From a virus, in the IMG/VR virus record IMGVR_UViG_3300014501_000048, positions 1 through 34,307 of that record: a stretch of DNA of 34,307 nt; one strand, given 5' to 3'. Of this stretch, positions 1 through 34,307 are shown one piece after another. Below the pieces are notes generated by a model. That model searched no databases and was not told where the DNA came from. It worked only from the letters and a program-made list of their open reading frames with translations. The translations under genes and the position numbers were made by a program. Each line of letters opens with the position of its first letter. Position 1 is the stretch's first letter.

Positions 1-89
1 CAGGACCTGAGTAAAAGTGTAGGGCTCAGACTGTTTCCCTACTTGTATCGTTGTGCAAATTTCACACTTGTTGTAAAGAAGGAGCAGTT

Positions 90-560
90 ATGAGCACCTA
101 TTCGCGCAGCCAGGCGTTCGCCGGGCGTGGTTCGATTCTGCAATACAGCCCCAATCCGCCCTCGGTTGCTTACAAGGAACTGAGTGAAGCAAAGACGCTC
201 ACCATGGGCGGGATGAAGTATGACCTTGCCGATGTGACGAACTTCGAGTCGGGCAACTTCAGAGAGTACTTGCCAACGTTGGCGGATTCTGGCGACTTGA
301 CCGTTGCCGGCAACATGATCCCCAACGACACGACCGAGCAAGACTTGATCGGCTTTTTCAACAACGCCACTCTGGTCACCTACCAGATTGTGCTGCCCCC
401 GGGCGGCAACGGCGCGGAAGCATACTCCACGTCGGAAGGCATGTTCCAGTTCACTGCATACGTGCAGAGCATTGATCGGACGATCCCGCATGACAAAGAA
501 GCGACGATCACCATCAAATTGAAGATAACCGGGCCGATAAGTTTTACGGAGGGCTACTAA
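90..560 (+). CDS. Phage tail tube protein (probable)
   Basis: This 156-residue protein probably polymerises into the tail tube through which DNA passes. The ATG at 90 is chosen over a longer reading because AAGAAGGAG lies six bases upstream and the protein then begins MSTYSRSQAF. The sequence is rich in short beta-strand-like stretches, and a conserved-looking block reads KTLTMGGMKYDLADVTNF. The size (about 150 residues), the position just before the frameshifting chaperone pair and the tape measure, and the acidic, single-domain character fit a siphovirus tube subunit. The assignment rests on context and general appearance, not on a catalytic motif. A closely related role (tail terminator or minor tail protein) cannot be excluded. 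A GIY-YIG endonuclease gene starts 21 bases after its stop. Confidence 0.65.
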   Translation: MSTYSRSQAFAGRGSILQYSPNPPSVAYKELSEAKTLTMGGMKYDLADVTNFESGNFREYLPTLADSGDLTVAGNMIPNDTTEQDLIGFFNNATLVTYQIVLPPGGNGAEAYSTSEGMFQFTAYVQSIDRTIPHDKEATITIKLKITGPISFTEGY

Positions 561-572
561 CTGTAGTATAAT
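543..572 (+). promoter_or_regulatory. Putative promoter of the first GIY-YIG gene
   Basis: A perfect TATAAT at 567-572 follows TTTACG at 543-548 with an 18-base spacer. The -10 ends nine bases before the ATG at 582, so the transcript would have almost no leader. It overlaps the end of the tail tube gene, suggesting the endonuclease brings its own promoter. Confidence 0.45.
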
Positions 573-581
573 GAGCGCTGT

Positions 582-1199
582 ATGCTCATTTACTTAGTTA
601 CAAATCTGGCCAACGGTAAGAAATATGTTGGTCAGACACGGTTGCGGCTAGAGCATCGCTGGAAGCAGCATGTTCGAGATGCCGGCAACGGCTCTTCAAC
701 TTTGATTGGCGCTGCTATTCGCAAATACGGCACAGATGCCTTTTCTGTGTCTATTATCTGCACGCGCTCCTCTCAAGCAGAGCTGGATACTGCTGAGCGT
801 TTCTACATCTCCTCTCTCGGTACTCATTCCTCAACAGGTAACGGCTACAACTTGACAGCAGGCGGCTACGGCGGGCAGCACTGTGCTGTTGGACCGATGA
901 CAGGCAAGCGCCACTCTCCTGCAACGCGAGAAAAGATGCGGAAGTCACATGAAGGAAAATCACATCCGTATGCGCGTGATCAGCGCGGCGTGAAGAATCC
1001 GATGTTTGGAAAGAAACCGCGCATAACACTGCTGATGATACAGAAAGCGAAAGAACTAGGGCTTGCAAATAAAGGACGAAGCCCTTCACAAAAGAATCGA
1101 GATGCTGTAAGCGCGGCACTGCTTGGAAAACCGAAGTCTAAACACATGCGAGAAGCTTTGCGCCTGTATCATGCTTCTCGCCACTACTACGGCGCATAG
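582..1199 (+). CDS. GIY-YIG homing endonuclease with NUMOD3 repeats
   Basis: This 205-residue protein is a probable free-standing homing endonuclease. The N-terminal GIY-YIG nuclease domain is clear: IY at residues 3-4, YVG at 15-17, an Arg around 22-26, the catalytic-type Glu in DTAERFYI (residue 72) and GYNLTAGG at 88-95. The C-terminal half holds NUMOD3-type DNA-binding motifs (GKRHSPATREKMRKS, then GKPKSKHMREAL). It ends in HYYGA, an ending shared with the GIY-YIG protein at 16122. It sits between the tail tube and chaperone genes, which are otherwise adjacent in tail operons, so it is an insertion at a gene junction. A consensus-like TATAAT lies just upstream. All expected active-site residues appear present, so it may be active. 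Confidence 0.88.
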   Translation: MLIYLVTNLANGKKYVGQTRLRLEHRWKQHVRDAGNGSSTLIGAAIRKYGTDAFSVSIICTRSSQAELDTAERFYISSLGTHSSTGNGYNLTAGGYGGQHCAVGPMTGKRHSPATREKMRKSHEGKSHPYARDQRGVKNPMFGKKPRITLLMIQKAKELGLANKGRSPSQKNRDAVSAALLGKPKSKHMREALRLYHASRHYYGA

Positions 1200-1201
1200 C
1201 C

Positions 1202-1224
1202 TGTCACAGTTTCACAAGTAGTAT
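1202..1224 (+). promoter_or_regulatory. TGTCACA-type putative phage promoter
   Basis: TGTCACA at 1202-1208 is followed by ten bases and TAGTAT at 1219-1224, then GTAG. It sits in the 69-base gap after the endonuclease and before the tail chaperone gene. The same layout recurs at 2859, 9575, 13337, 16792 and 18704, with looser copies at 5419 and 24855. Confidence 0.5.
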
Positions 1225-1268
1225 GTAGGTGCTGTAGATGTAAAACGCCAGACAATGCAGGAGGCATT

Positions 1269-1712
1269 ATGAGTATCCGAGAACGCATCAGTCCCGCAGT
1301 TCCTTTCACTCTGGATGTGGAAGACGCAACAGGCAAGTTTTCCCTCTCTTTCCGACTCGCTTACAATTTCCGTTCACTCGGTTTGATCGAACGACACACC
1401 GGTAAGTCGATGCTTACGCAGGCGACTGAAGTGTTCGAGAACCCGACGTGCGACAACGTTTCAATTCTGCTCTGGGCTGCTCTGCAAGAGAATCACCCGG
1501 AGTACCGCGAGGGTCGGGATGAAAAAGATGGTGGCAAAGGACTGGCTGCTGTGCAGCAGAACCTGACGCTCGGTCAAGCGAAAGCCGCCAAAGATGCCTG
1601 CGAGAAGGCATTCGTGAAGCAGCTACCTGATGCGCAGGTTGACAAGCTGCTCAACAAGGGAAGTGCTGCCCCTTTGGAGCAAAGCCCAGCGACGCAGGAA
1701 GCAAGCGCGTAG
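1269..1712 (+). CDS. Tail assembly chaperone, short form (gpG-like)
   Basis: This 147-residue protein probably corresponds to lambda gpG, which binds the tape measure during tail assembly. It starts with MSIRERISPAVPFTL after an AGGAGG at 1259-1264 and has the compact helical look of the family (LAYNFRSLGLIERHTGKSML). The last 25 residues are low-complexity and sit in the overlap with a second frame. A slippery heptamer CCCTTTG at 1670-1676 lets a fraction of ribosomes shift by -1 into the downstream frame, giving a fusion of about 257 residues. The position directly before the tape measure region (interrupted by an HK97-gp10-like gene and one antisense gene) supports the assignment. Sequence similarity to gpG itself is not obvious by eye. 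Confidence 0.72.
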   Translation: MSIRERISPAVPFTLDVEDATGKFSLSFRLAYNFRSLGLIERHTGKSMLTQATEVFENPTCDNVSILLWAALQENHPEYREGRDEKDGGKGLAAVQQNLTLGQAKAAKDACEKAFVKQLPDAQVDKLLNKGSAAPLEQSPATQEASA

Positions 1713-2041
1713 TCGTCACTTGGGCAGACATCTGGGCAATAGCGCATTTTGATCTTCGCGTCCCTGTCGATGAGATTGAGGACTTGACCTTCAAAGAGTA
1801 CTATGCGCTGATGCACAGGAAGCACATGGCAGAAGATTTAGAGAGACTGAACTTCGGTTACGTCTATGCTGCCATCCATAACTGCGCACCGTACGGGGAT
1901 CCGAAGCGCGAGCCTATGCAGCCGACTGAAATCGTGCCGCGTTTGAAGCCTGAGGCTCCTGACATGACGAAGATGACGGCGCGGCAGCAGAAGAATTACC
2001 TGTTCTGGGTCTTTCAAGGAGCGGGTAAGAAAGTGATGTAA
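1643..2041 (+). CDS. Frameshift extension of tail chaperone (gpT-like part)
   Basis: This frame is open from 1643, right after a TGA at 1640, to the TAA at 2039-2041. It lies at -1 relative to the gpG-like gene. After a slip at CCCTTTG the protein would continue GAKPSDAGSKRVVV, then WADIWAIAHFDLRVPVDEIE and TFKEYYALMHRKHMAED, adding about 121 residues. The region has the features of gpT-like domains: a W-rich start and a helical hydrophilic middle (DLERLNFGYVYAAIHN). No good ribosome site precedes any internal start (a TTG at 1784 is the first candidate), so expression by frameshift is the most economical reading. Its stop overlaps the next gene's ATG by one base. The coordinates given are those of the open frame, not of an independent start. 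Confidence 0.7.
   Translation, partial: QAAQQGKCCPFGAKPSDAGSKRVVVTWADIWAIAHFDLRVPVDEIEDLTFKEYYALMHRKHMAEDLERLNFGYVYAAIHNCAPYGDPKREPMQPTEIVPRLKPEAPDMTKMTARQQKNYLFWVFQGAGKKVM
1670..1676 (+). promoter_or_regulatory. Slippery site for -1 ribosomal frameshift
   Basis: C CCT TTG in the zero frame becomes CCC TTT after a -1 slip, matching the X XXY YYZ rule. It is the only good heptamer in the 1643-1710 overlap between the two chaperone frames. I do not see a strong downstream stem-loop. Confidence 0.6.
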
Positions 2042-2541
2042 TGCCTGACGATGACATGACAGTGAGCATCGAGGGCTTAGAGGAACTGGAGAAGAACCTC
2101 GAAGCCCTCGCTGGTACTGAGTGCAGGAAGATCGTGCGTGCAGGACTGTATGCAGGATCCACTGCCATTGTCACGTCTATGACTCAGGCAGGGTCAAGCG
2201 TTCCCGGAGAGCCGGGGCAGATGCTCAGTGAGAAGTCACACTGGTCGAAGAGCACGCGCATGACTCGCGGAGATGAACTAGCTGGAACGGTCCACGTGAG
2301 GCCGAAGGGTGCGCTGTCCGAAGAGCACACAGGCATGGGTGATCCGAAGTTCGTCTTCCAGCCGAAAGGGAAGAAGTACAAACGGTCTCTCGCTTACTTG
2401 GTGAAGCTGATGGAACTCGGTGGCAGCGGCGGGCGCTATACTGGCTCGCGCTTTCCCATCATGACATCGACGTTCTCGTCGAACAAGGAGACGTATATCG
2501 AACGGGTGATCGCTGTTATCCGTGAAAGGTTGAAACTCTAG
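2041..2541 (+). CDS. HK97 gp10-like tail/neck protein
   Basis: This 166-residue protein resembles the HK97 gp10 family, whose members help complete the head-tail joint or tail. The N-terminus carries the typical pattern of a short beta strand and GL-EL-LEAL helix (VSIEGLEELEKNLEALAG), followed by RAGLYAGSTAIVTSM. The middle contains KGKKYKRSLAYLVKLMELGG, which fits the family's hairpin and helix. The first ATG overlaps the previous stop (TAATG); an internal ATG at 2056 would remove five residues. Neither has a well-spaced Shine-Dalgarno, so translational coupling is likely. In many siphophages this gene lies before the tail tube gene, so its place after the chaperones is slightly unusual. Confidence 0.6.
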   Translation: MPDDDMTVSIEGLEELEKNLEALAGTECRKIVRAGLYAGSTAIVTSMTQAGSSVPGEPGQMLSEKSHWSKSTRMTRGDELAGTVHVRPKGALSEEHTGMGDPKFVFQPKGKKYKRSLAYLVKLMELGGSGGRYTGSRFPIMTSTFSSNKETYIERVIAVIRERLKL

Positions 2542-2783
2542 CGCACTCTGCAATCAGGAGTAAAGCCGAGTTTTGCAAGTTCATTAGCGCTTGCTCCGTC
2601 TCGCTGAATCATGATGCAGTTGTGTCGCGCTTTTAAGTCAGCTTGCGCTTCGTTACTTTGTACTTCTGCTGCGGCAACAGCTTGCTCGTAGGCTTCATGC
2701 TCAGCAACGTTTTGATAGTGAACGAAGATAGAGAAGCCGGCGATTATCAGAGCTACGATTCCGATGGCGATTTTGATTTTCAT
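2538..2783 (-). CDS. Small membrane-anchored protein, antisense in tail operon
   Basis: This 81-residue protein starts MKIKIAIGIVALIIAGFSIF, a single transmembrane helix or uncleaved signal (residues 4-21). An extended Ala/Glu-rich helix (AEHEAYEQAVAAAEVQSNEA) and a small soluble tail with two cysteines follow. Translated this way, the DNA shows a sensible protein, whereas the plus strand here does not. An AGAGGA lies about eleven bases ahead of the ATG. A promoter with TTGACT, 16 bases and TAGGCT lies further upstream on the same strand, overlapping a repeated GGTTAC-TTCGTGATC element. It stands alone against the direction of the tail genes and its stop overlaps that of the gp10-like gene. 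Function is unknown. An accessory gene such as a superinfection or immunity factor is possible but unproven. Confidence 0.6.
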   Translation of the reverse strand: MKIKIAIGIVALIIAGFSIFVHYQNVAEHEAYEQAVAAAEVQSNEAQADLKARHNCIMIQRDGASANELAKLGFTPDCRVR

Positions 2784-2810
2784 TTGTTCTTAATCCTCTG
2801 TACTGATGAC

Positions 2811-2854
2811 AGCCTAGCAGATAGTGCAGAGCAGTCAAGATCACGAAAGTAACC
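2811..2854 (-). promoter_or_regulatory. Minus-strand promoter with GGTTAC-TTCGTGATC element
   Basis: On the minus strand GGTTACTTTCGTGATC runs into TTGACT (-35, 2833-2838), then 16 bases and TAGGCT (-10, 2811-2816). Nearly identical upstream elements occur before the plus-strand promoters at 33306 and 33541. It would drive the antisense membrane protein gene. Confidence 0.55.
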
Positions 2855-2858
2855 AACC

Positions 2859-2881
2859 TGTCACAGGAAACTGGTTACTAT
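2859..2881 (+). promoter_or_regulatory. TGTCACA-type promoter ahead of tape measure
   Basis: TGTCACA at 2859-2865, ten bases, TACTAT at 2876-2881. It lies 13 bases before the tape measure ATG. GTAACC (2849-2854) and GGTTAC (2873-2878) form an inverted repeat bracketing it, so the divergent promoters here may share an operator. Confidence 0.5.
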
Positions 2882-2893
2882 GAGGAAGTCTAT

Positions 2894-5422
2894 ATGGCGG
2901 GAGAAGTCGGACAACTAACAGTTAACTTGGGTCTCAACGCCGCTGGTTTTAGTGGTGGGATCACTGAAGCCGGCAAAGCGGCGCGGAAGTGCGGTCAAGA
3001 GATTCAGCAGGGCATGGATGAAGGCAAGTACTCTATGATGGAAGCGCGTCATGCGACCATGATGCTTGCTGAGTCATTCGGTGTCCACATTCCGCGTGGC
3101 ATCTCTACGATGATCGCCAGCATCGGACCTGTAGGCGCAATCATGGCAGCAGCATTTCCCTTTGCAGCAATCGCACTGGGTGCTGTGCTCGTTTTCAAAG
3201 AAATCAGCAAAGTAAGAGAAGAAGCAAAGAAACTCGCAGAAGCGCTCAGCGAGGCTTTCATCAAAGGCGAAGAATCACAGGGCGCCCTCAAAGATAAAAT
3301 CAATGAGACCGCGATCAAGACAGATGAGTTGACTGGCAACATCAAAGACAAGCTCGCGCGAGAACTCGCTGCTGTTGACAAAGCTACGCTAAAAGACCTT
3401 AGCGGACAATTTGAAGGGCTCGATAAGAGCGTGGGCGCCGCTCTTGAGCACATGAAAGGGCACTGGTATACGCTGTCAACAGGTTCAGCAGGCGCCGCCA
3501 CAGAATTGCAACGGGTAAAAGAAGGATATGAAGGTTTAATTGCTGTTGCTCAAAATTCTGGAAATGCCGATGATGCTCTAAAGGCACAGCAGTACCTTGA
3601 AGCGGCGTTAAAGCACAATCGCGACGTGTATGATGAGATGACTGAACGTAAAGCAGAAGGACTTTACGTTGATGAGAAAGACTATGAAGCGCAAAAGCTG
3701 ATTACGAATGCAATTTTTCAGCAGGTCAATGCTAACAAGCAGTTGATCGACCAGAATGCCTCTGGACAAAAGGGCAATCTCGAACTGAAGACTCAGAAAG
3801 ACCTCATTCTGGCGTATGCTGCCACGCAGCGCACACAGATGGAAGGCGATGAGCAGCATCTCGCTGCCATTCATGCAATCGAGAAGGCACAGTCTGAAGC
3901 TGCGAACGCTGCTACTGAGAAGAGCGGCACGCCGATGGAGAAGGAGCAAGTCAGCTTCGGCAATGCTGACAAGGAGCTGTTGTACGCAAAGCAGATCGCA
4001 GACCAGAAGCTGAAGATCGCAGAGAATGCCCGTGAAGTCGGCTTGACTGAGGCGGGAGAAGATGAGCAGAAGAGAGAAGAAGTTGAAGCGAAGTATGCGA
4101 ATGCTGTCAGAGCACATCAAGACGCCTTGACGGCTGCCGTCTTCCAGTTCAACAAAGCCCGCGCTGATGCTGTTGCTAAAGCGAATGCGGAAGAAGTCGA
4201 GCTCGACCGCAAGCTGCTCGAACAAAAGCTGAAGACTATCGAGAAGATCGACTCGGAAGCAAAGAAGGAAGCGCAAGCCGAGCTGGCATCTGCGAAAGAA
4301 GCTGCTGACGGCGCCAAAGAGATTGACGCCGCTACTACGGAGCAGCGCATCGCTCAGATTAAGATTCAGGAAAGCCAGTTCAAGATCACGAAGGCGCAAG
4401 CGCTTCAAGAGGAGATGGATGAAGACAAGCGGGCGCTTGCCGCTAAGATTGCTTCTATCAATGAAGCGACAGCAGCAGAGTTGGCAGCGCTTCAGAAACA
4501 GCACGATGCTAATGCGACTGCTGCTTCGGCGCAAGCTGCTGCTGGAATCAATGCCGGTGACTCTCGCTATCATGATTACCTGCAAGAGAATGCCGACTTG
4601 GAAATCAGGATGGGATCCCTCGGCGCGAAAGCGCAGAGTGACATCCAAGCTGCTACTATCAAGACAGCTACAGCGCTTGAGAAACTGAATGCGGACATCA
4701 AAGCCAGCGGCTCAGACTGGTCTGGCTGGGCTGCAAAGACTTTCCAAGATGTGAGCAGCGTCGGTCAGGTCATCCAGACCGTGAGTCATCAGATGCAGTC
4801 GTCCTTCAATACTGCTCTGACTGGCTTCGGCAACGCGATTGCCAAGACGGTTGTCGAGGGCAAGTCTCTTGGCAGCGCGATGAAGAATGTCGCAAAGGAA
4901 ATCTTGGAGTCTTGGATTTCGATGACTGTGCAGATGGTTGCGAAGTGGCTCATCTCCAAGATTAGCATGGGCGCCATCGACAAGCTGTATGCAGCGCAGG
5001 GCGCAGCAGTGCAGATCGCAACCGACAAAGCGAAAGTGGTCTCTGCTGCTGGAGTTGCCGGAGCAGAGGGCGTGGCATCTTTTGCTGGCGCTCCATGGCC
5101 GATCGATATGGGTGCCCCAGCTTTCGGTGCTGACATGGCGGGGACTGCCATGGCCTTTGGCTCTATGGAGCAAGGCGGCTTGGTCGGCTACGATGACATG
5201 ATTATCGCAGCGCACAAGAACGAAATGGTCCTGCCTGCGAACCTGTCTCAGAAGGTGCAGAACATGACCGACGACAAGAAGGGCGGGACGACTGTCCATG
5301 TCCACTATTCGCCGACTGTTCACGCGATTGACGGCAAGGGCATCGGTCAGGTGCTGAATGAGCATTCGAGTGTGATCCAAGCGCACGTCCAGAAAGCGCT
5401 GCGCAGAACGAACAAGGGGTAA
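2894..5422 (+). CDS. Tail tape measure protein
   Basis: This 842-residue protein is the longest gene of the early tail block and should set tail length and later help DNA entry. It begins MAGEVGQLTVNLGLNAAGF, a typical start for lambda-like tape measures. It has a hydrophobic segment at about residues 65-107 (IASIGPVGAIMAAAFPFAAI), then a very long Ala/Glu/Lys-rich helical region. A second amphipathic region (ILESWISMTVQMVAKWLI) comes before a Gly-rich C-terminal part ending in a conserved-looking GGLVGYDDMIIAAHKNEMVL block. At about 1.5 angstrom per residue the predicted tail is near 125 nm. GAGG before the ATG is a weak ribosome site, and a TGTCACA-type promoter lies just upstream. Confidence 0.9.
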   Translation: MAGEVGQLTVNLGLNAAGFSGGITEAGKAARKCGQEIQQGMDEGKYSMMEARHATMMLAESFGVHIPRGISTMIASIGPVGAIMAAAFPFAAIALGAVLVFKEISKVREEAKKLAEALSEAFIKGEESQGALKDKINETAIKTDELTGNIKDKLARELAAVDKATLKDLSGQFEGLDKSVGAALEHMKGHWYTLSTGSAGAATELQRVKEGYEGLIAVAQNSGNADDALKAQQYLEAALKHNRDVYDEMTERKAEGLYVDEKDYEAQKLITNAIFQQVNANKQLIDQNASGQKGNLELKTQKDLILAYAATQRTQMEGDEQHLAAIHAIEKAQSEAANAATEKSGTPMEKEQVSFGNADKELLYAKQIADQKLKIAENAREVGLTEAGEDEQKREEVEAKYANAVRAHQDALTAAVFQFNKARADAVAKANAEEVELDRKLLEQKLKTIEKIDSEAKKEAQAELASAKEAADGAKEIDAATTEQRIAQIKIQESQFKITKAQALQEEMDEDKRALAAKIASINEATAAELAALQKQHDANATAASAQAAAGINAGDSRYHDYLQENADLEIRMGSLGAKAQSDIQAATIKTATALEKLNADIKASGSDWSGWAAKTFQDVSSVGQVIQTVSHQMQSSFNTALTGFGNAIAKTVVEGKSLGSAMKNVAKEILESWISMTVQMVAKWLISKISMGAIDKLYAAQGAAVQIATDKAKVVSAAGVAGAEGVASFAGAPWPIDMGAPAFGADMAGTAMAFGSMEQGGLVGYDDMIIAAHKNEMVLPANLSQKVQNMTDDKKGGTTVHVHYSPTVHAIDGKGIGQVLNEHSSVIQAHVQKALRRTNKG

Positions 5423-5441
5423 CAGGAATCGGATATAGTAT
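5419..5441 (+). promoter_or_regulatory. Loose TGTCACA-type promoter
   Basis: GTAACA at 5419-5424 followed by TATAGTAT at 5434-5441 resembles the other members, but the spacing is 9 or 11 depending on which hexamer is taken. It precedes the DUF2460 gene. Confidence 0.3.
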
Positions 5442-5505
5442 GGGCATCTTCTACACCTACAGTGAGCGAATGAAGGCGCACTACGCGCAGAAAGCAGGAG
5501 CATAA
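5440..5505 (+). CDS. Possible 21-residue micro-ORF
   Basis: The frame reads MGIFYTYSERMKAHYAQKAGA and its TAA overlaps the ATG of the next gene (TAATG). The first residues (IFYTY) match the start of the two GIY-YIG proteins at 9609 and 13387 (MIFYTY), so it could be a tiny remnant of such a gene. No clear ribosome site precedes it. If the promoter at 5419 is real, transcription may begin after this ATG. Confidence 0.22.
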   Translation: MGIFYTYSERMKAHYAQKAGA

Positions 5506-6197
5506 TGTCATACCCTATATGTCCAGCGAACATGCCGTGGGTTCGCGCTGCCGGATTTAAGAAAACACCTCATTTTAATACGATCACCATGAAGCCTGCC
5601 GCAGGGCGAGGCGTAGTGACTGCGAGCGTGTGCCCGTATGCGACGTGGGACTTTGAAGTCGCCCTCTCTCTTGCAATCGGATCCGAAGCAGACTCAGCCT
5701 CCATCCTGAATGCCTTCTTGGGGATGTTTCTCCAATGCCAAGGCGCCACAGGCTTCTTTCTGTTCACGGATCCGCAAGACAATGCGATCTCGCAAGCGAA
5801 CGGGACTATGCTGAACGTGACGCCAGGCGCTGCGAATCCGATGAGCAATCTCGGCGACGGAACCTCAACACAGTTCCAGCTGGCGCGTAACATTGGTGGC
5901 TTTTCCTCGCTCTCGAACTTCGGCTTCGACATCATTCAGAATGTGAACGGTACTCCGACGCTGTACATCAACGGTGAACTGACGACCGCATATTCTGTGA
6001 GCGCCACAGGCGTAATCTCTTTCGTGTCTGCACCTGCGAGCGATGCAACGCTTCAGTGGGGCGGCAACTTTTATTTCCTCTGCCAGTTTGCTGAGGATAC
6101 TCTCAAGGACCTATCTCGGATGTTCCAGTACGGCGGGAGCACGATTGACTCCCTCTGGGATTGTGGCGATATTAAATTCAGCAGCGTGTTTGTATGA
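5505..6197 (+). CDS. DUF2460-type distal tail protein
   Basis: This 230-residue protein resembles the DUF2460 family, which forms the distal tail ring joining the tube to the tip (gene 12 in gene transfer agents). Visible signs are the N-terminal beta-rich block with WDFEVALSL, the central FLFTDPQDN motif, and a hairpin near GTPTLYINGE. Towards the C-terminus comes VISFVSAPASDATLQWGGNF, a pattern found in this family after the fold's insertion. The next three structural genes (hub, peptidase, tip) follow in the usual order. AGGAG at 5495-5499 supports the ATG at 5505, which overlaps a micro-ORF stop. The end overlaps a NUMOD3-only mini-ORF (ATGA). Confidence 0.82.
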   Translation: MSYPICPANMPWVRAAGFKKTPHFNTITMKPAAGRGVVTASVCPYATWDFEVALSLAIGSEADSASILNAFLGMFLQCQGATGFFLFTDPQDNAISQANGTMLNVTPGAANPMSNLGDGTSTQFQLARNIGGFSSLSNFGFDIIQNVNGTPTLYINGELTTAYSVSATGVISFVSAPASDATLQWGGNFYFLCQFAEDTLKDLSRMFQYGGSTIDSLWDCGDIKFSSVFV

Positions 6198-6349
6198 ATA
6201 AGATTCGTATTGCGAACACAGGAAACAAATCAGCACTTGGAGCAAAGCGCTCACAAGAAACGCGCATTAAAATTGGTGCAGCATCAAGAGCACGAAATGC
6301 CGCTAGAACAATGCATGAAGCGGTCGCTGCAAGGAGATACTCCAATTAA
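6194..6349 (+). CDS. NUMOD3-only mini-ORF (51 residues), endonuclease remnant
   Basis: This short gene starts at an ATG overlapping the previous stop (ATGA) and reads MNKIRIANTGNKSALGAKRS followed by QETRIKIGAASRARNAARTM. The GNKSALGAKRS-ET-R-KI-AA pattern is the NUMOD3 DNA-binding motif found at the C-termini of GIY-YIG homing endonucleases, but no nuclease domain is present. It ends eight bases before the ATG at 6357 of the hub protein, keeping the operon tightly packed. It is either the leftover DNA-binding tail of a deleted endonuclease or a stand-alone DNA-binding peptide. Its presence also argues that the hub protein starts at 6357, not at the TTG at 6210, since the two frames would otherwise overlap for most of this ORF. 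Confidence 0.62.
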   Translation: MNKIRIANTGNKSALGAKRSQETRIKIGAASRARNAARTMHEAVAARRYSN

Positions 6350-6356
6350 AAGACTG

Positions 6357-9116
6357 ATGCCGGCTGGACTCATACAATTTCTTCAGAACAACAGGAACAT
6401 GGAAGAAGCCGACCTGTTCGTCATCGAATTGCCAAACGGCGAGATATTGAACGCTACGTCTGGTCAATGGGATGTCTTCGTCCCTTTCGGTGATGTCGTT
6501 ACTGGTCCAGATGCTTCTGGCACCTCAAACGGCGACAGCGGCAGCACGATTACGAGTGAGACAATCTCTCCCGGCTCTGGCACTGACTTCGCGGTCTTCG
6601 TCGCCAGCAACAATGAATCAAGCACACCATCAGGATGGACGGGAGTTGCTGGCTGCTTCAATACTCTGCAACTTGACAGCATTGCGCCGCTGAGCGCTAC
6701 GACTAACAATCCTGGCAGCTATCCGTGGGCATCCGTTATCGCCACCTTTCAGACCAGCGGACCTGTTACGAAAGAGCAGAGCATTGACTTCGGTAGCGGC
6801 AGTATTTCCGGAACAATAACGGAAACATTCTCAGCGGACATCAATGCTGGAGACACGATTTTCGTTTACATCTCTGGGCTTGGTCCGTATCCGTACTCCG
6901 GCAGTGTGTCTGTGAGTGACAACAATGGAAATGAATACCACGCGATCGCTGCTTTCAACACGACTGGAGAAGAGACAGGGCAGGCGTGGTTGTTCTATGC
7001 GCTGAACTGCAATGCCGGCTCCACCAGTGTTACGCTGGTTCTCCCTGAAACAATCGGAGATGCGAACGCTGCTGGTTACTCATACAGCGGAATCTTTGGC
7101 GGAGTGCCGATCACGACTTTCTTCGCAACCAAGTACGGGCGCTGGTCACGCGGGACGATCACATCTGAAGCATCGTTCGAGATGACTGCGAACACGATGG
7201 CGCTCACTTGCGCCCCGCAACCTGCGACAGCATTCCCGGGGAACCCCGTTGGAGTCCTGAATGCTGCGCTCAACGGCTTGTTCGATGCTGCGCAAGTCAC
7301 AGTGTACACGGCTTACTTCCCGCTCGGTCAATACGGCTTCTTAGCAGGTGGAGTGACTACTCCGCCAGGCGCTTTCGTGCTCAGTGAGACAGCAGAAGCA
7401 GCAGTCGAGTTCGGCTCTACAGTGTCCACCACTGCTGTTGACACAGGCAATGCAAGCATAAATTTTATCTGCCTTGCCGTGACGACTTACGATACTGCGC
7501 CGTCAGAGATTACAGTCTCCGACACGATCGGCGGAGTTGCGAGCGGTAACACTTGGATTATCGTTCCGCAAAACCCCTCAATTAGCGGTGGCGGTGAGGG
7601 CGGGATACCGATGTTTTATTACTGCTACAACCCCGCGGTAGGAAACAATCACGTTTTTACGGTGGTCTGCACTGGCAACGGCTGCCCGAATGTGTCGATG
7701 ATGGCTTTCACCGGAATGCCTCTCGGCGGACCAGAGCAGGATGAAAGCTACTTCGGCATCGGTGGCAATTACGGACCGATTCAGTGCACCTCAGGAAATG
7801 GGTATCAAGCGCCGATACGCGCTGGAGATTTGGTCATCGCTGCTTCAGGACAAGCTGGTCTTGGAGAAGATTCTATCGCGATCACTGCTGACAGCAACTT
7901 GATTGTCGTCGGCACTGCGCAGTCGTATGGTGTCGCTGGAATTTCTGCTGGTTACTTGTTCGCAACTCTGCCAGCAGCTACCTGCACTGGCGAAGTTACG
8001 ATCACAGGCGCCGCGCCGCAGTCTGCTGTTGTCAGTGTCGATGCCGCAGCAATCGGAGACTTCGTAGCACCTCAAGCCTGCACTGGAACAGTCATTCTGG
8101 CTGCACCAACAGGAAGTTCGATATCGGCGCAGATTTACGTTGGAGACACAACGGGCTGGTGCGTCGGACAAGTTGTCTACACCGGAGAATCAGGATGGGT
8201 GACTGATGTCGGCGAAAATCTTGACGGCGCATTCGGCAATGTGACAGTTGTTGGATCCGACAACATCACTGTCCTTTTTATAGCAGGCGCTGCTTTCACA
8301 GGAACCTTCACTGGGAATTCTGGATCCGTTTACCAAGTTGTGCGCTGCTTCGGCTTCAGTGGCGGATGCGCAGGCATGAACACTGGCGCTGGCAGCCAAG
8401 TACTTGCTGTGGGCGCTGGCACTGTGACGATTCAATGCGCTGATGTCACTAACGGCACATACGGAGACCAGACAAACGGACTCGTCGGCTTTCCGATCAA
8501 TCCGTACTGGTACTGGAACGGTCAAATATCGAATGAGTCTGGCGCCGGAATGGTCATCTTCCCTGGTCCTGTGCCTTCGATCGGACCGGGCAGCGTCGAG
8601 ACGAAATTCAAGGGCACGATTACTCGCGTCGTTGACATCAACCGTGTCCACGTGGAGTTTGAATGCGGCGATCCGATGTACCTTCTTAACATGAAGGTCC
8701 CGCGGCGCCTGATGCAGCCAAACTGCCCGTGGTCTGTGACTGATGAGAATTGCACACTGAATGCTGGCGGCGTGGACATCAACGGCTTCGACATGACGCA
8801 AGCCTTCACGCTCTCATCTGGTACGCAATACGTGCTCTTCCCTGCGACACCGTTCGTGCAACCTGAGGGATACTTCTCACAGGGCGTGGTGACTTGCACC
8901 GCTGGCAACAATGCAGGGCTGTCTCAGACAGTGAAGCTGCACGCCAGTGGCGAATTGCAGTTGCTCAACCCGTGGCTGTTGCCTGTCTCAGTCGGTGACA
9001 CTTTCAGCGTGCTGGTTGGCTGCGATCACACTCCGACCACCTGCACAGTGAAGTTCGGCAACCTGATCAACTTCGGCGGAACGCCTTTTGTCCCGCCTTC
9101 AGAATCGGCGGTGTAA
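6357..9116 (+). CDS. Tail hub protein, DUF2163/BR0599-like with large insertion
   Basis: This 919-residue protein combines the two ends of a DUF2163-type hub protein (gene 13 in gene transfer agents). The N-terminus has the family-like ADLFVIELPNGEILNATSG. The C-terminus has KFKGTITRVVDINRVHVEFE, then PRRLMQPNCPWSV with ENCTLN, and finally GCDHTPTTCTVKFGN and FGGTPFVPP. Family members are usually about 270-300 residues. Here about 670 residues (roughly 40-710) are inserted. The insert is Gly/Ser/Thr-rich and made of beta-sandwich-like repeats (such as VSDNNGNEYHAIAAF and VSDTIGGVASGNTWIIV), probably surface-exposed. I chose the ATG at 6357 because it follows the mini-ORF stop; an in-frame TTG at 6210 would add 49 residues that lack family character. 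Confidence 0.78.
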   Translation: MPAGLIQFLQNNRNMEEADLFVIELPNGEILNATSGQWDVFVPFGDVVTGPDASGTSNGDSGSTITSETISPGSGTDFAVFVASNNESSTPSGWTGVAGCFNTLQLDSIAPLSATTNNPGSYPWASVIATFQTSGPVTKEQSIDFGSGSISGTITETFSADINAGDTIFVYISGLGPYPYSGSVSVSDNNGNEYHAIAAFNTTGEETGQAWLFYALNCNAGSTSVTLVLPETIGDANAAGYSYSGIFGGVPITTFFATKYGRWSRGTITSEASFEMTANTMALTCAPQPATAFPGNPVGVLNAALNGLFDAAQVTVYTAYFPLGQYGFLAGGVTTPPGAFVLSETAEAAVEFGSTVSTTAVDTGNASINFICLAVTTYDTAPSEITVSDTIGGVASGNTWIIVPQNPSISGGGEGGIPMFYYCYNPAVGNNHVFTVVCTGNGCPNVSMMAFTGMPLGGPEQDESYFGIGGNYGPIQCTSGNGYQAPIRAGDLVIAASGQAGLGEDSIAITADSNLIVVGTAQSYGVAGISAGYLFATLPAATCTGEVTITGAAPQSAVVSVDAAAIGDFVAPQACTGTVILAAPTGSSISAQIYVGDTTGWCVGQVVYTGESGWVTDVGENLDGAFGNVTVVGSDNITVLFIAGAAFTGTFTGNSGSVYQVVRCFGFSGGCAGMNTGAGSQVLAVGAGTVTIQCADVTNGTYGDQTNGLVGFPINPYWYWNGQISNESGAGMVIFPGPVPSIGPGSVETKFKGTITRVVDINRVHVEFECGDPMYLLNMKVPRRLMQPNCPWSVTDENCTLNAGGVDINGFDMTQAFTLSSGTQYVLFPATPFVQPEGYFSQGVVTCTAGNNAGLSQTVKLHASGELQLLNPWLLPVSVGDTFSVLVGCDHTPTTCTVKFGNLINFGGTPFVPPSESAV

Positions 9117-9118
9117 TC

Positions 9119-9595
9119 ATGCCACTAACGAATGAGCAGAGAGAAGCAATCGTCCAAGAAGGCTTCCGCTGGGTGCGGGCAAAGACGCCGTACCGCGGTT
9201 GGAGCAGCCGGAAGGGCATGGGCGCAGACTGCGGGCAGTTGCTTTACGGAGTCTATCGCGATGCGGGATTCCTGCCGAAGGACTTGCCGTTGCCAAAAGA
9301 TTACTGCTTGCATGTGGCGCAGCACCGCAAGAGCAGAGAGTACGTCGATGTCGTTGCCACCTACATGCGCGAGATCCCAGAAGCAGAAGCGCAGCCGGGG
9401 GATGTCGTCATCGTCGAGATCGGCTTGGCTTACGCGCACGGAGCGCTCATTGTACGATGGCCGGCGTCGATCATACATGCTGTGGCTAACCGCGGCGTGA
9501 GTTGTTCACACGGTAAGAATGCACCGATGCTGCTCAAGCGCCGTCGGAAGTTCTTCACCCTAAAAGAGGAGTACTGTCACACTTCTGCAACATAA
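9119..9595 (+). CDS. NlpC/P60-type tail peptidase
   Basis: This 158-residue protein is probably a cell-wall peptidase carried in the tail tip (gene 14 position in gene transfer agents). The catalytic Cys is in GADCGQLLYGVY (Cys38), the His in YAHGALIV (His107) and a likely third residue is His120 in IIHA, matching the Cys-His-His arrangement of NlpC/P60 enzymes. AQPGDVVIVE is the usual strand before the catalytic His. It starts two bases after the hub protein stop, so coupling is likely. The final codons overlap a TGTCACA-type promoter that precedes the next GIY-YIG gene. Its role would be local digestion of peptidoglycan during infection. Confidence 0.85.
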   Translation: MPLTNEQREAIVQEGFRWVRAKTPYRGWSSRKGMGADCGQLLYGVYRDAGFLPKDLPLPKDYCLHVAQHRKSREYVDVVATYMREIPEAEAQPGDVVIVEIGLAYAHGALIVRWPASIIHAVANRGVSCSHGKNAPMLLKRRRKFFTLKEEYCHTSAT

Positions 9596-9596
9596 T
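9575..9596 (+). promoter_or_regulatory. TGTCACA-type promoter ahead of GIY-YIG gene
   Basis: TGTCACA at 9575-9581, nine bases, CATAAT at 9591-9596, followed by GAGG. It overlaps the last codons of the peptidase gene and sits 12 bases before the TTG start at 9609. Confidence 0.45.
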
Positions 9597-9608
9597 GAGG
9601 CACTCTCG

Positions 9609-10112
9609 TTGATTTTTTATACCTACTTGTGGATTCGTGAAGACGGCACTCCCTACTATGTGGGGAAAGGCACATGGCATCGCGCACACACTATTCATTT
9701 GCGTATCGGAAGTGCGCCGCCTGCTGATAGGATACTGCTTGAAGCGCACACTTCTGAAGCTGATGCTTTTGCTGCCAAAACGTTTCTCATTTCTTACTAC
9801 GGTCGGAAAGATAAAGGCGGAATTCTTGCAAACTTGACAGACGGCGGAGAGGGCAAAGCGGGCTGGAAAGAATCTGAAGAGCAAGGTGCGAAGCGCGGCG
9901 CAGCGATCAGTGCGGGCAAGAAAGGCAAGAGATTTACACCTGAGCACAAAGCAGCGCTAAGGCTTGCAAAGCTTGGAACGAAACAGAGCGCAGAGCATGT
10001 ACAGGCGCGCGCTACTGGAATGAAGGGGAAAAACACTTACAAGCACTCACCTGAAACTTGTTTGCGAATGAGTACTGCAGCAAAAAACCGTCGTAATAAG
10101 GCGGCGCAATAA
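9609..10112 (+). CDS. GIY-YIG/NUMOD3 protein with catalytic Glu replaced by Lys
   Basis: This 167-residue protein is a paralogue of the one at 13387. Both start MIFYTY, then REDGTPYYVGKGT and NLTDGGE. The GIY-YIG nuclease domain covers roughly residues 1-82. NUMOD3-type repeats follow (GKRFTPEHKAALRLAK, then KHSPETCLRMSTAAK). In the metal-binding helix the 13387 protein has AAEVFLI with Glu57, while this one has AAKTFLI with Lys57 (codon AAA versus GAA). That Glu is essential in characterised GIY-YIG nucleases, so this copy may bind DNA but not cut. It starts at TTG with GAGG just upstream. Its stop overlaps the ATG of the tip protein (TAATG), so the insertion preserved coupling between two structural genes. 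Confidence 0.85.
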   Translation: MIFYTYLWIREDGTPYYVGKGTWHRAHTIHLRIGSAPPADRILLEAHTSEADAFAAKTFLISYYGRKDKGGILANLTDGGEGKAGWKESEEQGAKRGAAISAGKKGKRFTPEHKAALRLAKLGTKQSAEHVQARATGMKGKNTYKHSPETCLRMSTAAKNRRNKAAQ

Positions 10113-13100
10113 TGGGTTTCTTAAACACAAGCGATAAACCAAAGCGCATCAATAACATTCGCGTGACCCAGTCGACGCAGGGCTACCCCTTGCCTGCTGC
10201 CATGGGACAGCTTCGGATGCACCAGTCCCTAATCTGGATGGGCAGCCTCGTTGAAGTTGAAGAGAGCGGCGGCAAGGGCGGCGGGAAGTCTGGGCAATTC
10301 TACCTCTATTATGCTGATGTGATCGGTGCTCTGTGCAACGGTGAAGTGACCGGCATCGGATCCGTGTGGTCCGGACAGACTTGGCTGAGTTCGCAAGGCA
10401 CAGATGAGAGCACCGTCATTCAGCAGAACTATTCGCCGTCGAATGCAGTCACGCTGGTGCTCGACAACGGCGCGGCGCTGGTCACCACTTACGACAACAC
10501 CTATACCGACTTCGGGCAGCCAGCTTCCACAGTGCTGAGCGGCTCTGACTTGTCGCCGATGCAGAAGATTATCTGGTTCGTGCTCGGCTCTTCCTACACT
10601 GCCGGGACTCAAGTCTTCAACGGCACCGACATTTATAACTGCATCAAGGGGAACACGAACGAGCCTCTGTCGGATGCGACGTACTGGACTAACACTGGCG
10701 CCGGGCTGTCCACTGGACAGTACTCTGTGAGCACAGAGAGCATCGCAACTTTCGTGCTGTCTGCTGCCGGAACAGCAGCGGGCGGGAGCACTGTCTACAC
10801 GGGCACAATCACTGGCGGCGGATCCAACTTCTACGCCGGTTACACTTTCGTTGTCGTGGACTTCGACAATCCGAACAACAATGGGACCTACCTGTGCACA
10901 GCTTCAACAGGCACGACTCTTACGCTGAACAATCCTGACGGCGTAGCAGAGACACAGACGGCTTCGGCAGCCGATCAGGGCAACACGTACCACTTTTCCA
11001 CATCTGATGTGGGCAAGAGCGCTGCCATCTGGTACCAGTTCAATTACTCACTGGTCAATCAGCAGACTATCGCAATCATTCCGAGCGGCGTGGCGATCCC
11101 TGACTTTCCCGCGCAAACGATCGTCGTCAATACGCAGTACACTCCCACTTTCGACTTGGGCGTAGAGTACTACGGAGAATTCAGCGACAAGAGCGGGCAG
11201 CCATTGACTCCTGTCTCTACGACACCGACTGAGACCGGAACGTACCAAGTATTTTTGGCGCAGAACATCGGCAATGAGTACGTGACGTACTACGTTTTTG
11301 CTCCCGGTGACATCGGTCAAGAAATCCTGATTACGTTCGGCATCACGAACCAGAGCGTAGTCGGTCAGGGCGCTCCTGAACTGATTAACTTCGAATTGTT
11401 TGGCGGCGGGCAGTCTCAGGCGCCGTGGCAGTTCCTCATCACAGGTGGCACAGCCGGATTTGGCTCTGATGCGCAGGGGCAAACCGAAGTTACAATGCCT
11501 GGCAACCCGGGGCAGTCTCTCGGCTACACCGGCATCGCGTACATCGGTTACGGTCCAATGTTCCTTGGTGACTCTGCCGAAGTGCAAGACAACACGTTCG
11601 AGATTATCACACCAGATGCATACGGCGGCGGGTACAGCGCCGGCACACAGGATGCTGGATCGGCAGTCGTCGACTGCAATCCGGTCACCTGCATACTGCA
11701 AGTGCTCACGAATCCGATGTGGGGTTTGGGCGGTCCTCCAGTCCCGTTCCCCGTGGACTGCATCGACAACAGTTCACTTGGCACATGGGGCGGACCTGTC
11801 GGGACTCCAGGGCAAAGACAGCTAGGAAGCACGGCTTGGAACTGGTTCGCCGCCAATGGTTTCTTCATCAGCCCGAAGATCGACTCGCAGGACACAGCTT
11901 CCTCCGTGATGGGCAAGTGGCTTGAGGCGGGGCAGTGCGCAGCATTCATGTCTGAGGGACTGCTCAAGCTGGTCCCTTACGGCTCGACTTCAGTTGCTGG
12001 ACAAGGCTGCACCTGGATCGGTCCGCAAGACTTCATTGTGGCGCTCGACGATAGCTGCTTCATGGCAGAGGACGGACAGGATCCTGTCAAGATCACGCGC
12101 TCGTCTTGGCAAGACGGCTACAACAAGGTGCAGGTCCAGTGGGAGAACCGCAAGAATCAATATGCGGATGAAATCACGCAAGAGTTCGATCAGGCTTCCA
12201 TCAACAGATGGGGCGAGCGGCTTGAGCCACCGCAAAGCTACGACTTCGTGCACACTCTGACTGCGGCAACTTTCGCCGCGAGCATGCGCGTAAAGCGGAT
12301 GGTCAACATCCGAAACACATATGAGTTCGTGCTGCCGTTCACTTACTCGTACTTGGAACCGATGGACATTGTGACGATCACGACCAGCAGCATCTGGGCG
12401 GCGGGATTGAACAACGTGAACCTCGCCATCCTGAATCTGCCAGTGCGCATCACGAAGATTGAAGACGATCCGACAAAGGGCTTGAAGATTAACGCGGAAG
12501 ACTATCAAGCGCTGACGCTTGAGCCTGTGCTCTACAACAAGGGCATTTCGAGTGGCAATACGCTCGTGAATGCTTTCGCGCAGCCCGGTGACACAATCGC
12601 GATCCTGTTCGAAGCCACAAGTGAACTGACAAACCACCAGGGCAACCAAGTGTGGATCGGAGCAGTTGGCGCCTCAAGTGAGTGGGGCGGCTGCAACGTC
12701 TGGGTGAGCCAGGACAATTCCAAGTACTTGCAGATCGGCACGATCAAGCAGTCTTCGCGCCTTGGTCTGCTGTCGTCTTACTTCCCCGAGGGTGTGGATC
12801 CAGACACAGTAGACAGCCTGATCGTAGACCTTGAGCCGAACTGCTTGCCACTGGATGCTGGCACCGAGACGGATGCTGACTATGGGAATACGATGTGCTT
12901 CTGCGACGGTGAGTTGATCGCTTACTCTGCCGTTGAAGTGACTGGCGCCAGCGAGTACACGATGGACACTTACATTCGCCGCGGCTTGCTCGGCTCCCAA
13001 AACACCCCGCACAATCCGGGGACGGCATTCATGCGCCTTGACGACACGATCTTCAAGTACACGTACAACCCGCAGTGGGCTGGACAGACGCTTTACTTCA

Positions 13101-13285
13101 AGTTCCAGAGCATCAACAATTACGGCGGGAATCCGCAGTTGCTTTCCTCTCTCACGCCTGTGGCATTCATTGTCCCTGGCTTGGGACCGGGAACGATTGA
13201 CGCTGGCAGCGGTTTGATTATCGCCGACTCTAGCTTCAATGTTGGCGCAGGACCTGAGACCGGCACGCCAGTCGCAATCACGTAA
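10112..13285 (+). CDS. Large tail tip / host-specificity protein
   Basis: This 1057-residue protein occupies the position of the tip megaprotein of gene transfer agents and of lambda gpJ-like proteins, and probably contacts the host. The N-terminus has the family pattern RINNIRVTQSTQGYPLPAAM, LIWMGSL and FYLYYADVIGALCNGEV. Residues about 155-196 (YTAGTQVFNGTDIYNCIKG to YWTN) look like a chitin-binding type 3 or CBM5/12-like module. Another insertion (about 215-290) is Gly/Thr-rich. The central and later parts (KWLEAGQCAAFMSEGLLKLV, then YNKVQVQWENRKNQY and DFVHTLTAATFAASMRVKRM) match the conserved core of phage tip proteins. It ends in a glycine-rich tail and starts directly on the GIY-YIG stop. 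The exact receptor is unknown. Confidence 0.82.
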   Translation: MGFLNTSDKPKRINNIRVTQSTQGYPLPAAMGQLRMHQSLIWMGSLVEVEESGGKGGGKSGQFYLYYADVIGALCNGEVTGIGSVWSGQTWLSSQGTDESTVIQQNYSPSNAVTLVLDNGAALVTTYDNTYTDFGQPASTVLSGSDLSPMQKIIWFVLGSSYTAGTQVFNGTDIYNCIKGNTNEPLSDATYWTNTGAGLSTGQYSVSTESIATFVLSAAGTAAGGSTVYTGTITGGGSNFYAGYTFVVVDFDNPNNNGTYLCTASTGTTLTLNNPDGVAETQTASAADQGNTYHFSTSDVGKSAAIWYQFNYSLVNQQTIAIIPSGVAIPDFPAQTIVVNTQYTPTFDLGVEYYGEFSDKSGQPLTPVSTTPTETGTYQVFLAQNIGNEYVTYYVFAPGDIGQEILITFGITNQSVVGQGAPELINFELFGGGQSQAPWQFLITGGTAGFGSDAQGQTEVTMPGNPGQSLGYTGIAYIGYGPMFLGDSAEVQDNTFEIITPDAYGGGYSAGTQDAGSAVVDCNPVTCILQVLTNPMWGLGGPPVPFPVDCIDNSSLGTWGGPVGTPGQRQLGSTAWNWFAANGFFISPKIDSQDTASSVMGKWLEAGQCAAFMSEGLLKLVPYGSTSVAGQGCTWIGPQDFIVALDDSCFMAEDGQDPVKITRSSWQDGYNKVQVQWENRKNQYADEITQEFDQASINRWGERLEPPQSYDFVHTLTAATFAASMRVKRMVNIRNTYEFVLPFTYSYLEPMDIVTITTSSIWAAGLNNVNLAILNLPVRITKIEDDPTKGLKINAEDYQALTLEPVLYNKGISSGNTLVNAFAQPGDTIAILFEATSELTNHQGNQVWIGAVGASSEWGGCNVWVSQDNSKYLQIGTIKQSSRLGLLSSYFPEGVDPDTVDSLIVDLEPNCLPLDAGTETDADYGNTMCFCDGELIAYSAVEVTGASEYTMDTYIRRGLLGSQNTPHNPGTAFMRLDDTIFKYTYNPQWAGQTLYFKFQSINNYGGNPQLLSSLTPVAFIVPGLGPGTIDAGSGLIIADSSFNVGAGPETGTPVAIT

Positions 13286-13336
13286 GCGTTTTTATTTCGC
13301 AGATTTCTTGGGGAAGCAGGAAGTCAATAAAAACTC

Positions 13337-13359
13337 TGTCACACTTTTCGTGGTATTAT
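13337..13359 (+). promoter_or_regulatory. TGTCACA-type promoter ahead of third GIY-YIG gene
   Basis: TGTCACA at 13337-13343, ten bases, TATTAT at 13354-13359, then GTAG, in the 101-base gap between the tip protein and the endonuclease gene. It is the copy closest to that at 1202 (same spacing and the same TATGTAG at the end). Confidence 0.5.
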
Positions 13360-13386
13360 GTAGATGCACAACGGTACGAGCGCTTT

Positions 13387-13917
13387 ATGATTTTCTACAC
13401 CTACATGTGGCTTCGAGAAGACGGCACGCCCTACTATGTCGGCAAGGGGACTGGAAATCGTGCTTTCAGAGGGCGCAGACATGCCGGCAATCCGCCACCA
13501 GCTAGTCGCATTTTCACACAAGAATTTCCGGAAGAGGATGCTGCACTGGCCGCTGAAGTTTTCTTGATTTCATTTTACGGTCGCAAAGACAACGGAACGG
13601 GCTGCCTTGCTAATCTCACAGACGGCGGAGAGAATCCGCCAAATCTTAAGGGCAGAAAGAAATCTGATTTTTGGCTATCCAAAAGGATAGGCGCTCCCGG
13701 AAACACAGCAGGTAAGACGTTTTCAGAGGAAACTAAAAAGAAGATGCGGGAGTCGCAACAGAAGCGCCGTTCTGTTCCTGTCACGGAAGAGTTTCGGAGG
13801 ACAATGAGCAAAGCCTTTGCTCTCAAGCCACGTAAAGGTTACAAACTTTCAGACGCAACAAGAGCGCGGATGACTGCTGGGCAGAAAGCTCGGAGAATGA
13901 GAGAACAAAATGGCTAG
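13387..13917 (+). CDS. GIY-YIG homing endonuclease with NUMOD3 repeats
   Basis: This 176-residue protein has an apparently intact GIY-YIG domain: MIFYTY, PYYVGKGTGNRA with Arg25, AAEVFLISFYGR with Glu57, and CLANLTDGGE. Three NUMOD3-like stretches follow (GKTFSEETKKKMRESQ, VTEEFRRTMSKAF and KLSDATRARMTAGQKARR). It is a close relative of the 9609 protein, which suggests one endonuclease family has spread to two junctions on either side of the tip gene. The gene starts with ATG after a 101-base gap containing a TGTCACA-type promoter. Its 3' end overlaps the next structural gene by eight bases. It could be the active partner that mobilises both loci. Confidence 0.88.
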   Translation: MIFYTYMWLREDGTPYYVGKGTGNRAFRGRRHAGNPPPASRIFTQEFPEEDAALAAEVFLISFYGRKDNGTGCLANLTDGGENPPNLKGRKKSDFWLSKRIGAPGNTAGKTFSEETKKKMRESQQKRRSVPVTEEFRRTMSKAFALKPRKGYKLSDATRARMTAGQKARRMREQNG

Positions 13918-14323
13918 CTATGCTGCTGTGTGTGACAGTTTCAAGACAGACATTTTGCAAGGGGTCCATCAGCCAGGAGATACTTACATGTGTGCGCTCT
14001 ACACGGGCAGCGCTTCACTAAGCGCAGCGACGGCAGCGTACACGAATTCTGGTGAAGTGTCAGGCACTGGCTACACTGCTGGCGGTCAGGCGCTGAGCGG
14101 CTTCTCGGTGGGCATCAACGGCAATGTTGCATACGTGACGTGGAGCAACATCAGTTGGGCATCATCGTCTCTTTCAGGCGTAGTGACGCTGCTCATCTAC
14201 AATGCATCGCGCAGCAACAAAGCGGTGGCGGTTATCACGTTCCCGTCCATCACGACAACTGGCGGCACTCTGACTATCGTCTTCCCGACAGGGATGGGCG
14301 CTGAAACGATTACTATAAACTAG
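13910..14323 (+). CDS. Small tail-associated structural protein
   Basis: This 137-residue protein starts MASYAAVCDSFKTDILQGVH and continues DTYMCALYTGSASLSAAT, a pattern I recognise from small uncharacterised phage tail-region proteins. The rest is beta-rich and Gly/Ser/Thr-rich (SGFSVGINGNVAYVTWSNIS, LIYNASRSNKAVAV), consistent with a virion-surface beta sandwich. It lies after the tip protein and before the PA14-containing protein, so it probably decorates the tip or anchors a fibre. No enzymatic motif is visible. The ATG overlaps the end of the endonuclease gene, which suggests coupled translation. Confidence 0.65.
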   Translation: MASYAAVCDSFKTDILQGVHQPGDTYMCALYTGSASLSAATAAYTNSGEVSGTGYTAGGQALSGFSVGINGNVAYVTWSNISWASSSLSGVVTLLIYNASRSNKAVAVITFPSITTTGGTLTIVFPTGMGAETITIN

Positions 14324-14344
14324 CCCCCGAGAGCAGGAGCAGCG

Positions 14345-16204
14345 TTGGCAGACATCACACTCATTCAGTCGATTCAAGGTGGTTACGGTCAGGGCGGCGG
14401 CTCTGGCGCCGGCAACTCTACGACTTCGGTTGGCTTTGCTGGAGACACGACCCTCGGATCCCTGCTCATCTGCGCCGTCTATGTGACGGGCACTGAGACC
14501 GTGCCGAATCCTCCGGTAACTGCTGGTGTTACATGGGTCGCAATCAACAATGACGGGTACACCGGCGCCGATATAGGCGGCTGCGCGATCTATGCTTCAT
14601 ACAACACGCCCGTAATTCCGACCACATCTCTCACAGACATGCTGATCGGTACGAACACCAACTATTACGTTGAGTTTGACCTGTACGAGTTCGGCGGTCT
14701 GATCGCCAGTCCGTTTGACACGGAAGCTGTCCTTTCCGGTCCGACTCCAGGCAACACGTATGCAATTCCGACATCGGTAAACCAGACTGCGCCCAGTTCA
14801 TCTGGCTGGCAGGGCTACCTTCCGAACTTGTTCTATCCGAACGGCAGCATCAATCAGAGCACGACTGATTACTCGGTGTCTTGCGGTCATACAGGCAATA
14901 CCGATATCGTTTACATCAATGCTTTCGGTCTCCATGTTCCGAGCACAGCAACCATCGAGGGCGTCGCTGTGTACTTCCAAGGAGGAACGTACCTGCACTC
15001 TGGCGCTGGACCGACCGGCACTGGCGTAACAGTCATGCTGATGAACGGCGCGACGCCGATCGGAACTGCCAAGACGAATCTATTCTCATCGCCGTACAGC
15101 GGTCAACTCTACACGCTCGGCGGAAGCAGTGACACTTGGAGCGCTTCTCTCAGCCCGACAGGCTGCAATGCCAGCTCATTCGGTATCGGCTTCCAACAGA
15201 TCGGCGCTCACTCGACAGACATTGCGCCAGAAATCTGCGCCTGCCGCATTCAAGTTTGGTGGAATGATCCTGCTGAGTTGACAGGCACTGCGAACCTCGT
15301 GACTTCCAGCGTGGACTTGATCTTCGTTGTCGGTCAGGGCGCCCCGTCTTCTGGAAGCTACTCCGCAGTCGGTGACGGCTTCACGCTCGGTATTCAGACG
15401 TTCCTGTGCAACTTCGGCGAAGCGCAGTACCAGACAGATGTCCCCGCCGGCAGCATCCCCACATCTTTCGGCAGTGTGATGGGCGGACAAAACTGGGCTT
15501 GCTGCGCTGCTGCTTTCAAGGGCACTCCGTCAGACGGAACAGCGACACCGACTGGGGTGCAGATGATAACGGCGCTCGGTCCGACACAGCCCGGTGTCCC
15601 CATTGACTACGGCAATGGCGGAGGCGGCTCAAGCGCTCCGCTCCCGCCCGGAGTCAACGACACCTATTTCTATGTGCGCTGGGTCGGCTACCTGACACCT
15701 AGCGTGACTGGAGTCTATACTGTGGGGCTGAACTACTCCGACGGCGCAGACTTCTATATCGGATCCCAAGGCGTAGTGCAGGACTTGACTGGTGACCAGG
15801 TTTCTACTGTGCCAGATCCGAGCACTGGCATACCAGAGTTTGTTGCAGCTTCCAAAATCACGCTCACTGCGAATGTGGCGTACCCCGTCGTCATAGAATG
15901 GCAGCACGGCGCAGGACCGGATTACGAGATTCAATTCTTGTGGACTCCGCCGAGCAGAACTAACGGACCGCCATCCGAAACTCAGATCATACCGGAAGCG
16001 AACATCGCTCTCGTCGGATCCTGGTGGAACGGCACCGGACCGAGCGAAGGTCCGCCACCCGTTCCTGGGAATTGGTACCCAGAAAAGTGGTATGCTATAA
16101 TTCCATTTGGGATCGTAGAACTTGTATCCAGTATATCTCATTACGTGCTTCCATCCCTCTTGCATGCCGTTGGGCAAGCAGTACATTGGCTGCATCTGGT
16201 CTGA
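14345..16204 (+). CDS. Putative tail fibre or receptor-binding protein with PA14-like domain
   Basis: This 619-residue protein starts at TTG, with AGGAG about seven bases upstream. The first part (GDTTLGSLLICAVYVTG and PVTAGVTWVAINNDGYTGAD) looks like the beta-sandwich repeats inserted in the hub protein, so the two share a module. A second beta-rich region spans roughly residues 150-330. Residues about 437-535 resemble a PA14 domain: YFYVRWVGYLTPSVTGVYTV, NYSDGADFYIGSQGVVQDL and YPVVIEWQHGAGPDYEIQFL. PA14 domains bind glycans in adhesins and glycosidases, so recognition of a cell-surface sugar is plausible. The last 27 residues are encoded in the region also used as the start of the next GIY-YIG gene and carry no obvious domain; the protein's original end may have been altered by that insertion. 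Confidence 0.75.
   Translation: MADITLIQSIQGGYGQGGGSGAGNSTTSVGFAGDTTLGSLLICAVYVTGTETVPNPPVTAGVTWVAINNDGYTGADIGGCAIYASYNTPVIPTTSLTDMLIGTNTNYYVEFDLYEFGGLIASPFDTEAVLSGPTPGNTYAIPTSVNQTAPSSSGWQGYLPNLFYPNGSINQSTTDYSVSCGHTGNTDIVYINAFGLHVPSTATIEGVAVYFQGGTYLHSGAGPTGTGVTVMLMNGATPIGTAKTNLFSSPYSGQLYTLGGSSDTWSASLSPTGCNASSFGIGFQQIGAHSTDIAPEICACRIQVWWNDPAELTGTANLVTSSVDLIFVVGQGAPSSGSYSAVGDGFTLGIQTFLCNFGEAQYQTDVPAGSIPTSFGSVMGGQNWACCAAAFKGTPSDGTATPTGVQMITALGPTQPGVPIDYGNGGGGSSAPLPPGVNDTYFYVRWVGYLTPSVTGVYTVGLNYSDGADFYIGSQGVVQDLTGDQVSTVPDPSTGIPEFVAASKITLTANVAYPVVIEWQHGAGPDYEIQFLWTPPSRTNGPPSETQIIPEANIALVGSWWNGTGPSEGPPPVPGNWYPEKWYAIIPFGIVELVSSISHYVLPSLLHAVGQAVHWLHLV
16072..16101 (+). promoter_or_regulatory. Strong sigma-70-like promoter inside fibre gene end
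   Basis: TTGGTA at 16072-16077, 18 bases, TATAAT at 16096-16101 with a TG one base before it (extended -10). It lies inside the fibre gene and 20 bases before the TTG start of the GIY-YIG gene at 16122, so this endonuclease seems to carry its own promoter. Confidence 0.5.
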
Positions 16205-16775
16205 TGGAAAAACGCTCGAACAGCGCTTTGATGAGCACTGTAAGCCGTCTTCTTGTTGCCGGTACTTAAGAGATGCTATTGCAAAGCGCGGACGCGAGTG
16301 GTTCCGTATTGAGCAGATAGACTGCGCCAACACGCTTGAAGAACTGTGGAAAAAAGAGCGCTGCTGGATCGACACTCTTAAAACACAAGTGCAGTACGGA
16401 CACGGTTACAATCTGCGCGCTGGTGGCGGTCCGCAGCATTATGAATATAAGCACGATACAACAACGAAAGAGAAAATTGCTGCTGCAATCACTGCTTGGC
16501 ACAAAGAGAATCCGCTATCTGCTGAGACGAGAAAGAAGCTAAGCGATAGTTTGCGAAGCAGGCATCTGGATCCTCAGTTTCGTGCTGCTGTAAAAGCGGC
16601 GCAGGGACGAGCAGATGTAGTAGCAAGAAATCGAGAGCGCAACTCAACTCCTGAAGTAAAAGCAGCGCAGTCCGCTAGAATGAACTCCTATTATGCAGAC
16701 CCGCAAAAGAAAGAGCGGCAAAGAGCAGCGCAAGCGCTCTGGCGCGCACACAGATTCGGTTACTACGGCGCGTAA
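16122..16775 (+). CDS. GIY-YIG homing endonuclease overlapping fibre gene end
   Basis: This 217-residue protein has VYLI (residues 4-7), QYIGCIWSDGKTLEQRFDEH (20-39, with Arg35), WKKERCWI with the catalytic-type Glu79, and GYNLRAGGG at 95-103, so the GIY-YIG active site appears complete. The tail carries degenerate NUMOD3-like helices (KEKIAAAITAWHKENPLSAE, TRKKLSDSL) and ends in GYYGA like the protein at 582. The start is TTG at 16122, inside the last 83 bases of the fibre gene in another frame; a later start is possible but would remove the first catalytic strand. A consensus-like promoter precedes it. Insertion at the end of the fibre gene probably replaced or extended that protein's C-terminus. 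Confidence 0.85.
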   Translation: MYPVYLITCFHPSCMPLGKQYIGCIWSDGKTLEQRFDEHCKPSSCCRYLRDAIAKRGREWFRIEQIDCANTLEELWKKERCWIDTLKTQVQYGHGYNLRAGGGPQHYEYKHDTTTKEKIAAAITAWHKENPLSAETRKKLSDSLRSRHLDPQFRAAVKAAQGRADVVARNRERNSTPEVKAAQSARMNSYYADPQKKERQRAAQALWRAHRFGYYGA

Positions 16776-16791
16776 GCACATCAAAGGCGCC

Positions 16792-16814
16792 CGTCACAGG
16801 CATGACAGTATAGT
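16792..16814 (+). promoter_or_regulatory. TGTCACA-type promoter
   Basis: CGTCACA at 16792-16798, ten bases, TATAGT at 16809-16814, then GTAG. It lies in the 103-base gap before the small membrane protein at 16879 and would drive the 16.9-18.7 kb genes. Confidence 0.5.
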
Positions 16815-16878
16815 GTAGACAGCACAGCGTAAGCGCAAGCTATTTCCCGGCAGCGCGGCGCATCCTAGGGAGCAGTCC

Positions 16879-17142
16879 ATGTTCGTTCAGAGTCCGTTCG
16901 AATACGTTTCTTCTCACTTGCAAGTAATTGGTTGGCCGGCGCTCGTTTACTTTGCGTGGATGGTGAGCAAGTACTTCGAGCGCATCACAGCGCAGGCGTC
17001 GAAGACAATTACTCAGATCGACTCGATGGCGACGAATCACTTCCCGCACATGGAAGCCTCTTTGACGAAGCAAGACGATCTCCTGCACAGCGTTGACCAG
17101 AGCCTGAAAACTCTTGTGGACAGAACGCCTGACCGGAGTTAA
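16879..17142 (+). CDS. Small membrane protein (holin candidate)
   Basis: This 87-residue protein has one hydrophobic helix at about residues 16-31 (VIGWPALVYFAWMVS), then a charged helical tail with MEASLTKQDDLLHSVDQSLK that could form a coiled coil. GGGAGCAG about eight bases upstream supports the ATG. It is the first gene after the tail module, a place where phage lysis genes are often found, and single-helix small proteins of this size include holins and antiholins. There is no diagnostic motif, so holin is only a possibility. It is followed two bases later by a nuclease gene, which does not argue for or against lysis. Confidence 0.6.
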   Translation: MFVQSPFEYVSSHLQVIGWPALVYFAWMVSKYFERITAQASKTITQIDSMATNHFPHMEASLTKQDDLLHSVDQSLKTLVDRTPDRS

Positions 17143-17144
17143 AA

Positions 17145-17429
17145 TTGAGACGCTATCCCAACCTCGACGCGAATCAGCCGAGCATTGTGGAAGCGCTGCG
17201 GCAAGCTGGCGCGTCAGTGACTTCTCTAGCGAGTGTTGGTAATGGCTGCCCTGATCTACTCATTGGAATACGCAAAGTGACTACCGTCTTCGAGGTCAAG
17301 GACGGTGCGAAGCCTCCGAGCAAGCGCAAACTGACAGAGGCAGAGCAAGACTGGCACAATGCCTATCGTGGGAGCGTTTACATCGTGGAATCAGTTGAGC
17401 AAGCACTGGCGGTACTCGCCACACTTTAA
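17145..17429 (+). CDS. VRR-NUC-type small nuclease
   Basis: This 94-residue protein matches the stand-alone VRR-NUC branch of the PD-(D/E)XK nucleases. The residues are in the expected order: DANQPSIVEALRQAGA at the start, then GCPDLLIG (Asp37) and FEVKDG (Glu50, Lys52). KRKLTEAEQDWHNAYRG and a C-terminal VYIVESVEQALAVL follow. Members cut structured DNA such as Holliday junctions or flaps and are common in phages, where they may resolve replication intermediates. It starts at TTG, two bases after the previous stop, with GGAG upstream. Family size is about 90-110 residues, so it is complete. Confidence 0.82.
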   Translation: MRRYPNLDANQPSIVEALRQAGASVTSLASVGNGCPDLLIGIRKVTTVFEVKDGAKPPSKRKLTEAEQDWHNAYRGSVYIVESVEQALAVLATL

Positions 17430-17504
17430 CCTGAGCAGAGGACCTCTAACGAGGGCAGGAATCAAACGGCGGAATGCTCTGACTACGCCGAACGGGGTTA
17501 CGCT

Positions 17505-18215
17505 ATGCGGCGTATTCTGCTGACTCTCGCTCTTTCTCTGCTGTTTCTCACGCCGGCATTCGGCGCTAACCCAGCTATCGACAAGGCTCACAAAGCCAGC
17601 TACCACATTGCGCAAGAGACTGCGACAGGCGGCGGTGAGTCATGCTCTGCCACAGCCATCGGTCCTCAGGCGCTGCTGACTGCTTCTCATTGCGAAATGC
17701 CAACGGACGAGATCGCTGTCGTCGGTGAGGGCAATGATGTTGAAGGCATGGCAGTCATCGTCGGCAAGCGGCGCGACAACCTCGACCACACGATCTTGCT
17801 CGTAAAGAACATCTCCTTCCCCGTCTTCGTTGACGTGCTCCAAAAGAAGCCAGACCAGGGTGATGATGTCTTCACGTTCGGTAATCCAGGCGACTGGACA
17901 GGTGTCTTCCAAAGAGGCTACGTCTCCAGCATTCAGTACGACCAGTCTACGGCAGCAGCGCTGGGCGGCGGAAAGCCTCCGATAGTGCTGATCGACTTTC
18001 AAGCGTACCCCGGGACCTCAGGCTCAGGCGTATTCAACAATGACGGAGCGCTCGTCTTTGTTGTCAGCGAACTGGCGATGCAGTCTGAGCATGAAGCTGC
18101 GATCGCGTTTACAGGCGCTTATCTGCTGGACTTCACTGTGGACCAGCTCAACAAAGCTCGCACCTTCACCTGCCCCGCGGATCCGAAGCCCGCGCCGCCA
18201 GAAAAGAAGAAGTGA
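17505..18215 (+). CDS. Exported trypsin-like serine protease
   Basis: This 236-residue protein has a signal peptide (MRRILLTLALSLLFLTPAFG, cleavage near residue 21) and a chymotrypsin-fold catalytic triad. His62 is in LLTASHCE, Asp94 in DNLDHTILLV and Ser172 in YPGTSGSGVF. Cys47 and Cys63 are placed like the Cys42-Cys58 disulphide of trypsins. The C-terminal 15 residues are Pro/Lys-rich. It would act in the periplasm or outside the cell. Phages rarely encode exported trypsin-like proteases; prohead proteases are different folds and lack signal peptides. Possible roles are alteration of the host surface, superinfection exclusion, or help in lysis; none is shown by the sequence. Its stop overlaps the next gene's GTG start. 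Confidence 0.85.
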   Translation: MRRILLTLALSLLFLTPAFGANPAIDKAHKASYHIAQETATGGGESCSATAIGPQALLTASHCEMPTDEIAVVGEGNDVEGMAVIVGKRRDNLDHTILLVKNISFPVFVDVLQKKPDQGDDVFTFGNPGDWTGVFQRGYVSSIQYDQSTAAALGGGKPPIVLIDFQAYPGTSGSGVFNNDGALVFVVSELAMQSEHEAAIAFTGAYLLDFTVDQLNKARTFTCPADPKPAPPEKKK

Positions 18216-18379
18216 GCGCCGTGGCTTTCGACTGGGTGTATCGAGAAGTCGGCAGTCCGCTTTACGGATTCCATGACGCGCAGTTGCGCCGTATGTTCTG
18301 GATTCACCCGGGCAACAGAGCACTGTGGCGCAGGCTGCGCATACTGTTTCACGAGTGCATCGTCGATAGGATCCTATGA
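18212..18379 (+). CDS. Small hypothetical protein (55 residues)
   Basis: This gene starts at GTG 18212, overlapping the protease stop (GTGA), and ends with a TGA overlapping the next ATG (ATGA). The protein is tryptophan- and arginine-rich: it begins with FDWVYREVGSPLYGF and continues RRMFWIHPGNRALWRRLR. The double four-base overlap and full use of the interval support it being translated in an operon with its neighbours. I do not recognise the family. It has no signal peptide or clear membrane segment; the basic amphipathic middle could touch membranes or nucleic acid. Confidence 0.55.
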   Translation: MSAVAFDWVYREVGSPLYGFHDAQLRRMFWIHPGNRALWRRLRILFHECIVDRIL

Positions 18380-18708
18380 TGGGAAGTGATTACACTTGGA
18401 CGTGTCCGAAATGTGGCGTGACCCTCGAGGGCTGCGGTCCCGCTTCTCTTTCCTTCATTCAGTCCAACCACAATTACACTGAGCACACAAACCGGAGCAG
18501 GTTTCTAATCTTCTTTGGGAAAAAAACGAACGGCGGCTATGTCAGAGACAACATCGCGCCCGGGGTGCTCTTCCGCGGCATTGCAGCGCTTGACGATGCT
18601 TTCTTTGACGGTGCTCGGTTGACTAACGACGACCACAAGTTCCTGCGCAGCCTGAAAGTCTGTTGGAATCAGCCGCCTGAGCAGGCAAGATTCAGATTGA
18701 ACCCGTAA
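18376..18708 (+). CDS. Hypothetical protein with zinc-knuckle start
   Basis: This 110-residue protein begins with a probable zinc-binding knuckle (WTCPKCGVTLEGCG, Cys10 and Cys13), followed by a mixed region (RSRFLIFFGKKTNGG) and a helical C-terminal half (ALDDAFFDGARLTNDDHKFL). The ATG overlaps the previous stop. No known family is apparent. Several other short proteins with CxxC pairs occur in this window, so this may be one of a group of small accessory zinc proteins. A TGTCACA-like promoter overlaps its last codons. Confidence 0.6.
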   Translation: MMGSDYTWTCPKCGVTLEGCGPASLSFIQSNHNYTEHTNRSRFLIFFGKKTNGGYVRDNIAPGVLFRGIAALDDAFFDGARLTNDDHKFLRSLKVCWNQPPEQARFRLNP

Positions 18709-18743
18709 CAGGCACTGTGCTACTATGGGGTTACTGAGGTAAC
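18704..18743 (+). promoter_or_regulatory. TGTCACA-like promoter with GGTTAC/GGTAAC operator
   Basis: CGTAACA at 18704-18710, ten bases, TACTAT at 18721-18726. Directly downstream GGTTAC (18729-18734), three bases and GGTAAC (18738-18743) form an inverted repeat that ends at the ATG of the next gene and contains its GAGG ribosome site. A protein bound here would block both transcription and translation start. Confidence 0.5.
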
Positions 18744-19529
18744 ATGAGCACAAACGGCAGTGTCGTAACCGCTACTCCGATCCGCACCTTTCTGCTTGAC
18801 CATGAGCGCTTTCTCATCGTTCTCGTTCTCGTGATTGCTGGCTGGTTTGTCAGCGGCAAAGTCGAGGGCGTCATTGCAGCGCATGACTCCAAGAACCTCC
18901 AAGCCATCACTCTGAAAGAGAATGCAGACCTCGCGGCAGCTAACAGCGCTGCGACTACTGCGGCACAGAGCGCGGCTACTGCGCAGGAACAGGCAGCGGA
19001 GTATCAAGCGCTGGCTGCCAAGACCCAAGCGCAGGATGCTGCCTACCAGCAGCAGATCATTACCCTAACCGCGGCTCTGACTGCGCAGCAGAAGAAAGAC
19101 GACGCGCTCTCCGATCCCGCTCTCGCTCAGCGCTGGGCATCTCTGCTCAGCTTGCCGGCATCTGCTGTCACTGCGGATCCAAAGGGCGGGCTCGATGTCA
19201 CTGACAGCGCCTCACACCAGACGGTGGATGTGCTTGAGCAAGTCCCTGTCCTCAAAAACGAAGCGTCCATTACTAATGAAAGGCTTCAGGATGCGGACAC
19301 GCTGCTCTCGGCATCTAACGCACAAGTCTCTACGCTAAACACCGAAGTCGGAAGCCTCAACACTGAGGTGTCCGGCTTGCATCTCGTAATCGCTGACGAT
19401 GCAGTGAAGTGCACGGATCAGATCAAAGTCCAGCACGACAAAGATGTCAAAGCAGCCCGCAAGCGCGAGAAGTGGATCGCGATTGTAAGCACAATTCTCG
19501 GCGCAGTTGCACGCGCTGCCATAAAGTAA
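18744..19529 (+). CDS. Membrane-anchored coiled-coil protein (spanin-like)
   Basis: This 261-residue protein has one N-terminal membrane helix at about residues 23-37 (FLIVLVLVIAGWFVS) and then a long Ala/Gln-rich helical region (residues 50-110) that should form a coiled coil. A second heptad-like part (STLNTEVGSLNTEVSGLH) and a basic-hydrophobic C-terminus (KREKWIAIVSTILGAVARAA) follow. A cytoplasm-in, periplasm-out topology with a long helical stalk resembles inner-membrane spanins, though it is longer than most Rz proteins and I see no outer-membrane partner with a lipobox. A virion or membrane structural role is an alternative. It has its own promoter-operator. Confidence 0.6.
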   Translation: MSTNGSVVTATPIRTFLLDHERFLIVLVLVIAGWFVSGKVEGVIAAHDSKNLQAITLKENADLAAANSAATTAAQSAATAQEQAAEYQALAAKTQAQDAAYQQQIITLTAALTAQQKKDDALSDPALAQRWASLLSLPASAVTADPKGGLDVTDSASHQTVDVLEQVPVLKNEASITNERLQDADTLLSASNAQVSTLNTEVGSLNTEVSGLHLVIADDAVKCTDQIKVQHDKDVKAARKREKWIAIVSTILGAVARAAIK

Positions 19530-19562
19530 TTCATCTCGCATTCCTGAAAGGCTCTCACTCCC

Positions 19563-21344
19563 ATGGCGATTGCAGGTCTCACGACTCCGCACCAAGAAGC
19601 GCTGTACGAACAAGCGAAAGCTTACATCGCAGCGAACGGGCCTACGAGCGCTCGACAACTCACAAAGATTCTGCACATGAACAGGCGGACATCAGGCAAG
19701 ATCGCGAAGATGCTCAACGTCAGCGGAACAGGTAACGGCAGTGGCAAGCGTGCTGCTGCTCAGCCAGCAGCGAAGCTGACTGAGACTGATGAAGTCAACG
19801 GCGACAAGCGCACGATCACGATGCCGCGCACGCGGATCCACACGCTGGCGCAGCTCGTTGAAGCATGCGACATCGACTTGAACGAGTGGTTCGTTGAGCG
19901 CTTCGTCTGCAACAAGTGGGAGATGGGCTACATTCAGAATGTGTCCCGCACTGAGCGCACAGACAGCGAGCAGGAACCAGCGACCGAGATCGAGAATGAG
20001 GGCAATGAGACCGCGCCCGAGAATCAAGCTGCGCCTGAAGTCACGAAGGTGAAGCGCGTCAACATCGAGAAGACTTCCAGCACGCAGTCTCTCTACCAAG
20101 TCAAGGCATTCTTGGCTCGCAGAGTTGTGACGGAAGCCGGCAACACGGTGTTCGATGAGGGCGGTTACATCTCTGAGATTGCGAACCTGCGCGGGAAGCT
20201 GGAGAAGCAGAACGTCCAGATCCGCAAAGAGAAAGCCATCTCGAAACACAACTCGCTGAATCACTTCGGCGCCGATGACTTCCTCAAGAAGCTGCACGGC
20301 TTCATGGACAAGATGGGCGACTGCTCTCTGCCGTATGAGCGCCCAGTGGCGCACGCGCCAATCATTGACCCAGTTGTCCGAGAGGGACACACTGAAGATG
20401 CAGTCGCGCTCTGGTCTGACATGCACTTTGGTGATCGCACCCGCCGAGAAGACATGAGCGGCTTTCCCAAGTTCGATATGCCAGTCAGCGGCAATCGCTG
20501 GGGCTATGTTATCCGCAAGATGAAGCAGTGCCTCACTCTTCACCGCGCCATGTACCCGCTCGATACTCTGAACATCTGGGTCGGCGGAGATGTTGGCAAC
20601 GGGATCCTGCACGACTCTCCGAACTCGAACGAACTCTTCACTCCAGCGCAGGTTCATTTTTCATACCACATGCTGAAGTTCGCAATCGAAGATGCGCTCA
20701 CGCTCTGCAAGACTGACGAGAACGGCAAGCAGGTCGTGAAAAAGATCAAGCTGCTATTCACCGTCGGCAACCACATGCGGATGGATGAGAAGATGCCTTA
20801 CAAGTTCCAGGCGCAGCGCACCCTCGACTGGTTGATTTATCAGTTCGTCATCGAGCGCTTCGCGGGCAATCCGAACATCGAAATCAAGCAAGAGATGGCG
20901 CCGTACATCTTCGAGAACATCCGCGGACACCGCCACCTCTTTGCGCACGGGATGCAAGTCGGCTATCGCAACAGTCCTGACGCGCAGTGCAAGAGCATGG
21001 CATCCTTCATCGACCGCGTCCGCGCTCTGTTCGATTCACCTGAGTGGCGCAATGCTAACAAGTTGCAGGGTGAGACCTTCTCTCGCATCTGCATCGGAGA
21101 CATTCACGTCCCTGTCAGCTTCCCGCGCCTCATCAGCAACGGCTCACTGAACGGACAGAACGAACTCGGTGTCAACTGGGTGATGGAACCGATCCCGGCT
21201 GGACAGCAACTCTTCGGAGTCTCTGACAAGCACCTCGAAACGTGGAAGTACTTCTTGGACTGCACTCACGTCCAAGATGAACCGTGCGACTCGAATGTGT
21301 ACGGAGAATATGCGAGAGCGTATGCAGATAAGCTCGGCAGATAA
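19563..21344 (+). CDS. Metallophosphoesterase with N-terminal winged-helix-like region
   Basis: This 593-residue protein has the motifs of calcineurin-like phosphoesterases: SDMHFGD (about residue 285), GGDVGNG (340), TVGNHMRMD (about 402) and FAHGMQVG (about 461). The N-terminal 55 residues read like a winged helix (ARQLTKILHMNRRTSGKIAK) and about residues 70-180 are a charged linker. Such enzymes act on DNA ends (SbcD/Mre11-like) or on nucleotides; the GNH and GD motifs fit the fold, while the substrate is unclear. A DNA role is suggested by the N-terminal DNA-binding-like part and by RecA 2 kb downstream. It is a stand-alone gene with a modest GAAAGG ribosome site. Confidence 0.75.
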   Translation: MAIAGLTTPHQEALYEQAKAYIAANGPTSARQLTKILHMNRRTSGKIAKMLNVSGTGNGSGKRAAAQPAAKLTETDEVNGDKRTITMPRTRIHTLAQLVEACDIDLNEWFVERFVCNKWEMGYIQNVSRTERTDSEQEPATEIENEGNETAPENQAAPEVTKVKRVNIEKTSSTQSLYQVKAFLARRVVTEAGNTVFDEGGYISEIANLRGKLEKQNVQIRKEKAISKHNSLNHFGADDFLKKLHGFMDKMGDCSLPYERPVAHAPIIDPVVREGHTEDAVALWSDMHFGDRTRREDMSGFPKFDMPVSGNRWGYVIRKMKQCLTLHRAMYPLDTLNIWVGGDVGNGILHDSPNSNELFTPAQVHFSYHMLKFAIEDALTLCKTDENGKQVVKKIKLLFTVGNHMRMDEKMPYKFQAQRTLDWLIYQFVIERFAGNPNIEIKQEMAPYIFENIRGHRHLFAHGMQVGYRNSPDAQCKSMASFIDRVRALFDSPEWRNANKLQGETFSRICIGDIHVPVSFPRLISNGSLNGQNELGVNWVMEPIPAGQQLFGVSDKHLETWKYFLDCTHVQDEPCDSNVYGEYARAYADKLGR

Positions 21345-21447
21345 GGCGCGCTGTTACATCTTGATCGCTGCAGGGTTGCTGCTCGGGGCAGCAGCAGCCT
21401 TGCGAATTCTGCTGGACATCTGTATTCTCCATCACTGTATAAGATAA
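21322..21447 (+). CDS. Tiny membrane protein (41 residues), probable
   Basis: This short frame starts inside the end of the phosphoesterase gene and reads MQISSADKARCYILIAAGLL, then a hydrophobic helix, ending in a Cys/His-rich tail. The hydrophobic stretch (residues 10-35) would span a membrane. It fills the gap before the FkbM gene. The ribosome site is weak (GAGAG) and the overlap with the upstream gene is 23 bases, so it may not be real. Confidence 0.35.
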   Translation: MQISSADKARCYILIAAGLLLGAAAALRILLDICILHHCIR

Positions 21448-21457
21448 AGGTTACGCC

Positions 21458-22150
21458 GTGGAACAAAGCCTATTCGACCAAGCAGACTATAGCCGCAAGA
21501 TGCCGTCGCTCACTCGTGTTTGTGATTTCTGGTGTAGAGAAGAGTCAGATGACTTCGCTCTCGTCCCCGGCGGTCGCCGTGTAAATGGTAACTGGAAGTT
21601 CATCAAAGATTTGCGCGCAGACGAAACGTGGCTCGACATCGGCGCTCATATTGGTACTTTTGGTGCTGTCATTGCGCCGCAAGTCAAGCATGTTATCGCA
21701 CTCGAAGCGTGCCCTGAGACGTTTGAAGTTCTTAAATTGAACACAGCAAGCGCTCGGAATGTAGAATGCCGCTGGCAAGCAGTAGTCGGTGCAGAGCAGC
21801 AGACTGTGCGCTTCCATCAGTCACGCGGTCGAACTATGGGGCACGTAGTACCGGCAGGTGCTCGTAGCTATATCGAAGTGCCGGCGGTCTCTTTCAACAG
21901 CCTGTTAACGCAAGAGGTCTGCGTAAAGATGGACATTGAAGGCGGCGAGAAAGACATTCTCGACCACCTCACAGACTGGTCTCGGATCAGGCGCTTTCTT
22001 CTTGAGTTTCATAGCAAAGCACTGAAAGACGACGATCACGAATACTGCAAGCAGGTACTAGAACGCTTCCGTGCTAACTTCCGGAGCGTCGCGACGACAT
22101 TTGACGACAGCAAGAAGAGTTGGGAGTGGCACATTTACGGTGAACGTTAG
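21458..22150 (+). CDS. FkbM-family methyltransferase
   Basis: This 230-residue protein carries the SAM-binding motif LDIGAHIGTFG (residues 59-69), the acidic strand end LEACPE (Glu83) and the FkbM signature VKMDIEGGEKDIL near residue 160, so the Rossmann-fold methyltransferase core is complete. FkbM members methylate hydroxyl groups of small molecules or sugars, and in phages may alter host surface glycans or nucleotides. It starts at GTG with AAAGG upstream. Its last 77 bases overlap the 3' end of an antisense HNH gene, showing that two unrelated units have been pressed together here. The substrate cannot be told from sequence. Confidence 0.85.
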   Translation: MEQSLFDQADYSRKMPSLTRVCDFWCREESDDFALVPGGRRVNGNWKFIKDLRADETWLDIGAHIGTFGAVIAPQVKHVIALEACPETFEVLKLNTASARNVECRWQAVVGAEQQTVRFHQSRGRTMGHVVPAGARSYIEVPAVSFNSLLTQEVCVKMDIEGGEKDILDHLTDWSRIRRFLLEFHSKALKDDDHEYCKQVLERFRANFRSVATTFDDSKKSWEWHIYGER

Positions 22151-22502
22151 CCCTTTTCCTTTCTTCTATAACGCTATGACATGCGGGATGCACTACGCTA
22201 AGATTATCAATGCCAGTTACTGCATCAACTGCTTGGAAGTCACCGTTTAACGTCATCTCTACTGCTTTGCGCACTGACTGCTCATGGTGCAGTTCGCTGC
22301 GATCCTTCTCAGCAGAGACTTCTTCACCGCACTCGGGACAAAAACCGAGCTGCTTTTTGCCGTTGATGACGCGTCTGTGCTCTATCGTCTTGCTAAAGAA
22401 TTTTGCACGCGCAAGTCCATTGATGATGTCGCGGACTGGAATTCCAAACTCTGTTGCTTTCTTCGTAGCGTTAATGACTACGTACACATCTTCATTTTTC
22501 AT
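22074..22502 (-). CDS. HNH endonuclease (antisense)
   Basis: This 142-residue protein has an HNH nuclease arrangement: a zinc pair CPECG (Cys55, Cys58), SELHHEQSVR with His72-His73, then IDNLSVVHPACHSVIE with Asn100 and His109. The first 45 residues form a helical region with no known motif. The family fits phage HNH homing or DNA-packaging-associated nucleases; the lone antisense position suggests a mobile gene. The start overlaps the stop of an upstream zinc-ribbon protein by four bases (ATGA), so they form a two-gene operon. The end runs 77 bases into the FkbM gene. The last 25 residues (after KRANV) look uncharacteristic and may be an extension acquired by this overlap. Confidence 0.7.
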   Translation of the reverse strand: MKNEDVYVVINATKKATEFGIPVRDIINGLARAKFFSKTIEHRRVINGKKQLGFCPECGEEVSAEKDRSELHHEQSVRKAVEMTLNGDFQAVDAVTGIDNLSVVHPACHSVIEERKRANVHRKCATPNSSCCRQMSSRRSGS

Positions 22503-22666
22503 CCTGCTTCCTCTCTACTTGCGTCAGGCAGTTCAGCAAGAATTGTACCGTCAATTTCATCCAATACTACGAAAGTCTTCCCGCAACGGCACTTGATTGC
22601 TTGCGTATGCGGATTGACAGGAATGCTCAGCGTTCCGCAGTTTGGGCACTCGTATTCGGTTGTCAT
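22499..22666 (-). CDS. Small zinc-ribbon protein upstream of HNH gene
   Basis: This 55-residue protein begins MTTEYECPNCGTLSIPVNPH and has a second pair in CRCGK, so Cys7, Cys10, Cys26 and Cys28 form a zinc ribbon. A helical acidic tail follows (LDEIDGTILAELPDASREE). GGAGGG five bases before the ATG is one of the clearest ribosome sites in the window. It ends on the HNH start codon (ATGA). It may bind DNA or assist the HNH enzyme. The small size and the zinc pair match other accessory genes in this genome. Confidence 0.7.
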   Translation of the reverse strand: MTTEYECPNCGTLSIPVNPHTQAIKCRCGKTFVVLDEIDGTILAELPDASREEAG

Positions 22667-22686
22667 AGCACCCTCCATAGCTCAAA

Positions 22687-22742
22687 AGTCTAGCAAAGCA
22701 TTGACAGTATGCAAGTCACTGTGGTAATCTGTAGTGGTTACC
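22687..22742. promoter_or_regulatory. Divergent promoter pair with operator
   Basis: Plus strand: TTGACA (22701-22706), 18 bases, TAATCT (22725-22730), leading to the gene at 22753. Minus strand: TTGCAT (complement of 22709-22714), 16 bases, TAGACT (complement of 22687-22692), leading to the zinc-ribbon/HNH pair. The two promoters overlap. GGTAAT (22723-22728) and GGTTACC (22736-22742) form an inverted repeat, and TTACC-N3-GTGA lies before the minus -35 box, like the elements at 33.3 and 33.5 kb. Confidence 0.6.
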
Positions 22743-22752
22743 AAGGGGGTTT

Positions 22753-23313
22753 ATGCATTCAGCAAACTGGCTCATGTGGGCAGTCGTCCTCTTTTTCCAG
22801 AACATCATCAGCTTTACTTACGTCTCAAGGGCGCGTTCTAGCGGCTCACTCATGCGCCACTTGAAGGCTTCTCTGTTCAGCAATGGAATATGGATCGTAT
22901 CACAAATGATCCTGCTCGGACCGATGTTTGACTATCTCACTGGCAAGCACGGTATTCCAGCTCAGGTCCTGTCAGGCGCCGTGTACACCGTTGCTTGTGT
23001 CGGCGGATCCATCTTCGCACATCACTTGGCAATGAAGACGGAGAAGGGCAAGAATGCTGTCGGCTACAGCGCAAAGTATGCCCAGATCCCAGTCGCTGAG
23101 TGGGAAGCGCTCAAAGCGCAAGCCGCTGTCTGGGAGACACTGAAGGCGCAAGTTGAAGCGCTGCCGACTTCCACTGAGTTTCAGAATGTGAAGCAGATGG
23201 CGGGCTCAGCCTATGACCTCTGCGTCAATCTGTTGCCTGATTCTGGCATCTCTGCACAGAAGTTCGGCGATGAAATCGTGACCACAGGTCTCGCATCCAG
23301 CAGCAAGAGCTAA
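22753..23313 (+). CDS. Multi-span membrane protein with soluble tail
   Basis: This 186-residue protein has three likely membrane helices (about residues 5-24, 41-60 and 70-90; the first reads [20 protein letters not shown]) and a C-terminal helical region with [17 protein letters not shown], a heptad-like repeat. GGGGG before the ATG may act as ribosome site. It is the first gene of the block leading to RecA and has its own promoter and operator. Phage proteins of this topology often have unknown function; a holin or host-membrane modifier is possible. The final 30 residues contain two cysteine-poor loops and no motif. Confidence 0.65.
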
Positions 23314-23326
23314 GTCAGGAGCACTA

Positions 23327-24328
23327 ATGGCAGACATGAAAGTGATCGAGGCTGCTATCTCGAATCTTGAGAAGCAGCACGGCGCTGGTTGTGTGATGCG
23401 TCTCGGCAGCAAGAAGGCGCTGAACGTCCAAGTAATCCCCACTGGGATTCTCTCATTCGATGTGGCGCTCGGCGTCGGAGGCTTCCCGCGCGGGAGAGTC
23501 GTTGAAGTCTTCGGACCTGAGTCGGGCGGCAAGACAACTCTGGCGCTGCAAGTCATTGCGCAAGCCAACGCATCAAAGGGCATGGCAGCCTTCGTCGATG
23601 CTGAGCATGCGCTCGACCCCAAGTATGCGCGGGCACTTGGTGTGGATGTTGACAACCTGCTCATCTCGCAGCCTGATTACGGTGAGCAAGCGCTGGAGAT
23701 TACCGAAGCGCTTGTGCGCACAAACCAATTCGATGTGATCGTCGTCGACTCCGTTGCTGCTCTCGTTCCGAAAGCTGAACTTGACGGAGAGATGGGAGAC
23801 AGTCACATGGGCTTGCAGGCGCGGCTGATGTCTCAAGCACTGCGCAAGCTGACAGGTTGCGTCGCCAAGTCTCGCACCTGCCTCATCTTCATCAACCAGA
23901 TTCGTGAGAAGATTGGAATTGTGTTCGGCAACCCGGAGACAACGACGGGCGGTCGCGCTCTGAAGTTCTACGCCTCAGTTCGGATCGACGTGCGTAAGGG
24001 ACAACTCATCAAGGACGGCGAGAAAGTCATTGGCTCGATGAACAAGTTCAAGATCGTGAAGAACAAAGTGGCAGCGCCCTTCACCGAAGCCGAAGTTCCC
24101 ATCTATTACGGCTCTGGCTACTCACAGATGCATGACCTTCTGGAACTCGCCAGCACTGCTGGACTCGTTGAGAAGAGCGGCTCGTGGTACTCTTTCAAGG
24201 GTGAGCGCATCGGACAGGGCAAAGAGAATGCAGTCGCCTTCTTGTCCGAGAACTGGGAGAAAGTCACGCAACCGTTGTACAACGAAACGCGGCGCCTGCT
24301 GATGCCGCCAGAGGATCACGGGAAATGA
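23327..24328 (+). CDS. recA: RecA recombinase
   Basis: This 333-residue protein is a full-length RecA homologue. Visible parts are the Walker A loop GPESGGKTT (63-71), the catalytic DAEHALD with Glu93, the Walker B region [20 protein letters not shown], and the MAW motif [20 protein letters not shown]. Loop 2 follows near [18 protein letters not shown], then the C-terminal domain. One change is notable: the canonical GPESSGKTT has Gly at position 67 instead of Ser. It forms a filament on single-stranded DNA and drives strand exchange, here presumably for phage recombination-dependent replication or repair. AGGAG precedes the ATG. The end overlaps the kinase gene by four bases, so the two are co-translated. 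Confidence 0.95.
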
Positions 24329-24990
24329 GCGATCAAATTCTCATAGGGTTTTCGGGGAGAGCTAGGCACGGCAAGACCGAGTGCATGCTTGCAGTCAAGG
24401 AGTATGCGGAGCGCACACACCACACGGTCGGCATCTATGATGTCGGCTCCATGATCTTGAAAGCCTGCCACATCAGCGGCAGACTGCCGGCAACTCTGAA
24501 GCGCGAAGACATGAAGAAAGAGGACATTCAAGTCCTTATCGACGTGGGCAAGGAGTTGAAGAACCAGTTCGGTCAAGACTACTTCGCCAACATGGTCGTG
24601 CAGAATGCGAAAGATGAGCACTGCGACATCGCAATGTGCCCGAATCTGCGCCTGCCAATCGAAGCTGATGTCTTCCGCAAGTCGGGCGGCATCATCGTTC
24701 GCGTGACGCGCCTCAACGCTGACGGGAGTCTCTTCATTTCATCGGACAGGGATCCGAACGATGTGACGGAGACCGCATTGCAATTTTGGCCGGCGGACTT
24801 TTATTTGACGCAAGTCAGCAGCAAGCACGGAGCGGAATTGCTTAGAGCACAAGCAGTCACACTTTACAAGTATATTAAAGCACATAGCTTCTTTAAGAAC
24901 ACACGACCATCAAGTAGAAGCGGGTCGCAAAGGCGCTCTCAGCCTTACACGTGCACAGCGGCAAGCAGCAGGACGCGCTCAGAGTCTTGA
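24325..24990 (+). CDS. dNMP-kinase-like P-loop protein, 3' end altered
   Basis: This 221-residue frame begins [20 protein letters not shown] with a P-loop (GRARHGKT). The remaining core follows with [10 protein letters not shown] and [17 protein letters not shown], then [15 protein letters not shown]. The pattern is that of phage deoxynucleotide monophosphate kinases, which charge dNMPs to dNDPs. The domain appears to finish near residue 188 ([15 protein letters not shown]). The last 30 residues ([14 protein letters not shown] and onward, Ser/Arg-rich) do not look like kinase sequence. The same DNA read in the +1-shifted frame gives an endonuclease-type repeat protein, so the stop was probably lost when a mobile gene fragment landed here. 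It starts on the RecA stop (ATGA). Confidence 0.75.
24855..24876 (+). promoter_or_regulatory. Loose TGTCACA-type promoter
   Basis: AGTCACA at 24855-24861, nine bases, TATATT at 24871-24876. It lies inside the kinase gene end, just before the endonuclease-like remnant frame. Confidence 0.3.
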
Positions 24991-25195
24991 AGATAAGTCT
25001 AAAGGTGGAACTAAAGGCGGACCAATCGGAATGCACGTGCGCTGGCATCTCAAGCTCAAGATGGTAAACGCCCACAAGGAACTGCTGGAGGCTCTGCGAG
25101 CGATGTGTCTGGCGTTCACTCAACCGAGCGAATCCGACGTGCCAAGTTTGCTAGACAAATCGCTAGCCGCAATCCGCAACGCCGAAGGGGATTGA
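24881..25195 (+). pseudogene. Remnant of a homing-endonuclease C-terminal region
   Basis: The open frame without an upstream start codon reads [20 protein letters not shown], then [20 protein letters not shown] and IGMHVRWHLK. Repeats of this GH-LR-HQ-AGR and KGG type with a closing HVRWH are familiar from the C-terminal part of phage-encoded homing endonucleases. The nuclease part is missing: to the left lies the kinase gene in another frame. The frame stays open to the TGA at 25193-25195. No ATG, GTG or TTG occurs before 25031, so the repeat part is probably untranslated or reached only by frameshift from the kinase. Confidence 0.5.
25031..25195 (+). CDS. Possible 54-residue protein from the endonuclease remnant
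   Basis: The first ATG in the remnant frame gives MHVRWHLKLKMVNAHKELLE, then a helical acidic tail ending in NAEGD. The part after HVRWH has no zinc residues and looks like a small helical phage protein (ALRAMCLAFTQPSESDVPSL). The ribosome site is poor (GGCGGA at a long distance). It may be an independent small gene that became joined to the remnant. Confidence 0.4.
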   Translation: MHVRWHLKLKMVNAHKELLEALRAMCLAFTQPSESDVPSLLDKSLAAIRNAEGD

Positions 25196-25207
25196 TCCCG
25201 CGCTCCC
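25195..25207 (+). repeat. Intergenic repeat copy 1 (ATCCCGCGCTCCC)
   Basis: The 13-base ATCCCGCGCTCCC begins on the last base of the stop codon of the gene ending at 25195 and is followed by CAAGGA, leading to the ribosome site of the gene at 25235. It is the shortest of three copies; it lacks the codons for the RRP part of the leader peptide found in the others. Confidence 0.6.
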
Positions 25208-25234
25208 CAAGGAAAAAGGAGAAAGGTCGATGCA

Positions 25235-25417
25235 ATGACACTCAAGCTTAAGCCGATTCTAATTTCGCAGACCTTCGTGCGCGTACCCGGCGAAGAGATT
25301 TGCCGTCAGATCAACGCCGCAATCCCAGCGCTACTGCTGGAGGACATCGTTTCCATCGTCCACGAACGCGACCCAGACACAGGCAAACTGCTCGTGACGG
25401 TTTACTACTTATCATGA
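25235..25417 (+). CDS. Small hypothetical protein (60 residues)
   Basis: The protein starts MTLKLKPILISQTFVRVPGE and ends with a beta-strand-like VSIVHERDPDTGKLLVTVYY. AAAGGAGAAAGG precedes the ATG. It lies in a run of short genes separated by the ATCCCGCGCTCCC repeat. Its stop overlaps the ATG of a short leader peptide (ATGA). I do not recognise a family; the mixed alpha-beta pattern suggests a small folded domain. Confidence 0.6.
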   Translation: MTLKLKPILISQTFVRVPGEEICRQINAAIPALLLEDIVSIVHERDPDTGKLLVTVYYLS

Positions 25418-25444
25418 TCCGCCGCCGCCCCATCCCGCGCTCCC
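25414..25444 (+). repeat. Intergenic repeat copy 2, leader MIRRRPIPRS
   Basis: The segment starts at an ATG overlapping the previous stop and reads Met-Ile-Arg-Arg-Arg-Pro-Ile-Pro-Arg-Ser, with the shared ATCCCGCGCTCCC core at 25432-25444. AAGGAG and the GTG at 25457 follow. The frame continues for 50 codons to 25566, overlapping the next gene. Confidence 0.6.
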
Positions 25445-25456
25445 AAGGAGAAACAA

Positions 25457-25801
25457 GTGAACCGAGAACTAGACTGCGAAATTGCGGAAATTATCTACGG
25501 CTGGAAATTGGTCCATGTCGGACCAGATGCTCAAGGAGGGAACGAGTGCGACATTCTCTCGCCTGACGGTAAATTACCGCAAGGATTCGAACTTCCACGC
25601 CGCGGCAAGATTCACCGGGCATATCTTTGCCCACAATATTCCTCGGACTGGCAAACGGCGATTTCTCTCGCTAGGCGTGTTCAATTGCGGAGTTCGGTAA
25701 GTGGGTTGACCACCCCGGAAGACCTGGCTGAGGCATGTCTCATCGTGTGGCAGACGGATCACGGACTTCCAGCGCCGAGATGGAACCGCAAAGAATCATG
25801 A
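25457..25801 (+). CDS. ABA-sandwich-like phage protein
   Basis: This 114-residue protein starts at GTG with AAGGAG six bases upstream. It reads RELDCEIAEIIYGWKLVHV at the start, has PQYSSDWQTAISLARRVQL in the middle and TPEDLAEACLIVWQTDHG near the end. The IAE-GW start, the P-YS-D helix and the final AICL-like helix are the pattern I associate with the phage ABA sandwich domain, a small family of unknown function common in phages. It sits between copies 2 and 3 of the ATCCCGCGCTCCC repeat. The ending (APRWNRKES) overlaps the next leader ATG. Confidence 0.65.
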   Translation: MNRELDCEIAEIIYGWKLVHVGPDAQGGNECDILSPDGKLPQGFELPRRGKIHRAYLCPQYSSDWQTAISLARRVQLRSSVSGLTTPEDLAEACLIVWQTDHGLPAPRWNRKES

Positions 25802-25836
25802 TCCACAGAAGGCCCATCCCGCGCTCCCATGAATAA
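25798..25836 (+). CDS. 12-residue leader peptide, repeat copy 3
   Basis: The peptide MIHRRPIPRSHE starts on the stop of the previous gene (ATGA) and its TAA lies just inside the next gene (ATG at 25829). It corresponds to MIRRRPIPRS of copy 2, but the Arg pair is encoded AGA AGG here and CGC CGC there. Such synonymous difference with retained residues suggests the peptide itself is under selection. The shared DNA core is at 25816-25828. Confidence 0.45.
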   Translation: MIHRRPIPRSHE

Positions 25837-25972
25837 GATCGACGAACAAACCGAGACCGCAATTGTGGCCGCGTTCACCGATGGCATGGGAATTCGCGCC
25901 GCCGCACGCTGGGCAGGAGTCAACGTTGCCAGCGGAATTATATCTCAAACTTGCGCGTTGTGCGCTATATAG
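25829..25972 (+). CDS. Truncated helix-turn-helix protein (47 residues)
   Basis: The protein reads MNKIDEQTETAIVAAFTDGM, then GIRAAARWAGVNVASG, then stops after about ten unrelated residues (IISQTCALCAI). The IRAAARWAGVN block resembles the N-terminal helix-turn-helix of IS1-type transposases and related regulators (G-SIRATARMTGV). Full-length relatives continue with a recognition helix and catalytic or linker domains that are missing here, so this is probably a cut-down or decayed gene. The start overlaps the leader peptide stop; no independent ribosome site is visible. Confidence 0.45.
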   Translation: MNKIDEQTETAIVAAFTDGMGIRAAARWAGVNVASGIISQTCALCAI

Positions 25973-25981
25973 AGGAGAACT

Positions 25982-26470
25982 ATGAGCAGCTACGGAAAAG
26001 CAGAGCCGCAAGACTTTCATGATGAGGGCAACGCCACGAACCACCTGAACAGCGCCTGCTCGAAAGAGCGCTGCGGTGAGGATCCGATACCAGAGAGGCG
26101 CAGCGCAGCAGATCGTCGACAGGCTGTGGACTCACAGACACCTCCAACCGGAGACGGCAAGATCGTACTGGATGCAGTACTTGCTCGTATCACAGAGATG
26201 GTCGGCTGTCAGAGCATCAGCCTTAACGGTGGTTTTGCGCTCAGTGCTGACTTGAAAGCCCGCGCTGAGATGGGCTTGAAGAAATACGGCACGGAGCTGC
26301 GAGTGAACAACGGGCGCAGAGCAGTGGTGGACCTGTACCAAGAGGTGCAGGATGCGATCATGTACGCGATGCAGTGCCAGCTTGAGGGAGATGACTTCGG
26401 CGGGATGTACGTCGAATCCTTCATGCTCTACGCTTGCCAGATTGCTGGCGAACTTGACCGACGAGGGTAG
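25982..26470 (+). CDS. Hypothetical protein, possible nucleotide-hydrolase-like helix region
   Basis: This 162-residue protein has a polar, probably disordered first third (NLNSACSKERCGED-like with several charged residues) and a folded second half. The latter reads LKARAEMGLKKYGTELRVNN, then GRRAVVDLYQEVQDAIMYAM, with a further helix (YVESFMLYACQIAGEL). The KYGT-L-NGR-A-DLYQE-DAI-Y pattern is common in small phage proteins related to dATP/dGTP or MazG-like helical hydrolases, but it lacks a full ExxE/ExxD set that I can identify with confidence. GAGGAG lies five bases upstream of the ATG. It is followed by the HD hydrolase after three bases, which would fit nucleotide metabolism. Confidence 0.55.
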   Translation: MSSYGKAEPQDFHDEGNATNHLNSACSKERCGEDPIPERRSAADRRQAVDSQTPPTGDGKIVLDAVLARITEMVGCQSISLNGGFALSADLKARAEMGLKKYGTELRVNNGRRAVVDLYQEVQDAIMYAMQCQLEGDDFGGMYVESFMLYACQIAGELDRRG

Positions 26471-26473
26471 GTT

Positions 26474-26974
26474 TTGAGAACAGGAACGAAGACCGTACTA
26501 TTCGGTTACCACCAATTCCTTCTGCACCCGCTGATGGTTGCTGCGGCGTGGCGCAAGTTGTATGGCTTCCCGTATGATCCGCGCCTGTGGGCTGCTTTCT
26601 TCCTCCATGACATCGGCTATCTCGGCAAGCCAAACATCGACGGTATTGAAGGACAGCTTCACCCGTTCTCTGGCGCTGCGCTCATGCACATCTTTTTCGA
26701 TGCGCCTGATGAGTCTGACTGGCATCACTTCTGCCTGTTTCACTCCCGCACGATCGCGAAAGCCTACTTCGCGCCGCTGAGCAGGCTCGGCTATGCAGAC
26801 AAGCTCGCCTTTCTTCTCTATCCGCAATGGCTCTTGCGAGCGCTCTACTTCTTCAGCGGTGAACTCGTTGAGTACTTGAAGAACTGCGAAGTCCAGACGT
26901 GGGATGAGTGGTACGAAACAGCCCGCGGCTGCAACCAGAAGACGCTGGACGCCCTGCACGAATCCGCAGTATAA
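26474..26974 (+). CDS. HD-domain hydrolase
   Basis: This 166-residue protein has an HD signature: His45-Asp46 in AFFLHDIGYLG, an upstream His (13 or 18) in GYHQFLLHPL and a downstream Asp109 in YADKLAF, which is the expected final metal ligand. A further segment QLHPFSGAALMHIFF carries possible ligands. HD proteins are metal-dependent phosphohydrolases acting on nucleotides or cyclic nucleotides. In a phage the substrate is most often dNTP/dNMP or a signalling nucleotide, but this cannot be told here. The start is a TTG; GAGG lies about ten bases upstream. The protein ends seven bases before the peptidase gene. Confidence 0.75.
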   Translation: MRTGTKTVLFGYHQFLLHPLMVAAAWRKLYGFPYDPRLWAAFFLHDIGYLGKPNIDGIEGQLHPFSGAALMHIFFDAPDESDWHHFCLFHSRTIAKAYFAPLSRLGYADKLAFLLYPQWLLRALYFFSGELVEYLKNCEVQTWDEWYETARGCNQKTLDALHESAV

Positions 26975-26981
26975 TATCTGG

Positions 26982-27620
26982 ATGGGTGACCCATGGAAGG
27001 CTGCACCTGCTTCGGCATTCGTGACTCGGCTTGCCTCCGTCACGGTGACTCTCCTACTTTCCCTTACACTGTCAGCAACGGCATTCGCTCACTCCCACAA
27101 ACGCGCAGTGTCGTCTCCCGTCCTGTTCTCTACCGCGGGCAGTCTCAGTGCTCAGAATGCGGAAGCGGACAGGCTCCATCTGCCGCGGATCCAAACCAAA
27201 AATGAGTTGCACGAGATTGTGCAAAACGGAGAACTTGCACAGGTCTGTACACCTGCGCTCCGTGTGAAGCCGACAGGCGACCATGCTTACTTGCGCCCGT
27301 GGGCTGCTGTGCTGGCAGAGAGCCTCGCGGAAGACTTCTATGAGCAGGCGCATGTCCAGCTCACTCTGACATCAGGGATACGCACAGTGCAGGAGCAGCG
27401 ATCGCTGAGGCGATGGAATCACAATGCAGCAGCACCAACGGGTCCCCAGGCTTCAGTCCACACCACCGGCATTGCCTTTGACATCTCACGGACGGGACTG
27501 AGCAGAGCGCAGCAAAAGTGGTTGGAAGTACACCTCTGGTATCTGCAACAAACTGGTAAAGTGATCGTTGAAGAAGAGCAAAAGCAACCATGCTTCCACA
27601 TCGTTGCTATTAAGCAATGA
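26982..27620 (+). CDS. Exported M15-like peptidase (DUF5715-type), endolysin candidate
   Basis: This 212-residue protein starts MGDPWKAAPASAFVTRLASV and has a signal peptide whose hydrophobic part ends in SATAFA, with cleavage near residue 36. The C-terminal domain reads LTSGIRTVQEQRSLRRWN, then SVHTTGIAFDIS with His160 and Asp167, and CFHIVAI with His206 after an acidic run (Glu197-199). This is the zinc-site order of M15-type D-Ala peptidases, and I recognise the subfamily as DUF5715. A longer in-frame reading from 26904 overlaps the HD gene and is unlikely, because the start here follows its stop by seven bases. Export and wall cleavage make it a candidate endolysin or wall modifier. Confidence 0.75.
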   Translation: MGDPWKAAPASAFVTRLASVTVTLLLSLTLSATAFAHSHKRAVSSPVLFSTAGSLSAQNAEADRLHLPRIQTKNELHEIVQNGELAQVCTPALRVKPTGDHAYLRPWAAVLAESLAEDFYEQAHVQLTLTSGIRTVQEQRSLRRWNHNAAAPTGPQASVHTTGIAFDISRTGLSRAQQKWLEVHLWYLQQTGKVIVEEEQKQPCFHIVAIKQ

Positions 27621-27657
27621 ATCCGCGCTCTGAATTGCGCTTGAAGAAGGAGGCAAA

Positions 27658-27813
27658 ATGACTGGACAATGCTATCAATGCGCTGCCGGAGAGCATCACG
27701 AGTGCTACGGCACAAGCTGCACCTGCTGCGGTCCGCGCAATGCTGCGCACCAGCAAGCAGTCAACGAGTTGGAAGTCTTGATCCGAGAGAGCCTGAAAAG
27801 GGGGAAACGGTAA
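27658..27813 (+). CDS. Cys-rich small protein (51 residues)
   Basis: The protein begins MTGQCYQCAAGEHHECYGTS and has CTCCG next, giving six cysteines and two histidines in the first 24 residues, enough for one or two zinc sites. The rest is a charged helix (QAVNELEVLIRESLKRG). AAGAAGGAGG seven bases upstream of the ATG is an excellent ribosome site. The TAA overlaps the ATG of the DUF2786 gene (TAATG). Short CxxC proteins of this kind are common in phage early regions; function unknown. Confidence 0.72.
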   Translation: MTGQCYQCAAGEHHECYGTSCTCCGPRNAAHQQAVNELEVLIRESLKRGKR

Positions 27814-28574
27814 TGGAAAAGGAAAGCGTAATCAGTCTACTGCGCAAACTGATGGCACAGGCAGACGGCGAGAAAGCAGTCGGCAATCTGGCTGCTGCTG
27901 AAGCCTTCGCAGCCAAAGCCCAAGAGTTGCTGCTCAAGCACAAGCTGGAGATGAGCGACGTGGAGATTGCTGCGGAAGAGATGAACGAGCCTGTCCTTGG
28001 CGAAGTGGTTTGCGCTGATGAGATGATGGACGCCAAGTACAATTACAACCGTCAGAAATCTGACATCTGGGTTTCGACACTGCTCAACGCTTGCGCGAAA
28101 GCGAACTTCTGCAAAGTGCTGAAGCACCGCGGCGGCAAGAATATGATGACCATTGTCGGACGCGCCTCTGACAGAGCAGCCGCTTCGGCTCTGTTCGTGT
28201 ACCTGAGCAAAGCCTGCATCGAGATGGCACCCCGTGAAGCAGATATGAACGGCGCCTATGAGAAGATCGAGCGCCGTACTTGGATTAGCAGTTTCAAGCT
28301 GGGCTACGCTGGCGCCATCTACCACAGACTTGACAGCAAGCGCGACCTCGCTCTGCAAAGCAACAGCACAGCGCTGATGCGCATTGACCAGATGGAGAAA
28401 GTGGTCGAAGAGAAGTTCAAAGAGCTATTCCCCAAGACAGTCAACACCGGCGGCAGGCGCGCAAGCAACCGCGACGGCTTCTATGCTGGCAAAGAGTACG
28501 GCAGCAAAATCGGCATCAACAGCACGAATAGACTGACTGGTGCAGTTGGCGGCATCAGCATTTTTGGGAGGTAA
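27813..28574 (+). CDS. DUF2786-family protein
   Basis: This 253-residue protein opens with ESVISLLRKLMAQADGEKAV and AEAFAAKAQELLLKHKLEM, the helical DUF2786 signature (RKLLALA-A-A-A-AQELM-KH). A longer second domain follows with WVSTLLNACAKANFCKVLKH, then a helix with ARASDRAAASALFVYLSKAC and a C-terminal basic part (GGRRASNRDGFYAGKEYGSK). The role of DUF2786 proteins is unknown; they are widespread in phages and mobile elements. It starts on the preceding stop. A longer reading from 27669 is in the same frame but would overlap the Cys-rich gene and is not needed. Confidence 0.8.
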   Translation: MEKESVISLLRKLMAQADGEKAVGNLAAAEAFAAKAQELLLKHKLEMSDVEIAAEEMNEPVLGEVVCADEMMDAKYNYNRQKSDIWVSTLLNACAKANFCKVLKHRGGKNMMTIVGRASDRAAASALFVYLSKACIEMAPREADMNGAYEKIERRTWISSFKLGYAGAIYHRLDSKRDLALQSNSTALMRIDQMEKVVEEKFKELFPKTVNTGGRRASNRDGFYAGKEYGSKIGINSTNRLTGAVGGISIFGR

Positions 28575-28578
28575 CACA

Positions 28579-28713
28579 ATGTCTTTCTGGACTCTAGTCT
28601 GGCACGGTGTCACTGCGATGGTAAACATGATCTGGTACAGCATCACCTTCGCAGCCGCGTGGAAGTACTTGACATCGGATGCGCAGAACGCCATCGACGA
28701 GTTATCAATATGA
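28579..28713 (+). CDS. Small Trp-rich membrane protein (44 residues)
   Basis: The protein MSFWTLVWHGVTAMVNMIWY continues with SITFAAAWKYLTS and a short acidic tail. The hydrophobic, tryptophan-rich stretch (residues 3-30) probably lies in or at the membrane. GGGAGG nine bases upstream supports the ATG. The TGA overlaps the next ATG. It could be a small holin-like protein near the M15-like peptidase, but only the hydrophobic pattern supports that. Confidence 0.6.
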   Translation: MSFWTLVWHGVTAMVNMIWYSITFAAAWKYLTSDAQNAIDELSI

Positions 28714-29399
28714 AAAACCTACCGAGCATGGGAAAGTTCACAGCTATCGGAATGCGCACGCCTGTTACTGAGGGCAGAGCGCTTGTGGTCAACACTTGTT
28801 CGGACAACGACAAGTGCCTGATCGGCAACCACTCACAGTGGTCGTGGTGCAATCCGACTAACCGCCTCTTTGAGGCTGTGCATCCGGAAGAAGTTGCTCA
28901 TTTGTTCTCCTATTTCTTTTTCATTAGTATGCTGAGTATAAACGTTTTCAAATCAGCTATACGCGGGGTGCGAGGATCGTTGAAGTCTTTGTTGTGTGAA
29001 GCATCGGCAAGGTACACTTTGCAGGTTGGCAATGCTTCTACCACATCCACACAGTTCTTAGGTCTATCATCTACAAACGCGTCTAGCTGTAGCACCACAG
29101 CCATAGGACCCTTTTCTTTGGCGAGGAGAACGTTTGGCATGGCAATGTCTGCATTATTCCTGAGCCACTTCTTTGTCTGTTCCTGTGGACTTGATCCAGG
29201 CGTATCAAACCTGTTCGTTACAAAGAACACATCATGCTTCTTAAGCAGCGCGTGCAAAAGGTTCTGCGTTTCTGCATCAAAGGTAGCCAATGGCCTCAGG
29301 TACTGCCACAGATTATACACTCGTGTGGCCTCGGCCCACGCGCCTTTCATTTCTTCTGCAGACATTTCACAGTTTGACCAATCCCAATCCACAGGCTGA
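28710..29399 (+). CDS. Hypothetical protein reading into antisense nucleotidase gene
   Basis: The frame starts on the previous stop and reads MKNLPSMGKFTAIGMRTPVT, then a part with VVNTCSDNDKCLIGNHSQW and FEAVHPEEVAHLF. These first 68 or so residues look like a genuine protein. From about 28910 on, the frame is simply the antisense of the HAD nucleotidase gene and becomes Ser/Cys/Phe-rich (STTSTQFLGLSSTNASSCS), not protein-like. The nominal length is 229 residues. Most likely the original 3' end was lost at the junction with the minus-strand block, so only the first third is meaningful. Confidence 0.4.
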   Translation: MKNLPSMGKFTAIGMRTPVTEGRALVVNTCSDNDKCLIGNHSQWSWCNPTNRLFEAVHPEEVAHLFSYFFFISMLSINVFKSAIRGVRGSLKSLLCEASARYTLQVGNASTTSTQFLGLSSTNASSCSTTAIGPFSLARRTFGMAMSALFLSHFFVCSCGLDPGVSNLFVTKNTSCFLSSACKRFCVSASKVANGLRYCHRLYTRVASAHAPFISSADISQFDQSQSTG

Positions 29400-29497
29400 G
29401 TCCCTACGGGAGGTCTACCGTACAAGCGGTTCATGACACCAACAAACTCAGACTGAAAGTCTGCTATAACGTCGTCTACGTCGATGCCAATTCTCAT
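28910..29497 (-). CDS. HAD-type 5'(3')-deoxyribonucleotidase
   Basis: This 195-residue protein begins MRIGIDVDDVIADFQSEFVG, with the nucleophile and acid-base pair of motif I (Asp6, Asp8). FFVTNRFDTPG supplies motif II (Thr94), AKEKG a likely motif III Lys near 127, and FVDDRPKNCVD motif IV (Asp143-Asp144). The size and motif spacing fit phage 5'(3')-deoxyribonucleotidases, which dephosphorylate dNMPs and influence the nucleotide pool. AAGGAG seven bases upstream of the ATG is a strong ribosome site. It is the last gene of the minus-strand replication block; its 3' end meets the plus-strand genes head-on. Confidence 0.8.
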   Translation of the reverse strand: MRIGIDVDDVIADFQSEFVGVMNRLYGRPPVGTQPVDWDWSNCEMSAEEMKGAWAEATRVYNLWQYLRPLATFDAETQNLLHALLKKHDVFFVTNRFDTPGSSPQEQTKKWLRNNADIAMPNVLLAKEKGPMAVVLQLDAFVDDRPKNCVDVVEALPTCKVYLADASHNKDFNDPRTPRIADLKTFILSILMKKK

Positions 29498-29506
29498 AGT
29501 TTCTCC

Positions 29507-29764
29507 TTAGGTGATGTCGATGTCGCTGGGCTTCTTCAAATTGTTTATGACTTGAGCGTACGTTGTAGGCTTGAACTCACTCTGCATGTGATGGACAAGG
29601 AGGTCTATAGCGATATTCAACTCTCCTGCTTGGTGGTCTTCGTCCCCTGTGTGGTAGCGGTCTGTTGTGAGCTGACCGTAGGCAAAGCTCCACAAATCAT
29701 GGAGGTCAGCCATGTGCTCCATACGCGTTCCCACGTCGTCCATGGAAATAATTCTGACAGGCAT
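29507..29764 (-). CDS. Hypothetical protein (85 residues)
   Basis: The protein starts MPVRIISMDDVGTRMEHMAD and has LHDLWSFAYGQLTTDRYHTG in the middle, then a helix with AIDLLVHHMQSEFKP. Several His, Asp and Glu residues lie in helices, but no known motif is complete. It overlaps the upstream gene by one base (TAATG), so the minus-strand genes at 29904 and 29764 are coupled. I do not recognise the family. Confidence 0.6.
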   Translation of the reverse strand: MPVRIISMDDVGTRMEHMADLHDLWSFAYGQLTTDRYHTGDEDHQAGELNIAIDLLVHHMQSEFKPTTYAQVINNLKKPSDIDIT

Positions 29765-29904
29765 TATTCTACCGCCTTGCGAATCACCACACGGGCCTCA
29801 GGATACTTAGCAACAATATGAGTGTAAACTACCAAGGCGTCTGCATAGTTCATAGGTTCAAAGGTCTCTGAATCGTCCTTATTCTTTACAAAAACCTGCC
29901 ACAT
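29764..29904 (-). CDS. Small hypothetical protein (46 residues)
   Basis: The protein reads MWQVFVKNKDDSETFEPMNY, then ADALVVYTHIVAKYPEARVV and ends IRKAVE. It has a strand-helix-strand pattern with good hydrophobic periodicity. AAGGAGG five bases before the ATG is a strong ribosome site. The stop overlaps the next start by one base. Its size keeps it out of simple ORF lists, but the ribosome site and coupling support it. Confidence 0.68.
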   Translation of the reverse strand: MWQVFVKNKDDSETFEPMNYADALVVYTHIVAKYPEARVVIRKAVE

Positions 29905-30032
29905 AATTCCTCCTTATTTCCAGATGAGTGCTGGCTTCCATACTGAACACGGGGGAAGTGCCTGAAGCGCATCTCGAGGGAGACCTCAGAGAGCAAGCGC
30001 ATGCGATCCACTTCATGGTGCAGCGGGGCTGA
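29905..30032. other. Gap between polymerase and small genes
   Basis: This 128-base stretch holds no clear promoter or terminator. On the minus strand a 38-codon frame (30002 to 29886, starting MRLLSEVSLEMRFRHFPRVQ) crosses it and enters the next gene; it has no ribosome site and I do not accept it as a gene. Confidence 0.3.
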
Positions 30033-32195
30033 TTACTTAGCGTCTGCCCAGTTCTTACCGACGTCGCCAGAAGTCATCACGGGGATTTCCAGCTTCATCG
30101 CATTCTCCATGATGCGCTTGACTTCCAGTCGTGACTTCTCGCCGCGCTCTGACGGTACGAAGGATCCATTCAATTCATCGTGCACAGTCAGCACGCACGT
30201 GATGTCATTGCCGACATCGAACACTCCACTTTCCCACAGCAGCACCATCGCGAGCTTCATCATGTCAGCAGCGCTGCCCTGCAATTTCTTGTTGAGCGCT
30301 TTGTGGGTGCCAGTGACATGGATCTTATTGCCCCACTTTGCCAGCGCTTCTTCATAAGGCAGCGCAGGCTCTTTCGGAGCGCCCTTCGGAGTGTAACGCG
30401 GCTCCCACATATTGAAGCGCCCGCGCCGACTCAGAATGGTCGTGATGAACTCATGCTTTTCGGCATCACTCACGCACAACTTGTTCAGCGCTCTGATGTA
30501 CGGAGCAGCCTCGTGGTACGTCTTCATGATCATGAGCGCTTCAGCGGTCGGAGTGCCATCAGGGTTTGTCATACCCAGTTGGTTCGCCAGCTTCGCTTCA
30601 CCCATGCCGTACACCATGCCGAAGTTCAAGTTCTTGGCAGGCTTGCGGAGTTGCTTCAGTTTTTTCTTGAAGACCTCTTCGGTGAGGAATCCAGACTTGT
30701 ACAGCGCCTCAAGTTCATTCCAGCCTTGCGAGCCCGCTGGACCCTTCTGACTGTACATCAGGCGCGAACACATGTCGTGAAAGTCTGTGTTCGGATCCTT
30801 GAGGTAGAGCGCCTGTGGCACTTCAAAGCCTTGGCACTTGTTCACGATTGCATAGTGAACGAGAAAGCGGTATTCAATCTGGCTGTAATCCTGACTCCAC
30901 CACTGCGCTCCCTCATCAGCTACGAACATCGAGCGGCACAGCGGTCCGATGAACTCATCCCGCGTTGGGATGTTCTGAAGATTTGGATTGGATCCAGAGA
31001 ATCGTCCTGTGATTGTGCCTTGTGACTTCTCGTGCTCTTCTTTCTTCTTGCGCAGCGGGTGGAATTCACAGTGCACGCGATCACCGATTGCGCAGTCACC
31101 GATGTATCCTTCTACGAAGGTCCCGCGGGCTTTCTCAGCAATGTTGGCTTCGAGAATGTCATCCGAAATGTCGTGTGTGCAACCCTCTTCCAGCCAGAGT
31201 TTCCGAAAGCTCGGCTTGCCATCCTTCTTTGCGTCATCATAGCCTGGAGCGCCTGGGGTGAACAGCTTCTGGTTGTCACCAGTGCCTGTCAAGTACGGAT
31301 ACTGGATGCCCAGATTATCGAATACGCGCTTCATCAGGACTGGGGATCCATAATTGTCATACGTTAAGTCAACTCCACTAGTTGTCGCAACGCGCTTGAT
31401 CGCATCATCTCTGCGCTTGACGAGTAACGTTTCCATGTTCGCAGCCTGATTCAGGTCAACGCGGACACCGAGACGGCGCATGTAGAGCAAGAACGGGAGC
31501 AGACGACACTCAAGGTCGTACAACTCGTCCAAGTTTTCTTTCTTGAGTTGCTTTTTCTGCTTCTCCAACACCTGCACAGGAAGGGTGACATCGCCGAGAC
31601 CGTATGTCCGCGCATGCCCGGGGTGCACTTCATTGAAGCGCGTAATGTAGCCGGGACCGTACATCATCTCCAGCTCATCCGTAGCCTTGCTTAGCCCCAG
31701 CCACTTCTTGGCTAAAGTCTTGAGCTGGTAACTGAAGGCATACTCATCGAGCAGCGCTTCAGCCCACTGCACATCTCGGAAGCGTGCCAGCGGCGCATAA
31801 ACGTCCTTGTACTGCACACCGTCAAAGTCGTAGAGCAGATTGGCGCCAGCAATCTCGCCTGTGAAGAATGCCAGCTCAGTAGTGATCCAGTCCCAGACGC
31901 GGTTCTCGTCCAGATTCTGAACACCCTTGTGGCGCAGCGGATAGTACTCTGCGAACTCGATCTCGTACTTCTTGTTGTAGAGACTGACGGCGAAGCCGAC
32001 GACGAAGGCATCTCTGCGCCAGCCTGGACCGCGCTTCTCTCCGATGCTCTTGTCAACAGACTCAAGATCGAATACGATCCCCGCGGCTTTGCTCAGCGAC
32101 GGGAATTGATCCGGAAGTCTGTATGACTTGGGCGGAGGAGGGCGTCGTCCGCCAGAGATGGCGGCAACTTCAGCATCGGAAAAGAAACCAGCCAT
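30033..32195 (-). CDS. DNA polymerase, family A, with 3'-5' exonuclease
   Basis: This 720-residue protein is a replicative phage DNA polymerase. The exonuclease domain has Exo I VFDLESVD (Asp43, Glu45), Exo II GANLLYDFDGV (Asn119, Asp123) and Exo III TYGLGDVTL (Tyr198, Asp202). The polymerase domain has GRFSGSNPNLQNIPTR (398-412), motif A SQDYSQIEYR (Asp436), the O-helix LRKPAKNLNFGMVYG (Lys521, Phe525, Tyr529) and motif C VHDELN (His672, Asp673, Glu674). Phe525 corresponds to the residue that discriminates against dideoxynucleotides in E. coli Pol I. All residues needed for both activities are present. It starts directly after the stop of the upstream zinc protein (TAA ATG) and lies in the minus-strand block driven from 33.3 kb. 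Confidence 0.96.
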   Translation of the reverse strand: MAGFFSDAEVAAISGGRRPPPPKSYRLPDQFPSLSKAAGIVFDLESVDKSIGEKRGPGWRRDAFVVGFAVSLYNKKYEIEFAEYYPLRHKGVQNLDENRVWDWITTELAFFTGEIAGANLLYDFDGVQYKDVYAPLARFRDVQWAEALLDEYAFSYQLKTLAKKWLGLSKATDELEMMYGPGYITRFNEVHPGHARTYGLGDVTLPVQVLEKQKKQLKKENLDELYDLECRLLPFLLYMRRLGVRVDLNQAANMETLLVKRRDDAIKRVATTSGVDLTYDNYGSPVLMKRVFDNLGIQYPYLTGTGDNQKLFTPGAPGYDDAKKDGKPSFRKLWLEEGCTHDISDDILEANIAEKARGTFVEGYIGDCAIGDRVHCEFHPLRKKKEEHEKSQGTITGRFSGSNPNLQNIPTRDEFIGPLCRSMFVADEGAQWWSQDYSQIEYRFLVHYAIVNKCQGFEVPQALYLKDPNTDFHDMCSRLMYSQKGPAGSQGWNELEALYKSGFLTEEVFKKKLKQLRKPAKNLNFGMVYGMGEAKLANQLGMTNPDGTPTAEALMIMKTYHEAAPYIRALNKLCVSDAEKHEFITTILSRRGRFNMWEPRYTPKGAPKEPALPYEEALAKWGNKIHVTGTHKALNKKLQGSAADMMKLAMVLLWESGVFDVGNDITCVLTVHDELNGSFVPSERGEKSRLEVKRIMENAMKLEIPVMTSGDVGKNWADAK

Positions 32196-33011
32196 TTAGT
32201 CTTTCAGGATTCCAAGTTCTTTGAAGGTTTTGCGCACCAGCTTCTTGACATCAAACTCAGCGCGAGTGCCCTTGACTGCGGCAACGACATCGTTGATTGA
32301 GGATCCAGTCTCATACAGACGCTGTGCTTCTGTCAAGTCCACAGCAGCATGCTTGATCCGAGGCTTGACTTCAGAAGGACTGACTTTCTCAGCAAGGTCA
32401 AGCGCGGCGCTCACTACTGCTTGCTCAGGATCCTTAGTCTTCGGATGCGCCCGCTCAACTGCCTCTTTCACCTTCTTCGGTACAACGATGGGCGCTTCAA
32501 CTCCGACCATCTTGCACTCTTCCAGAGGTGCGATAGAAACCACAGGCGGATCCCCGAATGTGTGCTCGACGGGACGATTCATCAGATACGTGACTGCTTT
32601 GCTGACTGCTGAAGATGTCTGGTCGGCGACCAGAAGGACTTTCCTCTTCTCGTTCATTTCGTAATACTCCTGAACTGTCTGCGGGCACTTTGCCGAAGTG
32701 ATAATCTCGGGCTTGATGTCAGTTAACGGCACGCGGATATTCTCCGGTACGGATCCGCAGAGACCGCCAATCGGCTGCACACTGGCAGCGCTCACTCCAA
32801 GATTGACCAAATAACCGACGCGCCAGCCGTCAACGTAGTAGAGAATCAGGCAGCCTTCGTGCAGAATACGCTTGATCTTACGAGCAGCAAGACGCGCCAC
32901 AACTTGCGCACGGTAACAGATGTCGCAGACTTTGAGCAGGCGCCCGTGCCGAGTGCAGACTATGCACTCATGACAATCGGAGCAGTTTTCAGAATGCTTG
33001 ATGACTGCCAA
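32196..33011 (-). CDS. Hypothetical protein with N-terminal zinc cluster
   Basis: This 271-residue protein starts at TTG, with AGGAG seven bases upstream. Residues 10-32 hold six cysteines (CSDCHECIVC and CDIC) and probably bind two zinc ions or one zinc finger. The middle has a beta-rich part (LHEGCLILYYVDGWRVGYLV), and the C-terminal third is a Lys/Ala/Glu-rich helical tail with DVVAAVKGTRAEFDVKKLVR. It is directly upstream of the polymerase gene and coupled to it, so a role in replication or DNA binding is plausible. I do not recognise a named family. Confidence 0.65.
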   Translation of the reverse strand: MAVIKHSENCSDCHECIVCTRHGRLLKVCDICYRAQVVARLAARKIKRILHEGCLILYYVDGWRVGYLVNLGVSAASVQPIGGLCGSVPENIRVPLTDIKPEIITSAKCPQTVQEYYEMNEKRKVLLVADQTSSAVSKAVTYLMNRPVEHTFGDPPVVSIAPLEECKMVGVEAPIVVPKKVKEAVERAHPKTKDPEQAVVSAALDLAEKVSPSEVKPRIKHAAVDLTEAQRLYETGSSINDVVAAVKGTRAEFDVKKLVRKTFKELGILKD

Positions 33012-33019
33012 GTTTTCTC

Positions 33020-33268
33020 CTAGCTGGGGAGTTGGTCGCCGTAGAAGTCGAATGCAGGCTGCTGTTCAGCCCGCGCGAATGACTCTTCGACTTGCTTGAT
33101 TGCCTTGTCGCGGAGGAGTTGCTTGACTTCTTCTTTGGCTTCTGCTTTGTTCGGCTGCACGTTAGAGCCGTGATACTTCCCGCTGCAAATGCAGCTGCAA
33201 TGCTCTTTGATAGCGTTATGGCAAACGGCATCGCAGCGCCTCTTGCCAGCGCGGAGGACTGTTGACAT
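33020..33268 (-). CDS. Cys/His-rich small protein, first gene of minus block
   Basis: This 82-residue protein begins MSTVLRAGKRRCDAVCHNAI and has HCSCICSGKYHG next, so Cys12, 16, 24, 26, 28 and His residues could bind zinc. A charged helix (KAEAKEEVKQLLRDKAIKQV) follows. Small proteins with this CxCxC-GKYHG arrangement are common in phages but uncharacterised. The ATG lies six bases after a TATACT -10 element, so the transcript is predicted to be leaderless. It is the first gene of the minus-strand replication operon; an early regulator is one possibility. Confidence 0.68.
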   Translation of the reverse strand: MSTVLRAGKRRCDAVCHNAIKEHCSCICSGKYHGSNVQPNKAEAKEEVKQLLRDKAIKQVEESFARAEQQPAFDFYGDQLPS

Positions 33269-33274
33269 AGATCA

Positions 33275-33303
33275 AGTATAGCACGGTCTCGGTAACTTTG
33301 CAA
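33275..33303 (-). promoter_or_regulatory. Promoter of minus-strand replication block
   Basis: On the minus strand TTGCAA (33298-33303), 17 bases and TATACT (33275-33280), with a TG one base before the -10. The ATG is at 33268, six bases after the -10. A GTTACC half-site lies in the spacer. Confidence 0.62.
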
Positions 33304-33312
33304 CTGGTTACC
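33291..33312. promoter_or_regulatory. GGTAAC/GGTTACC inverted repeat (operator candidate)
   Basis: GGTAAC at 33291-33296, nine bases, GGTTACC at 33306-33312. It lies between two divergent promoters and overlaps the minus-strand spacer and -35 box. Related repeats occur at 2849-2878, 18729-18743 and 22723-22742. Confidence 0.5.
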
Positions 33313-33349
33313 TTCGTGATCTTGATGCTTTTCAGCATTCTGCTATGCT
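33306..33349 (+). promoter_or_regulatory. Plus-strand promoter with GGTTACC-TTCGTGATC element
   Basis: GGTTACCTTCGTGATC runs into TTGATG (33322-33327), then 16 bases and TATGCT (33344-33349). The ATG at 33356 starts six bases after the -10. Confidence 0.6.
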
Positions 33350-33355
33350 GTGTGC

Positions 33356-33529
33356 ATGACAAAAGCAATCGCAGAACTTCAAGCAGGTTACAAAAAAGCA
33401 TTCGGTGAAGACATCAAAAGCGTGACAATAACAGAGCTTAAAAGTGCCGGCAAAGAAGTTGATGCCGCAGCAGATGAGCACTTATTGAAAACAGGTGAAG
33501 AAGTCAGCTACGATTCACGCTGGTTTTAG
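33356..33529 (+). CDS. Small protein (57 residues), predicted leaderless
   Basis: The protein MTKAIAELQAGYKKAFGEDI continues with KSVTITELKSAGKEVDAAAD and ends SYDSRWF. It is Lys/Glu/Ala-rich and probably helical. There is no ribosome site, but the -10 element ends six bases before the ATG, so the mRNA should begin at the start codon. It is the first plus-strand gene after the divergent control region. The family is unknown; small early phage proteins in this position often act on host functions. Confidence 0.6.
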   Translation: MTKAIAELQAGYKKAFGEDIKSVTITELKSAGKEVDAAADEHLLKTGEEVSYDSRWF

Positions 33530-33540
33530 CGATTACTACT

Positions 33541-33585
33541 GGTTACCTTCGTGATCTTGCATCACCTTTGTAGAACTGTTAGGAT
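33541..33585 (+). promoter_or_regulatory. Second plus-strand GGTTACC-TTCGTGATC promoter
   Basis: GGTTACCTTCGTGATC overlaps TTGCAT (33557-33562), then 17 bases and TAGGAT (33580-33585). The next ATG (33592) is six bases downstream. A 21-base identity with the copy at 33304-33324 suggests duplication. Confidence 0.6.
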
Positions 33586-33591
33586 TGCATC

Positions 33592-34038
33592 ATGACAAAC
33601 ACACAACAGACCGAGCGAGCGTCAGGTAGTCTACATCACAAACTGAACAGGAGAAAAAACACTATGGCAACCAAGAAGAAAGAAGCGCTCCGTGGACCGA
33701 GCATCTCCGGTGAGCACCTCGCTGGCAAAGTCGTGATCCTGCGCGAAGACTACTTCAAGCCCGAGTACCGCCACATCGACAGGCGCTTCAAGTGCTCCGG
33801 CGGCTTCGGCTGTGATCCGAACCTCGCGGGGACTGCTGTCTTCGGCACGTTCCTGGCAGACGGCGAAGAGGCGCGCGTCAGCCGCGGAGATATTCTGTGC
33901 TTCGCGCCCGCCTGCCCGTGCTGCGGCAATCTCAGCTTCTCAGAAGATGAACACGGAACCAAAGAGCTGGCTTGCGATCGCTGTGGACTGCCTGCTGGCA
34001 GCGCTCTGTGCCAGTCGTCTACGGTGCCGTGCGCGTGA
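33592..34038 (+). CDS. Zinc-binding hypothetical protein
   Basis: The frame from the promoter-proximal ATG gives 148 residues. An in-frame ATG at 33664 with AGGAG ten bases upstream gives 124 residues starting MATKKKEALRGPSISGEHLA. The long form would be leaderless, the short one uses a ribosome site; both may occur. The protein has FKCSGGFGCDP, then a probable zinc part CFAPACPCCG followed by LACDRCGLP. Similar small proteins from phages carry four cysteines in two pairs. Function unknown. The last 15 residues (after CDRCG) look atypical, and a different frame carries another CxxC motif just downstream, so a frameshift near 34,000 is possible. Confidence 0.6.
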   Translation: MTNTQQTERASGSLHHKLNRRKNTMATKKKEALRGPSISGEHLAGKVVILREDYFKPEYRHIDRRFKCSGGFGCDPNLAGTAVFGTFLADGEEARVSRGDILCFAPACPCCGNLSFSEDEHGTKELACDRCGLPAGSALCQSSTVPCA

Positions 34039-34135
34039 ACGGCTATGCAATTCCGATGACGAATATCCGCTGGACATCAACGGAACCTGTCACGGCTGCG
34101 GAAGCAACTTTGGCAAGAAAGAAGGCAACCAATGA
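33947..34135 (+). CDS. Possible small protein or frameshifted end of the previous gene
   Basis: A 62-codon frame from the ATG at 33947 ends with DDEYPLDINGTCHGCGSNFG and KKEGNQ, and its TGA overlaps the ATG of the next gene (ATGA). The C-terminal part with CHGCG looks like real protein; the first half (SWLAIAVDCLLAALCASRL) overlaps the zinc protein in another frame and is doubtful. There is no ribosome site for 33947. It may be an independent short gene with an unseen start, or the original end of the upstream protein after a +1 shift. Confidence 0.35.
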   Translation: MNTEPKSWLAIAVDCLLAALCASRLRCRARERLCNSDDEYPLDINGTCHGCGSNFGKKEGNQ

Positions 34136-34307
34136 GCGAAGATGCACACTTCTCAGGAGATGAGCCGCTGTTCGCAGTCAATAACCAGCGAGATGCTCAG
34201 CGCGGTCCCGGCTGCACAATCTACACCTGCCCGCGCTGCGGCGGTGATCGCAAAGACGGCATGAAGTGCCTGAAGTGTGAGCAGTCATCGTACCCAGATA
34301 AGCGCTA
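34132..34307 (+). CDS. Zinc-ribbon protein, cut by window end
   Basis: The frame starts on the previous stop (ATGA) and reads MSEDAHFSGDEPLFAVNNQR, then CPRCGGDRKDGMKCLKC with Cys33, 36, 46 and 49, a zinc ribbon. It is still open at the window end (58 codons). The CPRCG-KCLKC arrangement occurs in small DNA- or RNA-binding proteins of phages. It is the third short zinc protein in this last kilobase. Confidence 0.55.
   Translation, partial: MSEDAHFSGDEPLFAVNNQRDAQRGPGCTIYTCPRCGGDRKDGMKCLKCEQSSYPDKR

Follow-up and report, generated by a model that had tools for sequence, protein, structure and literature searches.

The DNA analysed, here called the window, is the whole 34,307-nt stretch of the IMG/VR virus record IMGVR_UViG_3300014501_000048. 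Near its right end lie a divergent promoter pair, a second rightward promoter and the genes behind them:

33020-33268, minus strand: gene for an 82-aa Cys-rich protein, predicted leaderless, with its sole ATG start at 33268
33275-33303, minus strand: leftward sigma-70-like promoter, TTGCAA-N17-TATACT with TG before the -10; predicted +1 is the A of ATG 33268
33292-33311, unstranded: candidate regulator site, inverted, GTAAC-N10-GTTAC, between the divergent promoters
33306-33324, plus strand: promoter box, copy 1, GGTTACCTTCGTGATCTTG; its last TTG opens the -35
33322-33349, plus strand: rightward promoter 1, TTGATG-N16-TATGCT; predicted +1 is the A of ATG 33356
33356-33529, plus strand: 57-aa gene, predicted leaderless, with no second ATG in the ORF and coding-like codon use
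33541-33559, plus strand: promoter box, copy 2, GGTTACCTTCGTGATCTTG, identical to copy 1
33557-33585, plus strand: rightward promoter 2, TTGCAT-N17-TAGGAT; predicted +1 at ATG 33592
33592-33663, plus strand: either the leaderless N-terminal extension of 24 codons or, with greater probability, a leader of 72 nt whose 5' end is an AUG
33664-34038, plus strand: 124-aa gene with a Shine-Dalgarno (SD)-led ATG, AGGAG at -15, the probable main start

The preliminary description had pointed to three -10-like hexamers, each followed after six bases by an ATG, and had considered this identical geometry unlikely to arise by chance. All three were found, and the gap between hexamer and ATG is exactly six bases in each:

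TATACT 33280-33275, ATG 33268, minus strand: TTGCAA-N17-TATACT-TGATCT-ATG
TATGCT 33344-33349, ATG 33356, plus strand: TATGCT-GTGTGC-ATG
TAGGAT 33580-33585, ATG 33592, plus strand: TAGGAT-TGCATC-ATG

With this placement of the -10 the predicted +1 falls on the start codon at 33268, 33356 and 33592. The reported lack of SD sequences was also borne out, there being none before 33268 or 33356 and only an AGGA within the -10 hexamer, at -11, before 33592. The contrast with the other genes of the window stands because 28 of 34 carry an SD match of 4 nt or more, a count that is biased upward since it comes from a crude gene call in which the choice of start prefers an SD. The geometry itself, however, is less improbable than was claimed. 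TANNNT-N6-ATG occurred 9 times in the window compared to 7.6 (sd 2.9) expected, so that the spacing is not enriched, and three such motifs fell inside 330 bp in 6 of 300 Markov simulations (2%). Because of these two results the bare motif is only mildly unusual and, taken alone, is suggestive at best; its significance comes from a common promoter box and from the relatives of the window, neither of which figured in the preliminary description. The same counts favor the view that the hexamers are not promoters, that transcription comes from elsewhere and that the N6-ATG spacing is coincidental, and what speaks against this view is the box.

When the two plus-strand promoters were compared by computation it was found that they have 27 nt in common at 93% identity, including the identical 19-mer GGTTACCTTCGTGATCTTG. 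A further copy of this box, at 2854 on the minus strand, has one change, and shuffles gave zero box matches. The box was sought in IMG/VR, and with mismatches across whole related contigs, and it was present in three related IMG/VR contigs, 3300050045_000036 (G001), 3300014501_000034 (G005) and 3300048764_000117 (G006). Of these, G001 and G006 are closely related to the window, with identities of mostly 88-99% over aligned stretches, and G005 is 73-97% identical to G001. Other box matches were set aside by eye, those in L013 and L014 as they seem to fall within coding sequence and those in L023 and L024 as they have no N6-ATG promoter. Ten box promoters in the four contigs were collected without reference to ATG, the copies beside the tape-measure gene in the window and in G001 being counted once:

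N6-ATG after the -10: window 33356, window 33592, G001 1280, G001 46643, G005 799, G006 4709
SD-led genes from the same +1, leader about 20 nt: window 2854 (same in G001), G005 265
Remaining: G001 46507, without a clear gene; G005 12301, with TTG at that place

The -35 to -10 spacing at these ten promoters is 16 or 17, and ATG is present at exactly +7 after the -10 in six of them (binomial p ~3e-9 at 1/64 per site). Scans of IMG/VR for the box with N6-ATG gave four matches, all in these contigs, and those for the box with N9-ATG gave none. The ORFs behind the box N6-ATGs have 57-183 codons and, because their proteins are not similar to each other, the box-ATG geometry is not one inherited junction. 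Thus the box, the 16-17 spacing and N6-ATG recur jointly in related contigs at unrelated genes, the box itself has no chance expectation in shuffles, and we regard a coincidental spacing as highly improbable. Six Acidobacteria genomes were searched for the box, taken as its last 18 bases plus A with as many as 2 mismatches allowed, and did not contain it. Window 10001-34307 was without a DNA match among the records of the phage collection. The common promoter box ties unassigned contigs together as one phage group.

At 33268 and 33356 the codon use of the ORFs is coding-like (+12.6 and +11.1, respectively). In the genes at G001 1280 and G006 4709 a hydrophobic, secretion-signal-like N-terminus, as judged by eye, begins exactly at the ATG, and an HNH endonuclease gene of G005 starts at TTGACA-N17-TACCAT-N6-ATG and is matched by its family profiles from residues 1-3 on. 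This HNH gene, at G005 34154-34668 (L020 14154-14668, minus strand), has its own consensus promoter and lies in a stretch that is missing from the relative G001. In the predicted leaderless genes, codons 2-8 are A- and C-rich (p=1e-4), and leaderless translation is known to be enhanced by CA repeats near the start (PMC9031893). Folding energy did not differ significantly at the starts. The 82-aa protein had a weak match to PHROG 6842 (E=0.0024), no match in phage records and no relatives by IMG/VR protein search.

A different reading of these starts is that what is conserved is the initially transcribed ATC-A at +1, the AUG being a 5'-terminal upstream AUG and the proteins starting at SD-led codons downstream. 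In its favor, the leadered box copies have ATC-A at the same place around +1, in-frame SD-led ATGs are found at 33592/33664 and G001 46643/46688, and E. coli has such mRNAs (PMC4965119). However, the ORFs at 33268 and 33356 have no other ATG, and later starts would cost G001 1280, G006 4709 and the HNH gene their plausible N-termini, and we consider this reading unlikely. Leaderless mRNAs and translation, as predicted from the sequence, are likely at 33268 and 33356, where the ATG is the sole one of its ORF, where the geometry recurs at non-homologous genes and where the likely host group, described below, uses leaderless genes.

The third ATG is equivocal, and the leaderless prediction in the preliminary description is doubtful there. 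The codon score per codon in the 24-codon extension, 33592-33663, was -0.10, as in non-coding sequence (random frames, -0.13), while from 33664 onward it was +0.17. Because of this codon use and the AGGAG at -15, 33592 is more likely the 5'-terminal AUG of a transcript with its main start at 33664, or else a second, minor start; equal merit of all three ATGs as leaderless starts was rejected for 33592 by codon use. An ATG at the predicted +1 followed by an SD-led ATG is like the arrangement in E. coli mRNAs that combine a 5'-terminal AUG with an SD-led start (PMC4965119), the difference being that 33592 and 33664 share a reading frame and that both starts are predicted from the arrangement of the sequence. 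A like ambiguity is present at G001 46643, which has an in-frame SD-led ATG at 46688. The 124-aa protein had no relatives in the IMG/VR protein search.

The minus-strand copy of the box belongs to a promoter on the other side of the window:

2811-2854, minus strand: third box promoter; box GGTTACTTTCGTGATCTTG at 2854-2836, -35 TTGACT, -10 TAGGCT at 2816-2811, predicted +1 at 2804
2538-2783, minus strand: 81-aa gene with a hydrophobic N-terminus behind this promoter; leader of about 21 nt, SD AGAGGA

This leadered gene is a built-in contrast to the leaderless copies. A syntenic cassette in G006 has the same upstream DNA but a leaderless-type gene, the window and G006 being alike as far as the box at 2836 but not in the leftward genes beyond it, which are leadered in the one and leaderless in the other. 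In G001 a 615-bp insert (46334-46948) carries two divergent box promoters and a gene, and it is absent from the window at 27621-27624. Because of the window/G006 switch and the G001 insert, it follows that the module accompanies exchangeable genes, also in the structural region. The label of earliest phage genes, given to the three ATGs in the preliminary description, is not supported, as the same promoter has copies next to the tape-measure gene and within inserted cassettes, and this association argues against the marking of earliest genes only. The divergence of the window and G006 after the box and the G001 insert with its two box promoters also favor the explanation that the repeats are mainly recombination or regulator-binding sites which import cassettes, the ATG spacing being a by-product of cassette design. 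We think it improbable that this is the main explanation, since it predicts neither the exact +7 position of the ATG, seen in six cases without homology, nor a conserved spacing between -35 and -10; exchange of cassettes can, however, be compatible with the promoter module that we favor. The leftward promoter of the 615-bp cassette has no evident gene and could yield non-coding or antisense RNA. Elsewhere in the window, 9610-9685 and 13388-13463 are 80% identical stretches at two ORF starts, with a motif that is GIY-YIG-like by eye.

The leftward promoter at 33275-33303 has a 9/12 sigma-70 match. A DNA-homologous divergent promoter is present in G005, with TATACT-N7-ATG at 12339, and its divergent layout is the same as that in the window but a different gene lies on the TATACT-N7-ATG side. 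The inverted site at 33292-33311 has its centre close to position -55 of the rightward promoter (33356) and spans the -35 of the leftward one (33268). The four contigs, 145 kb in all, contain seven copies of GTAA[CT]-N10/11-[AG]TTAC, every one of them at a box promoter, compared to 0.15 expected from simulation, and 800 kb of Acidobacteriaceae DNA contain none. It is a reasonable inference from this arrangement that one predicted regulator would act on both divergent promoters through the inverted site. Among the proteins tested with Pfam no regulator was recognised.

The phage carries recA at 23327-24328 of the window, and the identity of its RecA reaches 74% with chromosomal RecA of Acidobacteria but no more than about 60% with RecA of phage records among the matches listed. 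This likeness points to a host that is probably acidobacterial, and probably one of the soil Acidobacteria, as far as RecA, a gene transferable between lineages, can indicate the host, and it suggests that the phage recA was acquired from the host group. The endolysin had no match among phage records and none in bacterial genomes. Leaderless genes have been predicted in Acidobacteria at an average of 13.3% over three genomes (Zheng et al., PMC3160421). In 800 kb from two Acidobacteriaceae we computed the distance of TANNNT upstream of ATG and found a peak at spacer 6, 19 compared to a background of about 5, the excess spanning spacers 6-11. This peak and the published prediction support the use of leaderless genes in the host group, the host itself being placed by RecA. 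The host genes are like those described here in having TANNNT close upstream of the start codon; they differ in being host rather than phage genes and are predicted as well (PMC3160421). Similar starts are present in the Tunturi phages, which have been cultivated and infect Acidobacteriaceae (PMC11924767): among 217 annotated starts, 4 have spacer 6 and 3 have spacer 7, against about one at most other spacers.

The most probable explanation, to which we give a probability of about 80%, is a repeated promoter module that places +1 at the ATG. A divergent pair of host-type (sigma-70) promoters and a second rightward promoter would serve the region, the rightward ones being copies of a phage module made up of the inverted GTAAC/GTTAC site, the box ending in the -35, N16-17, TANNNT, N6 and +1. 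RNA polymerase would start at the seventh base after the -10, which for the genes at 33268 and 33356 is the A of their ATG. These transcripts are therefore predicted to have no leader, and their 5'-terminal AUG would be read by the leaderless route of the host. The 33592 transcript would probably also begin at AUG and be translated mainly from the SD-led ATG at 33664. One DNA-binding regulator of the module, of the phage or of the host, would, as the inverted site suggests, act from about -55 on the rightward promoter and cover the -35 of the leftward promoter. Computation established the repeat, the geometry and its recurrence, the inverted site and the signal in the host group; from these, the transcription start sites, leaderless translation and a regulator with a sign of action are inferred.

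Leaderless translation is known in phage lambda (cI). The kind of expression described here is thus already known and what is new is the sequence module and the host group, one that has been little studied; a literature search did not find leaderless translation reported in phages of Acidobacteria. The closest precedent is that of the Cluster O mycobacteriophages (Corndog), which have divergent leaderless SigA-like promoters, PL1/PR2, and PL2 (PMC4351075). They resemble the window in having divergent promoters with both predicted +1 positions on the first base of a start codon (here 33268, minus, and 33356, plus), another such promoter where a leftward gene lies within the structural operon, and a multi-copy inverted-repeat site. 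They differ in host phylum and sequences, the likeness being one of layout and not of descent, and window 10001-34307 had no DNA similarity to Corndog-like phages in the phage collection. Moreover, the inverted site here occurs only at promoters whereas the 34 repeats of Corndog are spread through its genome, and some copies here are SD-led. In the lambda-like phages, the cI and cro mRNAs of PY54 are leaderless as mapped by RACE (PMC4488713). Here too, operator-like DNA lies beside phage promoters that are divergent or adjacent and give mRNAs starting with AUG, but the mRNAs are predicted and not mapped by experiment and the genes are not recognised repressors. The Start Associated Sequences of Cluster K mycobacteriophages, which are at the ribosome binding site and contain AGGAG (PMC3203893), are likewise short repeats tied to non-homologous gene starts, about half of them with upstream inverted repeats; the box here, in contrast, is located at the -35, and no SD precedes the start.

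Going further, it is possible, and we suggest it only tentatively, that acidobacterial phages have a regulon-like module which is under one regulator through GTAAC/GTTAC, moves with exchangeable cassettes and gives leaderless or SD-led output from the same +1. If such a two-output module is true, the phage could tune how each cassette is translated to the condition of the host ribosomes. If leaderless translation occurs as predicted, gene callers that favor SD sequences would misplace starts in these phages. Acidobacteria are a major soil phylum, and the cultivated Tunturi phages are a possible test ground. In Tunturi_3 (PP885686, L150), TTGACA-type promoters at 43518 and 49548 on the minus strand have TATAGT-N6-ATG and TATAAT-N7-GTG at annotated starts. 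In Tunturi_5, an acidobacterial jumbo phage of Tunturiibacter (PP885688, L151), there are 26 copies of GTAGGTTGA in 309 kb where about 2 are expected, and 7 of the 26 are followed by N4-ATG, which makes this a second repeated leaderless-looking promoter.
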